Of a stretch of 64,000 nt of DNA, positions 1 to 64,000 are shown piece after piece. Location of the stretch: positions 62,001 to 126,000 of the forward strand of contig JAQWTV010000123.1 of the NCBI GenBank assembly GCA_029242545.1, in the 5' to 3' direction. This DNA comes from Roseibacillus sp. (GTDB lineage Bacteria > Verrucomicrobiota > Verrucomicrobiia > Verrucomicrobiales > Akkermansiaceae). Positions within the stretch are counted from its first letter, which is position 1, and each line of letters opens with the position of its first letter. The notes below the pieces were generated by a model, which was not told the origin of the DNA, did no database searches, and saw only the letters and a program-made list of their open reading frames with translations. Made by a program: the position numbers and the translations under genes.

Positions 1-93
1 CTCCTCACCACGGGTGAGGAATCTGGGAGCGGTGCAGAGTAGGGCGGTAGTGATCGCAGCTCCGCGGATATGACGTTCCTGAAGATGCCACAT
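1..93 (-). CDS. Possible 5' end of an unidentified gene (runs off the window)
   Basis: An open minus-strand frame runs from an ATG at 93-91 to the window edge with no stop; about 31 residues are visible, beginning MWHLQERHIRGAAITTALL. The reason to prefer this start is an AAAGGA Shine-Dalgarno-like stretch four bases before the ATG. It would follow the AP2-like gene after 28 bases, so the two could be co-transcribed. Bases 2-20 form an 8-bp stem with a 3-base loop (TCCTCACC/GGTGAGGA), which falls inside this frame. I do not recognise the protein and the piece is too short to judge; it may be chance. Confidence 0.3.
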   Translation of the reverse strand, partial: MWHLQERHIRGAAITTALLCTAPRFLTRGEE

Positions 94-121
94 CAGGTCC
101 TTTGGCTGCCTCGTCAGAAAG

Positions 122-382
122 TCACGACTTTGCCAGAAGCTTCCGCGCCTTGCGGGTGGTGGCCTGACTGAGCTTGTTGTCCACCCGGCGGGAGTTGTCG
201 ACCAGCTGAATCAGCTCGGCGAGGCTGTTTTCCGCAGCTGCCAGCGATTTTTTGGAACCCCCGTATCTTTTGTCGCTGTAATATTTGGTGAACGTAGTGC
301 CCGCTCTGCTCAGGCAGAGGCGCCAGCCTTGGAACGCTGTAGTCTCATAAGTGAAGCGGGTGAGGTTGCGTTTCGATTTCAT
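122..382 (-). CDS. Small AP2-like DNA-binding protein
   Basis: The 86-residue product has the pattern GWRLCLSRAG, FTKYYSDKRYGG, KKSLAAAENSLAEL at about residues 18-57. This resembles the compact three-strand-plus-helix AP2/integrase-arm domain found in small bacterial proteins and in homing-endonuclease or integrase N-termini. The rest is a basic tail ending RKARKLLAKS, consistent with nucleic-acid binding. The ATG at 382 was chosen because the longer frame upstream (to 589) has non-protein-like, proline-rich composition and runs into the rpoA promoter region. It is transcribed divergently from rpoA. Its target is unknown. The family assignment is from recognition of the motif and is moderately sure. 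Confidence 0.6.
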   Translation of the reverse strand: MKSKRNLTRFTYETTAFQGWRLCLSRAGTTFTKYYSDKRYGGSKKSLAAAENSLAELIQLVDNSRRVDNKLSQATTRKARKLLAKS

Positions 383-640
383 GTCGCTGGCGGGCGGGAC
401 GATATGCCTTGATGTATGAGACAATCCAATACAAAAGTGCCGAGATTTGTTAGGTTTCGGTGAGGGAGTTTTTGAGAGAGGGATGGTTGCGATTTGCGGG
501 TGCAATTTAGGGTTGCAATAGGGGGGTAGATCACCTTTAGTCCCCGGCCGCGAGACTGTATATTCGCCGTAGGTCCTCTGGGCAGCCAAAGAGTTTGGCC
601 GTCATCTCGCCAGGGGGAAACCCGGCAACACCAAAAAATA
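383..640. other. Divergent promoter region between AP2-like gene and rpoA
   Basis: This 258-base stretch holds no convincing gene. It should contain the rpoA promoter. Candidate elements on the plus strand are TTGCAA (about 513-518), 17 bases, then TTTAGT (536-541), or a TATATT at 559-564 preceded by TG; neither is close to consensus. A G-rich run (GGGGGA) lies about 20 bases before the rpoA ATG, too far for a normal Shine-Dalgarno site. A short imperfect repeat, GGTGCAAT followed by GGTTGCAAT, sits just upstream. Confidence 0.35.
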
Positions 641-1759
641 ATGTCTGAAGCACCTCTTGCTGAAAACGAAAGTGTAAGTGAGCCTATCCGGCTCGATCGG
701 TTTGAAGTTCCAAACCGTCTGATCAAAAACGAAGATACTGCCACTGATTCCTACGCGCAGTTTGTGGCCGAGCCATTCGAGCGTGGATTTGGGCATACGG
801 TGGGAAACTCCATACGCCGAGTGCTGCTATCGTCTCTTGAGGGGGCGGCAATTACTTCGGTTCGGATTGCAGGAGTCCAGCATGAGTTCTCAACCCTCCC
901 GGGAGTTGTGGAGGACGTTACGGACATCGTGCTTAATCTGAAAAAGGTGAAGTTCCGTCATCACGATAAAGAGCCCAGAGTGCTTTCGATCAAGATTGAG
1001 AAAGCCGGAGTTGTGACCGCAGGAGATATTGACGATGATAATATTTACGAGGTGATCAACAAGGATCAGGTGATCTGCACCTTGGACCGGTCAGTTAAGT
1101 TTGACTGTGAGTTTGAAGTTCAGGTGGGCCGGGGTTTTCGGACAGGTGACGAAAACAAGAGGGAGGAAATGCCGATAGGAGTGATTGCGATCGATTCGAT
1201 TTTCTCACCAGTCACGCGTGTCAAGTATGCAGTGGAAGACACACGTGTCGGCCAGATGACAGATTTTGATAAGATTATTTTTGATGTGTGGACCGACGGT
1301 CGAATCGAGCCCCATGAAGCACTACTGCATGCTTCGGCAATTCTGCGGCACCACCTCGATGTGTTTGTCAATTACGACGATGACGCGGTCGAATTCGAGG
1401 AAGCGCCAGCAGAGCAGAGCGAAGAGAACGCTGCGCTCAAGAAGCTGCTGAACATGAGCGTCAATGAGATTGAACTCTCGGTGAGGGCTGCGAACTGCCT
1501 GAACAATGCCAATATCACTTCGGTGGGTCAGCTTGCAATGAAGACGGAGGCAGAAATGCTTAAGTATCGCAACTTTGGTAAGAAATCCCTTAATGAGATC
1601 AAGGACAAGTTGTCGGAGCTGGGGCTTAGCCTTGGAATGACATTTGACCCATCGCTTCTCAGCGGGCCTATGCCATCAGTTGCTGCTCCGCGCTTGGGTG
1701 TAGAAGATGAGGCTCCTGTCGGTTTGGCAGATCTCATCGCCCAGAACATCGACGAATAA
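641..1759 (+). CDS. rpoA: DNA-directed RNA polymerase subunit alpha
   Basis: The 372-residue protein is the alpha subunit of RNA polymerase, the dimer that nucleates assembly of the core enzyme. The N-terminal domain (about 20-250) carries the signature [21 protein letters not shown]. The C-terminal domain (about 270-345) carries the helix-hairpin-helix elements around [19 protein letters not shown] and [13 protein letters not shown] that contact UP-element DNA and activators. It is longer than the E. coli protein (329) through an acidic inter-domain linker and a short tail. It is followed after 19 bases by rplQ. The usual rpsM-rpsK-rpsD genes are absent upstream; a divergent gene lies there instead. 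Confidence 0.98.
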
Positions 1760-1778
1760 TCATCAGACTACAGAAGGT

Positions 1779-2201
1779 ATGAGGCATCGTAAGAAAACCG
1801 GAAAGCTCCAGCGTAATGCGAGTCAGAGAAAGGCTCTGCTCTCTGGGTTGGCATGCGCTTTAATCCGAGAGCGGAAAATCAGAACGACCCTTGCCAAGGC
1901 TAAGGCGCTTCGTCCCGTGGCAGAGAAGCTAGTTACTTTTGGAAAGAAGGGAGACGTGCATGCTCGTAGGCAGGCTGTAGCCTTCCTGCGCCAGAAGGAG
2001 GCAGTAAAAAAACTCTTTGAAGAGATCGCTCCTGCGTGCGCAGATCGTCAAGGTGGCTACTGTCGGATTGTAAAGCTAGGGCCTCGTTTTTCGGACTCTG
2101 CTCCCATGGCAATCATAGAGTGGGTTGATCTGGCTGTTGAGGCTGGTGCAGAGGAAGAGGAAGAGGTCGAGGAAGTAGCTGAGGCCACCGCGGACTCCTA
2201 A
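1779..2201 (+). CDS. rplQ: 50S ribosomal protein L17
   Basis: The 140-residue protein starts [20 protein letters not shown], the typical L17 N-terminus, and continues with the [23 protein letters not shown] stretch that lies near the exit tunnel of the 50S subunit. The C-terminus has an acidic run ([16 protein letters not shown]), an extension beyond the ~120-residue core. The ATG at 1779 is set by homology; an AGAAGG lies only one base before it, an unusually tight spacing. It forms a two-gene unit with rpoA and is closed by the terminator at 2234-2261. Confidence 0.97.
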
Positions 2202-2233
2202 GCTTGCTAGTAAAAATACTATTTTCTCATCAG

Positions 2234-2261
2234 CGCTCTCCCTTTCAGGGAGAGCGTTTTT
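2234..2261 (+). terminator. Intrinsic terminator of rpoA-rplQ
   Basis: A perfect 10-bp stem, CGCTCTCCCT (2234-2243) and AGGGAGAGCG (2247-2256), with a TTC loop, is followed by TTTTT (2257-2261). It lies 32 bases after the rplQ stop, so it closes the two-gene unit. It is the cleanest Rho-independent terminator in the window. Confidence 0.9.
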
Positions 2262-2341
2262 AGTATCTAAAAGTTAAGGTCACCTCGGGAGACCGCCGAC
2301 GTTTCCATCTGGCACCTGTTTTCTACGGCTGAGACAGGTAG

Positions 2342-2806
2342 CTAGGTTGCACTTATATGGACCAGGCTACCCGTTGGAATGATTTCGTAAAGAGAGGCGA
2401 CATCATGTCTCTTCATTCGGATGCAGCCGTGAGAGGTGGCGGATCCGATCGTAGCCTCGTGGTTGGTCCCGTGGATATAGATAAAACGTTGGAAGGTATT
2501 CTCATTGTGCTCCTCAAGGCCACTAAGCCGTAGAATACGGCCGAGGATAAGATCATCATCAGATGTTTCTCCAGTCCATTGGCCCATCGGTTTACGGCCC
2601 TTAAAAATGGTGTTCAATGATTGTCCCTTTCCATACTTCTCACAGATTTTGAAAGTCCCAAGGGGGGTCCTGAGGCTGCCCTCCTCGTTGCCGGTGCCGA
2701 ACATGGAAGTTGATATCGGATAAGAGCGGGTCTTTTCGTCTCCGTCCCAGAGCTCAAGCAGCTGAAAGGATATAAGGACCTTGAGGACGGGGGTTGCCAT
2801 GGGCAT
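2342..2806 (-). CDS. L,D-transpeptidase catalytic (YkuD) domain protein
   Basis: The 154-residue protein is almost entirely a YkuD catalytic domain. The active-site motif is complete: His112-Gly113, then SHGCIRM at 125-131 with Cys128 as nucleophile. Such enzymes make or edit 3-3 cross-links, or attach proteins to peptidoglycan, outside the cytoplasmic membrane. No signal peptide is visible at this start (MPMATPVLKVLISF), which is odd for a periplasmic enzyme; another start may be used. It begins 11 bases after the bioB stop and is probably co-transcribed with it. The pairing with biotin synthesis has no obvious functional logic. Confidence 0.85.
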   Translation of the reverse strand: MPMATPVLKVLISFQLLELWDGDEKTRSYPISTSMFGTGNEEGSLRTPLGTFKICEKYGKGQSLNTIFKGRKPMGQWTGETSDDDLILGRILRLSGLEEHNENTFQRFIYIHGTNHEATIGSATSHGCIRMKRHDVASLYEIIPTGSLVHISAT

Positions 2807-2817
2807 ATATGCCGTGC

Positions 2818-3813
2818 CTACTCGGCTGCCGGAGAGAGAGGTCTTTCCGGGCTGGAGCAGGGGGGTGGGGTGGTCCGATCAGAGGCCTTGGCCTCCAGTC
2901 CGAGCCTTTCCAGGAGCGCTAGGTCATTTTCCACGGCGGGGTTGGCAGCGGTGAGAAGTTTGTCTCCGTAGAATATTGAATTTGCCCCGGCAAAAAAGCA
3001 GAGAGCCTGAGCTTCGTCAGAGAGTCGAGTGCGTCCTGCGGATAATCGCACTCGTGCGGCGGGGACTGAGATGCGCGTCAGCGCTATCAGCCGGGCAACA
3101 TCGAATGCGTCTATGGACTTGTTCTCCGAAAGAGGAGTGCCCGGCATCGGCATAAGCGAGTTGACAGGTATGCTCTCAGGGGGAGGATTGAATTCTGAGA
3201 TGACCTCGAGCATTTTGAGGCGATCCTTCACTTCCTCGCCAAGGCCAAGAATGCCACCGCAGCAGACCGACATCCCAGCATCCTGGACATTCCTAATCGT
3301 ATTAAGCCGGTCCTGAAAGGTGTGTGTGGTAACAACGTTAGGGTAATGTTCCGGTGAGGTATCGATATTATGATTGTAGGCAGTGACGCCAGCCTCTCTG
3401 AGGGCAGAAGCCTCCTCTGCTCCCAGTTCTCCAAGGGTTACGCATACCTCCATATTGAGAGCTGCAACTTCGCGGACGATCTCGAGGACGGAATCGAATC
3501 GCCGCGTTCCAACACGCACTCCTCGCCACGCAGCTCCCATACAAAAACGTGTAGAGCCATGCGCCTTGGCTGCACGGGCTCGGTCGAGGACCTCGTTCTT
3601 CTCCATGAGGCGCTCTGCGGCTACCCCAGAGCTGTAACGAGCTGATTGAGCACAGTAGGAACAGTCCTCGGAGCAGCCTCCAGTTTTTATGGAGAGAAGG
3701 GTGCATAACTGCACGCTGGAGTCGGACCAGTGTTCCTCATGAACCCTCCTTGCCATCTGGAGAAGTTCGAAAAAGGGCAGATTGTAGAGTTTTTCTAGGT
3801 CAGAGTAGAGCAT
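2818..3813 (-). CDS. bioB: Biotin synthase
   Basis: A 331-residue radical SAM enzyme that inserts sulfur into dethiobiotin, the last step of biotin synthesis. The 4Fe-4S cysteines are Cys47, Cys51 and Cys54 in GGCSEDCSYCAQS. Further landmarks are YNHNIDTSPEHY, CCGGILGLGE and the IPVNSLMPMPGTP loop, all typical of BioB, including the conserved arginine region RVRLSAGR for the 2Fe-2S cluster. The C-terminal ~25 residues (proline/serine-rich) are an extension. No other bio genes lie in the window. Start set by the ATG at 3813. Confidence 0.97.
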   Translation of the reverse strand: MLYSDLEKLYNLPFFELLQMARRVHEEHWSDSSVQLCTLLSIKTGGCSEDCSYCAQSARYSSGVAAERLMEKNEVLDRARAAKAHGSTRFCMGAAWRGVRVGTRRFDSVLEIVREVAALNMEVCVTLGELGAEEASALREAGVTAYNHNIDTSPEHYPNVVTTHTFQDRLNTIRNVQDAGMSVCCGGILGLGEEVKDRLKMLEVISEFNPPPESIPVNSLMPMPGTPLSENKSIDAFDVARLIALTRISVPAARVRLSAGRTRLSDEAQALCFFAGANSIFYGDKLLTAANPAVENDLALLERLGLEAKASDRTTPPPCSSPERPLSPAAE

Positions 3814-3831
3814 GTGAATCTCAATCGTCGT

Positions 3832-4515
3832 TTAATGAATCCATGATCCTGAGACTGTAGGCATGATGCCTTGGCCAATCCCGCTATAGTCGGTTTTTCC
3901 GATTGCCCCAATCAGGTGATTTCCGATCTGAAGACGCCATGTACGGCTCATGCTTTCCCCGGTATGACATCCGTAGCTCTGGCATCGTGCTTCTGGGTGA
4001 AACACGCTTCGCTTTATTTTGGAAAGATCTTTTTGATGAATCCACGCTTTCGAGATAGCCATGATTTCACTGCTATAATCCAAAAGGAAGGCATAGCGAT
4101 TAGAGTGGCCAAAAAAGTCGAACGTCCGAATTGACCGAGATGACCGTGCATTGATCGCCTTGATTGCCTGTTCTCCACTCTCGATCCAGATTAACTCGCA
4201 TTTCCTTTTTTTGGCGAGGGACTCGATCCAAGCTGCGTAGGGTTTGTCGTCTGCGTTGGCGCGATTCAGGTAGCCCCGACGATAGACGAGCCATACGATG
4301 TTCGCATCTTCTCCATGATCCAGGCGAAGCTGGGACATGCGCAGGGTAGAGGCCCGGACAAAATTGGCCCACCAGCGATCGTGCTGTTCGTGTTCCTTTC
4401 TCAGGTCTTCCCACTGGCGCAGTGCAGGGCCGCCGCAGAGGATTACGTGATCATCAGCACTCGCGACGAGGAGAGTTGCAGGAAGAAAACAAGAGAGGAG
4501 GAGACCTAATCTCAC
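3832..4515 (-). CDS. Exported protein with a possible clan CD-like His/Cys dyad
   Basis: I place the start at a GTG (4515) because the following residues VRLGLLLSCFLPATLLVASA form a signal peptide; the longer frame upstream is proline-rich and not protein-like. The mature part of this 227-residue product is not a family I can name. It has a beta-strand followed by FFGHSN (His at about residue 137) and later CQSYGCHTGES (Cys at about 183). A strand-His-Gly/Ser block followed by strand-Gly-Cys resembles the catalytic dyad layout of clan CD cysteine peptidases (caspase, CHAT, gingipain). That link is inference. It lies 18 bases upstream of bioB on the same strand. Confidence 0.65.
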   Translation of the reverse strand: MRLGLLLSCFLPATLLVASADDHVILCGGPALRQWEDLRKEHEQHDRWWANFVRASTLRMSQLRLDHGEDANIVWLVYRRGYLNRANADDKPYAAWIESLAKKRKCELIWIESGEQAIKAINARSSRSIRTFDFFGHSNRYAFLLDYSSEIMAISKAWIHQKDLSKIKRSVFHPEARCQSYGCHTGESMSRTWRLQIGNHLIGAIGKTDYSGIGQGIMPTVSGSWIH

Positions 4516-4661
4516 GTGCTCAGAATGGGTCAGGGGGAGGCCAGGGGCAAGGAGGGAGTGCCGGCAGTTCTCCGAAATGGGACTTAACGGGGGTGGCAAG
4601 GGGTAGGCCACACTGCAGTCCCCGATTGACGATTAGCCGCTCCCTGGTAACGCTGAAGCGT

Positions 4662-5087
4662 GTGAACGTGTTCCTCGTAGACTTCGTTGAAGCAGAGGCC
4701 GAAATCAGGGCTGTGCGAGATCAGGTATTCGGCGAAGAGCAGGGAGTTCCGGAGAGTATTAACTGGGATGGGCACGATGGGAAGTGCCTGCATGTGGTCG
4801 TCAGAGATGGGGATCAAAAGGTGATTGGGACGGGCCGACTCGCGCCTTGTGGAAAAATTGGGAGGTTAGCAGTAATGAGGAGTTTCCGCGGCAGCGGTGT
4901 AGGAGGAGAGGTGCTTGCGAGACTGCTTTGCGCTGCGAGGGATTCACAGTTATCAGAGGTATTTTTGCATGCTCAGACCGCAGCGATCGGATTTTATGAG
5001 CAGCAAGGATTTGAGGTTGCCGGATCTCCGTTTTTTGAGGCTGGCATTGAGCACTTTCGGATGGCGAGAAGTCTTCAGGAAAGATGA
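4662..5087 (+). CDS. GNAT family N-acetyltransferase
   Basis: The 141-residue domain matches the ElaA/YjcF-like GNAT type: VRDQVFGEEQGVPESINWDGHD at the N-terminus, then the acetyl-CoA binding segment GKIGRLAVMRSFRGSGVGGEVL (motif A, R/Q-x-x-G-x-G) and AIGFYEQQGFEVAGSPFFEAGIEHFRM at the C-terminus. These proteins transfer an acetyl group from acetyl-CoA to an amine; the substrate is unknown. The upstream part of the open frame (from 4422) overlaps the opposite-strand gene and is not protein-like, so a GTG near 4662 (or 4668) is the probable start. It is convergent with the PatB/MalY gene. Confidence 0.8.
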   Translation: MNVFLVDFVEAEAEIRAVRDQVFGEEQGVPESINWDGHDGKCLHVVVRDGDQKVIGTGRLAPCGKIGRLAVMRSFRGSGVGGEVLARLLCAARDSQLSEVFLHAQTAAIGFYEQQGFEVAGSPFFEAGIEHFRMARSLQER

Positions 5088-5101
5088 GCTCGGGCAACAT
5101 T

Positions 5102-6247
5102 CTAGGATCTATTCTCCATTGCTTTTCTGATTTCGGAGATCGCCTCCTCCAAGTGAGATCGACTACAGCCGAAATTGAGTCTGGCATGTCCCTGTTCGCC
5201 GAAATAGCGACCGTCCGAGAGGAAGATCTTTGCCTCTTTTTCGAGGAATAAGGCAGGATCGGCAATGCCAGTCTGGTGAAAGTTCATCCAGGCGAGGTAG
5301 GTGGCCTCAATATTAGGAATTTTTATAGAGGTCATTTCATCGCGACAAAACCTGGTAATCAGATCACGGTTGCTTCGAAGATAGGAAATCAACTCTAGTC
5401 GCCACGGCTCCCCGTGTCGGTAGGCCGCTTCTGCTGAGTGGTAACCGAGGCAATTGATCTCCGCAAGAGTGTGTCCCTCTGCTGAAACGAAGCGCTTTTT
5501 TAGATTTTGGTCTGGGATGACCGCATACGCGTATCCCATTCCGGCGATGTTGAAGGTTTTACTGGGCGATAAAAGGGTGATGGTTCGTTCTTTGTAGCAT
5601 TCAGGTAGGCGCATGGCCGTGAAATGTGGAGTGCGCACCTCATCTAGAATGAGATCACAGTGAATTTCGTCTGAAACGAGAATCATGTTGTGACGCTCAC
5701 AAAATGCTGCCAGTTGCATTATTTCGCTTTCGGAAAAAACCCGACCAAGGGGGTTCTGAGGGTTGCTCAAGAGAAAGAGTCGTGTGCTTGGAGTTACCGC
5801 CTTTTCAAGACCGTCCCAGTCGAAGGTCCATGTCTCGCCGTCAGTAATGTAGGGAACGGTCGTCAGACGCAGCTTTGCGTCCTTGTGAACGTGTAGAAAC
5901 GGAGGGTAGATAGGAGTGCAGGTCAGGACGCAGTCGTTTTCTTCGGCAAATGCCCTGCAAGCGAGAGATAATGCAGGAACTAGACCTCCGAGGTGAACGA
6001 GATCGTCAGGCGAGCTCGACACCTCATGTCTGGTTCGAAGGTAATCGAGAATCGACTCGACGAGTCCATCATGAGGTATCGCGTAGCCAAAGACCCCATG
6101 TTCGACGCGCCTCTGGAGTGCGGCAATCACCTCAGGAGGCGAAAGAAAATCCATATCAGCCACCCAGTAGGGCCGAAGCTCCGGGCGCTGGTCCCACTTC
6201 AGGGAGCCAGTGCCTCTCCTCGAGGGTATGACGTCAAAAACAGACAT
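5102..6247 (-). CDS. PatB/MalY-type PLP-dependent C-S lyase / aminotransferase
   Basis: A 381-residue fold-type I PLP enzyme. Landmarks are PYWVADMDFLSPPEV at the N-terminus (the MalY/PatB signature), SNPQNPLGRVF, VSDEIHCDLI with the PLP-binding Asp193, and LLSPSKTFNIAG with Lys230 as the Schiff-base lysine. Members cleave cystathionine or cysteine S-conjugates; some act as aminotransferases. The start ATG at 6247 begins MSVFDVIPSRRGTGSLKWD, typical of the family. It is transcribed after hslO with a 31-base gap and may be part of the same run as the methyltransferase. Confidence 0.9.
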   Translation of the reverse strand: MSVFDVIPSRRGTGSLKWDQRPELRPYWVADMDFLSPPEVIAALQRRVEHGVFGYAIPHDGLVESILDYLRTRHEVSSSPDDLVHLGGLVPALSLACRAFAEENDCVLTCTPIYPPFLHVHKDAKLRLTTVPYITDGETWTFDWDGLEKAVTPSTRLFLLSNPQNPLGRVFSESEIMQLAAFCERHNMILVSDEIHCDLILDEVRTPHFTAMRLPECYKERTITLLSPSKTFNIAGMGYAYAVIPDQNLKKRFVSAEGHTLAEINCLGYHSAEAAYRHGEPWRLELISYLRSNRDLITRFCRDEMTSIKIPNIEATYLAWMNFHQTGIADPALFLEKEAKIFLSDGRYFGEQGHARLNFGCSRSHLEEAISEIRKAMENRS

Positions 6248-6278
6248 TCCCTGATCGAAAGCTCAGCAAGACAGGAAG

Positions 6279-7043
6279 TCAAATCATGTCCCTTGTAACC
6301 GAGAATTTCGCTGCGCATCGCGGGCATTGAATGGAAATTGCGGGTTCGTCCTTGAACAGCTCGTCAGGTTTCTCCCGCCAACCTCCAAGAATAGGTAAAA
6401 TCCGGTCGAGATCGCATCCGCAGTTCCAGCGGAACCTTCTTGTTTCAAGAGTCTTTGTCTCCTCGACCTGTTGAATCCTGGCCGCATCCCGGGTGTCGAT
6501 AGAGTGGAACCAGTCCTCGTCAAAGTCCGGCTGAGCGGCAAGGAGCACATAGTTTTCGTCGGGCAACCGAAAGATTCTTCCTGGCCGCTGCTCGGAGCGT
6601 TCATAGAGCTTCTCGACCCATTCTAGGGGATCACTGGTATCCAATTGGAGAGAGCTCATTCGGGGTTCCTTGTCCGCTACGGTTGTTTGCGAATAGAAAA
6701 GATTATGGGGAGGTTCACGAACATCCTCGGTGAAGCACCTTCCTGTGATGTGCTCGTTGATGGATGATCCGGTGACAAAAAGGTTCACACGAGGAGCTCG
6801 CAGGCTTGCCGTCCAGGCTATCGTCTCAGCCCAAGGACGGGCTACAAGGTGAAGGACAAGCATGGCCATGGCGTCCTTCAGTTTGCTATCAAGTTCCTCG
6901 GTAAGCCGTATGCCATGCTGCATCAGATGAAGGTAATAGTCTGTGTAAATGGAGGTGAAACACCCCCTGACCATTAGGGTATTACGGTGTCTTACGAAAA
7001 CGGATTCAACTTTAACGAATTCCTCTGTAATATCCTTGTTCAT
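6279..7043 (-). CDS. hslO: Hsp33-family redox-regulated chaperone
   Basis: A 254-residue cytosolic protein. The C-terminal zinc-binding cysteines are laid out as Cys208-x-Cys210 and Cys240-x-x-Cys243, the CxC/CxxC redox switch of Hsp33, in WNCGCDLDRIL and ISIQCPRCAAKF. Under oxidation the cysteines form disulfides and the protein becomes a holdase. It is somewhat shorter than the ~290-residue E. coli protein, and the N-terminal domain is divergent. It begins 18 bases after the stop of the DNA methyltransferase gene, which suggests co-transcription. Confidence 0.85.
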   Translation of the reverse strand: MNKDITEEFVKVESVFVRHRNTLMVRGCFTSIYTDYYLHLMQHGIRLTEELDSKLKDAMAMLVLHLVARPWAETIAWTASLRAPRVNLFVTGSSINEHITGRCFTEDVREPPHNLFYSQTTVADKEPRMSSLQLDTSDPLEWVEKLYERSEQRPGRIFRLPDENYVLLAAQPDFDEDWFHSIDTRDAARIQQVEETKTLETRRFRWNCGCDLDRILPILGGWREKPDELFKDEPAISIQCPRCAAKFSVTRDMI

Positions 7044-7061
7044 TGGGAGTTGCTAGGAAAG

Positions 7062-8015
7062 TTAAAGAGGGAGTTCGGGGTCGGAAGGAGAGCTGCTGTC
7101 CGCAACATCATACTGAAAGTTCTCTGAGTCTGTGGATTCAATCCGGTCTTTTGCAATCTGAAGATACTCCTCATCGATCTCAAAGCCGATACAGGTCTGA
7201 ATATTGAGTTTTTTTGCCGCTATCGCTGAGGATCCAATGCCGAGAAATGGGTCCAGCAGCACGGTGCTCTCACCTTGGCCCTGGAGCCTGATGCACTGCT
7301 CAACGAGGGAAGGCGGATAAGTGGCAGGGTGCGGGCGTTGGTCCTTTCGCGAACGGATCGTTTCGTAAGGGATGAACCAGGTGTTGCCGCGGCACCTTTT
7401 ATCGTAGCCTCCGGTATGCTTCCAGCGCTTGATATTCGATTTGTCAGCGTAGGGTACTCCGGCTGACCGACGGTCAATTTGGGTTGAGCCGCTCTTTGTC
7501 AGGTGAAAGACAAATTCGTGACAGTCGTTCACGTATCGCGCTGAGTTGATGGGCTTGAAATGGCCGGCACTGATGGTTTCTTTGTCACGGGTTTCAATCG
7601 AGATTGATTTGATCCAGTGGAAGGTGTTCTGCAGGATAAACAGCTCTGGAGAGGTTAGGGCAAGGAGGAGCTGGTGAGGTAGAAGAGGATTGCTGGGCGA
7701 TCCCGATAGATTGAGAAAGAACGAGCCGTCTGGGCGCAGGAGCCTTTGGACCTCGAGGGACCAGGCGCTACACCATTCGAGAAAGCTGGCCCTCGGCGAA
7801 TCGTCGGCATAGCTACGATAGTTGAGTCCAAGGTTATACGGTGGAGAAGTGACTACCAGATCGACGCTTTCGCTCTCAAGTTCTCGCATTCCTGCCAGGC
7901 AGTCACCGTGATGAAGTTGGAAGGAGGTTGCGATTGTTCTAAGGGGCGGGGATCGTTGAAGCCTGTGGCGAGTAATGAGCGACCGCAAGTCCGGGTTTAC
8001 TAGCGGCAATAACAT
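7062..8015 (-). CDS. Orphan DNA methyltransferase, beta class (N4-cytosine or N6-adenine)
   Basis: The catalytic motif IV TSPPYNLGL is near the N-terminus (residues 56-63) and the S-adenosylmethionine-binding motif I DPFLGIGSSAIAAK near the C-terminus (255-268). This order defines beta-class amino methyltransferases. The SPPY form is common in N4-cytosine enzymes but also occurs in N6-adenine ones. The target recognition region lies between (about 140-240). No restriction endonuclease or specificity gene is next to it, so it is either a solitary epigenetic methylase or the remnant of a system. It is divergent from the TetR gene across an 80-base region. Confidence 0.9.
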   Translation of the reverse strand: MLLPLVNPDLRSLITRHRLQRSPPLRTIATSFQLHHGDCLAGMRELESESVDLVVTSPPYNLGLNYRSYADDSPRASFLEWCSAWSLEVQRLLRPDGSFFLNLSGSPSNPLLPHQLLLALTSPELFILQNTFHWIKSISIETRDKETISAGHFKPINSARYVNDCHEFVFHLTKSGSTQIDRRSAGVPYADKSNIKRWKHTGGYDKRCRGNTWFIPYETIRSRKDQRPHPATYPPSLVEQCIRLQGQGESTVLLDPFLGIGSSAIAAKKLNIQTCIGFEIDEEYLQIAKDRIESTDSENFQYDVADSSSPSDPELPL

Positions 8016-8044
8016 TCACAAAATCAATGACTTATGATTTCCCA

Positions 8045-8063
8045 AAATTTATGGGATAAATTT
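8045..8063. promoter_or_regulatory. Perfect inverted repeat, candidate operator 1
   Basis: AAATTTAT-GGG-ATAAATTT is a perfect 8-3-8 palindrome in the 80-base gap between the divergent methyltransferase and tetR genes. An overlapping TCCCA-N7-TGGGA inverted repeat spans 8040-8056. The placement fits an operator for the adjacent TetR-type repressor, but no binding evidence exists. Confidence 0.5.
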
Positions 8064-8074
8064 AGGTTGACCGG

Positions 8075-8090
8075 TAAAACTTCCGTTTTA
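8075..8090. promoter_or_regulatory. Perfect inverted repeat, candidate operator 2
   Basis: TAAAAC-TTCC-GTTTTA is a perfect 6-4-6 inverted repeat ending five bases before the tetR ATG. TTGACC at 8067-8072 may be a -35 element, so a bound repressor would cover the promoter or start region of the efflux operon. TetR-family autoregulation through such palindromes is common. Confidence 0.5.
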
Positions 8091-8095
8091 AGCAT

Positions 8096-8764
8096 ATGAT
8101 TGAATTGATGAAGATCCTTTCTGAGGAAACACGAGGAACACGTGAGAGAATCCTTCTTTCTGCGGAGGCTCTTTTTGCCGAGCGGGGATTCGAGGTTGTT
8201 TCGCTCCGGGAGATTACTGGAGCGGCGGGAGCGAATGTGGCCGCGGTTAATTACCACTTTGGCTCTAAGGAGAAACTCATCGATGCGGTGGTGACAAGGC
8301 ATCTAACTCCGGTTAATGAAGAGCGTTTGAGCCAGCTGGACCGGTTGGAAAAGCAGTTTTTCCGGACCCCGATTCCAGTCGAAGAAATTCTGAAGGCGTT
8401 TTTGTCTCCTGTCCTGCAACACATCGCGAGTGGTGAAATGTCGGAGGATCTTTTTAAAAAGTTCATGGGACGCTTAATAGGCGAACGAGGCTATTCCCTG
8501 CCTACCAGTGCCTGCTCTCTTTTCGCGGTAATGGCGGCCCGGTTCGCGGCAGCCTTCCAGAGAGCGGTTCCACAACTCAACGAGGAGTCCGCACTCTGGC
8601 GAATGCATTTTTCCTTCGGCGTGATGGCGCACACCCTCACCAACGGAGACACCCTTCGCCAATTATCCGATGGAAGGTCCGGGAATCCGTCAACTGAAAC
8701 ACTGTTGGTGAACATTATTGATTTCTGCAGGGCGGGAATCGAATTCGAGGGTCGAGAGCTATGA
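8096..8764 (+). CDS. TetR-family transcriptional regulator of the RND efflux operon
   Basis: A 222-residue one-component regulator. The N-terminal helix-turn-helix domain (about residues 13-60) has RERILLSAEALFAERGFEVVSLREITGAAGANVAAVNYHFGSKE in pieces typical of TetR; the C-terminal half is an all-helical ligand domain of the CecR (DUF1956-like) type. It is the first gene of the operon and its stop overlaps the start of the outer membrane factor gene (ATGA at 8761-8764). It probably represses its own operon and responds to a pump substrate. The start could also be the ATG 12 bases in. Confidence 0.92.
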   Translation: MIELMKILSEETRGTRERILLSAEALFAERGFEVVSLREITGAAGANVAAVNYHFGSKEKLIDAVVTRHLTPVNEERLSQLDRLEKQFFRTPIPVEEILKAFLSPVLQHIASGEMSEDLFKKFMGRLIGERGYSLPTSACSLFAVMAARFAAAFQRAVPQLNEESALWRMHFSFGVMAHTLTNGDTLRQLSDGRSGNPSTETLLVNIIDFCRAGIEFEGREL

Positions 8765-10188
8765 GGGTTCGAATCTGTAAAGTGGTAGGTTTCCTGGTCG
8801 GGTGGGTCCTTGCTCTTGCGATAAGCGGTTGCTCTGTGGTTGCCGTTGAACGCTCTACGGATCCGGTGAATAAGGATTACCCTTCCGGGTGGTCGGTGAA
8901 CCCGGCTGGCGAGCTCGGAGTAGATCAGAACTGGATCGCAAGATTCAAAGATCGCCAGCTGGCTATCCTCGTGGCCGAGGCTATGAATCAAAATCCTGAT
9001 CTTCGGGCCACTGCCGAGAGAGTGCTCAGGGCTGAAGCAGTGGCGAGGCTCGCCGGAGCTAGGAAAAAACCACAAGTGTCCGGTCAAATCAGTGGTCTCC
9101 AGCAAAAGCAGAGATTCCCCGGGTTTCCCATCAAGCTTGGCAGCAATACAGCGGAGTCTTATGGGGCTTCGCTGGATATAAACTGGGAGCCCGATTTATG
9201 GGGGAGAATGCGGGCTTCACAGCGTGCCGAGGTGGCGGAAAGCATGGCGCAGTCGCAGGATTACAGGGCGGCACGTGCTTCGCTTGCGGGCCAGCTGGCT
9301 AAGGCTTGGTTCGTTTTGGGTGAGGCGATGGAGCAAATTATGCTCGCGGAGGCAGCAATCGAGGTTCGTGTGAAGACGGTGGCTTCGATCCGGGAGCGTT
9401 TCGCGGCGGCATTGGAGGGGGGGCTTGCCTCCCAGCTGCGCCTGGCAGAAACAGATCTCGCCAGTTCGCGCGCCTCACTGGCACGATGGCAGGCAGAGAG
9501 AGCTCAAGCTCAGAGGCAGATAGAGCTTCTCGTCGGTCGCTTCCCAGCGGGGATGGTTGCTCAACCTCGAGGGCTCCCTACTGCGCCGCCGGTTCCTCCC
9601 TCAGGCCTGCCTTCTGAGCTTCTTCAACGCCGGCCCGATATTATCGCGGCCAGGCAGAGGTATACTGCCGCAGGGAACCGAAAAAGTGCGGCAAGAGCTG
9701 CACGCTTCCCGAGTTTTTCACTTACTGGTCGTGCAGGCACGAGCACCGGCGCGCTTGAGGAGGTGCTTGATAGTGGCTTCGGAATCTGGTCCGTCGCCGG
9801 CAGTGTAGTCCAGCCTCTGATTGGAGGAGGGCGCCTGAGAGTGGAAGAGCGAATTGCAGGCCATGATGAGATTATCGCCCTGCGTGAATTGCAGGGGACG
9901 ATTTTGAGGGCATTTGCGGAAGTGGAGCAAGCCCTTGTCGCAGAGGAGTTCTACGCCAAAAGGGAGGCGGCTGTTGCTGACTCCGCCCGATTGGCGAGAG
10001 AGGCCGCTGAAGCTTCAATCCTTGATTTTGCAGATGGAGCTGTTGACGCCCTTACTCTCCTTGCCGCACAGGACCGGAAAGTGCAGACGGCTTTTCAGCT
10101 GGTGTCACTAAGAAGAATCAGGCTGGAAAACCGAATTAATCTTCATCTAGCTCTCGGGGGAGACTTTCAGTTCCGTGCTTCACGCTAA
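8761..10188 (+). CDS. RND efflux outer membrane lipoprotein (NodT/OprM type)
   Basis: A 475-residue TolC-like outer membrane channel. The signal peptide ends in a lipobox ISGC with Cys24 as the lipidation site. Two outer membrane efflux repeats follow: NQNPDLRATAERVLRAEA and WEPDLWGRMRASQRAEVAES in the first half, then LPSELLQRRPDIIAARQR and ARFPSFSLTGRAG in the second. These are hallmark NodT/OprM segments. It is translationally coupled to tetR by a four-base overlap, and the adaptor gene starts four bases after its stop. The three products should form a tripartite pump. Confidence 0.93.
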   Translation: MRVRICKVVGFLVGWVLALAISGCSVVAVERSTDPVNKDYPSGWSVNPAGELGVDQNWIARFKDRQLAILVAEAMNQNPDLRATAERVLRAEAVARLAGARKKPQVSGQISGLQQKQRFPGFPIKLGSNTAESYGASLDINWEPDLWGRMRASQRAEVAESMAQSQDYRAARASLAGQLAKAWFVLGEAMEQIMLAEAAIEVRVKTVASIRERFAAALEGGLASQLRLAETDLASSRASLARWQAERAQAQRQIELLVGRFPAGMVAQPRGLPTAPPVPPSGLPSELLQRRPDIIAARQRYTAAGNRKSAARAARFPSFSLTGRAGTSTGALEEVLDSGFGIWSVAGSVVQPLIGGGRLRVEERIAGHDEIIALRELQGTILRAFAEVEQALVAEEFYAKREAAVADSARLAREAAEASILDFADGAVDALTLLAAQDRKVQTAFQLVSLRRIRLENRINLHLALGGDFQFRASR

Positions 10189-10192
10189 GAGA

Positions 10193-11428
10193 ATGAACAA
10201 GATCGCTATGTCAAAGTCGCAGGTGCTTCGAAATTGTGTCTGGGGAGGGCTCTGTATTGCCATTCTCGCCAGTAGTATTGGCGTGATGAGGTTTCTGATC
10301 ATGAATGGGCCGAAGGCAACTACTGCCGAGCCGGTGGAGAAAATTGTCACTGTCATGACAGAGCCTGCGATAATTTCGGCTATTCAGATTCACTTAAAGT
10401 CGCAGGGGGAAGTTAATCCTCGTCACCGCACTCAGCTAATGGCGCAGGTAGGAGGGAAATTGTCCCATGTAAGTGAATCCTTCAGGCCTGGAATAACATT
10501 CAAGGGACCAACGGTAGAAGCAGAAGGAGAGCTGCTCCTGCAGGTAGAAAAAGGGGATTACGAAGCCGCTGTGGCGGCAGCAAACGCCACCTTGGCCGAG
10601 GCAAGGCTGGCCCTCACAATGGAAGAGGCAAAGCGAACGCAGGCTGTGCGTGACTGGGACAAGATCCGTAAGGGACAGCAGCCTACCGAGCTTGTCAGAA
10701 GAGTGCCGCAGATTAGAAGTGCTGAGGCAAGGATCCGGGCGGCGGAGGCTGGGCTTGAGAAAGCTCTACAGGATCTGAAAAGGACAGAGATAAGAGCGCC
10801 TTATGACTGTCGAATCGAAAGAACCTACGTGGATGTTGGGGCTACGGTGGTTCCTGGTGTGCCGCTTGTCGAGCTGGTGTCGCTTGGTCCCGTTGAAATT
10901 CGACTTCCGCTTTCCCTTGAGGATTATGGGTATCTTGAGAGAGAAGATGGCGTGCTGAAGGGGCGAGTGGTTGTCAGTGGCGAGATTGGGGGCGAAACGG
11001 TCGAGTGGATTGGTGAGATCATGCGGTCGGAAGAAATCGTCGAGAGGTCGACCCGCTCTATCAATGTGGTTGCGGAGTTTGGGGGTGACGGAGAAGGCGT
11101 CCCTCCAATCGGGATGTTCGTTCAGGCTTCTATTCAAGGGAAAACTATCTCAGATGCAGTCAGGATTCCTCGGTCTGGGGTGGTTGATAGAGACAAAGTT
11201 CTGCTCGTCGAAAATGGCCGTTTGGCTATTCGTCCGGCGAAGGTTCTGTGGACCGAGTCCTCCCATGTGATTGTGCGCGGCGGAGATGGAGATGGGGAGA
11301 TTCCCGGCGGTGCCACTGTTGTGACCACGCCGCCAAGTCCTCTTGTGCAGAATACAAGGGTTCGCGAGGAGCTCGCGAAAGCAGGGAGCGAAGGTGATTC
11401 AGCGGGGGGAGGAGAAAGTGCAGAATGA
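10193..11428 (+). CDS. RND efflux periplasmic adaptor (membrane fusion protein)
   Basis: The adaptor joins the inner membrane pump to the outer membrane channel. It has an N-terminal membrane anchor (CVWGGLCIAILASSIGVMRFLIM), a lipoyl-like half motif, an alpha-helical hairpin (about residues 115-185), a second lipoyl half with LKRTEIRAPYDCRIERTYVDVGATV, then a beta-barrel domain. The start is the ATG at 10193; a GTG at 10175 would overlap the upstream gene. The end overlaps the pump gene by four bases (ATGA). The C-terminus is a flexible Gly/Glu/Ser tail. Confidence 0.92.
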   Translation: MNKIAMSKSQVLRNCVWGGLCIAILASSIGVMRFLIMNGPKATTAEPVEKIVTVMTEPAIISAIQIHLKSQGEVNPRHRTQLMAQVGGKLSHVSESFRPGITFKGPTVEAEGELLLQVEKGDYEAAVAAANATLAEARLALTMEEAKRTQAVRDWDKIRKGQQPTELVRRVPQIRSAEARIRAAEAGLEKALQDLKRTEIRAPYDCRIERTYVDVGATVVPGVPLVELVSLGPVEIRLPLSLEDYGYLEREDGVLKGRVVVSGEIGGETVEWIGEIMRSEEIVERSTRSINVVAEFGGDGEGVPPIGMFVQASIQGKTISDAVRIPRSGVVDRDKVLLVENGRLAIRPAKVLWTESSHVIVRGGDGDGEIPGGATVVTTPPSPLVQNTRVREELAKAGSEGDSAGGGESAE

Positions 11429-14400
11429 AAGGTGTTATCAAGTGGTTTAGTCGGAATCATGTAGCGGCCAATTCGCTGATGCTAGCGGTCCTGCTAGCGG
11501 GCTTCTACACATGGTTCCAGCTCCGCAAAGAGATGTTTCCAGAGGTGTCTGTGGATGCCATATCGATTGGGATACCCTATCCGAATGCCAGTCCCGAGGA
11601 TGTTGAAGAAGGCGTCGTTATTCCAGTCGAGGAGGCGATTGCTGACACAGATGGAATTCGCGAAATCAATTCGTTGGCGGCCGAGAATATGGGGGTTGTT
11701 ACCGTGATGGTGGAAAATGGATATGAATTGCGGAATGTCATGGACGAGATCAGGGCACGGGTTGATGCGATTGATAATTTTGCGGAAGAAGCAGAGCGGC
11801 CAGTCCTTGAAGAGGTTCTCCTGAGCTCTCAGGTTCTTAGTATCTCGGTTTCTGGAGATGTTGATGAGCGCAGCCTGCGGACAGTCGCGGAAGAGGTGCG
11901 CAGAGGCTTACTGGACTTCAAGCAAGCTAAGCCGAAATTTGACATCCGGGATCCCATACCTTGGTTTCTGTCTGCGATCAGGAAGGAAAGCAGAATTACC
12001 AAGGTAGAGCTCGCAGGAGCCTTGCCTTACGAGATTTCAATTGAAGTCTCAGAAGAGAAACTGCGCCAGTATGAGCTAACCATTGGAGATGTCGCAAACG
12101 CTGTCAGAAGAGCGTCACAGGACCTTCCCGGAGGATCTGTTCAAACCGCGGCGGGGGAGGTTGTAATACGGGCCCTGGGTAAGCCTGATAATACGTGGGA
12201 GTTTGGAGAGGTCGCGGTTGTTACTAGAGAGGACGGGTCCGCGGTCAGGCTTCGACAGATCGCGACCATCAATGACGGATTTGAAGAGCTGGAGATGACG
12301 AGTTCCTTTGATGGCAGAAAGACAATTCTCGTAAACGTATACAGAAGCGGGGAGCAGGATACTCTTCGTATCCGAGAAGCGATTACGGAGTTTCTCGAGA
12401 AGACCAAGGCAGAGATTCCGGAGGGTATTCACCTTGAGGTCTGGAACGACACCAGTGTTTTTCTCGAGGGGCGGCTTTCCTTGCTTAAGCGAAACGGAAT
12501 GTGGGGACTCTTGCTGGTATTTCTGGTCCTCGCTCTTTTTCTCCGGCCAAGCCTGGCTCTCCTAGTGGCGCTTGGCATTCCGGTTTCCTTTGCTGGAGGT
12601 ATCTGGCTCATGCCTCAGATGGAGATATCCATCAATATGATTTCTCTTTTTGCGTTCATCCTCGTTCTCGGAATCGTGGTCGATGATGCGATTATTGTCG
12701 GTGAAAATGTGTACCGGCGCATGCGGAATGGAGAAGATCCCCGTGAGGCCTCATGGAGGGGGACACACGAGGTTGGGATGGTAGTCATCTTTGGCATCCT
12801 TACCACAATGGTGGCCTTCACCCCAATGTTGGGATTGAGCGGCGTGAGCGGCAAAATCTGGCCCAATATTCCGCTGGTAGTCATCCCGACTCTGATGTTC
12901 TCGCTGATTCAGTCGAAATTGGTTCTTCCCGCTCACCTTGCGCTTCTTCGCCGAAGTGATCCTAACCATCGGCCGTGGTTCCTTGGGCGGATCCAACGGT
13001 CCATTGCGCTCGGGCTTGAGCGTTTCGTGAGTAGGGTCTACAGCCCATTCCTGAAGTTGTGTTTGCGAAGGCGTTATGTAGTTCTTTCGATCTTCCTCGG
13101 GGTGCTGTGCACGACGTTCGGGCTCGTCAAGGGCAAGTGGATCAGGAGTATGTTTTTCCCCGAAGTGGAGGCGGATCTAGTCATTGCACGATATGAATTG
13201 CCGAGGGGAGTCGCGTTTGATGCCGCTCAGGCTGCAACGGAAAGGATCGAGAAGGAGGCTCTTAAAATTTCTAAGTCTCCGGCGGTTGTTACGAGGGACG
13301 GAAAGCCGGTTGTTCGGCACATTCTCGCTAGTGCGGGAATTCAGCCCTTCATCACAGATTTCTCAGCGGGGGGGGCAAGGTCTGGCGTCCATATTGGAGA
13401 GGTCACCATGGAGCTTGCGCCTTCCGCAGAGCGGGACATTTCATCGGATGAGATTGTCCGGCGATGGCGGGAGCAGGTCGGGAGCATTGCTAGTGCAGTT
13501 GAGCTGACTTTCGTTGCCCAAGCGGCCGGGGGGGGGAATGCCATCGATCTTCTTTTAACTGGTAATAAGCAGAACGAGCTCAGGGCTGCAGCCGATTTCC
13601 TGCGAAATAAGCTTGAGGGCTATTCTGGAGTTATCGATATCGCGGATACGGATCGTCCGGGAAAGCGGGAACTGGTTTTTGAGGAGCTTACTCCGGAGGG
13701 AAGGGCGGCAGGTCTGCGTCTGGGAGAGGTCGCATCTCAGGTTCGCAGGGCGTTTTATGGAGACGAGGTTCAGCGGCTGCAGAGAGGCGACAATGAAGTG
13801 AAAGTCATGGTTCGTTATCCTGAAGCAGAGCGGGAATCAGTGGAGAATTTCGAGCGGATGAAGCTGCGGACTCCGGAGGGTAGCATTCCCCTGACTCAGG
13901 TTGTCAGGGCCAGGTCGCGGAGAGGACCGGATACAATTCGCCGCTCCGATAGAAACAGAGCGATTCGAATTACGGCAGATGTTGATTATGCGAGGGGTAA
14001 TGCGAACGAGGTTGTGCGGCGTTTTAAAGAAGAGGGTTTGTCCCAGCTTGAGGAAAATTTCCCCGGAGTAGGTTATCGGTTCGAGGGCGAGCAGTCCGAC
14101 CAGGCTGAGAGCGTGCGTGAGATTGGACTGGGATTTATTTTTGCTCTCATCGTGATGTACGTTCTGATGGCAATTCCTCTTAAGTCCTATCTTCAGCCGC
14201 TGATTATTATGTCGGTCATTCCCTTCGGAATCGTGGGGGCGGTGCTTGGACATGTCTTGATGCGCACGGAATTGAGCATCATGTCAATGTGCGGGTTTGT
14301 GGCCCTTGCTGGTGTCGTGGTGAATGACAGTCTCTTGATGGTGGATTACGTGAACAGGAAGAGGAAGATTTCATCGAATCTTCTGGAAGCGGCAGTAAGT

Positions 14401-14706
14401 GCCGGGGCGGTTCGCTTTCGCGCCATCCTCTTGACTTCTTTGACGACCTTTGTAGGCCTCACTCCGATGTTGATGGAAACTGATATGCAGGCCCGCTTTA
14501 TCATCCCCATGGCGATATCACTTGGATTCGGAATTCTTTTCGCCACCACCATTACCCTGCTGTTAGTGCCTTCTGCTTACGTAATACTCGAGGACCTACG
14601 AATTGCGGGGCGCTGGCTACTGGGCAGGCCTCAAGATCCAGCGTTACAGAGCGTGGATGATATCGCGATCTCTACCGTCTCCTCGGACGATCTTGTAAAT
14701 CGTTAG
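11425..14706 (+). CDS. RND-family efflux pump, inner membrane permease
   Basis: A 1093-residue proton-driven antiporter of the AcrB/MexF superfamily. It shows the two-fold RND layout: N-terminal TM1, a large periplasmic loop, TM2-6 from about 355, then TM7, a second periplasmic loop and TM8-12. The proton-relay region is visible in FAFILVLGIVVDDAIIVGENVYRRMRNG, with the adjacent Asp pair, and in the second half CGFVALAGVVVNDSLLMVDYVNRKR. It is coupled to the adaptor gene by an ATGA overlap. Substrate cannot be told from sequence; the ND rather than DD pattern in TM10 is typical for HAE-type pumps. Confidence 0.94.
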   Translation: MKGVIKWFSRNHVAANSLMLAVLLAGFYTWFQLRKEMFPEVSVDAISIGIPYPNASPEDVEEGVVIPVEEAIADTDGIREINSLAAENMGVVTVMVENGYELRNVMDEIRARVDAIDNFAEEAERPVLEEVLLSSQVLSISVSGDVDERSLRTVAEEVRRGLLDFKQAKPKFDIRDPIPWFLSAIRKESRITKVELAGALPYEISIEVSEEKLRQYELTIGDVANAVRRASQDLPGGSVQTAAGEVVIRALGKPDNTWEFGEVAVVTREDGSAVRLRQIATINDGFEELEMTSSFDGRKTILVNVYRSGEQDTLRIREAITEFLEKTKAEIPEGIHLEVWNDTSVFLEGRLSLLKRNGMWGLLLVFLVLALFLRPSLALLVALGIPVSFAGGIWLMPQMEISINMISLFAFILVLGIVVDDAIIVGENVYRRMRNGEDPREASWRGTHEVGMVVIFGILTTMVAFTPMLGLSGVSGKIWPNIPLVVIPTLMFSLIQSKLVLPAHLALLRRSDPNHRPWFLGRIQRSIALGLERFVSRVYSPFLKLCLRRRYVVLSIFLGVLCTTFGLVKGKWIRSMFFPEVEADLVIARYELPRGVAFDAAQAATERIEKEALKISKSPAVVTRDGKPVVRHILASAGIQPFITDFSAGGARSGVHIGEVTMELAPSAERDISSDEIVRRWREQVGSIASAVELTFVAQAAGGGNAIDLLLTGNKQNELRAAADFLRNKLEGYSGVIDIADTDRPGKRELVFEELTPEGRAAGLRLGEVASQVRRAFYGDEVQRLQRGDNEVKVMVRYPEAERESVENFERMKLRTPEGSIPLTQVVRARSRRGPDTIRRSDRNRAIRITADVDYARGNANEVVRRFKEEGLSQLEENFPGVGYRFEGEQSDQAESVREIGLGFIFALIVMYVLMAIPLKSYLQPLIIMSVIPFGIVGAVLGHVLMRTELSIMSMCGFVALAGVVVNDSLLMVDYVNRKRKISSNLLEAAVSAGAVRFRAILLTSLTTFVGLTPMLMETDMQARFIIPMAISLGFGILFATTITLLLVPSAYVILEDLRIAGRWLLGRPQDPALQSVDDIAISTVSSDDLVNR

Positions 14707-14740
14707 CAATTAGAGGATTGCGTGGTCCCTAGAAACGAAT

Positions 14741-14775
14741 GACGCCCGGCGGCACCGGAGCGCCTGCCGGGCGTC
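14741..14775. terminator. Strong GC-rich hairpin between convergent genes
   Basis: GACGCCCGGC (14741-14750) pairs perfectly with GCCGGGCGTC (14766-14775); the 15-base loop can add a GGC/GCC pair set. It lies between the ends of the RND pump gene and the LysM gene, which converge. There is no U-tract on either side, so it may be a bidirectional terminator assisted by other factors or an RNA-stabilising structure. Confidence 0.55.
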
Positions 14776-14828
14776 GCCCTGCCTTGCCGTTGGGATTAGG
14801 GAAAGGGAAAGAGGCTGGGCTTCATTCC

Positions 14829-15860
14829 TCAGCTTCCAGGAACATAAATTTCAGACCCCTTAGCCAGTAAAAGACTGCCTCTGAAATCCCAGCCATTGAG
14901 CGCATTGAGCTGCTCGGGTGTAGTTCCGTGGCGTTTTGCAAAGTCACCAAAGGTTACTTCTTCGGAAACAAAAACTGAAGAGATTCTCTTTGGAGCAACA
15001 ACGGGTTTCGTTCTTCCCGGTTTCAGGTCAACGGTTGATAGGATTGGCTTTGGTGATGCCTTGGGCCGGTCCGATGTCTTGGTCCTTGCCGGCGGATTCT
15101 TGGTCGGCCGGTTATTGGTCTGAATCGGTTTGTAGGTAATGGTTTCTGAGGACGGTCTTTTTTGGGGATTGGCCGGCATGGTGGCGCCGGTTCTTGCTTG
15201 TGCTTTCCGGTCAACCGGCTGTTGGACAGCAATTTGTTGTCCTACCAGAATGCGGTCCTCTACGTCAGGGTTAAGGGCGCGAATCGTCTCAACGCTGAGG
15301 CGATGACGCCGCGCGATGCCATATAGAGTGTCACCGCGTTGAACTTTGTAGTTTTTTATCCCGTGAGGAATAGGTTTGGCTCGAGGGGTATTAGCTACAG
15401 GAGCTATCTTTACTTCCTCCTCAGAGACTGGCACAGCTTTAGGAGGAATTTTTTTGAAGAAGGGGGTAGAAGGGGCTGCGACCGGGCCTGAAGGCAGGGC
15501 GATTCGCTGTCCAGCTCGTATTCGGGTAGGATCCTTGATTTCATTGGCTCTCATCAGGTCGGCTACAGACGAGCGGTGCTCCCGGGCAATCGAGGAAAGG
15601 GTGTCTCCGGTGGTTACGACGTAGCTTGTGGCCTCAATTTTGACTGGAGGGACTGCTGCCGATGAGCCGAGGCCTGAGGCCCGGGACCGGCGCCGCTCGA
15701 GAGCGAGTTGACCGTGCAGAGTCTCTATTTCACTCTCTAATGTACGAATTTGTCTTTCCTGTTCGTTACTACGAGCTCGGAGCATGTCGAGCGGCTCGGT
15801 GCTTTCAGCGTGGATAGGAAGGGCACAGAGAAGGCTTAGGGTGAATGTAGACGCTCTCAT
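14829..15860 (-). CDS. Exported LysM-repeat protein
   Basis: A 343-residue protein with a signal peptide (MRASTFTLSLLCALPIHAES), a short coiled coil (about 27-60) and three LysM domains: YVVTTGDTLSSIAREH at 80-95 onward, YKVQRGDTLYGIARRH at 171-186 onward, and a degenerate third at about 297-341. LysM binds N-acetylglucosamine polymers, so it should sit on peptidoglycan. The linkers are Pro/Lys/Thr-rich, suiting an extended periplasmic protein. No catalytic domain is present; it may anchor or regulate cell-wall enzymes. It has its own promoter with a very short leader. Confidence 0.88.
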   Translation of the reverse strand: MRASTFTLSLLCALPIHAESTEPLDMLRARSNEQERQIRTLESEIETLHGQLALERRRSRASGLGSSAAVPPVKIEATSYVVTTGDTLSSIAREHRSSVADLMRANEIKDPTRIRAGQRIALPSGPVAAPSTPFFKKIPPKAVPVSEEEVKIAPVANTPRAKPIPHGIKNYKVQRGDTLYGIARRHRLSVETIRALNPDVEDRILVGQQIAVQQPVDRKAQARTGATMPANPQKRPSSETITYKPIQTNNRPTKNPPARTKTSDRPKASPKPILSTVDLKPGRTKPVVAPKRISSVFVSEEVTFGDFAKRHGTTPEQLNALNGWDFRGSLLLAKGSEIYVPGS

Positions 15861-15870
15861 GATGAGCTTT

Positions 15871-15900
15871 ATTATTTTGAAAAATTAATAGACCAGTCAA
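15871..15900 (-). promoter_or_regulatory. Sigma-70-type promoter of the LysM gene
   Basis: On the minus strand, TTGACT (15900-15895) is followed after 18 bases by AATAAT (15876-15871), each five of six to consensus. Transcription would start near 15864, only a few bases before the ATG at 15860, so the message could be nearly leaderless. Confidence 0.5.
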
Positions 15901-15983
15901 ACATATTTTTAACATTTGCTTAATATTTGGGCGGAGAAGTGGCCCGCTCCTAAAAATATTAGGCAGAGAGGGGGCTCTTAGTT

Positions 15984-18455
15984 CTAAAACGGGTTGGGGA
16001 TCTTGCTGACCGGCAGAATCGCGCAGGCCGAATTGCTGGGAACCCAAGCCCGGAGTCCATTGGGGAGCTCGATATAGGTCCATTTGCCCCTAGTTGCGAT
16101 TAACCGACATAGGCTCCCGGGGGCTATGGCGAAGAGGTTCTGTGTCTCCTTTAAGTCGCTGTTGGCTTGTGGCTCCAAAGTGGTAGCGCTGCTTCCCCCC
16201 ATAATGGGGGAAGAGTTGATCATTATAGCTCGCTCGTGCTCGGCGGCAAACCTGTCCAAGCTGGGATAGGCGATGAGGCCGGCTGATGAAGCTATTGCGG
16301 TCAACGTAGCTATCTGGAGGCAAGCGAGATAGAATTTACGGAATCGATGTGTTTGCAGAAGGGACAGGGTGGCTAGTAACACCAGCCAAAGGCCAACTGC
16401 GAGAGCGATTGAATAGGTGTTGCGACTGACCATGCTGATCCACTTTGCGTATTCAGCTGTCGGAGGACGAATAGCTCCTGTTTTGGCCTGCAGAAATCGA
16501 AGGTTCTGGATAGCTTCGGGATGGACTGGATTAAGCTGTAAAGCTCGATGGTAATACAGGGAGGCCATTCCGCTTCTTCCGAGTTGGAAGTGGCAGTTGC
16601 CTATATTGTAGAGAAGATCAGGAGAAGAGGGGCGGGTTTTCTGGGCGGTCTGGTAAAGCTCGAGTGCAACACGAAAGGATTGGGAGTCCCAAGCGGCCTC
16701 GGCTTGCTGGTAGATCTGGCGGTCTGATTCAACAGAGACCGAGGCCTCTACCTGCGGGATGCTCAGCGTGAAGAGAAGAATAATCGGAGAGGCGTTCTTG
16801 ATGAGTCGTTGCCTGAGGTGTTGGAGGATTTCCTGGCGCCGGGAATCGGTAATATGAGGGGATTTTTTGTCGGGCCGATAACAGTATTCATCTCTATTTG
16901 CGAGGATGTCGCGGATTTCATCATCCCGTGATTCCTCTGGAATGGATCGCTCGATAAGGGAACCGGCTTTTCGGAGAAAGGCCTGAGGGTCAGGGTCGTC
17001 TTTTTCCAGTGCCTCGAGCGCTTTACGAAGGTTTGGATCTCCCTTGGATGGAGTCAGATAAGGCAGGATGCGGGATCGGAATAGTTGCAGGAGAAGAATG
17101 GCGGAGAGAAGCGCTGGGAGAAGGTGCCATGCGCGGGAGATGGCGTCCCTACTGGGGTCTTCAAAAAAGTCAGAAGACTTAATCCCCAGGATATTCTCCA
17201 TTCCGTTGAAGAGGGCATCATCGGGGGCGGATAGGCCGCGCTCAGTTCCAGGGGCCGTATCTGCCGGGCTGAGTTCTAGAGGTATGGGGGCAGAATATAG
17301 CGTGAGGTACTTCTCGGTTTCGGGATTAAATGAGACAAATCGGAATGGAGGTATTGAGGGCTGGTAGCCTCTGGGGCGGACTGTCTGACGGAAGGCTACG
17401 GATCCGCTCGCATTATTGCCGATTCTTTGAGCGGCAAGTCGGTGGGGGGGGTAGGCTTTCCACGCTTCATCCTTGCCGGTAAACTCAGGTGGGGCGACAG
17501 TCTTCAGGTTTCCAGTGCCCTCAATCGCGAGGTGAATAGAGATTGGGTCTCGCTCGCGCATACGACCGGAAGTTGCTCGTGTTGTAACGGAAAATTCACC
17601 GATCGCATTGTCGAATCCCTCGGGCTGAGGAAGGGGAAGAGAACGGGCGGTGGTGGTGGTCCGAGGGAGCGGTAATTCAAGGGGAACGGGGACAGTTTGA
17701 GTCAGCCCACGGAGCGAAATGCGAGCAAGGAGAGTCAAGGTCGCTTTCCCGGGGCCGATGGAAATGGCGCCTTTCGAGAGTGGTGTAATATTACTGCGGT
17801 AGGTTATTCCTGTATAATCTTTTTGTTTTAGCCGGAGGCTGGAGGCCAGCATCTTACCTCCGGGTATTACAGAGGAGACATCAAAGCGTTCAGCCGCAAT
17901 TCCTTCGCGAGCCAGCTCTGCGATAGAAGCTTTTTCGACCTGAAATTGGGAAGGGAGATAGATTTTTGCCTCTACGAGGACGGTTTCTCCTTCGAATGGA
18001 ATCCGAGCAGGCAGGCTGGTCGTGCTGGCAAAATCATAAATCTTGCCTCCTATTTCAGATGTGAACCATGCCGTCTCAGGGAGGTCCTGCACTTGAATCT
18101 GCAGAGATGGAGACTCGAGCAGGTCTCCCTTATGATTGAGAGAAAATGATGGGATGGAGTGAAGGCCTTTCTGATACGATAGAACAACGTATCGATAGGT
18201 ATAAGTGCGCTCACTGGTCGAGTGGGGAAGGACTGTGTCGCCAAGGAACTTGAAAGACAGGCTCTTTGTCTCCGGCGCTTTTGGGCGCTCCAGCGGCCTC
18301 ATATCGGAGGTTATGGTGAGCCAGAGCTCGCTCTCCTCTCCTGGGAGCAGGTAGCTGGAGCCGACCCAGGCGCTCAATCTTGGAGCTGCAGGGGCGGTGT
18401 CAGCGCCTATGAGCAGCATCAGCGACAATATGACTATTAGGCGAAGTTGTTTCAT
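15984..18455 (-). CDS. BatD-BatE fusion protein (aerotolerance operon)
   Basis: An 823-residue fusion. Residues 1-23 are a signal peptide; 25-430 are a BatD-type beta-rich periplasmic region (oxygen tolerance family); 443-460 is a membrane segment followed by a cytoplasmic helical part to about 550. A second signal-like hydrophobic segment (about 555-571) precedes TPR repeats (578-655), two membrane segments (680-700, 708-730) and a C-terminal SH3-like domain (about 745-815), which together look like BatE. The internal signal-like segment marks the old gene boundary. It starts four bases after the BatB/C stop, the last gene of the operon. Confidence 0.85.
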   Translation of the reverse strand: MKQLRLIVILSLMLLIGADTAPAAPRLSAWVGSSYLLPGEESELWLTITSDMRPLERPKAPETKSLSFKFLGDTVLPHSTSERTYTYRYVVLSYQKGLHSIPSFSLNHKGDLLESPSLQIQVQDLPETAWFTSEIGGKIYDFASTTSLPARIPFEGETVLVEAKIYLPSQFQVEKASIAELAREGIAAERFDVSSVIPGGKMLASSLRLKQKDYTGITYRSNITPLSKGAISIGPGKATLTLLARISLRGLTQTVPVPLELPLPRTTTTARSLPLPQPEGFDNAIGEFSVTTRATSGRMRERDPISIHLAIEGTGNLKTVAPPEFTGKDEAWKAYPPHRLAAQRIGNNASGSVAFRQTVRPRGYQPSIPPFRFVSFNPETEKYLTLYSAPIPLELSPADTAPGTERGLSAPDDALFNGMENILGIKSSDFFEDPSRDAISRAWHLLPALLSAILLLQLFRSRILPYLTPSKGDPNLRKALEALEKDDPDPQAFLRKAGSLIERSIPEESRDDEIRDILANRDEYCYRPDKKSPHITDSRRQEILQHLRQRLIKNASPIILLFTLSIPQVEASVSVESDRQIYQQAEAAWDSQSFRVALELYQTAQKTRPSSPDLLYNIGNCHFQLGRSGMASLYYHRALQLNPVHPEAIQNLRFLQAKTGAIRPPTAEYAKWISMVSRNTYSIALAVGLWLVLLATLSLLQTHRFRKFYLACLQIATLTAIASSAGLIAYPSLDRFAAEHERAIMINSSPIMGGSSATTLEPQANSDLKETQNLFAIAPGSLCRLIATRGKWTYIELPNGLRAWVPSNSACAILPVSKIPNPF

Positions 18456-18459
18456 CTGC

Positions 18460-20346
18460 TCACCAGTCTTTTCTTGGTCGTCTGCCTTGGGAGATTTTGC
18501 GGGGAATTAGCTTTGTCTCGAAATCAGCATTGTCACGAAGGATGCGGCGGGCAAATTCTTCGGGGGTTTCGCCGGGTATGGGTTCTTTGGATTTTGGAGG
18601 GAGCTGGTTTTCGTTGTCGATGCTTTCGGGCTGATCTGGTTGCGTCTGGTCTTGAGGGTCCGGGTTGGGTTTATCTGAAGGGGAGCTGGGAAGGGCTGGT
18701 TTATTTTGCTGATTTGGCTCGGTGGGTGGAGATTCTGTCTCGTTCTCCTTGGTTTTGGATTTCTGAGGTATTGGTTTCTCGTCCTTTCCTTTTTGGGCGC
18801 TCGTTTGAGCAGGAAGTTGCGCAGAGTGCTCATCCAATTTTCGTTTAACATGTGCAAGGTTCTCGGCAGCGTTCTTGTCGGAGGGTGTAATCCTCAGTGC
18901 TTGGGTAAAATGTGAAATAGAATCACCCCAATGGCGCAGGGCAGTGCGGGATTCTGGTGAGGCAGAGAGGAGCTCTAATCCACGATAGAAAGAGGCATTG
19001 CCAAGTCCATAATGAGCATGCTGTTGTACATCCAGATCTGTCGAGAGAAGGGCCTCAGAGTAATAGTGCTGAGCGGAGAGATAATCACGAAGCCTGTATG
19101 CTGCAACAGCGGCCCCAAGGTTAAGCTTGGCTTTGCGCTCCCCTCGCGATGTTTTGATTTGCTTCTCAAAGAGAAGGAGAGCCTTTTTTGGTTTTCCCTC
19201 AGAGAGGGCGCGTGCAGCGGAGGTGGGTAATAGAGGTGCGGCCTTGCAAGGAAAGGCAAAGGCAAGAATGATGAGTCCGCTGACCAGTAATGTATTAGGG
19301 CTCGGAGGGCTTGTCGGTTTCCGCTTTGTATTCCTGCGACTAAGTGGATAACCAGAATTGAGAACCATGCCAGTGGCGAAAAGGAGGATTGAGGGGGCTA
19401 GAAACCACTGAAAAAGTGGATTAGAAATTCTCCTCCTAGCCCCTTCAAACTCCGCGAATTCCATGCGCTCGATTGCGTTTTCTACTTGAAAGAGAAACCT
19501 CCGACCAGTGCCTTCGGAATAAGTTCCTCCAGTAACTGTCGAAAGGAGGACAAGAGGCTCCCTGTTCAGAGAGCTGATTACCAGAGATCCTTCCCGATCG
19601 TAAAAATTTCCGTCGGCGGTGGAGGAGTCCGGAATCATGGATCCTTCAGTGCTTCCGAATCCCACGGAAAAAACAGTAACCTTTGCCGCAGCGGCCTCGG
19701 AGGCAGCCTCTGAAACGCCCATGTGATGATTTTCTCCATCGCTTAGCACGATCAGAGTGGTTGATGCCAGTTCATGCTTTTGGAGTGTTCGGACGGCCAG
19801 TCTGACCGCAGATGGGAGATCAGATCCATCTCTTGGGATCCAGTCCGTGGTGCCCCGCGCGGCGGTGTCGAGTTGCTGCAGAGTGCTGCGCAGGGCTTCG
19901 TGATCGAGTGTGAGAGGAGCTTGGACCCATGCATTTCCCGAGAAGGCTATAATTCCAATGCGGTCGGAGGGAAAGCGATCGAGGAGCTCAAGCGCCGACG
20001 CTTTTGCAGCATGAAAGCGATTAGGCTGCAGGTCTGTTGCGAACATGGATCGAGAGACATCAATGGCGATCATGATGCTACGAGCCCTGACCGTTTCCTG
20101 CTCCTCCCGGAAACCCGCGACAGGAGATGCGAGGGCTAAAATTAGCAGCAGGAGGGCGAGAATCAGTGAGATGAGGCCTGCCCAGCCTCGTAAGTCACTA
20201 CGAGGGTGACTTGGCGACGGCTGAGGACGTGTTCCTATCAGGAGTCTTACTCGGCGCGCGATGCCTCTTCTGCAAAAGACTGCTCCTGAGATAAATAGAG
20301 GCAGCGCCAGAAGTAGAAGCAGATATTCTGGGAGGATGAACTTCAC
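18460..20346 (-). CDS. BatB-BatC fusion: VWA domain plus TPR protein
   Basis: I choose the GTG at 20346 (VKFILPEYLLLLLALP), five bases after the batA stop, because the upstream extension would run into batA. The 628-residue product has two N-terminal membrane segments, a von Willebrand A domain with an intact MIDAS (DVSRS, about 96-100), a membrane segment around residue 315, then a second signal-like segment, TPR repeats (about 370-500) and a long Pro/Gln/Ser/Lys-rich tail. The first half is BatB-like and the second BatC-like. It probably works with MoxR and BatA in a membrane complex acting on envelope proteins. Confidence 0.85.
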   Translation of the reverse strand: MKFILPEYLLLLLALPLFISGAVFCRRGIARRVRLLIGTRPQPSPSHPRSDLRGWAGLISLILALLLLILALASPVAGFREEQETVRARSIMIAIDVSRSMFATDLQPNRFHAAKASALELLDRFPSDRIGIIAFSGNAWVQAPLTLDHEALRSTLQQLDTAARGTTDWIPRDGSDLPSAVRLAVRTLQKHELASTTLIVLSDGENHHMGVSEAASEAAAAKVTVFSVGFGSTEGSMIPDSSTADGNFYDREGSLVISSLNREPLVLLSTVTGGTYSEGTGRRFLFQVENAIERMEFAEFEGARRRISNPLFQWFLAPSILLFATGMVLNSGYPLSRRNTKRKPTSPPSPNTLLVSGLIILAFAFPCKAAPLLPTSAARALSEGKPKKALLLFEKQIKTSRGERKAKLNLGAAVAAYRLRDYLSAQHYYSEALLSTDLDVQQHAHYGLGNASFYRGLELLSASPESRTALRHWGDSISHFTQALRITPSDKNAAENLAHVKRKLDEHSAQLPAQTSAQKGKDEKPIPQKSKTKENETESPPTEPNQQNKPALPSSPSDKPNPDPQDQTQPDQPESIDNENQLPPKSKEPIPGETPEEFARRILRDNADFETKLIPRKISQGRRPRKDW

Positions 20347-20351
20347 TGGAG

Positions 20352-21368
20352 TTAAGAAAGGATAGGAGGAGTGAGAGCGAGGGATCCTACGGAAAGAAGA
20401 GCGAAACAAGCTGCTGCTCCCAGTAGCCATGGGTAGAGTTCCTTGGAGTCAATGACGGTAGATGTTTTGGCCTCTGATTTCTCCAGAGAGTCAATGGTTG
20501 AGAAGGTTTGACGTAAACTGCCCATATCCGAAGCTCGAAAGAATTCGCCTCCGCTAGTCGCTGCTATTTCTTTGAGAGTTTCAGTGTCGTACTCCTCCCG
20601 TATCAGGGCTGTGTCGTCCTCATTACGAGCTCTTTTCTCAGCTCCGATTGCCACAGTGTAGATCCGGGTCTTCAGAGATGCTGCGGCGTCAGCCGCTTGT
20701 ATGGGAGTGAGAGAACCGGAATTACTGGCGCCATCTGTCACCAGAAGAATAATCTTGCTCTTGGACTGTCGGGAATCAAGTCGAGTAGTCGAGGCCGCAA
20801 CTGCAGATCCGATAGCTGTTCCGTTGGAATCAAGGTCTCCGACCCTAAGCTCTTCCAGTCTTTCCGAAAGCCACAGGTGGTCGAGCGTGAGTGGGCAGAC
20901 TGAGTAAGGTCTGGCCCCAAATGCGATCAGTCCGATACGGTCTTCCTGTCGGCGCTGGATAAATCGGCGAATCATTTCCTTTGCAGCCTGAATCCGCTGC
21001 TTTTTCTGTCGGAATGTGCCGGTTGATTTGTTTTCGAAGTAATCCTCGGTTTTCATGGATTGCGAGACGTCGAGGGCGATCATAATATCGATGCCACTTG
21101 CTGATCGGTCTGCCCGAAGGTTCCGCCACTGGGGTCGGGCCATCGCGAGGCAACAAGAGAAAATCGTGAGCACAAGCAGGCCCATAGTAAAGGAGCCGGG
21201 GCGCTCCCGAACCGCTTTGCCAACGGAGGAAAGAATTCCCAGAGAGGAGAAGTTGACCCCTGAATCTGTGCCCGGGACATTCCTGAGAAAGAACAGGGGA
21301 GCAGCCATGCACATGGAGAGAAGCCACCATGGGTTCTCAAAGCCAAAGTGCTCGAGAAGGATGGTCAT
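20352..21368 (-). CDS. batA: BatA-like VWA-domain membrane protein
   Basis: A 338-residue protein with N-terminal membrane segments (about 12-30 and 60-78, ending in the family motif ARPQW), a VWA domain with MIDAS residues Asp100, Ser102 and Ser104 in IMIALDVSQS, and a C-terminal membrane segment (about 312-332). The MIDAS metal site suggests metal-dependent protein binding, on the periplasmic or cytoplasmic face depending on topology. Its start overlaps the stop of the DUF4381 gene by four bases (21365-21368). It is part of the moxR-bat operon. Confidence 0.9.
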   Translation of the reverse strand: MTILLEHFGFENPWWLLSMCMAAPLFFLRNVPGTDSGVNFSSLGILSSVGKAVRERPGSFTMGLLVLTIFSCCLAMARPQWRNLRADRSASGIDIMIALDVSQSMKTEDYFENKSTGTFRQKKQRIQAAKEMIRRFIQRRQEDRIGLIAFGARPYSVCPLTLDHLWLSERLEELRVGDLDSNGTAIGSAVAASTTRLDSRQSKSKIILLVTDGASNSGSLTPIQAADAAASLKTRIYTVAIGAEKRARNEDDTALIREEYDTETLKEIAATSGGEFFRASDMGSLRQTFSTIDSLEKSEAKTSTVIDSKELYPWLLGAAACFALLSVGSLALTPPILS

Positions 21369-21874
21369 GTTATTGCTCGCTCACGGGTAGATTCAAGTCC
21401 CTGCAGGATCTGGAGGGATTCACCAATAACCGCCTCGCTCTCTGAAGGGTCCACGTTGCTCGGTCCGTATTTACAGCGTGCGAGCTTTGAGAGAAAGGGA
21501 GCAAGTTTGTCTCGGGCCCCCTTTGGTAAATGCCGAAGAGCCTCCGGGCGAAGGAGGAATTCATCATGGGTCTCATAAAGGGCCTGCTCGTCGATATGAA
21601 TACGCATGTAGGTGCGCAGAATAAGAGAGCACCGAGTAGCGACGTCAGCTAAAGGCAGTCCCGGGATCTGTTCTCTAAATTTATTTAATTCCTCCCTGCA
21701 CGATTGATAGGAGTCATCAGAGTTGGCGGCAAGGGGTGATATCTGTCGGCGCCGGTATTTGATAAGCCATGCCAGGCCGCTGATCACCATGGCTGCGCAG
21801 AGCCAGATCCACCATGCGACCCTGGTACCCGGAAGTAGATTTTCAGGGGCTGGGATGTCATGGAGTTCGAGCAT
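21365..21874 (-). CDS. DUF4381 membrane protein of the MoxR/Bat operon
   Basis: A 169-residue protein with one N-terminal membrane segment (about 20-40, TRVAWWIWLCAAMVISGLAW), then a cytoplasmic helical domain with CSLILRTYMRIHIDEQAL and FLSKLARCKYGPS. This matches DUF4381, a regular member of moxR-DUF58-bat operons. The function is unknown; co-occurrence suggests it is part of the same membrane assembly. It lies 75 bases after the DUF58 gene and overlaps batA by four bases. Confidence 0.85.
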   Translation of the reverse strand: MLELHDIPAPENLLPGTRVAWWIWLCAAMVISGLAWLIKYRRRQISPLAANSDDSYQSCREELNKFREQIPGLPLADVATRCSLILRTYMRIHIDEQALYETHDEFLLRPEALRHLPKGARDKLAPFLSKLARCKYGPSNVDPSESEAVIGESLQILQGLESTRERAIT

Positions 21875-21949
21875 GGTCTTAGTCCATAGGTTGAGTTTCT
21901 GATGCTAGCGGGGAGGGGGAAATCGTGGGCAGGACACGGTAATCGCAAT

Positions 21950-22840
21950 TCAAGAGGCATTAGGAGCCCGGGTCTTTAATAGGTGCTGCAAAGAGGGAAG
22001 GTAGTTTTCAGCTGTGGAGAGGCTGACATGGTCTATTCCAAACCGGTGAAACTGCCGGCGCATACCTTCCCGATAGCGACGGGAAAGTTTTCGATATGCC
22101 ATCCTGACGTTAGAATTTGAAGTGTTCACCATGGTGAGATGGCCGGTCTCACTACCACGAAAATTAACTTTTCCCACGGCAGGGAGCTCCTTCTCCAAGG
22201 GGTCGCTTATATGAAGGGCAATCGTTTCGTGTTTGTGGGCAAGGGTTGCCAAAGGCTGTCCGAGGTCCGTATCCAAAAAGTCGGAGATTAGAAATACCAG
22301 TGCCCTGCGGCGAATCGAGCGGACAAGAAAGTTACAGGCAGCTGGTAGATTTGTCGTAGGACTGTCTGGTTTGGTGGTCAGGACCTCTCGAATACTCCGT
22401 AGGATCTGTTTGCTTCCTTTTGCCGGGGGCAGAAATAGAACTGGTTCATTGGCAAAGAGGAGAAGTCCGGTCTTGTCTCCGTTTTTTTGGGCGCTGAAGC
22501 CAAGAACGGCCGCTAGTTCAGCGGCGAGCTCAATTTTTCTTTGGTTTCGACTGCCGAAGTGAGTGGATCCTGAAATGTCTACAGCAATCACCATAGAGAG
22601 TTCCCGCTCCTCCCGGAAAGTTCGGATGTAGGGTGTCCCCGTTCTCGCGGTCACGTTCCAGTCAAGGAAGCGAACATCGTCTCCATGCTGGTACTCACGG
22701 AATTCATTAAAGTCGAGGCCCTGTCCCTTGAAGGAGGAATAGTAGTCGCCGCCGAATGTCTCAGTTACCAATTTCTTCGCGCGGATCTCGAGGTGCCGCA
22801 CCTTTCTCATGGTGGCCTCGACAGCGGCAGAATCAGACAT
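21950..22840 (-). CDS. DUF58 domain protein of the MoxR/Bat operon
   Basis: A 296-residue cytosolic protein. The DUF58 signature is clear: FKGQGLDFNEFREYQHGDDVRFLDWNVTAR in pieces, followed by a VWA-like fold with AVDISGSTHFG (a DxSxS-type MIDAS) at about 112-121. DUF58 proteins pair with MoxR ATPases and are thought to link them to the VWA membrane partners. It lies 85 bases downstream of moxR. Confidence 0.92.
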   Translation of the reverse strand: MSDSAAVEATMRKVRHLEIRAKKLVTETFGGDYYSSFKGQGLDFNEFREYQHGDDVRFLDWNVTARTGTPYIRTFREERELSMVIAVDISGSTHFGSRNQRKIELAAELAAVLGFSAQKNGDKTGLLLFANEPVLFLPPAKGSKQILRSIREVLTTKPDSPTTNLPAACNFLVRSIRRRALVFLISDFLDTDLGQPLATLAHKHETIALHISDPLEKELPAVGKVNFRGSETGHLTMVNTSNSNVRMAYRKLSRRYREGMRRQFHRFGIDHVSLSTAENYLPSLQHLLKTRAPNAS

Positions 22841-22925
22841 TGGACGAGAAGATATGATGCTTTTTAAGGCCGGGCGGGATGAGTGCCATCGGGGAGAGAG
22901 GGATAGGGGAGAGGTCTCAAGAGGA

Positions 22926-23924
22926 TCATGGGACCGGCACCTTGGAGAGAATCCTCTCTATAATCATTTCGGGATTAATGTCTTCAGCTTCGGCCTCGTA
23001 GGAAAGGAGTATCCGATGCCTGAGGACGTCGCGAGCGAGGATTTTGATGTCCTGCGGTGTCACGAACGATCGCCCTTCCATGAAGGCCCGGGCCCGGGAG
23101 GCGAGAGCTAGGTTAATTGATGCACGTGGCGAGGCGCCTGACCTTAGAAGGGTCTTCAGTCTGGTATCTATCTTGGCTGGGTAACGAGTCGCACTAACAA
23201 GATCGACGATATACTCGCGAAGGGTGTGATCGATGTAGATGTCATCTAGGAGATCTCGAGAGGCTTGTATGGATTCTGCTTGGACGACCTGCTTTGTTTC
23301 CTTGGGAGGAGAGGTAGACGCCATGCGGTCCATTATGAGAAGTTCTTCGTCTCTTTCCGGGTAACTGACCGCAACTTTCAGGAGAAACCGATCAAGTTGA
23401 GCTTCTGGGAGTTGGTATGTTCCCTCCTGATCAATCGGGTTCTGAGTTGCAAGAACCAAGAATGGCGTTGGTAGAGAGTAGCTGGTTTCGCCTAGGGTGA
23501 CTTGCCGTTCCTGCATAGCCTCCAGAAGAGCGCTTTGGACCTTGGCTGGTGCTCGGTTTATCTCGTCCGCCAGAATGACGTTTGCAAAAATGGGTCCAAG
23601 CTTCGGAGCGAAGGTCTGCTCGTTCGGGTTATAGATCATCGTTCCGACAAGATCCGAAGGAAGAAGGTCGGGCGTGAATTGCAGGCGAGCGAAGTCGAGG
23701 TTAAGGGTGCCGGCGAGCGCCTTGACTGAGAGCGTTTTGGCTAGCCCAGGCATGCCCTCGAGCAGGATATGGCCATTGCACAGCAGGCCTATGAGTAGGC
23801 GATCAACTAGTTCGTGCTGGCCTACGAGAACTCGGGATATCTCCTCTTTGACAGATCCCACCCAAGCGCTCGAGTGAGCAATACGCTCAGAAAGTTGCTG
23901 GGGATCAGTCGCACGGGCATCCAT
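22926..23924 (-). CDS. MoxR-family AAA+ ATPase
   Basis: The product is 332 residues from the ATG at 23924; a TTG ten codons upstream is possible. It has Walker A GMPGLAKT, Walker B VILADEIN with the RAP loop following, sensor 1 LATQNPIDQEGTYQLPEAQLDRF in pieces, and the lid domain. MoxR ATPases act as chaperone-like remodelers, usually of VWA-domain partners, which here are encoded directly downstream (DUF58, BatA, BatB/C). It heads the operon; the RRM gene upstream is 95 bases away. Confidence 0.95.
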   Translation of the reverse strand: MDARATDPQQLSERIAHSSAWVGSVKEEISRVLVGQHELVDRLLIGLLCNGHILLEGMPGLAKTLSVKALAGTLNLDFARLQFTPDLLPSDLVGTMIYNPNEQTFAPKLGPIFANVILADEINRAPAKVQSALLEAMQERQVTLGETSYSLPTPFLVLATQNPIDQEGTYQLPEAQLDRFLLKVAVSYPERDEELLIMDRMASTSPPKETKQVVQAESIQASRDLLDDIYIDHTLREYIVDLVSATRYPAKIDTRLKTLLRSGASPRASINLALASRARAFMEGRSFVTPQDIKILARDVLRHRILLSYEAEAEDINPEMIIERILSKVPVP

Positions 23925-24019
23925 GGCCGCTACATCAACGTGTACAAGCGCCAAGCTTGCAACGCCAAATCGCGTTCGACAGGGAGTCTCTGGGACTCGG
24001 GGCTATCTGGGGAGAGCGG

Positions 24020-24430
24020 CTAAAATCCGTCTCCAAAGCCGTCCTGCTTGCTGCGGCCTCGGCGACTACCGCCACCGCCGCCACGTCGGTCTTCACCGCC
24101 GCCACGCCGGTCTCCACCGCCACGCCGGTCTCCACCGCCGCCGCCGCCCCAGTTTCCGCCGCCGCCGCCGCCACCGCCACCGCGGGGTGCGCGTTCCTGA
24201 GCTTCGCTGATACGAAGGGCTCTCCCTCCCATATCCTTTCCGTCAAGACTTCCAATTGCGGCTTCGCCTTGCTCTTTACTGCTAAGCGTAACAAATGCGA
24301 ACCCACGAGGACGCCCAGTTTCGCGGTCCAAGGGGATATGGAGATCAACGGCCCCTCCAAAGTCTTCAAACATGGAGCGGATTTCGTCTTCAGTTGCGGA
24401 GAAGGGCAAATTGCCCACGTAGAGTTTCAT
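24020..24430 (-). CDS. Single-RRM RNA-binding protein with RGG-rich tail
   Basis: A 136-residue protein. The RRM fills residues 1-80 with RNP2 LYVGNL (3-8) and RNP1 RGFAFVTL (42-49). The tail (about 83-136) is poly-glycine with DRRGGG repeats, resembling the cold-inducible glycine-rich RNA-binding proteins of cyanobacteria and plants. It probably binds single-stranded RNA, perhaps as an RNA chaperone. The GC-rich GCC/CGG-repeat DNA at 24065-24185 is this tail, not a non-coding repeat. A long region without genes lies upstream, which would fit a regulated leader. Confidence 0.93.
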   Translation of the reverse strand: MKLYVGNLPFSATEDEIRSMFEDFGGAVDLHIPLDRETGRPRGFAFVTLSSKEQGEAAIGSLDGKDMGGRALRISEAQERAPRGGGGGGGGGNWGGGGGGDRRGGGDRRGGGEDRRGGGGGSRRGRSKQDGFGDGF

Positions 24431-24814
24431 CTTTGCTGTAGTGTAAGGCCAGGGCTTGCGGGATGATGGGTATACAAGCTAGCTAGGCTAACCGTACTTC
24501 CAAGTCCTGCTAACAGGGCTGGCGGGGAGTGAACTAATGGGAAACCTGCTTCAGTGCGAGAGAAATCGACAAGAATCGAGTAAGAATTTATGCTTGATAT
24601 GGAAGAATTTGGGGAAACACCCCGGATTTCTAAGTGTGTTTTAAGCGGCCGAGGGTGCTAGCCAGACTTGAAATACGCTGTGTATGCAGGGCAAACCTCT
24701 GGAATGCCTTTCCACGGTTCGGGTGGTATCTCAGCTTCAGGATCTGCCCCTGCAGCTCCCATGGCTGAGGGGGCAATTCAAAGGATTGCGATAAGGGATG
24801 GTGGAGGCTAAAGG
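24431..24814. other. 384-base divergent intergenic region between the RRM gene and nadK
   Basis: No convincing gene or tRNA is seen. It must hold the promoters for the RRM gene (left) and nadK (right). Structures noted: a stem AGTCCTG/CAGGGCT (24503-24509 and 24514-24520, one G-T pair, CTAA loop), GGGG-AAACA-CCCC near 24611-24623, and a distant pair TGCAGGGCA / TGCCCCTGCA around 24684 and 24745. A long 5' leader is typical of cold-induced RNA-binding protein genes, but I cannot fix a transcription start. Confidence 0.4.
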
Positions 24815-25666
24815 GTGGAAGTGAAAGTTGCGGTTGTCGCGAATCCCCAGAATGCACAGGCGGCTCCTGCCCTGAAGAGGATTTGCGAGGCATTGACTGC
24901 GAGGGGAATCGAAACGATCCTTGAAAAGGATAGTGCGGAACTCATTGGGAAGGCAGGCCACGAGCGAGCGTGGGAAGGGGCAGAAATGGTTATATCCTTA
25001 GGAGGCGACGGCACTTTTCTGAATACGGTTCATAAGATGGGGAACTGTGACGTTCCGGTCGCGGGGGTAAATATAGGAACATTGGGGTTTCTCACGGCCT
25101 GCACTGCTGCTGACGTCGACGAGTTTGCTTCTGCTATCGCGGAACATAAGCATGCAGTTGTAATGCGAGCGGTGCTGCAGGTATCCATGACAGATGAAGC
25201 CGGGCAGAACCATGTCTTCATGGCTCTCAACGAAGTCGTGCTGATGCGGGGTGGGACCGGACGATTGATTTCACTGGAAGCTCGTGTGAATGGAGAGCTC
25301 CTTAATCGCTACCGTGCTGATGGACTCATTGTGGCGACCCCCACCGGATCGACGGCCTACTCTCTTGCTGCTGGCGGGCCTCTCATCGATGAGCAGGCAG
25401 GTGTTCTTGTAATTACCCCAATCTGCCCCCACAGCCTGAGTGATCGCTCTCTTGTTCTGGGAGATAGTTCTGTGATCGAATTAGAGGCGAACCAGCGACA
25501 TTCGGATTCCATCTTGTTTACTGTCGATGGTAGGGATGTTCTCCAGCTAGGAGAGTCCAGCGTAGTAAGGGTCGAGAGAGCGCCAGCACCGCTTAAGATT
25601 GTGAGGCTCCCAAATCACAGTTTTTACGAGACGCTCCGGGGAAAACTTGGTTGGTCAGGCGGCTAG
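24815..25666 (+). CDS. nadK: NAD kinase
   Basis: A 283-residue cytosolic enzyme that phosphorylates NAD to NADP. The diagnostic GGDGT motif is at 63-67 (VISLGGDGTFLN), followed by GVNIGTLGFLT, ALNEVVLMRG and DGLIVATPTGSTAYSLAAGGP, all conserved in NadK. The start is a GTG; a GGAGG Shine-Dalgarno sequence eight bases upstream (24802-24806) supports it. The aminopeptidase gene follows after 34 bases and is probably in the same operon. Confidence 0.96.
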   Translation: MEVKVAVVANPQNAQAAPALKRICEALTARGIETILEKDSAELIGKAGHERAWEGAEMVISLGGDGTFLNTVHKMGNCDVPVAGVNIGTLGFLTACTAADVDEFASAIAEHKHAVVMRAVLQVSMTDEAGQNHVFMALNEVVLMRGGTGRLISLEARVNGELLNRYRADGLIVATPTGSTAYSLAAGGPLIDEQAGVLVITPICPHSLSDRSLVLGDSSVIELEANQRHSDSILFTVDGRDVLQLGESSVVRVERAPAPLKIVRLPNHSFYETLRGKLGWSGG

Positions 25667-25700
25667 ACAGGGGGGCTCCTTCTGGCTAGAAGAAGGCAGT

Positions 25701-26993
25701 ATGAGATACGAGCAGATTGAAAGTGGTCTTTTCGCGCAGAACCGCGCGCGGTTATCTGAGCTGATGGAGCCTGGCTCCATGGCAATAGTGCATGCAAATG
25801 ATATCCTTCCGACCAATGCGGACGGAGTGCTTCCCTTGGTGCAAAACCGCGATCTTTATTATCTTTCAGGAGTCGATCAGGAGGAATCTGTAGTTATTCT
25901 ATTTCCAGATGCGGTTGAAGAAAGAGATCGTGAAATTCTCTTTGTGAGGGAAACCAGTGAATTGATTTCAATCTGGGAGGGGGAAAAGCTGACTAAGTCG
26001 CAGGCAACCGAAGTTTCTGGCGTCAAGCAGGTGAATTGGACGAGTAGTTTTGATGCGCACTTTCATCGCCTGATGCCTCAGGCCAGATCTGTCTACCTGG
26101 CTACCAACGAGCATTTGCGGGCGGACATAGTGGTTGAGACGCGCAACGCCCGCTTTATCAAGGAGTGCAGAGATCGCTATCCTTTGCATGACTACAGGCG
26201 CCTTGCCCCGCTGATGAATCAATTGCGTGTCATCAAGGACGAAGTGGAGTTAGTCCAGCTGCAAAAGGCGATAGATCTGACAGAAAGTGGATTTCGCAGA
26301 GCTCTTGAATTCATCAGGCCAGGAGTTGGGGAATGGGAGATCGAAGCTGAGTATCTTCATGAATTTGTTCGGAACCGCTCAAAGGGATTTGCGTATCCTC
26401 CCATAATTGGAGCGGGCAAAAATGCATGCGTGCTTCATTATCTGGAGAACAGCGCTATCTGCAAAGATGGGGAGATGGTCTTGATGGACGTTGGTGCTGA
26501 GTGGGCAAATTGGAATGCCGACATGACCCGGACGGTCCCTGTAAATGGGCGATTCACCGATCGTCAGCGTGACGTCTATAACGCAGTCCTCTCGGTTCAG
26601 CGTGGATCAATGAACTTTCTCTGCCCCGGAGTTACGCAGCAGGATTGGCGTGACCATACTATCGAGTTGATGGAGGTTGAGCTGATCAAGCTTGGACTCA
26701 TTGATGCCGAGGAGGCAAAGCGGCAAGATCCTCGTGATCGCTCTCTCGTTAAGAAGTATTACATGCATGGGATCGGGCACCATCTGGGTCTCGATGTTCA
26801 TGACGTGGGAAATGCTTATGAACCAGTGAAAGAGGGAATGGTGTTTACGGTGGAGCCTGGCATTTACATAAGGGAGGAAAACCTCGGAGTTCGTCTTGAG
26901 GACGACATCCTGATCGGGAAGGATGAAAACGTGAACCTGTTCTCCAATTTCCCCATTGAAGTGGAGGAGATCGAGGATGCTATGAACGGTTGA
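25701..26993 (+). CDS. pepP: Xaa-Pro aminopeptidase (aminopeptidase P family)
   Basis: The 430-residue M24 metallopeptidase removes N-terminal residues before proline. It has the N-terminal domain (about 1-170) with the aminopeptidase P pattern NADGVLPLVQNRDLYYLSG, and the pita-bread catalytic domain with the metal ligands in DVGAEWANWNADMTRT, GIGHHLGLDVHD, VEPGIYI and RLEDDILI. The ATG at 25701 is preceded by AGAAGG at 25691-25696; a longer frame from 25647 overlaps nadK and is not needed. Confidence 0.94.
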   Translation: MRYEQIESGLFAQNRARLSELMEPGSMAIVHANDILPTNADGVLPLVQNRDLYYLSGVDQEESVVILFPDAVEERDREILFVRETSELISIWEGEKLTKSQATEVSGVKQVNWTSSFDAHFHRLMPQARSVYLATNEHLRADIVVETRNARFIKECRDRYPLHDYRRLAPLMNQLRVIKDEVELVQLQKAIDLTESGFRRALEFIRPGVGEWEIEAEYLHEFVRNRSKGFAYPPIIGAGKNACVLHYLENSAICKDGEMVLMDVGAEWANWNADMTRTVPVNGRFTDRQRDVYNAVLSVQRGSMNFLCPGVTQQDWRDHTIELMEVELIKLGLIDAEEAKRQDPRDRSLVKKYYMHGIGHHLGLDVHDVGNAYEPVKEGMVFTVEPGIYIREENLGVRLEDDILIGKDENVNLFSNFPIEVEEIEDAMNG

Positions 26994-27011
26994 TTGCCTT
27001 AGAGTGGCTCA

Positions 27012-27026
27012 AGGGGGGCGGCCCCT
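27012..27026. terminator. Short hairpin between convergent pepP and aminotransferase genes
   Basis: AGGGG (27012-27016) and CCCCT (27022-27026) form a 5-bp GC stem with a GGCGG loop, followed by GATTT. It lies in the 40-base gap between two convergent stops, where a terminator is expected, but it is short and lacks a strong U-tract. Confidence 0.3.
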
Positions 27027-27033
27027 GATTTCC

Positions 27034-28113
27034 CTAGATGAATTCAGGCAGGACCTCGCTCAGGGCGCAAAGTAGCTCGTCCATGGTGGCGGCGGTCTCG
27101 TTGCCCATGTTGCTGATCCGGAATGTCTTACCCTTGATTTTCCCGTAACCGCCGTTAATGAGAAAGTTGTGGCGTTCTCGAACGGCCTTAATGAATGCCG
27201 GGACATCGATTTCACGATTGTTTCGAACAGCGGTAAGAGTCTTGGAGCGGAAGCCCTCCGGGGCGAATAGCTCGAAGCCATTTTCCTCAACCCACTTGTG
27301 GACTAGAGCATTGGTCTCGGAATGGCGCCGGAATCTGGCTGCAAGCCCTTCCTCCATGATCGATGACACCATGGAGTCCAAGGCGTAGAGTAGGCTGATT
27401 GATGGAGTGGAGGGAGTGTTGTTCTTCTGATGATTTTTTTCGAACTCTAGGAAATCGAAATAATATCCACGGTCATTAGTTGTCTCGGCTCTCGCTAAGG
27501 CCTTCTCGGAAACGACGAAAACGGAGAGTCCGGGAGGAAGAGCCATCGCTTTCTGGACACCTGCAAGCAGGACATCGACTCCAATTTCATCGGTCGGGAT
27601 GGGAAGAGCACTGAAGGAGCTAACGGTGTCGACTATCAGTAGGACGTCCTCAAATTCATTTACGACTCCCGCTATCTCAGAGAGTGGATTAAGGACTCCG
27701 GTTGAGGTTTCGTTATGGACAAGGGTAACAGTGTCAAATCCGCCTTCGGCAAGCTTAGCTCTTACCAAGTCGGGGTCGATCGGTTGGCCCCACTCGGACT
27801 GAATCTTTTCTGCTTCTTTCCCACAGCGTTGCGATACATCAAACCATTTGTCAGAGAACGCGCCACAGCACAGGGTTAGGACTTTTTTCTGAACGAGATT
27901 TCGAATAGCTCCCTCCATGACTCCCCATGCTGATGAGGTTGAAAGGAATACGGGCCGTTTTGTGCCTGCTATTTCTTGAAGTCCTGGCTGTGCGGATGCG
28001 TAGAGAGCCTCAAAGTCCTTTCCGCGATGCCCGATCATAGGAGAGCACATCGCTTCATAGGTTGCAGGAGAAATGTCTACGGGTCCCGGAATAAAGAGCT
28101 TTGGCTTTGGCAT
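27034..28113 (-). CDS. Class V PLP aminotransferase (alanine/serine-glyoxylate type)
   Basis: A 359-residue fold-type I enzyme from the ATG at 28113 (MPKPKLFIPGPVDISPATYEAM), the normal N-terminus of this family; the longer frame only reaches a TTG inside the upstream gene. Landmarks are MIGHRGKDFEALY, HNETSTGVLNPL, IVDTVSSFSALPI and the PLP-lysine region LLAGVQKAMALPPG. Relatives transaminate alanine, serine or phosphoserine with glyoxylate or 2-oxoglutarate; some PVC-group members serve as phosphoserine aminotransferase, so serine synthesis is a possible role. It lies 67 bases after the TPR gene. Confidence 0.88.
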   Translation of the reverse strand: MPKPKLFIPGPVDISPATYEAMCSPMIGHRGKDFEALYASAQPGLQEIAGTKRPVFLSTSSAWGVMEGAIRNLVQKKVLTLCCGAFSDKWFDVSQRCGKEAEKIQSEWGQPIDPDLVRAKLAEGGFDTVTLVHNETSTGVLNPLSEIAGVVNEFEDVLLIVDTVSSFSALPIPTDEIGVDVLLAGVQKAMALPPGLSVFVVSEKALARAETTNDRGYYFDFLEFEKNHQKNNTPSTPSISLLYALDSMVSSIMEEGLAARFRRHSETNALVHKWVEENGFELFAPEGFRSKTLTAVRNNREIDVPAFIKAVRERHNFLINGGYGKIKGKTFRISNMGNETAATMDELLCALSEVLPEFI

Positions 28114-28180
28114 TGCGACGAAACTTTGCGCTGGATTCCCGAGCTGTCGAGCGCGTTTCTGCGAATTCGCGATTGCAGGT

Positions 28181-30757
28181 TCACTGACCGTCAAAGAGCT
28201 GGTGTTCTAGCTCTATCTCAAGACGCCGCCGACCCGCTTCCTCTCCCCATGGGCTGGCGCTGTTCTCGACGGTTCTCAGTATTTCAACGGATGCAGCCCA
28301 ACGGGGGAGGGCTCCCTTGGACAGAAGTTCGACTGCGGCAAAAGCGCATCGTGAAAAATAAAACCATTCCGTCGGGGTCTGGCCTTCCGGAAGGTTGTCT
28401 CTCTGCACGACATGATAGTAGGACTCTAGAGCCTCTCTTGGTTTCTTCAGATCTTCAAAAATCTGGCCCTTGAGAAAGAATAGGCGATTGCTTAAGGGGT
28501 AAGCTGTATCAGTCCGCAAAAGGATTCGATCGTAGATTTTAAGGGCTGCTATAAGGCTGTTGGCATCGCCAATTTCCCGGTGGGCTTCAGCAGCGAGCAT
28601 GTGGGCGTCAAGTAGGTCCGGAGCCTCTCCGGTGAGAAGGCTATTCAAGGTGTCCAAGGCTTTCTTGGGTTGCCGCTCGATCTGGCTACGGGCCAGGAGA
28701 AGTTTGGCATCCATATAAAGGGAACCTCTTTTTTCAATGATCGTATTGAGGAATACTTCCGCATCAGCGTCGGAATTATCCCCTCCCACTTTGAGGGCTG
28801 ATCTTGCGGCATAAAACAGAGCCGTCTCGGAAATTTCAGAGTTTTTCGTTGAGGAGGCAATATCCTGAAAACGAGTCTGAGCGTCGAGCATATCGCCATT
28901 GTGGAAATACGCCTCAGCTAGCTTGAAGCGAACGAAGGGCGTCATATGGCTTATCGGATCAGTTTTTAGAAACTGTTTTGATGTCTGGATCGCAAGCTCC
29001 CACTGCCCTGTCAGGCCGGCGATCCGAAGATGAAGATTAAGGTGTCGTAGTTTTTCTCGCGGCCTCAGAGAATTCGTGGGAAGAGATGCCACCTGGGCGG
29101 AAATCTTCTCCAGAGTTCGAGTGTCTCCCTGGTTTGAACGAACATACGATTCCAAGAGCGCGAGATGGGCTTCAGCGCTCCGCGGATGTCGGGGATGACG
29201 TTCGAGGAAGGTTTGTAGGAGGGTTTCCGCATCGCCGGATTGCAGAGACGCCTCATGAAGTGCTCTTTCCAGAAGAAGCGTATTGCGAACCTCCGAAGGG
29301 TCGAGTGCTTGGAGAAGGCCACGGAAACTGCTTTTATCACCAGCCCGCAACAGGCTGATCCCAGCATTCACAGCGCAGATATCGCCCTCTCCCGCGGGGA
29401 GAGACCTATGCGCTCGGAGGAATGCTGAGGACGCAGAGGTAAAGGCTCCGCCTTCAAAATAGAGCCTCGCCAGCAATCGTGCTGATTCTTGGCGTATGCC
29501 TGGCACCCCGGAGGAATTCTCGATTTTGGTAAGGGTCGCGATGGCGCTATCCTTTCTGCGGTCCGCAATTTGTAGTTTGGCCATCTCCAGGATGGAGCGA
29601 TCCCGAAAAGGATGAAGGGGCATGTTCGAGGCGATCCAGGCAAGCCTGCTTTCGGCCTGCCTGTTGGATGCGCTGGTATTTCGCTGAGCTAGGGAAAGAG
29701 CGTGGTAGAACAGGGCGTATCCGGTTCTGGTCTCTGTCCCCGGCGAGATAATAACCTCTGTTCCCGGAGAGGATTCCTCAGGTTGGGAACTGGCGGTGAA
29801 ATCGGCCCATCTACCCAGCTGCTCCTCCAAGCGCTTCCTGAGAGCCTCGTTTGAGGCCCAGCCGTGGAGCCGGTGGAAGGAGATCTCCAAGAGAGGGCTT
29901 CTTTGCCGGGCATCGATGAGGCTAACAAGTGCGGTGAAGGCCTCTTCAGGCTGTCCGGTGGCACTTAAGCACTCGGCCATAAATACCTGAGCACTGTGCC
30001 GTATCAAGGGTTGGATTGGATTTGGGTCTTCAACAATCTTGCGCAGGAGAGGAATGGCTCCCTGCTTGTCGCCAAGCGCAGTAAGTTGTGCTTTCAGATA
30101 ACTTATGTGGACTTCTTGTTGGCGATTAGAGGGCTTAATTTGATCGAGGATTTCACGAGCCTGAGACGCCTCCTCCTTCGCGATAAGGATTGTAGCTCGT
30201 AGGAGGTGGGCGTCCTGAGATAGTTGGCTTTGATCTTTTTTAGCGAAGCTTTTCTCCAGAAGGGAGTTAGCGCGGTCGGGATGCCCGAGAGCCGATAGGA
30301 TGTGAGCTCGTGAAAGAGAGCTCTGATCTCGAAGCTTTCTGTCCCCGGTGTCTTCTAGCTCTTTAAAGAGGCCTATAGCTTGAGTCAGTTCTCCGAGGAG
30401 GACGTAGGCGTGCGCTGACCAGAAAGTGGCAGAGGGATCGCCTCCCTCAAGGGACCCTTTCAGGTGTTCTAATGCCGAATTCGCATGATCTTTCCTCTTG
30501 TCATGGTGTTTCTGGAGGCGCCCCGTTCGAACCAAGGCTTCAGCCAATTTTATTGTTATCTGGGTCTGGGAGCGCGGATCGTCCTTGAAGTCTATCAAGG
30601 ATAACTCAAGTGGAGCGATAGCTAGATCAGGGAGATGATTTCGGAGAGCCGTTACGCCTTTGATGAACGAGGTATTCTTATCTAGTAACTGGCTCTCCTG
30701 ACCTAGCGCCGAAGCAAAGACGGCTAATCCGATAAGAGCTATTATTACACGGAGCAC
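28181..30757 (-). CDS. Large exported TPR-repeat protein
   Basis: An 858-residue protein starting at a GTG, with a signal peptide (VLRVIIALIGLAVFASALG) and then almost continuous tetratricopeptide-like helical repeats, for example SAHAYVLLGELTQAIGLFKELE, KLAEAYFHNGDMLDAQTRFQDI and LFFLKGQIFEDLKKPREALESYY. No enzymatic domain is visible. The repeats suggest a periplasmic scaffold for protein complexes. No partner is evident from the neighbours (an aminotransferase downstream, upp upstream). Confidence 0.85.
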   Translation of the reverse strand: MLRVIIALIGLAVFASALGQESQLLDKNTSFIKGVTALRNHLPDLAIAPLELSLIDFKDDPRSQTQITIKLAEALVRTGRLQKHHDKRKDHANSALEHLKGSLEGGDPSATFWSAHAYVLLGELTQAIGLFKELEDTGDRKLRDQSSLSRAHILSALGHPDRANSLLEKSFAKKDQSQLSQDAHLLRATILIAKEEASQAREILDQIKPSNRQQEVHISYLKAQLTALGDKQGAIPLLRKIVEDPNPIQPLIRHSAQVFMAECLSATGQPEEAFTALVSLIDARQRSPLLEISFHRLHGWASNEALRKRLEEQLGRWADFTASSQPEESSPGTEVIISPGTETRTGYALFYHALSLAQRNTSASNRQAESRLAWIASNMPLHPFRDRSILEMAKLQIADRRKDSAIATLTKIENSSGVPGIRQESARLLARLYFEGGAFTSASSAFLRAHRSLPAGEGDICAVNAGISLLRAGDKSSFRGLLQALDPSEVRNTLLLERALHEASLQSGDAETLLQTFLERHPRHPRSAEAHLALLESYVRSNQGDTRTLEKISAQVASLPTNSLRPREKLRHLNLHLRIAGLTGQWELAIQTSKQFLKTDPISHMTPFVRFKLAEAYFHNGDMLDAQTRFQDIASSTKNSEISETALFYAARSALKVGGDNSDADAEVFLNTIIEKRGSLYMDAKLLLARSQIERQPKKALDTLNSLLTGEAPDLLDAHMLAAEAHREIGDANSLIAALKIYDRILLRTDTAYPLSNRLFFLKGQIFEDLKKPREALESYYHVVQRDNLPEGQTPTEWFYFSRCAFAAVELLSKGALPRWAASVEILRTVENSASPWGEEAGRRRLEIELEHQLFDGQ

Positions 30758-30798
30758 GGGTGAATACTAGCATGGTGGAAGCCGAATGCCAGATTGGA

Positions 30799-31416
30799 TC
30801 ATGCTGTTCCAAAGGAGCGGTCTCCTGCATCCCCCAGGCCTGGGCAGATATATCCATTTTCATCCAAGCAGCGATCCACAGCTGCTACATAGATGGGGAG
30901 GCCGGGGTGCGCTGACTGGAGGGCCTGAAGGCCCTCGGGGGCGGCAATGACGCAAGTAAAGATGAGTCGCTTTGCGCCCTGCTTCTTTAGAATTCGAATG
31001 GTTTCGATGGCAGTGCCTCCTGTCGCCAGCACCGGATCCAGAACAATAGTGTTGGAATTAGCAAAATCCACCGGGGGATTAGGATAATACACCTCGGGCT
31101 TCAGGGTGGCATGGTTTCTACGAATGCCAATGTGTGCGACCTTCGCTTCAGGGATGGCGGTGAGGAATCCTTCAGCCAGAGATAGTCCCGCTCTCAGGAC
31201 AGGAACGAGGACTACTGGCATTGAGATGCGGCGGCCTTCGGTTTCTTCGATCGGGGTTTCCACTCCCTGCGCGGTAGTCTCGAGGTCGGCTGTTACCTCG
31301 GCCACCATGAGAGTGGCAATGTTACGGAGGAAGGAACGAAATTCCTGAGAGTTTGAATCCTTGTTCCGGAGGGAGGTCAGCCGGTCAGCAATGAGAGGGT
31401 GTTTCAGAATGGTCAT
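30799..31416 (-). CDS. upp: Uracil phosphoribosyltransferase
   Basis: The 205-residue salvage enzyme converts uracil and PRPP to UMP. It has the N-terminus MTILKHPLIADRLTSLRNKDS, the segment VPVLRAGLSLAEGF, the PRPP-binding loop VLDPVLATGGTAIETI and the uracil-binding C-terminus YICPGLGDAGDRSFGT. The ATG at 31416 is supported by an AGGA four bases upstream and by family length; the longer frame overlaps the upstream regulator gene. It lies 29 bases after that gene. Confidence 0.96.
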   Translation of the reverse strand: MTILKHPLIADRLTSLRNKDSNSQEFRSFLRNIATLMVAEVTADLETTAQGVETPIEETEGRRISMPVVLVPVLRAGLSLAEGFLTAIPEAKVAHIGIRRNHATLKPEVYYPNPPVDFANSNTIVLDPVLATGGTAIETIRILKKQGAKRLIFTCVIAAPEGLQALQSAHPGLPIYVAAVDRCLDENGYICPGLGDAGDRSFGTA

Positions 31417-31445
31417 GCGGTCCTGTGCTTGGCTGAGGTTTGTTT

Positions 31446-32828
31446 TCAGTTGCCGAGGTGTTCGCGTAATTCCGATTGCGTAATCCCCAGCTGCTGTGCG
31501 CTTTCCTTCAGATTGTTTCCGCTCTGGTCGAAGACCTTCCTGCATATCTCACCGACCAGATGGGGGAGAAGGCTTCCGCCTGATTCAGGAGTTGCTAATA
31601 AAAGGGTGTCGAGCGCCGAGCTAATCTTCTGAGATAGAGAGAATGGGCTGCGAGCAAATGGGATATCCTCGGGGAGCAGAAGGTCGGAGGTGGATAGTGC
31701 GCATGCCCGTGCGATAGTATTCTCGAGTTCTCTGACGTTGCCAGGCCAATGATGTTGTTGAAGAGTTTCGGTAGCCTCTCCGGTCAGGCGCATGCGGGCC
31801 ATGCCTTGCTTCAAAGCTAGACGCTGTAGGAAGAACTCGGCGAGCAGAGGGACATCTTCCGGGCGTTCACGAAGAGGGGGCAAGGTGATCTCAACAACGT
31901 TGAGTCGGTAATACAGATCCTCTCTGAACTCACCCTTGGATACCTCGGCAGCAAGGTCCTTATTGGTCGCTGCGACAATTCTAACATCACTTTGCAGTGT
32001 TTCGTTGCTGCCGACTCTGGAGAATGTGCCCTCTTGAAGGACTCGGAGAAGTTTGACTTGTACGGCTCCAGGCATGTCTCCGATTTCGTCGAGGAACAGG
32101 GTGCCTCCATCACATTGTTCGAAGCGACCGGCACGACGGGCGAATGCTCCTGTAAAAGAGCCTTTTTCATGACCAAAAAGTTCGCTCTCGAGAAGGTTTT
32201 CTGGAATCGCGCCGCAATTAATAGCGACCATCTCTGATTTTCGCCTCGGGCTGTATTCATGGAGAGCTCGCGCAACCAGTTCCTTTCCTGTTCCGCTCTC
32301 ACCAGTAATCAGAGCGGGTGCATCGGTCTGGGATACGCGGCCTACAATCTTGAAAACCTCTTGCAGAGGTCTGGAAACCCCGATCATCTGCACGGGGCCT
32401 TCGGAATCAGGTAAATTGGGAAGGCTGTCGTCGGCATGCTTCCGCTGCTCAATATTCTGAAGGGCAGCCTCGACTACGGGGCGAAGTTCGAAAGAGAGGG
32501 ACTCCTTGCGGAGAACGTCAAGGGCGCCACGTCGGGTTGCCTCAATTATCTGGGAGGTAGTGGGGAATCCTGCAGTCAGAACAACGGCGGCATTGGTATT
32601 CTTTGCCCGTAGTCTCGAAAGAAGCTCCAGACCGTCAAAGGGCTGTAATTGAATGTCGGCAACAACGAGGTCGACTGGGGTCTTGCCAACGACTTTGATC
32701 GCACTATCTCCGTTGTCGCACCGGAGAATCCTTACGCCCTCGGCCTCGAGGTGTTTGGTTGCCCAGTTGAGGAAATCCAAATCCTTGTCAACAAGAAGAA
32801 TGGTCTGCTCGGTGGAGGCGGGGGCCAT
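31446..32828 (-). CDS. NtrC-family sigma-54-dependent response regulator
   Basis: A 460-residue regulator. Residues about 8-120 are a receiver domain with a phosphoacceptor Asp in VVADIQLQ and a lysine in VLRKES. The AAA+ domain (about 145-375) has Walker A GESGTGKE, Walker B LFLDEIGD and the sigma-54 contact loop as GSFTGA rather than the usual GAFTGA. A Fis-like helix-turn-helix ends the protein (NLKESAQQLGITQSELREHL). No histidine kinase is adjacent. It starts at the ATG at 32828, 25 bases after the uppS stop, in a run with upp. Target genes are unknown. Confidence 0.93.
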   Translation of the reverse strand: MAPASTEQTILLVDKDLDFLNWATKHLEAEGVRILRCDNGDSAIKVVGKTPVDLVVADIQLQPFDGLELLSRLRAKNTNAAVVLTAGFPTTSQIIEATRRGALDVLRKESLSFELRPVVEAALQNIEQRKHADDSLPNLPDSEGPVQMIGVSRPLQEVFKIVGRVSQTDAPALITGESGTGKELVARALHEYSPRRKSEMVAINCGAIPENLLESELFGHEKGSFTGAFARRAGRFEQCDGGTLFLDEIGDMPGAVQVKLLRVLQEGTFSRVGSNETLQSDVRIVAATNKDLAAEVSKGEFREDLYYRLNVVEITLPPLRERPEDVPLLAEFFLQRLALKQGMARMRLTGEATETLQQHHWPGNVRELENTIARACALSTSDLLLPEDIPFARSPFSLSQKISSALDTLLLATPESGGSLLPHLVGEICRKVFDQSGNNLKESAQQLGITQSELREHLGN

Positions 32829-32853
32829 GGCGACATTCTTAATTCGTTCTATA

Positions 32854-33561
32854 CTAAATCGAGCCGAATCGGCGGTTGCGGAGTGCGTATTCTGCGATCG
32901 CATCCTTCAGGTCAGGTTCTCTGAAGTCAGGCCAGAATTTTTCGCTGATCACTATTTCAGCATAGCTGATCTGCCAGAGCAGGAAGTTGGAAATCCGCCG
33001 TTCTCCCGAAGTCCTAATCAGAAGGTCAGGATCAGGGATTTTTGACGTGTAGAGCTTTTGACTCATCAAATCATTGTCAATATCCTCAGGGTTCAGGCTG
33101 CCACTCGCGGCTTCGCGCGCAAGCTGCTTGGCTGCATCTACGATTTCCTCCCTCGATCCGTAGGAAAGGGCTAGTACGAGATCGAGGTCACTATTCGAGG
33201 ATGTCTGTTCGATAGCGGAAGAAAGCTCCCTCTGGCAATCCGAGGGCAGATCCTCGAGTCGACCGATAGCATGCAGTCGGACCCCCTGGCTTTTCATTTC
33301 CGGAGTTTTAACCCTGAGGAATTCCTTTAGTAATGCCATCAGGGCTCGGATTTCTGCTTTAGGCCGCTTCCAGTTTTCGGATGAAAAGGCATAGAGAGTG
33401 AGGAATTTCACTCCAAGTTTTTTGCACGCGTCTACGACCTCACGGACAGAATCTGCGCCGGCCCGATGGCCTTCCCGGCGTGGAAGGCCTTTTTCCCGGG
33501 CCCACCGGCCATTACCATCCATGATAATGGCAAGATGTTGCGGGATATGAGAATCGCTCAC
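32854..33561 (-). CDS. uppS: Isoprenyl transferase (undecaprenyl diphosphate synthase)
   Basis: A 235-residue cis-prenyltransferase that makes the C55 lipid carrier for cell-wall synthesis. Signatures are HLAIIMDGNGRWA with the catalytic Asp15, RREGHRAGADSV, TLYAFSSENWKRP and the C-terminal DLLIRTSGERRISNFLLWQISYAE in pieces. The start is a GTG at 33561. It heads a leftward run with the sigma-54 regulator and upp. Confidence 0.97.
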   Translation of the reverse strand: MSDSHIPQHLAIIMDGNGRWAREKGLPRREGHRAGADSVREVVDACKKLGVKFLTLYAFSSENWKRPKAEIRALMALLKEFLRVKTPEMKSQGVRLHAIGRLEDLPSDCQRELSSAIEQTSSNSDLDLVLALSYGSREEIVDAAKQLAREAASGSLNPEDIDNDLMSQKLYTSKIPDPDLLIRTSGERRISNFLLWQISYAEIVISEKFWPDFREPDLKDAIAEYALRNRRFGSI

Positions 33562-33637
33562 GGGTATATTAGCGTTTAAATCGCGGTTGAAGGCTGATTT
33601 CGCTTATATCCAATTCTGGTCGGAAAGGGAGAATTTC

Positions 33638-34906
33638 CTAAAGAAGAATTGTCTGTTCCCTGTCAGGACCGATACCGACATACTTTACCGGAGCTTCTGC
33701 CAATTCGGAAAGTCGATTCAGATAGGCTTGCGCCGCAGATGGCAGATCATCCCAAGACCGGCATCCGGAGGTGTCCGAGTTCCACCCGGGATGCGTTTCA
33801 TACACCGGAACAGCACGATTCCACGCGTCGCGGTGGGCTGGGGGAAACGAATGTTGAACGCCGTCAATTTCGTAAGCGGTGCAGATCTTAATATCCTCAC
33901 GCTGATCCAATCCATCAAGGTTTGTCACTGCAAGATCTGTAACTCCATTGACCATGGAGGCAAACCGGAGAAGAACGCAGTCCAGCCACCCACACCGCCT
34001 TTTTCGCCCGGTGGTGGCTCCAAATTCTCGACCCATGTCATGAAGGTAGTCTGAGAATTCCTGATTCTCTGTGATGTGTGCGCCTTCGCCAACCCGGGTT
34101 GTGTAGGCCTTACAGACGCCAATAACACGGTCGATTGCGACTGGGGGAAGCCCACTCCCTGTACAGGCGCCTCCGGAGGTCGTATTGGAAGAGGTGACAA
34201 AGGGGTATGTTCCAAAATCAATATCGAGGAAGGTCCCCTGGGCTCCCTCAAACACAATGCTCTTTCCGCCTCTCCAAGCTTCATGCAAGTTAGGAATCGT
34301 ATTGGTCACATGAGGCCTAAGTCGCTCAAGGGCAGGGTTAATTGTTTCGAGGACCGCAGAGGTTTCATGCTTGGTCATCCCGTGACGTTGCAGAGAAGCA
34401 TTAGCGTCTTCAAGCCGCACGGATATCAAGTCTCTGGCCAGTGCAGGGTCGAGAAGGTCTGCCATTCGAAGCCCATTCCGATTTGCCTTGTCAGAGTATG
34501 CGGGTCCGATACCGCGACGGGTAGTGCCTATAGAAAATTTGCCTCTGGCCTGTTCCTGGGCAGCATCAAGATCGCAATGATAGGGTAGCACTACATGAGC
34601 TCGGTCCGAGATGAGCAGGTTTTCTGGAGTGATAACCACTCCCTGTGCTTCGAGAGTCTCTATCTCTCTCACCAATCCTACCGGATCAAGAACCACTCCA
34701 TTACCGATGATGTTTTGCTTCTTTTCCCAGAGAATTCCGGAGGGAACAAGATGAAGGATATATTTGTTGGTTCCGACAATGACAGTGTGGCCGGCATTGT
34801 TGCCGCCTTGCCCTCTGACGACGACATCCGCATCCTCGGTGAGGTAGTCAACGATCTTACCTTTTCCTTCATCACCCCATTGGAGGCCGTTAACTATGGT
34901 GTTCAT
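33638..34906 (-). CDS. purA: Adenylosuccinate synthetase
   Basis: The 422-residue enzyme converts IMP and aspartate to adenylosuccinate with GTP, the first committed step to AMP. It has the P-loop-like GLQWGDEGKGKIVDYL at the N-terminus, GGNNAGHTV, FEGAQGTFLDIDFGTYPFVTSSNT in pieces, RVGEGAHITE, and the GTP-binding C-terminal KYVGIGPDREQTI. The ATG at 34906 is set by family alignment; the upstream 13 codons are not conserved. It lies 66 bases after the carA stop. Confidence 0.97.
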   Translation of the reverse strand: MNTIVNGLQWGDEGKGKIVDYLTEDADVVVRGQGGNNAGHTVIVGTNKYILHLVPSGILWEKKQNIIGNGVVLDPVGLVREIETLEAQGVVITPENLLISDRAHVVLPYHCDLDAAQEQARGKFSIGTTRRGIGPAYSDKANRNGLRMADLLDPALARDLISVRLEDANASLQRHGMTKHETSAVLETINPALERLRPHVTNTIPNLHEAWRGGKSIVFEGAQGTFLDIDFGTYPFVTSSNTTSGGACTGSGLPPVAIDRVIGVCKAYTTRVGEGAHITENQEFSDYLHDMGREFGATTGRKRRCGWLDCVLLRFASMVNGVTDLAVTNLDGLDQREDIKICTAYEIDGVQHSFPPAHRDAWNRAVPVYETHPGWNSDTSGCRSWDDLPSAAQAYLNRLSELAEAPVKYVGIGPDREQTILL

Positions 34907-34972
34907 GAGGCGCTTGTCGCTTTGATGCTGTCGGTTGCCCGCCATGACTGAGGCGCTGCGTCGTTTAAATTT

Positions 34973-36112
34973 TTACCTTGTAGCGTCAATAAGATCCGCG
35001 AACTCCTTAAAGAAGTAGGAGGCATCGTGGGGCCCCGGAGCTGCTTCCGGGTGGTACTGGACAGAAAATACTGGGTCTTTGGTGGAGCGGATGCCCTCCA
35101 CCGTCTGGTCGTTGAGATTGACGTGAGTGACCTCGACGTGGTCAGGCAGGGAGTCGGGGTCAGTTGCAAAGCCGTGATTCTGTGAAGTAATCGATACCGT
35201 GCCTGAGCGAAGATCCTTAACTGGTTGGTTTCCACCCCGGTGACCAAACTTTAGTTTAAAGGTTTTGCCGCCGAAAGCGTGAGTGAGAATCTGGTGTCCG
35301 AGGCATATTCCGAAGATTGGTTTTTGCCCGATAAGCTGCTGAATCTCGGTGTGAATATAACTGAGTGCATCTGGATCGCCGGGCCCGTTTGATAGAAAGA
35401 TGCCATCGGGATTAAGGGCAAGGACGTCAGCGGCGCTGGCTGAGGCTCCTACGACCTGGACTTCAAACCCATGTTGTCGTAGTTGGCGTAAGATATTGTA
35501 CTTCACGCCAAAGTCGTAAGCGACGATCCGGTGTCTCGGCTCAGGGAGGTCAATATAATAGCCTTCCTGATTTAAGCAGGGGTTGGGGATGGTCCATTGG
35601 CGGGATTCTTCCTGCCACTCAAAGGGCTTTTTGGTGGTGACTTCCTTGACAAAATCAGATCCCGCCATCAATGCCGAAGAACTGGCGGCGTCTACCGCAG
35701 CACTCTCGTCGAGTTCAGTAGTCAGGCACGCTCTCATTGCCCCAGCAGATCGAAGATGTTTGGTGAGAGCTCTGGTATCGATATCCTGTATGCCGATAAT
35801 TTTCTGCTCGGCTAGGTAGTCCTGCAGGCTTTGGCGCGACCTGAAATTGGATGGAGTATGGCAGAGTTCGCCGATCACAAATCCTCGGACGTGAGCCTGG
35901 CTCGATTCTGAGTCTTCTGGGATGATTCCATAGTTTCCCATAAGCGGGTAGGTCATGGTGACGATCTGCCCCCGGTAACTGGGATCGGTGAGAACCTCCT
36001 GATATCCTGTCATGGAAGTGTTGAAGCAGGCTTCCCCTGTCGAGGTGCCCGAATAACCAAAACTTTCGCCGCGAAATACGCGACCGTCTTCCAAAGCCAA
36101 AATAGCGTCCAT
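34973..36112 (-). CDS. carA: Carbamoyl-phosphate synthase small subunit (glutamine amidotransferase)
   Basis: The 379-residue subunit releases ammonia from glutamine for carbamoyl phosphate synthesis. The N-terminal domain begins MDAILALEDGRVFRGESFG; the class I amidotransferase domain has the catalytic Cys in FGICLGHQIL and the His/Glu pair in FSVQYHPEAAPGPHD. The start at 36112 fits the family; the 13 codons upstream are not conserved. The large subunit gene carB is not in the window. Confidence 0.97.
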   Translation of the reverse strand: MDAILALEDGRVFRGESFGYSGTSTGEACFNTSMTGYQEVLTDPSYRGQIVTMTYPLMGNYGIIPEDSESSQAHVRGFVIGELCHTPSNFRSRQSLQDYLAEQKIIGIQDIDTRALTKHLRSAGAMRACLTTELDESAAVDAASSSALMAGSDFVKEVTTKKPFEWQEESRQWTIPNPCLNQEGYYIDLPEPRHRIVAYDFGVKYNILRQLRQHGFEVQVVGASASAADVLALNPDGIFLSNGPGDPDALSYIHTEIQQLIGQKPIFGICLGHQILTHAFGGKTFKLKFGHRGGNQPVKDLRSGTVSITSQNHGFATDPDSLPDHVEVTHVNLNDQTVEGIRSTKDPVFSVQYHPEAAPGPHDASYFFKEFADLIDATR

Positions 36113-36310
36113 TCGGCGGCCGGATGGTCGAGAAATGCTCCGCAATAGCAAGGATTATTTAGGTGGAGAGGTCGCGATTTTTCCTCCATTGCACCGAAAA
36201 TAATGAGTTGGCGAGATCTTACGCCTGATTGTGAATAACTTCGAAGACCAAGTGGATCCCGATTCAGGTCTTTTGAGGAGGCAAGGCTCCTTTAACGAGG
36301 AGAGCTTATC

Positions 36311-37558
36311 CTACTGAGGTGCCGGTTCGAGATGAAAGTCAGCGAATTCGAGAAACCTGTCCCAGTCGTATGTTTCGATCGAGTGGCCCCCTTCCCGGAG
36401 GTGGTAACCCACATGACTTCTGATGACAGCTTTGCCGACTGCAGGAGATTTTCGATCCGCCAAGGAGGTTTTTGCGCCGAGTAATCGATAAATTTCACCT
36501 GCGTGATATGCAGAAAGATATTCTCCGCGCGGATCAGCCCACGTGTCATTGGTGCTGCTGTGAACATAGACGGGGCGGGGGGCAATACATGCGAGCAGCA
36601 TGTGCTGGTCTACGGGAAGGTCGTCTTCCTGCCCGACAAACTTCCATGCGTTACGACAGAGCCAGTAAGGAAACCGCGTCACCATCTTCTTTAGTGTTTC
36701 TCCTGATTTTCTCCGCCAGAGTGCGGCGCCTGCACAGCCTGATTGAGCAGAGATGGCGAGAGCAAACCGCGTGTCCTGTGCAGCGGTCCAGAGAGCGGTC
36801 TTGCCCATCTTGGAATGCCCCATGACGGCAACCCTTGTATGGTCAATATCCTGATCAGCCTCTAAGTAGTCCATCGCCCGCATAGCGCCCCACGCACAGG
36901 CAGAGATCACTCCCCACTCGTGAGCTTTAGGGAAACTCTGACCCTTGGGGTAGAAAAGTTTGTGTATACCACTGCGAAAATCTACTTCGTTGTGCCTAAC
37001 GAGATCCTCATGGTAAACGGCGCAAAGCGCATAGCCTTTTTCGATGAATTTACCAATTGGCCATCCGTTCTTGAGTTTGCCCGGCCTGAGAAGCGCCGCT
37101 CCAAATTCGTCACTTCGAGTGTTTTGAAAGCTATGTTTAAGGAAACACGGGACTGGTTTGCTGGCCTTATTGGGAACGAACAGGATGAGGTGCATGGCCA
37201 TCCTTCCGTTCTTATTACTCAGATGAATTTTGATCTCTTTTCGTGTGGCAGCGGAGTCCATGAACTCGAGATCGGTTTGAGCTACCTCAAATTCGACAGT
37301 GATCGGGGATGGTGCTTCCGGAACCCGGCCATAAATTAGGTTGCTGAAGAGCGAGAGGATTTCAGGTCGCCGGATGTTATGCCACTGATCAGCTGTTGTG
37401 ATTTTTTGACCGTCCGACGTTACAAGCAGGGGAGGGAGGTCGTAATGGGGTGTCTTGGCATCATCATAATTAACATCGCTATCATACTCTTTTGCTTCAC
37501 GGGCTTCAGCGCTAAAGCATAGCGTCAGCAGGGACAGAGCCGCCGGGATGATTCTCAT
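36311..37558 (-). CDS. Exported CE15-like esterase (glucuronoyl methylesterase family)
   Basis: A 415-residue protein with a signal peptide (MRIIPAALSLLTLCFSAEA) and an alpha/beta-hydrolase domain. The nucleophile elbow is VAVMGHSKMGKTALW with Ser249, the bacterial CE15-type motif with the following Gly-Lys; the probable catalytic His392 is in LREGGHSIETYDW. CE15 enzymes cleave the ester between lignin and glucuronate of xylan, and some act on other uronate esters. It stands alone between carA and ilvN, though uxaC and two sulfatases lie 14 kb away. Confidence 0.85.
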   Translation of the reverse strand: MRIIPAALSLLTLCFSAEAREAKEYDSDVNYDDAKTPHYDLPPLLVTSDGQKITTADQWHNIRRPEILSLFSNLIYGRVPEAPSPITVEFEVAQTDLEFMDSAATRKEIKIHLSNKNGRMAMHLILFVPNKASKPVPCFLKHSFQNTRSDEFGAALLRPGKLKNGWPIGKFIEKGYALCAVYHEDLVRHNEVDFRSGIHKLFYPKGQSFPKAHEWGVISACAWGAMRAMDYLEADQDIDHTRVAVMGHSKMGKTALWTAAQDTRFALAISAQSGCAGAALWRRKSGETLKKMVTRFPYWLCRNAWKFVGQEDDLPVDQHMLLACIAPRPVYVHSSTNDTWADPRGEYLSAYHAGEIYRLLGAKTSLADRKSPAVGKAVIRSHVGYHLREGGHSIETYDWDRFLEFADFHLEPAPQ

Positions 37559-37728
37559 GGGCTGAGGGGACCGGAAAGCACTGGGAAAAGCAATGAGACT
37601 CTCAACTCCATATGGCGGATGATAGGCAAGCCCTAGGCAGGAGTAGTCGGAGGCGGAGCTCGACCTGCTAGGCCGGTTCGTCGGAGGAGGTTGAGGAGCC
37701 CTACAGGTAATGCTCCAATGCGGGATGC

Positions 37729-38271
37729 CTAGGTAGGGTGTTCACCCCGGGCCATGACAACCTTACCAGTTCGAACAGTCTCGATGATATCAAACTGAGA
37801 GAGCATGCTGGCCGCTGCGTCGACCTTTGGAGAGTCCCCGGTGATCATACCGGTCATGGACGAGGGGGTAAGATCGACGGTTTTGCCGTTAAAGTGCTCG
37901 ATAATCTGCAGGGCGTCCGTGCGTTGTTGAGCGTCGCCGACAAGGAATTTGATAAGGAGCATTTCCTTGACGACGGCATCCGCAGCGGTGTGCTCGTAAC
38001 AGTGCATGACGTCGATCAGCTTGGTCACCTGCTTGACGATCTGCTCGAGGCCCTCCGGGGCACCCTTAAGGCCGATAGTCATACGGCTAAAGTTGGCATC
38101 GCGGCCCTGTGATACAACCAACGACTCAATGTTGTATCCGCGGCGCGCGAAAACCTGGCAGATTCGCATTAGCACACCGGCTTTGTTGTTTACGAAAATC
38201 GAGAGGGTATGAGTGACCTCATCAGGATTGATCGAAGTCGGGGTGTCAGTGGTAACAATTGTCCTGGGCAT
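37729..38271 (-). CDS. ilvN: Acetolactate synthase small (regulatory) subunit
   Basis: The 180-residue subunit has an N-terminal ACT domain (about 23-100) with HTLSIFVNNKAGVLMRICQVFARRGYNIESL in pieces, the valine-binding regulatory module, and the C-terminal half typical of IlvN/IlvH. It confers valine feedback inhibition on IlvB. It follows ilvB after 67 bases in the same direction. ilvC is not present nearby. Confidence 0.96.
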   Translation of the reverse strand: MPRTIVTTDTPTSINPDEVTHTLSIFVNNKAGVLMRICQVFARRGYNIESLVVSQGRDANFSRMTIGLKGAPEGLEQIVKQVTKLIDVMHCYEHTAADAVVKEMLLIKFLVGDAQQRTDALQIIEHFNGKTVDLTPSSMTGMITGDSPKVDAAASMLSQFDIIETVRTGKVVMARGEHPT

Positions 38272-38338
38272 GATACTGATTGGTTGGCGAGGAGAAGCTC
38301 AGATTCGATAACTATGCTATGCTGAGGGTGGTCGACTC

Positions 38339-40066
<1,728 letters not shown>

Positions 40067-40325
40067 GAAAATTGTCTCTAAAATTATAAAGACACCAAAA
40101 TAAATTAATTGTCGAAACAAAAATGGCACCTATTAAGTGTAAAAACGGGTTTGTTATTCACATATATGGAGAAAAAATAGCCCAAAAGGTCTAAAGGGAT
40201 AGTTTTTGGCAGCATTTAAATTTGAAAACAGCATTTATATTGATATTGAGTGCTGGAGGGTGTGGCCTAGATCCAACTCGAGCCTCAGCCAAATTCCTAT
40301 CTATCGAGGCGGGGTAGCCACCGGG
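40067..40325 (-). promoter_or_regulatory. AT-rich upstream region of ilvB
   Basis: This 259-base gap is much more AT-rich than its surroundings. On the minus strand a perfect TATAAT lies at 40088-40083, giving a leader of about 10-15 bases before the ilvB ATG; the -35 region is weak. Two exact copies of CAGCATTTA (40210-40218 and 40229-40237) are spaced 19 bases apart, about two helical turns. I found no leader peptide rich in Ile/Val/Leu codons and no T-box-like element, so attenuation is not supported. Confidence 0.45.
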
Positions 40326-41285
40326 TTAGCCGGCCGGATCCTGATTTTCGACAAGTGCTAGAATCGCCTCTATGGTCGCGAGGGCATTTCCCTCAAGTCG
40401 ATTGTTGGCATAGAGATATGTTCTCCGTCCTGATGGCTGCCTTTTTAGATCGGAGATGAGTTTTGCCGCCGCATGACGGACGCCTTTCTGGATCTCCTTA
40501 ATGCCGTCATAGGGGGCAAAAGATTCTACTGCTCCATCATAATCCCGCCCACGCTTCAGAAGTAATCGGCAACCCGTGGGTGAGTTGTCCGGGGTCGGTG
40601 ACCTCAGCTTTAACTGCTCGGAGAGGTCGGGCATGCGCTGCCATTGGTTGTAAACGTGCGCGACTGAGTGGCGTTCGAGAGTGTCGAAATAGGCTTTCTG
40701 CAGAAGGGAGGGGTTACGTATTTCGACCCCAAAGTCCCATTCGTTGGTAGGAAGCTTGGAAAGGAATAAGTCTAATTCAGAAACAAACTCTCTTCCGTGG
40801 CGATAATCTCTTGGGTAAAAGCGAGAGAACTCAAAGATTATCAGGCCGGTGCGTTCTCGATGGGGGGCAAGTGGATACAGAAACGATTTCAGAAAGATAT
40901 CCGGATTGAGATAGCATGGATTGGCGCGCCCGGAGAACTCCCCATGTCTTTTCAGGGTGGGGAAGTTCTTGATGGTAATAGTGTCGGTGACTTTGTGGGA
41001 AAATCGAAAGTCGGGAGGAACCTTTTCAGTGAGGTTTGCGAGATATTTCTCTGAGGGAAACCGGTAGTAAGATGCGTCTACGCATACGGTAGAGAAGATT
41101 TCAGCATACTCCTCAAGGCAGGAGTCTTGAAAGCGGGACTTGGAAAGCTTTCCCCGGTATTGATAGCGATCGGGTTGGTAGAGCTGGCCGATCCATCCGG
41201 GATACTTCCATGATGATGTTCCGACGAAAATACCTTCGTGTGCCAGCTGGCCGAGAGTGATTTTTAAGGCCGAGAAATCGATCAT
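40326..41285 (-). CDS. DUF72 family protein (YecE-like)
   Basis: A 319-residue TIM-barrel protein of DUF72. Recognised by FVGTSSWKYPGWIGQLYQP near the N-terminus, the EYAEIFSTVCVDASYYRFPS strand, FSHKVTDTITI and the LYANNRLEGNALATI C-terminus. The family is widespread and uncharacterised; structures resemble xylose-isomerase-like barrels. It is transcribed alone or with the following isomerase-like gene, 70 bases upstream. Confidence 0.9.
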   Translation of the reverse strand: MIDFSALKITLGQLAHEGIFVGTSSWKYPGWIGQLYQPDRYQYRGKLSKSRFQDSCLEEYAEIFSTVCVDASYYRFPSEKYLANLTEKVPPDFRFSHKVTDTITIKNFPTLKRHGEFSGRANPCYLNPDIFLKSFLYPLAPHRERTGLIIFEFSRFYPRDYRHGREFVSELDLFLSKLPTNEWDFGVEIRNPSLLQKAYFDTLERHSVAHVYNQWQRMPDLSEQLKLRSPTPDNSPTGCRLLLKRGRDYDGAVESFAPYDGIKEIQKGVRHAAAKLISDLKRQPSGRRTYLYANNRLEGNALATIEAILALVENQDPAG

Positions 41286-41355
41286 GGTCCCGCCGTGTTT
41301 TCTTTCTCAGGAGCCTGTGATGGCTTGCGTGCCTGGTATGAAGGCTCTCAGTTGG

Positions 41356-42285
41356 TTATATTGTAGCTGGAAACTTCTCTCTCCAGCACTGTAGAGCTAA
41401 GAGGATTTCATCGGTTTGGCGCCTCGGTGAGAGCTCCCAGACGTGTGGCGTCCGGGGTTCCATCATCTTCAGTAAGCAGTCATAATTGAGCGTGCCAGTA
41501 AATGGGACCCGGTGATCACGATCGGGCCATGTCACATCGTGCACATGGGCTCCTATCAAGTGGGGCTGCATGGTTTTCAGCCAAGCCTCGTGCTCCAGTA
41601 GTCCAATGTTGTGCTTCAGCTGGACATGGCCAAAATCGTGCCAATAACCGACCCACTCATTTTCTGAGAAGTGCTCTTGGAGCAGAATCATTTCATCTTC
41701 GGTAGGAACATCCTCATACCTTGATCGAGACTCGATCGCGAGCTTCACCTTAAGCTCGGCAGCTTTTTCAGCTATGAGCTCAAGAGATTCAATAGCGCGT
41801 TGAAAATAGAGTGCTCCAACGCGGGATCGTTTTCTGATGCACTTTTGCCTGAGCTTCTCCAATTTTGGTTTGGGCTCCAATCCTTCTCGGACCATCTCGG
41901 TAAGTTTGCCAGTCCATTTCCGATGGGGCATCCGGGGGACAGACCCCATATGAAGAACGAGATACTCGGCATTAAACTCAGCGGCAACCTCGAGAGACTT
42001 AAGAGTCATTTTCAATGCTCGGTCGCGATCAAAGGTACGGTGAGAAGTGAATTCATAGGCATCCGGAGCGTCGATCATTACCTCGGTGGGTGACGGGAAG
42101 TAATTGTGAACCCCGCAGCACCGAAAAGCGCCTCCGTTAAAGGCGTTTCGAATCCCCGGCAATTTGGCAATCGTCATGCCGTGGCTGAGTTCAATGTCGC
42201 TGACACCGAGCTCGAGAATCTCGGTGATCATGGCCTCTCCGTCCGAATGGCGGGAGTTATTCCAGCAGGTAGAAAAAGCAAGCAT
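41356..42285 (-). CDS. Xylose isomerase-like TIM-barrel protein (sugar phosphate isomerase/epimerase family)
   Basis: A 309-residue protein of the AP endonuclease 2 / sugar phosphate isomerase superfamily. Metal-binding-type residues occur in LVLHMGSVP, LAIESRSRYEDVPTEDEM (a Glu) , GYWHDFGHVQ (Asp and His) and GAHVHDVTWPDRDHRVPFTGTLNYD in pieces (His). The reaction and substrate are unknown; many relatives isomerise or epimerise sugars or inositol derivatives. It lies next to another TIM-barrel (DUF72) gene on the same strand. Confidence 0.8.
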   Translation of the reverse strand: MLAFSTCWNNSRHSDGEAMITEILELGVSDIELSHGMTIAKLPGIRNAFNGGAFRCCGVHNYFPSPTEVMIDAPDAYEFTSHRTFDRDRALKMTLKSLEVAAEFNAEYLVLHMGSVPRMPHRKWTGKLTEMVREGLEPKPKLEKLRQKCIRKRSRVGALYFQRAIESLELIAEKAAELKVKLAIESRSRYEDVPTEDEMILLQEHFSENEWVGYWHDFGHVQLKHNIGLLEHEAWLKTMQPHLIGAHVHDVTWPDRDHRVPFTGTLNYDCLLKMMEPRTPHVWELSPRRQTDEILLALQCWREKFPATI

Positions 42286-42416
42286 TTGAGACTCTGGGCC
42301 TCCGTGGCTACAAAGGTTGGAGGCTAGGGGATTCCATGCCTTTGGCCGGCCCTTGTCGACAGTAATGCCTCAAGTGTTCGCGGTGACCCTTCAGACTCGG
42401 AGAAGAGTTTGGAGGA

Positions 42417-42809
42417 TTACCACTTCGCGGTGCCCATAGGGTGTTGCCGGGACCGACGATGAAGACGGAGCAGGTAAAGGCCGTTGAAAAAGAAGAGAGC
42501 AGAAAGAAAGGCGATGGTTAGCTGCATCACGGCCATGGTAGCAATGTGGTCGTCGTGAGCCATTGCGCGAGCGACCTCGGTTGTTCGCAATGCGTTGTGA
42601 ATGAAATCAGCCTCGCCACTTCCAATTGCGGCCTCTACGTATTTTTGGTCTGCGGTAGAGTGTTGAAGAAACTTTTGTTGCCCGTTGTAGATAATAGGAA
42701 CGGCCACCAAGAGGCAGAGAGCGACTCCAAGATTGGTGAGAAGGACAAGAGGAAGGCGTGTGCGTCGTGGGTTTGTAATCCCGCGGGGAGTGTTAGGGGA
42801 GGGCTTCAT
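42417..42809 (-). CDS. Small protein with two predicted membrane helices
   Basis: I choose the ATG at 42809 (MKPSPNTPRG), overlapping the rsmI stop by 17 bases, which implies translational coupling. The 130-residue product has one membrane segment near residues 20-40 (LPLVLLTNLGVALCLLVAVPII) and another near 92-112 (MAVMQLTIAFLSALFFFNGLYLL), with a soluble helical stretch between. I do not recognise a family; a periplasmic or cytoplasmic sensor-like loop is possible but not supported. Confidence 0.65.
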   Translation of the reverse strand: MKPSPNTPRGITNPRRTRLPLVLLTNLGVALCLLVAVPIIYNGQQKFLQHSTADQKYVEAAIGSGEADFIHNALRTTEVARAMAHDDHIATMAVMQLTIAFLSALFFFNGLYLLRLHRRSRQHPMGTAKW

Positions 42810-43503
42810 TGCTGAGACTGGTTGGATCGATAGCCAGCACGAATTCTCCTCGTGGCTCACGATCAGTAAAGGTTGCTAGCAATTTCATGGTTTCCCCTCC
42901 ATACATGTTTTCAAATTTCTTAGTTAATTCTTTAAGAATACTAATGTGCACTTGAGGTTCCAACTCCGTTAATATTTCGAGGGTTGAAACAAGTCGATGA
43001 GGAGACTCGAAGTAAAGAGATGTGTGTCCACGCTGAAGCGCTTTCTCGAGTTCTCTCCGCCGCTTTCCCTTCTTATATGGAAGAAACCCTCCGAAGGTGA
43101 AGGGGAGGGGAGGGAGCCCGGAAGCGACGATTGCCGTGGTTATCGCGCTTGGGCCGGGAAGGACTTCGTAGGGGACGCTGCTTTCAATGCATGCGCGAAG
43201 CAGTCGGTATCCTGGGTCAGAGAGACAAGGCGTCCCCGCGTCTGAAATTACTGCGATACGCTCGCCATTCTGTGCCTTGGCAATAATTTCAGGAATTTTC
43301 CGCGATTCGTTATGATCATGGAGAGATGTCAGAGCTTTATCGATCTCGTAGTGCCTCAGCAGCTTGCGGGAGTGTCGAGTGTCTTCGCAGGCAATCAAGT
43401 CAACCGCCCGAAGGGTTTCGATGCCGCGCAGGGTGATGTCTGCCAGGTTGCCGATTGGCGTTGGAACAAAGGAGATACTGGGAGCAGCGGGCTCATCGGA
43501 CAT
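42793..43503 (-). CDS. rsmI: 16S rRNA (cytidine-1402-2'-O)-methyltransferase
   Basis: A 236-residue tetrapyrrole-methylase-fold enzyme that methylates the ribose of C1402 in the decoding centre. It shows ISFVPTPIGNLADITLRGIETL, CEDTRHSRKLL, the SAM-binding AVISDAGTPCLSDPG, VLPGPSAITTAIVASGLP and FGGFLPYKKGKRRREL, the RsmI hallmarks. The C-terminal extension domain of the E. coli protein (~286 residues) is shortened. Upstream is lptE after 140 bases; downstream the small membrane protein overlaps. Confidence 0.95.
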   Translation of the reverse strand: MSDEPAAPSISFVPTPIGNLADITLRGIETLRAVDLIACEDTRHSRKLLRHYEIDKALTSLHDHNESRKIPEIIAKAQNGERIAVISDAGTPCLSDPGYRLLRACIESSVPYEVLPGPSAITTAIVASGLPPLPFTFGGFLPYKKGKRRRELEKALQRGHTSLYFESPHRLVSTLEILTELEPQVHISILKELTKKFENMYGGETMKLLATFTDREPRGEFVLAIDPTSLSNEALP

Positions 43504-43643
43504 GGAAGGTGTATACAGAAGTCATCACCGGGTCGGAAGGCCAGAAAGGAATGATAGGGTCTTATTGTCTGCCTGTTGCTGCCTGGTAGTCGCGTGACCA
43601 CAAGAGGTGCTAAGCGTGATTGTCTCCGAAACCGGGACGAATC

Positions 43644-44186
43644 TTAAAATCCTTCAGCGAATCGTGCGATCATGCTGTCGGTTGCTCTCTTAATGGAGTC
43701 AACAAGAGCACTTTGTCTAGCAGTCTGCAAATTCGGATCTACGAAAAATCTTGTAGTTCCAGTAGCGTTTCCACGGGCCAGAATTTTAGTCGGGTTATCT
43801 GTATCCACCAGCACCCAGTTCAAGTGCGCTTTCATTTCCAGTTCCTCCGATCGCAAAGCATCCTCTCTTGTTGACCGGACTTGGAGATACTCAATCTTTC
43901 TCAGTTCGGCTTGCAGGTGCGCATCTGCTCGATCAAGAGTCGTCATCCGATAGGTGCCGTCTCTTGTAAGAGCATCAGCAATGCTATTTGTGGCGAGGGC
44001 TGTAGCCCTGGGAATCTGGGTGCTATTTTTAACTACCGCAACACAGACCGAATTGATCCCGGCAAGGTGCTCGGGTTTCGCGCTTCCCCATCGGTAGCCA
44101 CTGCAGCTGGTGAGAGAGAGAATTGAAATTGCGCCGAGGATCGACAGAAGGCCGTTGGTTGAGGCTATTCTTGGAACCTTGAACAT
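43644..44186 (-). CDS. lptE: LptE-like LPS assembly lipoprotein
   Basis: A 180-residue outer membrane lipoprotein. The signal peptide ends in the lipobox LTSC with Cys28, followed by the family-typical SGYRWGSAKPEHLAGI and VVKNSTQIPRATALATNSIADALTRDG. LptE plugs the LptD barrel and helps deliver lipopolysaccharide to the cell surface. It begins eight bases after the BamD-like gene stop, so two outer-membrane assembly factors are co-transcribed. The assignment is by motif layout; LptE is poorly conserved. Confidence 0.8.
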   Translation of the reverse strand: MFKVPRIASTNGLLSILGAISILSLTSCSGYRWGSAKPEHLAGINSVCVAVVKNSTQIPRATALATNSIADALTRDGTYRMTTLDRADAHLQAELRKIEYLQVRSTREDALRSEELEMKAHLNWVLVDTDNPTKILARGNATGTTRFFVDPNLQTARQSALVDSIKRATDSMIARFAEGF

Positions 44187-44194
44187 GCGGCCTC

Positions 44195-45142
44195 CTACTC
44201 GCTTCGGTCGAGGCTTTGCAGGCGGGCTTTGGCGCGATCATGAAGCTCGCCCCCCTTTGATTGTCTAAGGACCTCCCTGTAATAGAGCGTCGCGGACTTC
44301 GTCTCACCCTTTCTGTAATAGAACTCTCCGATTTCAAAGGTGCGCTGAACGTCTCGGTTTTGGATTTCTGAGATTCGATTTCCAGCTGTAGCGGCAGGCT
44401 TGGATTTTGGGTGAGCTTGGCGCAGGTCCTCAAAGGTGTGAAGGGCGCGGTCGAGGTTCGAGTCGTCTCGGTTCCCTGTAGTCGCCCCAGTCAGTAGCAG
44501 CTCTCCAATTTTGAGCTGGGCTGTTGGTGCCTGCGATGATCTGGGATAATCATCCACGACTCTCTGGTAGGCAGCTACAGCTTCGTTCAACTTCGACTTC
44601 TTCTTCTCGTATACGGACCCTATTGCAAACTGCGCCTTTGCGGCTGAGGGTGAGCGAGGAGCGTTATCTCTTACGGTCTCGAGCATTGAGACAATCTTTT
44701 TAATATCTAGGCTCGGCTTGAACCAGAGGAGTTTTCCGGTGAGTTGTCCTTCTGCGGCCGAATGAGCAACATTGGATTGGTTGTCCCGGGCCTTGGTGTA
44801 AAGGGATGATCCTTGGTAACGAGTGATTAGGCTTTGGTAGGCCTCGAAGGCCTCATCAATCTTTCCGTCTTGCTCAAGTAGTTGGGCCTGCCTGAACCTT
44901 GCGGAAGGCGCAACGCTGGCGTTGGGAAACCGATCTGCAGTCGCTGCATAGAGACCGAGTGCTTTCTTTGTTCGGCCACTAGCGCTCAGGCTCTCTGCGC
45001 GCTGGTAAGTCTTTTTGGCGGTGTTTTCCGAGTTGTTGAGGGAGCCGGCTATCGGAAGGTCGAGGTCGGGTTCCGTGGAGCAGCTCGCAAGGAGCAATAA
45101 CCCCCAGCCTGCGTGGTAAAAAGAGCGGCAGAAACCGGTCAT
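44195..45142 (-). CDS. BamD-like TPR lipoprotein
   Basis: A 315-residue lipoprotein (lipobox LASC, Cys21) made of tetratricopeptide-like repeats: YQRAESLSASGRTKKALGLYAATADRFP, FRQAQLLEQDGKIDEAFEAYQSLITRY, and later copies to FEIGEFYYRKGETKSATLYYREVL. The layout matches BamD, the essential lipoprotein of the outer-membrane beta-barrel insertion complex, or a related outer membrane TPR lipoprotein. Its downstream partner lptE supports an envelope-assembly role. Confidence 0.78.
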   Translation of the reverse strand: MTGFCRSFYHAGWGLLLLASCSTEPDLDLPIAGSLNNSENTAKKTYQRAESLSASGRTKKALGLYAATADRFPNASVAPSARFRQAQLLEQDGKIDEAFEAYQSLITRYQGSSLYTKARDNQSNVAHSAAEGQLTGKLLWFKPSLDIKKIVSMLETVRDNAPRSPSAAKAQFAIGSVYEKKKSKLNEAVAAYQRVVDDYPRSSQAPTAQLKIGELLLTGATTGNRDDSNLDRALHTFEDLRQAHPKSKPAATAGNRISEIQNRDVQRTFEIGEFYYRKGETKSATLYYREVLRQSKGGELHDRAKARLQSLDRSE

Positions 45143-45263
45143 GAACGGAGCTTAGAGGTGTTACCCAAAAAACCAATGTGATTCTAAACCCCTAAGAAAT
45201 GTAAATAAAGTGCGTGGATTGGCAGCAGCGTGGCGCGGAATTTCAGGGATAAGAGCCGGGCTG

Positions 45264-46073
45264 TTATTCGGCACCCATTTCGCGAGCACGAGCTGCCGCG
45301 GTGTTAACTGCCTCGATGCAGGCAGCTCGAAAGGCGTGAGCCTCAAGGGCTTCCAGAGCGGCGATTGTCGTGCCGCCAGGCGAAGTTACCATGTCCTTGA
45401 GAACTGCCGGGTGTTCGCCAGTAGATTGAACCATCGCAGCTGCCCCGAGAACGGTCTGGGCTGCCAGTTGGCGGGCGTGCTCACGTGGCAAACCGTTTTG
45501 CACCCCGCCATCGGCAAGGGCTTCGATGAAAAGGTAGACGTAGGCCGGGCCGCTCCCGGATAGCCCAGTAACGGCATCCATCAAGGATTCCTTTATCTCG
45601 AGAGCCAATCCAACCGATCCCAGTAGATTCTGGGCGGTTGCTGCATCCTCGTCCGTGGCGATAGTGCCTCGAGAGTAAGCAGCTGCGCCTTGTCCCACAA
45701 GAGAAGGAGTGTTGGGCATGCAGCGAACGATGCGTCCCCCTCCGGCAATCTCTGTCTCAAGGCGCTCAATGGTCAGGCCGGCAGCTACAGATATTACAAG
45801 GAGCGTTTCAGAGGTAGTGCCAGAATCCCGGATTTGGTGCATTACTGATTGCACATCATGGGGTTTGACGGCGAGAAGTAAAACATCTGCAAAAAGAGCT
45901 ACTTCGGAAATCGATTTGGCTCCGGATACTACGCGTTCGGCCAGGAACGCTTCCTGTGCGGCTGGCACAATGTCGTGGGCCATGACGTCACCTGCAGCGA
46001 CGGCTCCGGCATCGATCGCTCCTACTGTGAGCGCTTTTCCCATTTTTCCACATCCGATGAGACCAAGTTTCAT
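45264..46073 (-). CDS. proC: Pyrroline-5-carboxylate reductase
   Basis: A 269-residue NADPH-dependent enzyme for the last step of proline synthesis. It starts MKLGLIGCGKMGKALTVG (Rossmann glycine motif), then LLAVKPHDVQSV, VISVAAGLTIERLE, VRCMPNTPSLVGQGAAAYSRG, and the C-terminal dimerisation signature GLSGSGPAYVYLFIEALADGGVQNGLPR in pieces followed by LKDMVTSPGGTTIAAL. The ATG at 46073 gives the standard N-terminus. It is divergent from the TPR gene at 46195. Confidence 0.97.
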   Translation of the reverse strand: MKLGLIGCGKMGKALTVGAIDAGAVAAGDVMAHDIVPAAQEAFLAERVVSGAKSISEVALFADVLLLAVKPHDVQSVMHQIRDSGTTSETLLVISVAAGLTIERLETEIAGGGRIVRCMPNTPSLVGQGAAAYSRGTIATDEDAATAQNLLGSVGLALEIKESLMDAVTGLSGSGPAYVYLFIEALADGGVQNGLPREHARQLAAQTVLGAAAMVQSTGEHPAVLKDMVTSPGGTTIAALEALEAHAFRAACIEAVNTAAARAREMGAE

Positions 46074-46194
46074 GTAGGAGAGTCTCAAGTTTCAGAATGT
46101 AAAGTTCAAGTGTTTGGATTGTTCTTTATAGGGAATAGTTCCCGATGTTTCAGCTTTTCCTTGAGAACTTGGTGGCTCCGGGAAGACTGGGGGC

Positions 46195-47961
46195 ATGCGA
46201 ATTTCCGGGGGTAGGACACTATTCATCGCGGGCTATTTGTCGTGTTTCAGCATTCAAGCCCTGCCTGCGGAAACTATCCCTTTGGTCGGTCCTCCTCTGG
46301 AGGCGAGGACTGTCTTCACGTTTTCTTTGGAAAAGGTGATTCATCCGGTCGTCGCAAAGCTGCCTCCGCCTGACTTCGTGGAGGAGATTATATCGATCCC
46401 GATGGCGATTTCCTCACCAAGCGCCCTGGCCTCACGACATGTATTGCAGGGGCTCGCTCATATTCAGGCGGCATGGGACTTTGAGGCTTACCGCCACTTT
46501 TGTGAGGCGTTGAAGTTGGACCCGGATTGCCTGATGGCCTACTGGGGAATCGGATTAGCGCTGGCTGCCCCAAATAATGAATTCACCCAGCAGCGGCAGG
46601 TGGCTGTGATGCGAATGATCGAATTGATCGACGCCACGCGGGAGCTGGGTGGGAAGCAGTTGCCCATCGCGACTAGGATTGAGCGGGAGTATGCGCTTGC
46701 CCTCGCAGAGTTATTCAGGCTGCGGGGGATGGTGGGCGAGGCTTTTCGAAGCCTGTCCGAAACTTATCCCGGTAATCTTCAGGCGAAGTGCCTCGCGATC
46801 TATTTACAGCGAGACGGCTATGATCGGTTTGGTCCTAGAGCAAAACAGGCTCTGGCTATTGAGCAAATGGAAGAGTTGGTGGCCGCTAATCCTGACAATA
46901 TGGCAGTCCTAGGCTTCTGGGTAATGCTACACGGTGAAGCGCCCGAGGCCACAACCAAGCTCAGGGAGCAGATTCTTCCGGTCGTAAGGAAAATGGCTAG
47001 GTTAGTTCCGGGGTTTCCTCCCTATCAGCATCTACTTGGTCATTTTGAATGGCGTTGTGGGAATCATGCGTTGGCTGAGGCTGCTCTTGATCGTGCAAGC
47101 AGCCTCTACGCAGCCCACAATGAAAAGCATAAGCTGAGTGTCCATGAGTGTGATGGGTGGATCCGGTCTCAGCTATATCTTGCGACCGCCATGCAAAGTC
47201 GGGGAAAATTTGAAGAGGCGATGTCGATTGCGGTTCGACTATCTAAGCTGGAAGTCGATTCTTCCAGGTTGGGCTCCAAGGGAGCGAGTCTCTTGATGTG
47301 GGAGGCCAAGACTCTTCCGGCACGGCTTTACCTGGCGAGGGGAGACGAGGGAGATTTCACGAGGGCGATCACCAGTTTGCCGGGGAAAAACGATCCTTTT
47401 CTGGGAGAAATTAAGGACCGGACTTTGTCGGTTTTCTACCTTGAAAGCCTGATGCAATATCTCGAGTGCAGAAAGGCGTTGGAGGAAGGGAAAACCGAAT
47501 TGGCACAGCAGAAGACCCTAGCTCTGAGCTCTATACAGCAGAGAATGGAGGCTCTGAGAAGTCAGGCGCTTAAAAGTGCATCAATCTCTGAATATGTGCG
47601 AGCGCTTGCGGGAGTTAAAGTCTACACCGCGGAAGCCCGAGGGCTGGTGGCCCTCGCTCGTGCGACTTCTGACGCACAGCGGCAGATCGCAAGGAGTTGG
47701 TTTAAGACCGCAGTTGATAAGCAGCAGCGGCCTGCTCTCCTGATGCCTCCAGTGGTGCTTTCCCCGATGGAATTGCGTCTCGCGCAATACTACCTTGCTT
47801 CCGAAGAGAACGCGAAAGCGGTCGAAAGTTATCAATCAGCTATCAGGCGTCGGCCCAATGATCTTCAGTCTCTACTGGGTTACCGTAATTCCCTCAAGAT
47901 ATCGGGAAGAGAGAAGGAGGCCGCCCAAGTCGAGGCTGTGATCTCAGCAGTGAAAGAGTAG
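46195..47961 (+). CDS. Exported TPR-repeat protein of unknown function
   Basis: A 588-residue protein with a signal peptide (MRISGGRTLFIAGYLSCFSIQALPAET) and TPR-type helical repeats across most of its length, such as HFCEALKLDPDCLMAYWGIGLALAAP, HLLGHFEWRCGNHALAEAALDRAS and RLAQYYLASEENAKAVESYQSAIRRRPNDLQSLLGYRNSL in pieces. No catalytic domain is visible. It resembles the TPR family with a PDC-x-AYWG motif seen in several bacterial phyla. It stands alone, divergent from proC and convergent with ispH. Confidence 0.82.
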   Translation: MRISGGRTLFIAGYLSCFSIQALPAETIPLVGPPLEARTVFTFSLEKVIHPVVAKLPPPDFVEEIISIPMAISSPSALASRHVLQGLAHIQAAWDFEAYRHFCEALKLDPDCLMAYWGIGLALAAPNNEFTQQRQVAVMRMIELIDATRELGGKQLPIATRIEREYALALAELFRLRGMVGEAFRSLSETYPGNLQAKCLAIYLQRDGYDRFGPRAKQALAIEQMEELVAANPDNMAVLGFWVMLHGEAPEATTKLREQILPVVRKMARLVPGFPPYQHLLGHFEWRCGNHALAEAALDRASSLYAAHNEKHKLSVHECDGWIRSQLYLATAMQSRGKFEEAMSIAVRLSKLEVDSSRLGSKGASLLMWEAKTLPARLYLARGDEGDFTRAITSLPGKNDPFLGEIKDRTLSVFYLESLMQYLECRKALEEGKTELAQQKTLALSSIQQRMEALRSQALKSASISEYVRALAGVKVYTAEARGLVALARATSDAQRQIARSWFKTAVDKQQRPALLMPPVVLSPMELRLAQYYLASEENAKAVESYQSAIRRRPNDLQSLLGYRNSLKISGREKEAAQVEAVISAVKE

Positions 47962-47971
47962 TCAGCTCAGT

Positions 47972-49141
47972 TCAAGCCGCCTCGACATCGGAAGGGTTAA
48001 TGCCCCGAAGCTCAAACACACGCAGGATAGTGGCTTCAATCAGGTTTGCAGGGCAGGAAGCTCCGGCGGTGACGCCGACGATTACCTGGCCCTCGTCCAA
48101 GAGCTTAGAGGGATAGTCGCTCTCGATCTCTTGACGTGCTTCCAGATCGTAATTGGCGATCTTTTCAAAAGAGGCCAGACAACTTGCGTCCTGGATAAAG
48201 AAGGTAGGGAGTTCTTCTTGCCCTATCTCCACGAGGTGAGTGGTGTTGGAGCTGTTGTATCCTCCTACGACAAGAAGGATGTCCAGGGGGGTCTTGAGCA
48301 TGTCAAAAAGTGCATCTTGCCGTTCCTGGGTTGCGCCACAGATTGTATCAAATACTTGGAATCGCTCGGCGGAGCCATCCCGCTTTGTGATTGCATCGCT
48401 GATCCGGCGCTGAATCTCCTCTGTTTCGCTCTTCAGCATGGTTGTCTGGTTTGCGACACCGATCTCAAGCAGGTGAAGATCAGGATCGAAGTTTTTTGAG
48501 GTCGCCCCTGCAAACTTGGTCAGGAAAGCGCTCTTCTCGCCCCCATTCCGGATGTAGTCACAAACGTAATCCGCTTCGTCGAGGGTCAGGATAACCAGAT
48601 AGTGACCTTTGCCGTCATCACCCTCGGCGCGGGATGCGGTGGCGCGGGTTTCCTCGTGCCCCTCTTTGCCGTGGATGATGGAGGTAGCACCGGTTTTGGC
48701 GTAGTTTCGGACGCGCCTCCATACTTTCATGACGTCACCACAGGTAGTGTCTATCACGTAGCAACCGGCCTCTCCGATCTTATCCATGAACGAGGTAGGG
48801 GCTCCGAAAGCGGGGACCAGGACAACGTCATCTTCGGAGAGTGCATCATACTGCTCGTCCATTTCTTTCCACGGAAGAGAGACGATACCCATTTCCTCTA
48901 ATTGGCGATTCACCTCGGGGTTGTGGATGATCTCTCCGATCAGGAAAATACGGTTCTCGGGGAAAACGCGCCGGGAGGCATAGGCTAAATCGATAGCTCG
49001 CTCTACTCCATAGCAGAACCCGAATTGTTGGGCGAGGCGCAGGGTCGTGGACCCGATGGTAAGTGAGCCTCCGCCTTTACGGAGTTTCTCTACAATCGGC
49101 GACCGATAGTGTTTCTCTACCTCCGCCTGGACATCTTTCAT
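47972..49141 (-). CDS. ispH: 4-hydroxy-3-methylbut-2-enyl diphosphate reductase
   Basis: The iron-sulfur enzyme makes IPP and DMAPP in the last step of the MEP isoprenoid pathway. The three cluster cysteines are in QFGFCYGVERA, IDTTCGDV and AGASCPANLIE; other landmarks are GEIIHNPEVNRQLEE, IHGKEGHEE, QTTMLKSE and NSSNTTHL. At 389 residues it belongs to the long type found in cyanobacteria, with insertions compared with E. coli (316). The ATG at 49141 is preferred; the longer frame begins at a TTG. It lies 137 bases after the sulfatase stop. Confidence 0.95.
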   Translation of the reverse strand: MKDVQAEVEKHYRSPIVEKLRKGGGSLTIGSTTLRLAQQFGFCYGVERAIDLAYASRRVFPENRIFLIGEIIHNPEVNRQLEEMGIVSLPWKEMDEQYDALSEDDVVLVPAFGAPTSFMDKIGEAGCYVIDTTCGDVMKVWRRVRNYAKTGATSIIHGKEGHEETRATASRAEGDDGKGHYLVILTLDEADYVCDYIRNGGEKSAFLTKFAGATSKNFDPDLHLLEIGVANQTTMLKSETEEIQRRISDAITKRDGSAERFQVFDTICGATQERQDALFDMLKTPLDILLVVGGYNSSNTTHLVEIGQEELPTFFIQDASCLASFEKIANYDLEARQEIESDYPSKLLDEGQVIVGVTAGASCPANLIEATILRVFELRGINPSDVEAA

Positions 49142-49277
49142 GACGTCGGGGCGGCGGACATTGACGCGCTTGCGTTTTTGTGGCGGAGCTTTGCTCAAGA
49201 GAGGTTGGGGGAGTGTAGTCGGGTATTGAGTTTGGCGCAAGGGAAGCTGCGTCTCCTTTTTCCTTTAAATGCAGGGG

Positions 49278-51179
49278 TTAGCGGTCGCTTTTTTCCCACG
49301 AGAAGGTATCCGGGATTGGTTCGGCGATATGTTGATGCATCCGTGCCGCATATCCATTTGGCCGTCCGGGAACATCAGGATCGTTTGTGGGCAGTTTAGT
49401 GATGCGTTGCTTATATGGCGCGAGAACCTTCTGGGGTTGATGGTCGAGAGCGTTGAGAGCTGCGACTGCGTGATACGCGCTCGATTTAGTGGGGTCCGCA
49501 TTGGCTAGGAGGACCTCAAGGGCTTCCTCGCCTCCCTTTGCTCCCACCGGGTAGGTAGCAAGGGCTTCAGCAGCGGCAATTTGTACGCTTCGGGAGGGGT
49601 CCTTGAGTAGGGAGTTGAGGGCTTCCAAGTGTTTATGGATGACCTTTTCGCCAAGATAGAGACAGGCATGGGCGGCCCAGTAGCGCTGCGCTGGAAGTTT
49701 TGCGCGGAGCATGTTGACGATGCGTTCCTCGTCCACCGTTGTTTCGAGGAGTATATCCGAAGCCTTACGGATCCGCTGGATGGGATAGAGTGACTTGTCC
49801 CGAGCAAGATCACCGGGTGTCAGACCATGCTCCTTGGCAAGGTCATGTAGCAACCCCTCCGGAAGGAGGGCCACATCAAAAGTCTTCTCAAGGTTCTGGT
49901 AGAGGGCGTTCCTCATGGAGATGAGAGTAGCTCTGAACTTGGGGTCCTGAGCCAGGTTGCGGGTCTCGTGGGGGTCCTCAGAAATATCGTAGAGCTCCTC
50001 GGGTGCCTTTCTTTCCCAGAACGCTGACTGGACTTTGTTGAGTTTACCCTGGTTGTGGAGGCGACGCCAGATACGGGTGCTCTGAGTTTCCATCTGGTAG
50101 TGAAGAGCCTGCCCGTGCGGAAGATGAGGCATGAAATTTCGGATGTAGACGAATCTCCCGTCAGCCACGGTCCGAGAGCAGTCTGGGCGTTCGTCCATGC
50201 GACCTCGGAACCCAAACGAGTGCGCCGGTTTCTCGGTGACATGTTTTCCTGCAAAGGGTTTTCCCTGTTGGAAGGCAGGAGGTTTTATTCCCACGAGGGA
50301 AAGCATGGTCGCCCCTAGATCGACGAAGCCAACCAGCCTCTTCGAAATGCTACCAGATTTGTATTCTGGTGGGCGGAGGTGCTTCCACTTCTCCGGAATG
50401 TGCATGATCATGGGAACGTGAAGGCCACTCCATCCGGCGTAGCGTTTACCACGCGGCATACCGGATCCATGGTCAGCCCAAAAAATGACGATGGTATCTT
50501 CGGCTAGCCCTTCTTCTTTGAGAGCGCGGAGATGAGCTCCGAACCATTCATCCATCTGGCTCAATCGGTCGTAATACTGAGCCCAGTTATCCCTGACCGC
50601 AGGAACATCTGGGTGATAGGGAGGAATAGGTGCTTTGGATGGATCATGCTTCGTCGCGCTTTTGCGAGCCCGGATCCGACTTTCGTGGGTGCAGGTCTGG
50701 TTGAAAATTGCGAAGAAGGGCTGGCCCTTTTTGCGCTTGTTGTAGTGCGCTTTGCCAGAGGACTCGTTCCAGATGTCCCTGATGTTGTGCTTAATATTGT
50801 AGTCTGTCTTCGAGTTGTTCGTGCAGTAGTAGCCGGCCTCCCGCAGGTATTGCGGATAGAATTTTAGCCACTCCGGTTTTGCGGCCTCCGAACGCATGTG
50901 GTGTGCGCCAAGCGAGGGGGCGTACATGCCACAGATGATGGTTGTGCGAGCAGGTGCGCATACAGGCGCAGTGGAAATCGCGTTTTTGTAGAGAAGAGAG
51001 GACTTCGCAAATGTATCGAGATTGGGAGTGTCCGCGTAGGTATCCCCGTAACAGCCGAGATGAGGACCATGATCCTCGGCAGAGAGCCAGAGAATGTTGG
51101 GGCGGTCGACGGCCAGGAGAGGAGGCAATCCCCCCGAGGCGATCAGGAAGAGTAGGATTTGAAGTCTAATTCTATACAT
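49278..51179 (-). CDS. Exported sulfatase with C-terminal HEAT-like repeats
   Basis: A 633-residue protein from the ATG at 51179, with a signal peptide (MYRIRLQILLFLIASGGLPPLLA). The type I sulfatase catalytic motif VCAPARTTIICG has the cysteine (about residue 74) that matures to formylglycine; metal ligands are in ILWLSAEDHGP and WADHGSG. It is heparan-N-sulfatase-like. After the sulfatase domain, the C-terminus carries HEAT-like repeats (PAQRYWAAHACLYLG, SRSVQIAAAEALATYP). It overlaps the uxaC stop by eight bases. The substrate is likely a sulfated polysaccharide. The anaerobic or aerobic maturase is not in the window. Confidence 0.9.
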   Translation of the reverse strand: MYRIRLQILLFLIASGGLPPLLAVDRPNILWLSAEDHGPHLGCYGDTYADTPNLDTFAKSSLLYKNAISTAPVCAPARTTIICGMYAPSLGAHHMRSEAAKPEWLKFYPQYLREAGYYCTNNSKTDYNIKHNIRDIWNESSGKAHYNKRKKGQPFFAIFNQTCTHESRIRARKSATKHDPSKAPIPPYHPDVPAVRDNWAQYYDRLSQMDEWFGAHLRALKEEGLAEDTIVIFWADHGSGMPRGKRYAGWSGLHVPMIMHIPEKWKHLRPPEYKSGSISKRLVGFVDLGATMLSLVGIKPPAFQQGKPFAGKHVTEKPAHSFGFRGRMDERPDCSRTVADGRFVYIRNFMPHLPHGQALHYQMETQSTRIWRRLHNQGKLNKVQSAFWERKAPEELYDISEDPHETRNLAQDPKFRATLISMRNALYQNLEKTFDVALLPEGLLHDLAKEHGLTPGDLARDKSLYPIQRIRKASDILLETTVDEERIVNMLRAKLPAQRYWAAHACLYLGEKVIHKHLEALNSLLKDPSRSVQIAAAEALATYPVGAKGGEEALEVLLANADPTKSSAYHAVAALNALDHQPQKVLAPYKQRITKLPTNDPDVPGRPNGYAARMHQHIAEPIPDTFSWEKSDR

Positions 51180-52587
51180 GATGAGGAAGAGCGAGGTAGG
51201 ACCTGGCGTTTTCATAACAGATGTTACGAATGAGGGAATCAAGGAAGTCCTGATCGTCGGGGATCTCTCCGTTTTCGACGTCTTCAGCAATAATATTACA
51301 GAGAAGCCGGCGGAAGTATTCGTGACGCGGATAGGAGAGAAATGAACGGGAGTCAGTCAGCATCCCAATGAAGCGGGAGAGAAGTCCGATTGAGGCAAGG
51401 GTTTGCAGGTGGTCAGTCATTCCCCGGAGGGTGTCATTATACCACCATGCGGAGCCCCACTGGATCCGTGAGGGGGTTGGGCCTTCCTGAAACGAGCCAC
51501 ACGCAGAGGCGAAAAGCGCATTATCCCTCGGGTTGAGGTTGTAGAGGATGGTCTTGGGAAGGGAGTTTTTCTGATGGAGGCCGTCGAGGAATCGAAGCAA
51601 GCGCTCTCCCTGGGGCCAGTCCCCGATCGTATCGAACCCACTATCGGGACCAAGTTCATGGAAGAAACGAGTGTTAGGGTTTCTTACTGGTGCAAGGTGA
51701 AGTTGCATGGTCCATCCGCGCTCGTTATTCCAGTTCCCGAGTTGTTGCATCAGAAAGTAGCTGAACGCATCAGCCTCGCTCTTGGTGGAAGGGCTCCCAT
51801 CTAATGCTCGCTGGAAGATTTCCGCCGCTTCATCCTCTTTACAGGGCTGGATGGGGCAATAAGGCATGCCGTGATCAGAGAGGCGGCATCCCGCCGAATG
51901 GAAGTCATCATGGCGAGTGCGCAAGGCCTGAATAAGTTGATCAAGGCTCTGGATCTCTATATTACACTGTTTGCCGAGAGCCTCGCAGAATGGATTTAAT
52001 ATATGAGGACGCTCGACCATGAAGGCCTTGTCCGGCCTGAAAGTGGGGTAGACTTTGGTGGTGATCCCAAGAGAGGCGCATGCCTCATGGTGAGAGAGGC
52101 TGTTGGAGGGGTCATCAGTCGTGCCAACAGTGTCGACATTGAATTTGTTGAGAAGTCCCTGAGCGCAAAAGTTATCATCCTGGAGACGCTCGTTGGTCTC
52201 ATTCCAGATTGCCTCTGCAGTGTCCGGGTTCAGGAGGGTGTCGATTCCAAAGCACCGGCGGAGCTCTAGGTGAGTCCAGTGAAACAGAGGGTTGCCGACA
52301 GTGAAGGGGATAGTCTCTGCCCAAGCTTGGAATTTTTCACGCGGAGAGGCGTCACCGGTGATGTGTGATTCCGGTATTCCATTCGCTCGCATGGCCCGCC
52401 ATTTGTAATGATCCTCACCGAGCCAGAGGCTGCTGATGTTATCCCAGCGTTTGTTTTCCGCGACCTCCTCAGGAGGAAGGTGAGTGTGATAATCTATGAT
52501 CGGCTGGATTGCAGCGACTTCATGGAAAAGGCGCTCCGCAGTTTTACTGCGAAGAAGGAAGTTGTCGTCCAGGAAGGCTCTGGCCAT
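51172..52587 (-). CDS. uxaC: Glucuronate isomerase (uronate isomerase)
   Basis: A 471-residue amidohydrolase-superfamily enzyme converting glucuronate to fructuronate, or galacturonate to tagaturonate. Signatures: PIIDYHTHLPPEEVAENKRW with the metal His pair, YKWRAMRANGIPE, HWTHLELRRCFGI, GTTDDPSNSL, QLHLAPVRNPNTRFF, SRFIGMLTDSRSFLSYPRHEYFRR. It is flanked on both sides by sulfatase genes in the same direction and overlaps the downstream one, so it should use uronates released from a sulfated glycan. Two stem-loops lie just upstream of its start. Confidence 0.96.
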   Translation of the reverse strand: MARAFLDDNFLLRSKTAERLFHEVAAIQPIIDYHTHLPPEEVAENKRWDNISSLWLGEDHYKWRAMRANGIPESHITGDASPREKFQAWAETIPFTVGNPLFHWTHLELRRCFGIDTLLNPDTAEAIWNETNERLQDDNFCAQGLLNKFNVDTVGTTDDPSNSLSHHEACASLGITTKVYPTFRPDKAFMVERPHILNPFCEALGKQCNIEIQSLDQLIQALRTRHDDFHSAGCRLSDHGMPYCPIQPCKEDEAAEIFQRALDGSPSTKSEADAFSYFLMQQLGNWNNERGWTMQLHLAPVRNPNTRFFHELGPDSGFDTIGDWPQGERLLRFLDGLHQKNSLPKTILYNLNPRDNALFASACGSFQEGPTPSRIQWGSAWWYNDTLRGMTDHLQTLASIGLLSRFIGMLTDSRSFLSYPRHEYFRRLLCNIIAEDVENGEIPDDQDFLDSLIRNICYENARSYLALPHHV

Positions 52588-52610
52588 GCCGTATCGTAGA
52601 GGTGCGCGCC

Positions 52611-52674
52611 GGGTGAGTGAATCGGAATCTCACCCATCTTGATAACGCGCAGAATAGGGCAAAGATACTGCGCG
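52611..52674. promoter_or_regulatory. Two tandem perfect stem-loops between sulfatase and uxaC
   Basis: The 104-base gap between the upstream sulfatase and uxaC contains two perfect 7-bp inverted repeats. GGGTGAG (52611-52617) pairs with CTCACCC (52629-52635) over an 11-base loop, and CGCGCAG (52646-52652) pairs with CTGCGCG (52668-52674) over a 15-base loop. No U-tract follows on the minus strand. They could be RNA elements that set the relative output of the two genes, or operators for a uronate-responsive repressor. Confidence 0.45.
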
Positions 52675-52691
52675 AAAGAGTCGAATGCTTC

Positions 52692-54101
52692 TCACTGGGA
52701 CCCCGATCTCCGAACGCGGTCATATTCGGGATTTACACACTTATCCTTCCACTGATTGAGAACTTCACGAAGGCCCGCCTCTGATTCCGGGTATTGACCT
52801 TTATCGTCAGTCCGCAGCTGCCACTCGGCGAGAATAGAGCGATGTTGTTCCAGAACCTTTGCGAAGGCCGGATCAGACGCGAGATTTTTGATCTCATGAG
52901 GATCCTGTTCTATATCATAGAGTTCTTCTCGAGGGCGTGGGCCGAAAAAGATCTCGTCCGTCAGGGCTGGGAGAGTGCCCGCTGCATGGCCTTGGCGGAG
53001 AAATACGACGTAGTCACGGTTGTCACGATATTGAGGCTGGAGAAATGGGCGGTCGGTAAGGAAATTGCGGATGTAGCGATATCGTTCGCTACGGACGCTG
53101 CGTATATAGTCGATCGTGTAATCACAGCGATCACGAGCGGAGATCACATATTCACGTGGAGTGAAAGAAGGAGAGAAGAGATCTACGCCATCGTAATGGG
53201 AGGGTATTTGGATGCCTGCAAGGGCGAGAGAAGTCGCTGAGATGTCGAGGGTCGATGTTAGTTCGTTGCGGAGGCTCCCTGCCTGGATGCGTTTGTCAGC
53301 TCCAGAGATAATCAATGGCACGTGGGTGCCTGCTTCGGTGCAGAACTGCTTGGCTCTCAGGGAATGGTTATTTCCGTGGTCGGTGAACCAGAAGATGATC
53401 GTGTTTTCCAGGAGGCCATCCGCTTTGAGATTTGCGAGGATCTTTCGGGTGTCGTCATCGGTTTGGCGCACGGTGTCATAGTGGTGGGCGTGCCACTTAC
53501 GAAAGAGGGCGGTGTTTGGCAGGTAAGGAGGAGGAGTGACGGAGTCAGGGTTGACCTTGTCGTTCCACTTTTTGGTATTGCTTTTGCCCCCTGCGAGCTG
53601 GATTTGACCAAACCAAGGTTTGCCTTTTGGGAGGTTACGCCATGCGCCAAAATCTCTCCGGGGACCCTTGATGGAATAGAGGTCGGAGTTTTCGAAGACG
53701 AAGTTGTAGTCCTCCTTCCCGCTATTGAAGGTGAGGTAGCCGTGCTTGCTGAAGAGTTGGGGGATCGTTGTGATGCCGGCAGGAAGGTTGATAGCTCCAG
53801 CCTTGGTTCTGGAGGAACGGTGGTTGTGCAGACCCGTGGTTGTCTGATAGGTGCCGGTAATCATTGCGGACCTGCAAGGTGAGCACACAGGGGCAGGGAC
53901 GTAGCACCGGGAAAATCGCACCCCACCCTTAGCGAGGGCGTCTATATTTGGTGTCTTGTCTGCGTTCACCGGATCGCCGTAGCAACCGATCAGAGGAGAC
54001 ATGTCCTCGATGAAGATCCAGAGAATGTTAGGATTGGCTGCAGTGCTCTGCTGGGATTGCAGGATCAGGAGCGAGAGAAAGAAGGTCAGGAATCGCGGCA
54101 T
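52692..54101 (-). CDS. Exported sulfatase (heparan N-sulfatase-like)
   Basis: A 469-residue protein with a signal peptide (MPRFLTFFLSLLILQSQQSTA). The catalytic motif is VCSPCRSAMITG with Cys73 as the formylglycine precursor; metal ligands appear in ILWIFIEDMSP and FWFTDHGNNH. The end shows EELYDIEQDPHEIKNLASDPAF, typical of this sulfatase group. It is the first gene of the sulfatase-uxaC-sulfatase run. It lacks the HEAT extension of its neighbour, so the two probably act on different positions of the same glycan. Confidence 0.92.
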   Translation of the reverse strand: MPRFLTFFLSLLILQSQQSTAANPNILWIFIEDMSPLIGCYGDPVNADKTPNIDALAKGGVRFSRCYVPAPVCSPCRSAMITGTYQTTTGLHNHRSSRTKAGAINLPAGITTIPQLFSKHGYLTFNSGKEDYNFVFENSDLYSIKGPRRDFGAWRNLPKGKPWFGQIQLAGGKSNTKKWNDKVNPDSVTPPPYLPNTALFRKWHAHHYDTVRQTDDDTRKILANLKADGLLENTIIFWFTDHGNNHSLRAKQFCTEAGTHVPLIISGADKRIQAGSLRNELTSTLDISATSLALAGIQIPSHYDGVDLFSPSFTPREYVISARDRCDYTIDYIRSVRSERYRYIRNFLTDRPFLQPQYRDNRDYVVFLRQGHAAGTLPALTDEIFFGPRPREELYDIEQDPHEIKNLASDPAFAKVLEQHRSILAEWQLRTDDKGQYPESEAGLREVLNQWKDKCVNPEYDRVRRSGSQ

Positions 54102-54227
54102 CTCAGTATCTGAAATTCGAATTGGGGCAAATGAGTTGTTACTTATGCTGCGCTGAATCTTTAAGCGCCGCAGTTCGTCGAGGGCGGTAAGGGCGTAAAC
54201 ACGTTTTCTCCAGCGATGCCGTCCCCT

Positions 54228-55649
54228 CTAGCCTTTGACAAAAATGGCTTTAAGGATGAAGTAGAATACTGCTGCGAGGCCGCCGCCAGCCGGAATCGTT
54301 ATAACCCAAGACAACGCGATATCTCGCACTACCTTGAGGTTCAGGTAGTCGATTCCCCGCGCCAACCCGATTCCCAAGACAGCTCCAACCAAGGTGTGAG
54401 TCGTTGAGATGGGAAATCCCATGCGACTAGCAACCACGATTGTGGTTGCTGCGCCAATATTGGCAGCAAATCCTCGGCTGGGCGTTAACTCGGTTATCTT
54501 TTTTCCGACAGTCTCCATCACCTTGTAGCCCCAAGTCGCCAGACCGATGACGATTCCTGCGCCACCTAAGAGAAGGATCCATATGGGGACAGGGGCCTCG
54601 TCGGCGATCGCCCCGGTTTTCAGGATCTCTACCACGGCTGCCAGAGGGCCAATTGCGTTGGCTACATCATTGGCTCCGTGAGCGAAGGCAAGAAAACATG
54701 CGCTGAGGACCATGAGGGTAGCGAAGATCTTCTCCATTTTCGCATACTCAAACTTGCGCCGATGTTCCCACCGTCCGCTGCCAATGTTAGAGCCGGGAGC
54801 GAGAGGTGGGCGCAGAAGGGGCTCCATGTCGGGTGTGGACTTTCGGACGAAGGGAACTCCCTCTTCGTAATCATCCTCCAGTTCAATGCCCTCGGCAACT
54901 CGCTCCTCGTTGTGCTTCACCCTCATCTTCCTAACCCACGCTTTACCAATGCCGAAGCAGACAAAACCGATTAAGGTTGCGACGATCAGGGCCTCTCCGA
55001 GGTTGAGGTCAAGTTTCAGGTTTTTCAGTCCTTTGTAGACCATCACCAGCGTTAGTACGAATCCGATGTAGAAAACCAGGTAAGGCGTAAACCGGTATGC
55101 TTGGCTCAGTGGTTTCTTATGGTTGATTATGCTGCCCTGAATAAACCGAAAGAGGAAGAAGGCGATAGCGCCCCCGCAGAGAGGCGATGTCACCCAAGAC
55201 GCGGCAATCTCAAATACCTTCGCCCAATTCACAATTTCAGCCCCGCCTATCACAATGGCAATTCCTATAACGGCACCCACGATTGAGTGGGTCGTGGAGA
55301 CTGGCCATCCGAACCAGGTAGCAGTTTGTAGCCATGCTGCTGCGGCCAGCAGGGCCGCAAGAAAGCCGAGAACGAGCAGCATAGGCTCAAAAATCGAAGG
55401 ATCAAAAATGCCCTTGCGCACCGTATTGGTGACGTGGCTGCCAACCAGAACGGCACCCGCGAGCTCCATAATGGCCGCAATGAGAACCGCCTTGGCGACC
55501 GTTAATGCGCCAGAACCCACCGAGGTTCCCATCGCATTGGCCACATCATTGGCTCCAATATTCCAAGCCATATAGAAGCCAAACACCAAGGCCAGGATCA
55601 TCAGAATCGATCCGTAGGGGAGGGTGGTTTCAAAGAGTGCAAGTATCAT
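54228..55649 (-). CDS. pit: PiT-family low-affinity inorganic phosphate transporter
   Basis: A 473-residue integral membrane protein. The two inverted PiT signatures are NIGANDVANAMGTSVGSGALT and FAHGANDVANAIGPLAA, with PVSTTHSIVGAVIG and PISTTHTLVGAVLG in the matching halves. These move metal-phosphate with protons or sodium. A charged cytoplasmic loop (about 245-290) separates the halves. It starts two bases after the DUF47 gene, the common PiT accessory pairing. Confidence 0.95.
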   Translation of the reverse strand: MILALFETTLPYGSILMILALVFGFYMAWNIGANDVANAMGTSVGSGALTVAKAVLIAAIMELAGAVLVGSHVTNTVRKGIFDPSIFEPMLLVLGFLAALLAAAAWLQTATWFGWPVSTTHSIVGAVIGIAIVIGGAEIVNWAKVFEIAASWVTSPLCGGAIAFFLFRFIQGSIINHKKPLSQAYRFTPYLVFYIGFVLTLVMVYKGLKNLKLDLNLGEALIVATLIGFVCFGIGKAWVRKMRVKHNEERVAEGIELEDDYEEGVPFVRKSTPDMEPLLRPPLAPGSNIGSGRWEHRRKFEYAKMEKIFATLMVLSACFLAFAHGANDVANAIGPLAAVVEILKTGAIADEAPVPIWILLLGGAGIVIGLATWGYKVMETVGKKITELTPSRGFAANIGAATTIVVASRMGFPISTTHTLVGAVLGIGLARGIDYLNLKVVRDIALSWVITIPAGGGLAAVFYFILKAIFVKG

Positions 55650-55651
55650 AG

Positions 55652-56335
55652 TTAGCTCTTTTGGTTTTCAATAATAATTCTAATGCCATTGGCCGTCTTG
55701 TCCGAGTAGGCGCTCAATTCCTGAAGCAGACTCACGATCTTGACCCATAAGATGATCTCTACGGGTGAGAGTGTCTCGCTGGCAGCATAGACCTTGCGAG
55801 TGGCTTCCAGACAGGCGTCGCGTGTCGAGTCGTCTCGACCACGAAGTTCGTTAATGAGTTTCATGGTAGTCTCGGCATCTCTGCCTGCAAACGACGACCT
55901 GATGAGGAGTTCCACCTTCGAAATGACTCCTGATGCCAACGTGCAATTCTCGAGAACTATGGAGATGAAATGGGCAATTTCTTCACGGATTATGTCTGGC
56001 AACCCGAGCGGTCGAAAAGTAAAGCTGGTAGCGATCTCCTCGGCCATGTCGGCCATGGAGTCCTGCTGTTCGACAGTATCGAACAACTCGGACCGGCTTA
56101 CGGGGAGCATAAGCTTGCCGGAAAGCGCTTCGTGAATTTTGTTGCGCAGGTCATCAGCCTCTGTTTCCAGCGCGGATACTTCCTTGGCCAATCTTGCTAT
56201 TTCTTCCTCTCTGCCATTGTTCAGCACAACAGAGAGAAGGGATGAAAGGCGAGTGACACATTCCTCCACCTTTCGACCGTGCTCGACTATGTGAATGAAG
56301 GGAGAGCGCCCAAATAAACTGGAGAGTGTACTCAT
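55652..56335 (-). CDS. DUF47 (PhoU-like) phosphate transport accessory protein
   Basis: A 227-residue all-helical protein of the DUF47/TIGR00153 family, related to PhoU. Recognised by the start MSTLSSLFGRSPFIHIVEHGRKVEECV and LPVSRSELFDTVEQQDSMADMAEEIA. It is thought to regulate the partner PiT transporter. The stop is two bases before the pit start, a typical DUF47-pit operon. Confidence 0.93.
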   Translation of the reverse strand: MSTLSSLFGRSPFIHIVEHGRKVEECVTRLSSLLSVVLNNGREEEIARLAKEVSALETEADDLRNKIHEALSGKLMLPVSRSELFDTVEQQDSMADMAEEIATSFTFRPLGLPDIIREEIAHFISIVLENCTLASGVISKVELLIRSSFAGRDAETTMKLINELRGRDDSTRDACLEATRKVYAASETLSPVEIILWVKIVSLLQELSAYSDKTANGIRIIIENQKS

Positions 56336-56829
56336 GATTAATGGAGATAGATCCGGAGATATTGCAGGTTGAACGCGGCACTACGGAAGAAAAATAACGG
56401 GGTCATGTTTGACAGGCTTTGATCACTTTGAAGATCGAAAGTTGTGACAGAATTGTCACTTTCTTCTAGTTGTTCACATTGAGAGGGTCTCTTGTCCCCA
56501 GAGCCTGATCAAGGGAGGTCGCCCACGGGTCAGGCTCATGGCATGAGAGAAGGGCGTGTTCTAACCTCAGGGCGGGTAATCAGTAACCCGTCTGCAGTGG
56601 GGACTTCGTGTGGAATCATCCTCTGGATGGCCAAGGAAACCCATAACCTTCTAGTGATCAGGTTGTTTCGAAATCCGATCTCTCTCTAACTTCGGCAGGG
56701 GATTTTGGATGAGGGGTCTGGACTGGGGAGGGTGTGCGCTGTGTAGTAGTAGGGGTAAAAATTTACATAGTAGTGACAGCGGATCGCTTCCTGCTTTGGA
56801 CCGTCAACAAGCATCAAGAAAGTAGAACC
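56336..56829. other. 494-base divergent intergenic region between the phosphate operon and the sigma factor gene
   Basis: No convincing gene or tRNA is seen. It holds promoters in both directions. Marked structures: a perfect GTGACA-GAAT-TGTCAC inverted repeat (56444-56459); GAGCCTGA (56501-56508) pairing with TCAGGCTC (56530-56537); CGGGT...ACCCG near 56573-56590; and GTAAA-AA-TTTAC (56755-56766) flanked by TAGTAG copies, 64 bases before the sigma-factor start. The spacing does not match a classic Pho box. A small RNA is possible but not supported. Confidence 0.4.
56444..56459. promoter_or_regulatory. Perfect GTGACA-N4-TGTCAC palindrome upstream of DUF47-pit
   Basis: A perfect 6-4-6 inverted repeat, extended by partly matched GAAA/TTTC flanks, lies 109 bases upstream of the DUF47 start. 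On the minus strand, a second CTGTCA half-site occurs about 35 bases further downstream. It is a candidate operator for the phosphate operon or the divergent sigma gene. It resembles CRP/FNR-type half-sites but with the wrong spacer, so the cognate regulator is unknown. Confidence 0.4.
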
Positions 56830-57672
56830 ATGGCCAGAATTGACTCAGACAGTAGCTTGCGCGTGTATTTACGTGAGATCACCCAAACAGAGCTTCTCAC
56901 CGCTGCCGAGGAGGTCGCATTGGCGGCCCGAATCAAAGCTGGAGATGAGCGGGCTCGTGCCGCGATGATCAAGGCGAACCTTCGATTGGTGGTGAAAATC
57001 GCGCAGGACTATTCTGGATATGGGTTGCCCCTCGCGGACCTGATTTCGGAGGGAAACATAGGTTTGATGAAAGCGGTTGAACGTTTCGACCCGGCGAAAG
57101 GAGGAAAGCTGAGCACCTATGGCTCGTGGTGGATCAAACAGTCTATCAAGCGAGCCCTCGCCAACCAAAGTAAGACCATCAGATTGCCCATCCACATGGT
57201 GGATAAAATAGCGAAGATGAGAAGGATCTCAGCGCTTCTGTCGGAGTGTCTTGGTCGGGAGCCCTCCGAGGAAGAGCTCTCGGAAGAGCTAGGTCTCCCG
57301 CGGAGAAAGGTATCTCTGCTGAAACGGGCCTCGCAGAGGCCGGTCTCCCTGGACGCACCCGTTAATGAGGATGATACCGTCGGCCTTGGAGATGTGATTG
57401 GAGATGAGAAGGCACTGAATCCTCTGGACACTCTGGTCGCCAAGAATATTCATCACCAGCTGGAGGATCTTCTCGAGGTGCTGGATGCCAGAGAGCGTCG
57501 AATTATTGAAGCGCGATTCGGGTTGCGCGATATCGAGCCAAAGACCTTGGAGGAAGTGGGAATCGAGTTAGATGTAACCCGAGAGCGTATCCGGCAACTT
57601 CAAAACATGGCGGTGTCCAAAATGCGGAAGGCGCTCAGGAAGAAGGAAAAGCCGCTGCCAAAAGCAGTGTAA
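56830..57672 (+). CDS. RNA polymerase sigma factor, sigma-70 family (RpoD/RpoS-like, lacking region 1.1)
   Basis: A 280-residue sigma factor. Region 1.2 is SSLRVYLREITQTELLTAAEEVALA; region 2 contains NLRLVVKIAQDYSGYGLPLADLISEGNIGLMKAVERFDP in pieces and YGSWWIKQSIKRAL; region 3 begins RLPIHMVDKIAKM; region 4.2 is TLEEVGIELDVTRERIRQLQ. Absence of region 1.1 and the short length suggest either a group 2 factor or the compact principal factor of this phylum. The ATG at 56830 gives MARIDSDSSLRVYLREI. It is convergent with the exported-protein operon. Confidence 0.93.
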   Translation: MARIDSDSSLRVYLREITQTELLTAAEEVALAARIKAGDERARAAMIKANLRLVVKIAQDYSGYGLPLADLISEGNIGLMKAVERFDPAKGGKLSTYGSWWIKQSIKRALANQSKTIRLPIHMVDKIAKMRRISALLSECLGREPSEEELSEELGLPRRKVSLLKRASQRPVSLDAPVNEDDTVGLGDVIGDEKALNPLDTLVAKNIHHQLEDLLEVLDARERRIIEARFGLRDIEPKTLEEVGIELDVTRERIRQLQNMAVSKMRKALRKKEKPLPKAV

Positions 57673-57729
57673 AAGACTGCGCGCGATTCCGCCATTAAGT
57701 CAAACAGGTAGGTGGCTCGGGGCAGGGGC

Positions 57730-59130
57730 TTACCAGTTGCCGCCGCTCCTTAGGGCCTCGAGTTCTTCATTGTAAATATTGAACTCGAGTCTCGAGAAGG
57801 CATTTAGCTTGAACTCTACGTTTCCAAAGGTCTGGCTGTAACCAGTCAAGGTGTCTTTCGAGAAGGCGTCGAGGCGGAAGGTGATCCGCCCTCCTTCCCT
57901 TAGCCATCCCCTAACATCTCCCTTTTTTCGAATGGGCTCTTCATAATCGCCTTCGGTAAGGTCAATGGTGCGCATCCGGTCAACAGGGATATTCATTTTA
58001 CAGAATGGGGTCTCTACGGCGAGCACTCCGTCTTTAATAAGTCCGACATTACCCACCACCGTGTCGCCGTTTTGTAGACGAATCTTCTGGCCTTCTAATT
58101 CATCCTCTTCGGGATCAGCCTCGAGCTCGGCAGTGTCAGGCAACTCGTCTTTCCAAGGGCTGACTCTGATGCGGCTAACCTTTACCTTGTAGAAGTCCTC
58201 CGAGATGAAGTGGAGCCAATTTCCAAAGCTTCCAGCCTTCGGGTTCTCATCAGTCCATACTTGTGCCTGTCTGCCATCGATATAAAGGGCGATGGTTCCT
58301 TCCTTTCGGTCAATATAGAATTCGAACCGAACACTTTCCTTTTCGGCCAGTTCCGGGATGTTCGCCTGGCCAACGATTTTTGAGCCTCCGGCTGCACGAT
58401 CGACCCAGCGTTTCCGCAGATAGACGAAGCGACGCTGGCAGACCAGATCATAACAATTGTCTGGCTGGGTGGTCGATCCCTTGTCCGAGAGAAGGAGAAC
58501 GCGGAACCGAAGGGAGCTTCTCCAGGCGAGATCGAACTGGATGCGGCAGCGGTCAGGGGTCTTTATTTCCCTCGCGATTCCAGCACCCTTGTTGGATGAG
58601 AGGGATCCTCCGTTGAGACTCCAAGAGTCTTTCTCGCCTTCGATGATCCATGAGTCAAAGTCCTCAGGCCCTGAGTAGACGGTCTGGTTGGCCCTTTGGA
58701 TCTCCAGATCAGAGGCCATGGTTCGACGGATTTTAAGAGGACCTGCATACCATGTCTGAAGGGTAACATGTTCCTCGTCCAGAGCATCAAGCTGGCCGCG
58801 CAGGGTGTCTCCGTTGGTAAGAAGTAGGAGTGCTTGGTGTTCCCCCTCATCTTTTGGCGAGAGTCCTCCCTCCAGGCGCATTTCCAGCAGAGAGGAGGGC
58901 TTGACTGGGATAGGCTGATGGAGGAATGGAGCGTTCCAGCGGAGATTCCCATCCTCATCGATTCCCTCAGGAGTGCCGCTGACCTTGTCCTCGTTGGCAA
59001 AGGTGAGGAAGCCCTGGACTGAAGTGAGCTCTGCTGGGAGAGCGGCATTCCCATTGCCTTCTTCCCCGGGTTGCTGCTGTCCAATTACGATCGCAGGAAA
59101 CAGGAGGATTAGTAGGAGAGACTTCTTCAT
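57730..59130 (-). CDS. Exported protein with 2+LamG-like+2 beta-module layout (paralogue 3)
   Basis: A 466-residue protein with a signal peptide (MKKSLLLILLFPAIVIG). It has a repeated ~45-residue beta module at about 38-86, 99-145, 347-392 and 407-452; clear copies read LLLLTNGDTLRGQLDALDEEH and IRLQNGDTVVGNVGLIKDG. Between the pairs, residues 165-325 look like a LamG/concanavalin-type jelly roll (FYIDRKEGTIALYIDGRQ). No catalytic residues are evident. It is the last gene of the operon and overlaps its upstream paralogue by four bases (ATGA, 59127-59130). The function is unknown; binding of a glycan or envelope component is inference. Confidence 0.85.
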   Translation of the reverse strand: MKKSLLLILLFPAIVIGQQQPGEEGNGNAALPAELTSVQGFLTFANEDKVSGTPEGIDEDGNLRWNAPFLHQPIPVKPSSLLEMRLEGGLSPKDEGEHQALLLLTNGDTLRGQLDALDEEHVTLQTWYAGPLKIRRTMASDLEIQRANQTVYSGPEDFDSWIIEGEKDSWSLNGGSLSSNKGAGIAREIKTPDRCRIQFDLAWRSSLRFRVLLLSDKGSTTQPDNCYDLVCQRRFVYLRKRWVDRAAGGSKIVGQANIPELAEKESVRFEFYIDRKEGTIALYIDGRQAQVWTDENPKAGSFGNWLHFISEDFYKVKVSRIRVSPWKDELPDTAELEADPEEDELEGQKIRLQNGDTVVGNVGLIKDGVLAVETPFCKMNIPVDRMRTIDLTEGDYEEPIRKKGDVRGWLREGGRITFRLDAFSKDTLTGYSQTFGNVEFKLNAFSRLEFNIYNEELEALRSGGNW

Positions 59131-60452
59131 GATCCGTTCTTCTGAGGTGCCTCAATCGCAAGTCGCTTGAGGGTGTTTCGGTCGAGCGTTAATTTTCCAA
59201 GAAGCGGGTGGGTTGCCTCTATAGAGGAGTCTTTCATCTCGAGGGCGGTGCATTGAAGGGATCCTCCACCGGTGAGAGATAGAGCAACTGGGGCCTGGCC
59301 CTCGGGGAGTTGTAAAGGATGCTTGAAGTAGAGGGCGGAAATTCTCGAGGTTTGAATGTTAAGGGGTTGATCGTTGAAGGGACTTTCAAAAATGATGCTA
59401 TCACCCTGGTCGCTGGCTTGGAGTTGAAGTGCAGATCCGCTAAGATGCTGGCCCTCTACGTCGACCAGTCCGTCGGTCTTGGGGTCTTCATGGCCTTCAT
59501 CGCGCCGTAGTTCAGTGACTGCGTCCCACTCATAGATTTCAAGCTTGCTGACGATGTTCTTCAGGTCTCCGCCAGCTTGACTCTGAAGCATGATCCCTGT
59601 GCCTGTGGGGAAGGTGTCGATGGGGTCAGGCGTTCTTTGGATCTTCTCGCTGTTCAGATAGAGATAGATCTGCCTGCTGTCCCGGTTGACTCGTAACTCG
59701 ACGTCTATTCCACGGCCGGGGTATTCGCGGGGCTTCTGATGTGACTGCGCGAGGGTATGCCAGCGGCGGCCGCCCTCGGTGGTTTGTCTTTTCAGCTGTG
59801 ATCCCATTGAGTTGACCTCAAAGTAGTATCTATCCGCATTCCCGGTCCTCTTCAGGAAGTCGTCACAGAAGTAGATTCGAAAGTTGGGATCGTTTTCCCA
59901 ATCCAATCTGAATCGCAGGATGAATTGCCGGGGGAGAACGTTTTCCGCAGCAATTGTGCCGCTCGTGTTGCAGGTGAGACTGCCGTTCTCCCACTCCCAG
60001 TCATCATTATCACTCCATTCGGTAATGGGCTTTGGTCCCGAGTAGACGAGTTTTTGCGGGGTGACGCCAAAGTCGATGGAGTGAACGTGGTCGCGGGGAA
60101 TTGTCAGCTCATTAGCATAGCCGGTGAGGAAGCTGACTTCTTTACTGTCGAGATTTTGCAGGGTGCCGGGGAGGATGTCCCCATTTACGAGATGGAGAAG
60201 CTGAGGAGCTTTTTGAGAATTTGCGTTGTCGTTGCGGAAGCTGATCGAGCTGAGGGACTGAGCCCTGAGGTGTATGTGTTGATCACTAAAGTCCGAATCA
60301 ACCACCACTTTATCGTTCCCCTCGATAGCGAGAACCTTGCCGCTGAGTCGGCTCCCATCATTGAGTTCGAGGGTGTCCTCCGTGGGCTCCGCCGGAACTA
60401 CAACGAGCACGCACAGCATGGCTATGCCGGTAAGAATGGGGGTTTTGGTCAT
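59127..60452 (-). CDS. Exported protein with 2+LamG-like+2 beta-module layout (paralogue 2)
   Basis: I choose the ATG at 60452, which overlaps the stop of the upstream gene as TAATG; an ATG six codons earlier is possible. The 441-residue product has a signal peptide (MTKTPILTGIAMLCVLVVVPAEP), beta modules at about 26-73 (LELNDGSRLSGKVLAIEG), 84-128 (LLHLVNGDILPGTLQNLDSKE), 328-376 and 389-434, and a central LamG-like region (about 150-310, VNRDSRQIYLYLNSEKIQ). It shares the layout of both neighbours at low sequence identity. Unknown function. Confidence 0.85.
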   Translation of the reverse strand: MTKTPILTGIAMLCVLVVVPAEPTEDTLELNDGSRLSGKVLAIEGNDKVVVDSDFSDQHIHLRAQSLSSISFRNDNANSQKAPQLLHLVNGDILPGTLQNLDSKEVSFLTGYANELTIPRDHVHSIDFGVTPQKLVYSGPKPITEWSDNDDWEWENGSLTCNTSGTIAAENVLPRQFILRFRLDWENDPNFRIYFCDDFLKRTGNADRYYFEVNSMGSQLKRQTTEGGRRWHTLAQSHQKPREYPGRGIDVELRVNRDSRQIYLYLNSEKIQRTPDPIDTFPTGTGIMLQSQAGGDLKNIVSKLEIYEWDAVTELRRDEGHEDPKTDGLVDVEGQHLSGSALQLQASDQGDSIIFESPFNDQPLNIQTSRISALYFKHPLQLPEGQAPVALSLTGGGSLQCTALEMKDSSIEATHPLLGKLTLDRNTLKRLAIEAPQKNGS

Positions 60453-62017
60453 TAGTAGTCGTCGTCCCATGAATCCAAAATACTCGATCCGAATGAGAAT
60501 TCCATTAGACCGGTATAGCGGAGGTTAAGGTTGATTTCCCCGAGGGCGGGGTGGCGGGCCTTAAGGGTGTCGGAATTTGCTTTAAGGGGAAGAACTGTGA
60601 GGCGGCCGTGAGGCTGGAGGAGCAGGCGTATCCTCTGTCGACTAGCCCAGTCTTCATCCTCCTCTGTCCGGCTAGACTCGGCCAGACGTATTTCCTGGAT
60701 CTCGTGAGCGGGAACCTTCATCTCGGCGTAGGTTCCCTTAATTAAAAACTGGCCCTCCTTGAGTGATTCCAGTTTGCCGGAGAATCGATCGGTCCCGTTG
60801 GTGAGCAGAACCACATCCCGGTCTTCAGCCTCCATGCTTTGCGCGCTATCCATCATGCCGTTCCAGCCTGTCACGAGGACGTCTGAAATGCGAAGGCGAG
60901 CGGAGGAATTCTGTGAGGCAAAGGCGAGGTGGGATCCGCTGCCGACGTATCCTTGTCGGTCGGTCCATTGACTTACGAACCTCCCATTGGCAAAGAGGGC
61001 TATTGTGCCGGCTGTCCGGTCACAACGAATCTCAAACTCCGCTTGACCCGCTTCATCAAGACGCAGGTTGGCACTTGAATTGGAAAGGCGATCGATGTCG
61101 GCATTTCCGTCTTCAGTAAAGTCACACCGGTAAATCTGAGCATAATTGGAATAGATGGTGAGGACGTAGCTGTGTCCGTAGGTATAGGCAAATCCTTCCT
61201 TGAATTTTGAGCCAGCATTCGGGGCTAACTTACGCTTTTCCTCTGCTTCTTTTTCACCCCCTTCTTCTTTCTTGGCTTGATCTGGCCGCTCCATGGTTGC
61301 GTGGAATGCGATCGCTGTATTCAGTCGATTACGCCATGCGAGGGTGAAGCGGATACGAGAACGATCTCCGGCATTGGTATCTACTGCGATAGGGAGTTGC
61401 CCGTTACTATAGTAGGCGCCACCACTGAAGACCCACGGATCCTCTTGAGGTTCCTGTTCCTCTGGATCCTCGTTTTGTTCCTCAGGTTGCTCTTCTGGAT
61501 TGTCGGTAACAGGGGCATCCGGAGGGGTGATGACACTCCACTCGCCATCGCTGAACGGACCAATATATTGGACGTGACCACCATGTGGAGATGGTGCGAT
61601 CTGGCTGACAAATTCCCGAGGAATGGATACTCGTCCTGCGAATTCAGTGTCAATCTCGAGCCTTTCCGGGTCGAGGCTTACGAGTGTTCCAGGGATTCTG
61701 TCGCCGTCAGCGAGTTGAACGAAGGAGGGGCTGCGGAGGTTTTTGCGGGCACGGCCCCCGTTGAAGGACAGCCGCCGAATCTTATCGGTGCGAAGGGTGA
61801 TAGGTTCGGCTGCCTCCGAATGAAGCCAACGTAGTTCTCCGTCACCGAGGCCAAGGAAGGAGCCATGGAGGGAATCTCCATTACGAAACCTGAGAAGGTC
61901 TTCCGGCTCGCTTGGATTTTCTCCGAGCAATGAGGATGAGAGGGCCACTCCCAAGGCGAAGATGGCCTTGGTTATCCGAGGAGGGGAGCCGCACTCCATT
62001 GGGGGGCTACTTCTCAT
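60452..62017 (-). CDS. Exported protein with 2+LamG-like+2 beta-module layout (paralogue 1)
   Basis: A 521-residue protein, the longest of the three paralogues. A signal segment (about 14-33) is followed by beta modules at about 40-86 (LLRFRNGDSLHGSFLGLGDGE), 97-141 (FVQLADGDRIPGTLVSLDPER), 401-446 (LLTNGTDRFSGKLESLKEGQ) and 461-508. The central LamG-like region (about 195-385, CDRTAGTIALFANGRFVSQW) has an acidic Glu/Pro/Gln insert before it (about 173-193) and a Lys/Glu-rich insert within it (245-264). Its start overlaps the toroid gene by 11 bases; an ATG six codons in is an alternative. Confidence 0.85.
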   Translation of the reverse strand: MRSSPPMECGSPPRITKAIFALGVALSSSLLGENPSEPEDLLRFRNGDSLHGSFLGLGDGELRWLHSEAAEPITLRTDKIRRLSFNGGRARKNLRSPSFVQLADGDRIPGTLVSLDPERLEIDTEFAGRVSIPREFVSQIAPSPHGGHVQYIGPFSDGEWSVITPPDAPVTDNPEEQPEEQNEDPEEQEPQEDPWVFSGGAYYSNGQLPIAVDTNAGDRSRIRFTLAWRNRLNTAIAFHATMERPDQAKKEEGGEKEAEEKRKLAPNAGSKFKEGFAYTYGHSYVLTIYSNYAQIYRCDFTEDGNADIDRLSNSSANLRLDEAGQAEFEIRCDRTAGTIALFANGRFVSQWTDRQGYVGSGSHLAFASQNSSARLRISDVLVTGWNGMMDSAQSMEAEDRDVVLLTNGTDRFSGKLESLKEGQFLIKGTYAEMKVPAHEIQEIRLAESSRTEEDEDWASRQRIRLLLQPHGRLTVLPLKANSDTLKARHPALGEINLNLRYTGLMEFSFGSSILDSWDDDY

Positions 62018-62999
62018 AAATTGGCAGAAACCGATAGTTCAGGGCCATCGATAGCAGGGCTCCTGAGGTGCTGAAAGCTGCGCCCTTGTTTCCTGGCCAG
62101 CTCCCATCGCGGGCTTGCAGGGTGGAAAGATACCGGATGTTCTTTGAGTTCCACTCCTCCCATACCTGTTCATCAGCGTGGAAAAGGGCCTGGGACATAT
62201 AATATTCGAAATAGTAGGGATAAAAACGATCGCGATAGTTGAGCCGTTTGCCAAGGTATCCGAGGCTGGCTTTGTAGCCTTTGTTGTCCTTCTCCTTAGC
62301 GAGGGCCAGGCAAAGTGAACCGATTGCGGTGAGAGTTGGTTTTCCGCTTCCAGCCGAAGTGTATCCGTAACCGCCGTCTGATGCGCGGCATCTCTTCATG
62401 AAGGCATGACCTTTCTTAAGCGCATCCTCGGGAACTGGGATGCCAGCATTTCTGGCCGCGTATAAAGCCACCATTTGTGCGCCGGTTACGGTGGTATCAG
62501 CATCTTGGCTGTCGGGAGTATATCTCCACGCGCCCCGGCTGTTACGTTCCTGCGCACTTAGGATCAGGTCAACCGCTCCTTTGAGTGCGAGGGCCAGCTT
62601 GTCGTCCTTCAGGACTCCGTATGCCTCGGCCAGAGCGAGGGTTGCGAAGCCGTGATTGTACATGCTCGATCCGATATAGCCGTTCGTCTCATTCTGGTTC
62701 TCTAGAATAAAGCTGATGCCCCCACGAATATTTCGCGCATAGGGCCCGTGATTAGGGTCCTCACCGTGGGCGAGGAACGCCATCACACATAGTCCAACCA
62801 CTCCCGGCTCACTGCCGTTCCTATCCGGCCAATTGCCATTTTCTGTCTGGCTTTCCGCAAGATAGCGCAGCCCCTTGATATACATCTGGTCAACCTGGGG
62901 GGGGATGGGGTCGTCCTGCCTGCGGGGTAACGCCTGAGAGCGCCCGACCAGGGACGTTACCAGTAAAGCTGCTGAGACAAGCGGTAAAAACAGTCTCAT
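62007..62999 (-). CDS. Exported alpha/alpha-toroid protein (prenyltransferase/squalene-oxidase-like repeats)
   Basis: A 330-residue protein with a signal peptide (MRLFLPLVSAALLVTSLVG). The body is built of helix-pair repeats with the QxxxGxW pattern: AESQTENGNWPDRNG, LSAQERNSRGAWRYT, MKRCRASDGGYGYTS and LSTLQARDGSWPGN. This is the alpha/alpha toroid seen in terpene cyclases and prenyltransferases, but export and lack of the DxDD or DCTAE acid motifs argue against cyclase activity. It may be a binding or scaffold domain. It starts five bases after the preceding gene and is coupled to the paralogue run. Confidence 0.85.
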   Translation of the reverse strand: MRLFLPLVSAALLVTSLVGRSQALPRRQDDPIPPQVDQMYIKGLRYLAESQTENGNWPDRNGSEPGVVGLCVMAFLAHGEDPNHGPYARNIRGGISFILENQNETNGYIGSSMYNHGFATLALAEAYGVLKDDKLALALKGAVDLILSAQERNSRGAWRYTPDSQDADTTVTGAQMVALYAARNAGIPVPEDALKKGHAFMKRCRASDGGYGYTSAGSGKPTLTAIGSLCLALAKEKDNKGYKASLGYLGKRLNYRDRFYPYYFEYYMSQALFHADEQVWEEWNSKNIRYLSTLQARDGSWPGNKGAAFSTSGALLSMALNYRFLPIYEK

Positions 63000-63004
63000 C
63001 GCAT

Positions 63005-63268
63005 TCAGCGCACCTTATTGTAGGAGTCGAGAGCCTTTTGGAACTCAGGTGGGAGGTAAGAGCCTGATTTTCCTGCTTTTTTCCCGATAGTACGCTCCTC
63101 TTTCTTGCCTTTGCCAGCATCAGTGAACTCCTTGTTAGGGGAGTCAGAGTCACCCTCTTGGCCTTCGCCCGCCTGTTCTCCGGGCTGTCCTTTTTGCTCT
63201 CCCTGACCTTGTCCGGGAGTTTTGCCCATCATGCGCTGCATCATATCGAGCATGGCACCCATGCTCAT
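63005..63268 (-). CDS. 3' part of an interrupted gene: Met/Gln/Gly/Lys-rich protein without signal peptide
   Basis: An 87-residue frame starting MSMGAMLDMMQRMMGKTPGQ, then Gly/Gln/Asp-rich low-complexity sequence, and a conserved-looking end SGSYLPPEFQKALDSYNKVR. It lies in the same frame as the upstream 139-residue gene, separated only by TGA and four sense codons (Pro-Asp-Ser-Gly). It has no signal peptide although all neighbours are exported. GGA directly abuts the first ATG and would serve the second ATG (two codons on) better. Most likely it is the C-terminal half of one gene, read through, restarted, or cut by a mutation. Confidence 0.6.
   Translation of the reverse strand: MSMGAMLDMMQRMMGKTPGQGQGEQKGQPGEQAGEGQEGDSDSPNKEFTDAGKGKKEERTIGKKAGKSGSYLPPEFQKALDSYNKVR
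63248..63266 (-). other. Perfect 8-bp hairpin just after an in-frame TGA
   Basis: On the minus strand GAGCATGG-GTG-CCATGCTC forms a perfect 8-bp stem with a 3-base loop. It begins 14 bases after the in-frame TGA at 63283-63281 and touches the candidate downstream start codon (63268-63266). The distance from the TGA to the loop is 22 bases and the loop starts with G, which meets the loose description of bacterial SECIS elements, but it could equally be a coupling or start-masking structure, or chance. Confidence 0.5.
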
Positions 63269-63280
63269 TCCACTGTCTGG

Positions 63281-63700
63281 TCATGTGCCGCCACTTTGCT
63301 GTGAACGCTGTTTGGCGGCTTCAAAAATCTTTTCTATGATTTCGGTTTCTGCAGCGATGGTCGGTCCGCCGGTATCGGTTTCATCGAGTGAATCGATCAC
63401 CTCTGCCATGACCTCTTCGACCTCTTCCAGAAGGGATATCAGTTTTTCGTCGGTCTGCTCCTCAATCAGGTCCTGAACATCGGCAGCAAGTTCGTCCTGT
63501 TCTCCGGCGAGGTTCTGCGAGCCTTCACGATGTTTTCCGGCAGCCTTTTTCTGGGACTCCGTGACCGGATCAGGATAGATGATCTCAGGGAGCTCGATTG
63601 CGAGCTTGGTGTCTGGCGGATCCTGCGCTTTCTGTGAAAGCGCGGGGACTGTCAGAAAGAGGAGCGCTCCAACCGCGAGGAGGAGAATATTGTTCTTCAT
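63281..63700 (-). CDS. 5' part of an interrupted gene: exported acidic helical protein
   Basis: A 139-residue frame with a signal peptide (MKNNILLLAVGALLFLTVPALS) followed by a strongly acidic, helix-rich region (LAADVQDLIEEQTDEKLISLLEEVEEVMAEVIDSLDETDTGG) and EKIFEAAKQRSQQSGGT before TGA. The downstream 87-residue frame continues in phase after five codons. Replacing TGA by GGA (one base) would give GGTGPDSGMSMGAML and a single exported protein of about 231 residues. Whether the stop is real, read through, or an assembly error cannot be told here. Confidence 0.65.
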   Translation of the reverse strand: MKNNILLLAVGALLFLTVPALSQKAQDPPDTKLAIELPEIIYPDPVTESQKKAAGKHREGSQNLAGEQDELAADVQDLIEEQTDEKLISLLEEVEEVMAEVIDSLDETDTGGPTIAAETEIIEKIFEAAKQRSQQSGGT

Positions 63701-63761
63701 GATATCTATGAGGTTCTAGCTGTTGGAAATTGACTGGTTTATTGTTCGGTGTCTGGAAGGT

Positions 63762-64000
63762 CTACTCTGAAAGATCCTGCAGATGAAGAGTTCGCCGAAG
63801 TTGTTCGAGGGCCCTCGTCCGGGCCCGGATGTCCTGTTCAGTCTGGATCATCGCCATGACTTTCAGCATAAACTCAAAATCATTGTCGTCTAGAGAAGGC
63901 TCCTGACCTTCACCCCCGCCGCCGCCGCCGGCCCCGGAAGGGTCTTCAGGAGGATCAAGGATATCGGCCCATGCCTTCAGCTGGTCAGCCCACTTTTTCG
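63762..64000 (-). CDS. C-terminal end of a larger protein (5' part beyond the window)
   Basis: An open minus-strand frame enters from the right edge and ends at TAG (63764-63762); about 78 residues are visible. It reads KKWADQLKAWADILDPPEDP, a six-glycine run, then the helical end NDFEFMLKVMAMIQTEQDIR and RARTRALEQLRRTLHLQDLSE. The charged helical end suggests a large coiled-coil or membrane protein as found upstream of such exported-protein clusters in this phylum, but I cannot name the family from the tail. It lies 61 bases upstream of the next gene, probably in the same operon. Confidence 0.7.
   Translation of the reverse strand, partial: KKWADQLKAWADILDPPEDPSGAGGGGGGEGQEPSLDDNDFEFMLKVMAMIQTEQDIRARTRALEQLRRTLHLQDLSE

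Follow-up and report, generated by a model that had tools for sequence, protein, structure and literature searches.

A family of exported Akkermansiaceae proteins with an in-frame UGA predicted to encode selenocysteine

In the eukaryotic selenoproteins SELENOS and SELENOK, selenocysteine (Sec) lies in a flexible Gly-rich stretch near the C terminus and the SECIS is of the eukaryotic type, and SelL-type proteins are diselenide proteins. A published inventory includes bacterial selenoproteins with several Sec residues in UxxU or UxxxxU motifs, and its bSECIS model sets a loop of 3 to 9 nt with a G within the first two positions (usually G[G|U]N), a stem of 4 to 16 bp, a spacing of 16 to 37 nt from the UGA, and an MFE of at most -7.5 (PMC13188914). 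A 2025 tool paper states that a Cys homologue now seems to exist for every known selenoprotein and that a candidate lacking one may be filtered out (PMC12013277). The genome studied here has a known system of its own, a Sec-containing SelD in which the in-frame UGA is followed by a triloop hairpin starting with GU (GCGCAG-GUU-CUGCGC).

In a 64,000-nucleotide stretch of a Roseibacillus sp. contig (the window), the minus-strand gene at 63005..63700 very probably encodes another selenoprotein, with Sec at the UGA at 63283-63281. Like selD, it has the UGA and, behind it, a GU-starting triloop hairpin, and one SelB and one tRNA-Sec would serve both genes. However, SelD is an unrelated protein, an enzyme of known function with Cys homologues, and its UGA-to-loop distance is 33 nt instead of 22 nt. 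The multi-Sec bacterial selenoproteins (PMC13188914) are resembled by the homologues from genomes G396 (UGGU), G183 (UKSNU), and many members of genus g9 (Ux5U), whose two predicted Sec residues may, by analogy, form a diselenide. The family differs from them in that searches detected neither a thioredoxin-like nor any other known family and in that the window protein has a single Sec. As in SELENOS and SELENOK, this Sec would sit in a flexible Gly-rich stretch with no folded redox site, here away from the C terminus; we know of no sequence relation between those proteins and ours. The initial annotation had set selenocysteine aside for want of an evident role, and the evidence now supports it. 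This evidence comprises the conserved TGA, the second TGAs found in some relatives, the whole-codon spacing, the GGT codon in the hairpin loop, the fit to the bSECIS model, the likeness of the loop to that of selD, the presence of the machinery, and the co-occurrence with SelB. As we envisage it, SelB carrying Sec-tRNA-Sec would bind the GU-loop hairpin 3' of the UGA, Sec would be inserted, and the ribosome would proceed for 91 residues and terminate at a second TGA, while part of the ribosomes would presumably halt at the UGA, so that an exported short form of 139 residues would accompany the 231-residue one.

The first open frame (63700..63281, minus strand) codes for 139 residues and is ended by the TGA at 63283-63281, behind which come CCA GAC AGT GGA and then an ATG (63268) with 87 residues. 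Both halves are in a single phase up to the terminal TGA at 63007-63005, so that translation past the UGA adds 91 residues and gives a protein of 231 with Sec as residue 140, along which homologues align full-length in one frame. The signal-peptide-like N terminus of about 23 residues (63632..63700, starting MKNNILLLAVGALLFLTVPALSQ) is shared by homologues with similar hydrophobic starts, and the second half has none. These features, namely the two same-phase frames of 139 and 87 residues with TGA and four sense codons between them, the signal peptide on the first frame only, and a perfect hairpin of 8 bp and 3 nt placed 14 nt past the TGA, had been read from the DNA in the initial annotation and were confirmed to the base. 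The gene order is conserved on the same strand: upstream lies the C terminus of a membrane/coiled-coil protein of more than 900 residues that runs beyond the window (63762..64000; 76 of 80 loci), and downstream a squalene-hopene-cyclase-like alpha-toroid protein of 330 residues (62007..62999, PF13243, E value of 8.8e-8; 79 of 80 loci). Downstream of the alpha-toroid gene, at 57730-62017 on the minus strand, there are three consecutive exported proteins of 447 to 521 residues, alike in layout, for which no Pfam family was matched.

A search of 39 related genomes, using the read-through protein with X at the stop as the query, recovered TGA at the same site in 13 of the 13 Roseibacillus genomes having the gene, with relatives 65 to 96% identical, and also in G022, of another genus. 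We then used a profile search with follow-up on 260 genomes of the family Akkermansiaceae, 179 of which have the gene. The in-frame UGA was present in 45 of these, 13 from Roseibacillus (g1) and 32 from three other genera (21 from g9, 4 from g10, and 7 from g27). In a survey of distinct homologous segments, some of them near-duplicates from one genome, 47 had the UGA and 69 lacked it, and TAA or TAG was never found at the site. The UGA-less homologues are single proteins. By standard annotation rules the gene appears interrupted, which is what a nonsense mutation, a pseudogene, or an assembly error would produce, and the first and third had been put forward initially. The same TGA with an intact downstream frame in 45 genomes from independent projects refutes this explanation, whose probability we consider practically nil. 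Equally negligible is an altered code with UGA read as Trp or Gly, for which nothing speaks beyond the open frame, and which is rejected by the terminal stop of the gene being itself a TGA. Rather than a broken gene, 63005..63700 is almost certainly an intact one whose in-frame stop codon is decoded as selenocysteine.

Two in-frame TGAs are found in 13 of the 45 genomes, 11 from g9 (G270, G279, G283, G284, G290, G291, G292, G405, G407, G410, and G413) and two from g10 (G183 and G396), and they are kept while adjacent codons vary freely. The g9 sequence reads KSQ-U-PSAGG-U-PSRQKSMGAM, its second U aligning with that of Roseibacillus; in G414 the second TGA is replaced by TCA. Had translation ended at the first UGA, the second would have been free to drift, and its conservation thus points to decoding through the first; among the sequence arguments for decoding through the UGA we consider this one the strongest. 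It also bears on the proposal of two coupled cistrons, in which the first would end at the UGA and translation re-initiate at ATG 63268 or at an ATG within the hairpin. The ATG at 63268 is indeed only 15 bases from the stop codon and both halves are conserved. However, a second UGA conserved past the first would be pointless, the stop is invariably UGA, the second half lacks a signal peptide, and the UGA-less homologues are single proteins. Moreover, the phase is held across in-frame indels, the UGA and the SMG motif being separated by a whole number of codons in every case (6, 8, 9, 10, or 12), and the other genera have no counterpart of ATG 63268, which leaves only the ATG in the stem. Coupled re-initiation, one of the options initially offered, is therefore disfavored and in our view improbable.

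The hairpin, GAGCATGG-GTG-CCATGCTC, lies at 63266-63248 on the minus strand, and its core GCATGGGTNCCATGCT (N being G, T, or C) is retained in all the UGA genes read. With 8 bp, a GUG loop, a UGA-to-loop distance of 22 nt, which is the same in every gene with a second-type UGA, and -14.5 kcal/mol, it passes every constraint of the published bSECIS model (PMC13188914), bearing out the loose SECIS geometry remarked upon earlier; Rfam gave no SECIS match for it. The Gly codon in the loop was GGT in 49 of 49 rows (near-duplicates included), compared to 16% of the Gly codons elsewhere in these genes. In the only UGA-less gene retaining the peptide SMGAM (G404, L148) this codon is GGA and the loop U is gone. 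Covariation rests on the outermost stem pair only (G-C in 7 of 15 distinct rows, A-U in 5, and unpaired in two), the remainder of the stem being nearly invariant. Among nine TGA-separated frame pairs of similar size in the window, this pair had the longest SECIS-like stem, with one shadow-frame pair tying at 8 bp. When the same peptide was synonymously re-coded, an equal stem arose in roughly 4 to 35% of trials, mostly 10 to 20%, because the peptide SMGAM favors a palindrome. This hairpin stability, only modestly unusual for its peptide, weighs against the selenocysteine reading; by itself the hairpin is indecisive, and what decides is that 45 genomes conserve the TGA together with the hairpin. 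The tying pair, with its TGA and hairpin at 29370 (minus strand), falls in a shadow frame of an 858-residue TPR-like ORF (28181-30757) and was discarded as a chance occurrence.

The machinery expected for Sec insertion, of which selA, selB, and selC had initially been listed as genes to look for, was found in the same genome: SelA (495 bits), SelB above the cutoff (G000:C65), SelD of the Sec type (G000:C5), and a partly assembled tRNA-Sec. The RF01852 scan (81 candidates scored per genome) missed the latter, cut by the end of its contig, and a DNA query recovered its first 33 nt with 100% identity (G000:C68:1-33, L180); congeners have a full tRNA-SeC (tca) according to ARAGORN. Contig ends also cut tRNA-Sec in other Roseibacillus MAGs (for instance, G004:C166:1223-1262), and in G002 the full copy is accompanied, about 1.9 kb away, by a partial second one (nt 1 to 52; G002:C9:34527-34578); a mobile element may integrate at the tRNA-Sec locus.

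SelB was present in 69 of the 260 family genomes, and it was detected in 42 of the 45 UGA-bearing genomes versus 19 of the 133 with a UGA-less gene (114 without it), excluding one partial match (G285). The three UGA genomes without detected SelB are 80 to 88% complete. The association is strong (Fisher p of about 2e-22), with a significance overstated by the nonindependence of relatives. Genera g3, g7, g23, and g11 lack both SelB and the UGA, as does G261 inside the UGA-bearing g10. In g27, selB lies about 4 to 6 kb from the gene on one contig (G266:C197, G241:C4, G299:C205, and G174:C1), and G299 and G174 have a gene copy without UGA despite the nearby selB. A UGA followed by C is a leaky stop context, and C follows the UGA in many members, as would suit a stop read by an ordinary near-cognate tRNA to give two forms of the exported protein with no selenocysteine. 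Yet the base after the UGA varies (C, G, or A), the UGA genes are confined to SelB lineages and missing from more than 110 SelB-less genomes, and a GU-loop hairpin stands at SECIS distance, all of which makes simple leakiness very unlikely.

Further points against selenocysteine are the incompletely assembled tRNA-Sec of the same genome, the three UGA genomes without detected SelB, and the rarity of Cys at the site in UGA-less homologues, unlike nearly all known selenoproteins. In the UGA-less homologues the linker at this position is variable and rich in Gln, Ser, and Gly, and GGA, once suggested as the codon that would restore the protein, is no evident ancestral state. Cys occurs in the linker of two of about 70 UGA-less segments (AKAKQQQCKGG in L231 and SGGKCESSS in L235), each Cys lying close to a different one of the two Sec positions, a hint that a thiol can replace Sec. 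Among UGA genes, Cys accompanies Sec only in the UPSC of G022 and G186; together with the UGGU of G396, these are the only cases with a second Sec or Cys three residues away. The window protein reads GGTUPDSG, with no Cys and neither UxxU nor UxxC. Synonymous and nonsynonymous counts were uninformative, the 12- to 15-nt linkers being too variable. With the linker left out of the protein tree, the UGA trait takes 10 changes, at least five of them forced by well-supported branches, and by this measure it has been repeatedly gained or lost.

The first-type UGA stands 40 nt from the SECIS hairpin in the majority of two-UGA genes and also in three genes that retain this UGA only. Genes with this arrangement have an extra hairpin in between, varied in sequence (GCCGGC/GCCGGC, GTTGAC/GTCAAC, and others) and more stable than the matching stretch of genes having only the second UGA (mean z of -2.6 versus -0.9; Mann-Whitney p of 0.002, indicative only since the sequences are related). 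Its loops follow the SelB rule inconsistently, and for this reason we suggest that it shortens the path from the first UGA to a shared SECIS; the alternative is a separate SECIS for the first UGA. It is conceivable, if somewhat short of an even chance, that the family derives from non-cysteine ancestors, that its variable Gln/Ser/Gly linker acquired and lost Sec on several occasions, and that both UGAs share a single GU-loop SECIS in two genera, the farther one (40 nt) drawn in by the hairpin between.

Searches of the protein against Pfam and NCBIfam, the latter with many selenoprotein models, gave nothing near the cutoff; PDB held no relative, and our searches of an available set of papers found no description of the family. 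We predict a new exported selenoprotein family of the Akkermansiaceae. An AlphaFold model of low confidence (mean pLDDT of 60.7, pTM of 0.29) has a helical domain (48-135), the Sec (140) in the loop that follows it, a Met-rich helix (147-157), and a Gly-rich tail that is disordered and ends in a short helix. The Sec is predicted to lie in a Gly/Ser-rich linker between the helical domain and the Met-rich helix. With motifs so varied (U alone, UxxU, UxxC, UxxxU, and Ux5U), a rigid enzyme active site would be a poorer fit than a role in a diselenide, in a selenenylsulfide, or as a metal ligand. Tentatively, and with rather more doubt than confidence, we propose that the flexible linker carries an extracytoplasmic site that is redox active or binds metal, acting together with the two conserved neighbors, with which the gene makes up a conserved cassette of three genes.

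Standard annotation pipelines will label such UGA genes as truncated or broken. Selenoprotein discovery leans heavily on Sec/Cys pairs, and methods of this kind would miss the family. Its members form a natural series (zero, one, or two Sec, varied spacings, with or without SelB) for testing how Sec originates where there was no Cys precursor, and whether two UGAs can share a single SECIS. The Akkermansiaceae also gain an exported predicted selenoprotein with no known fold.
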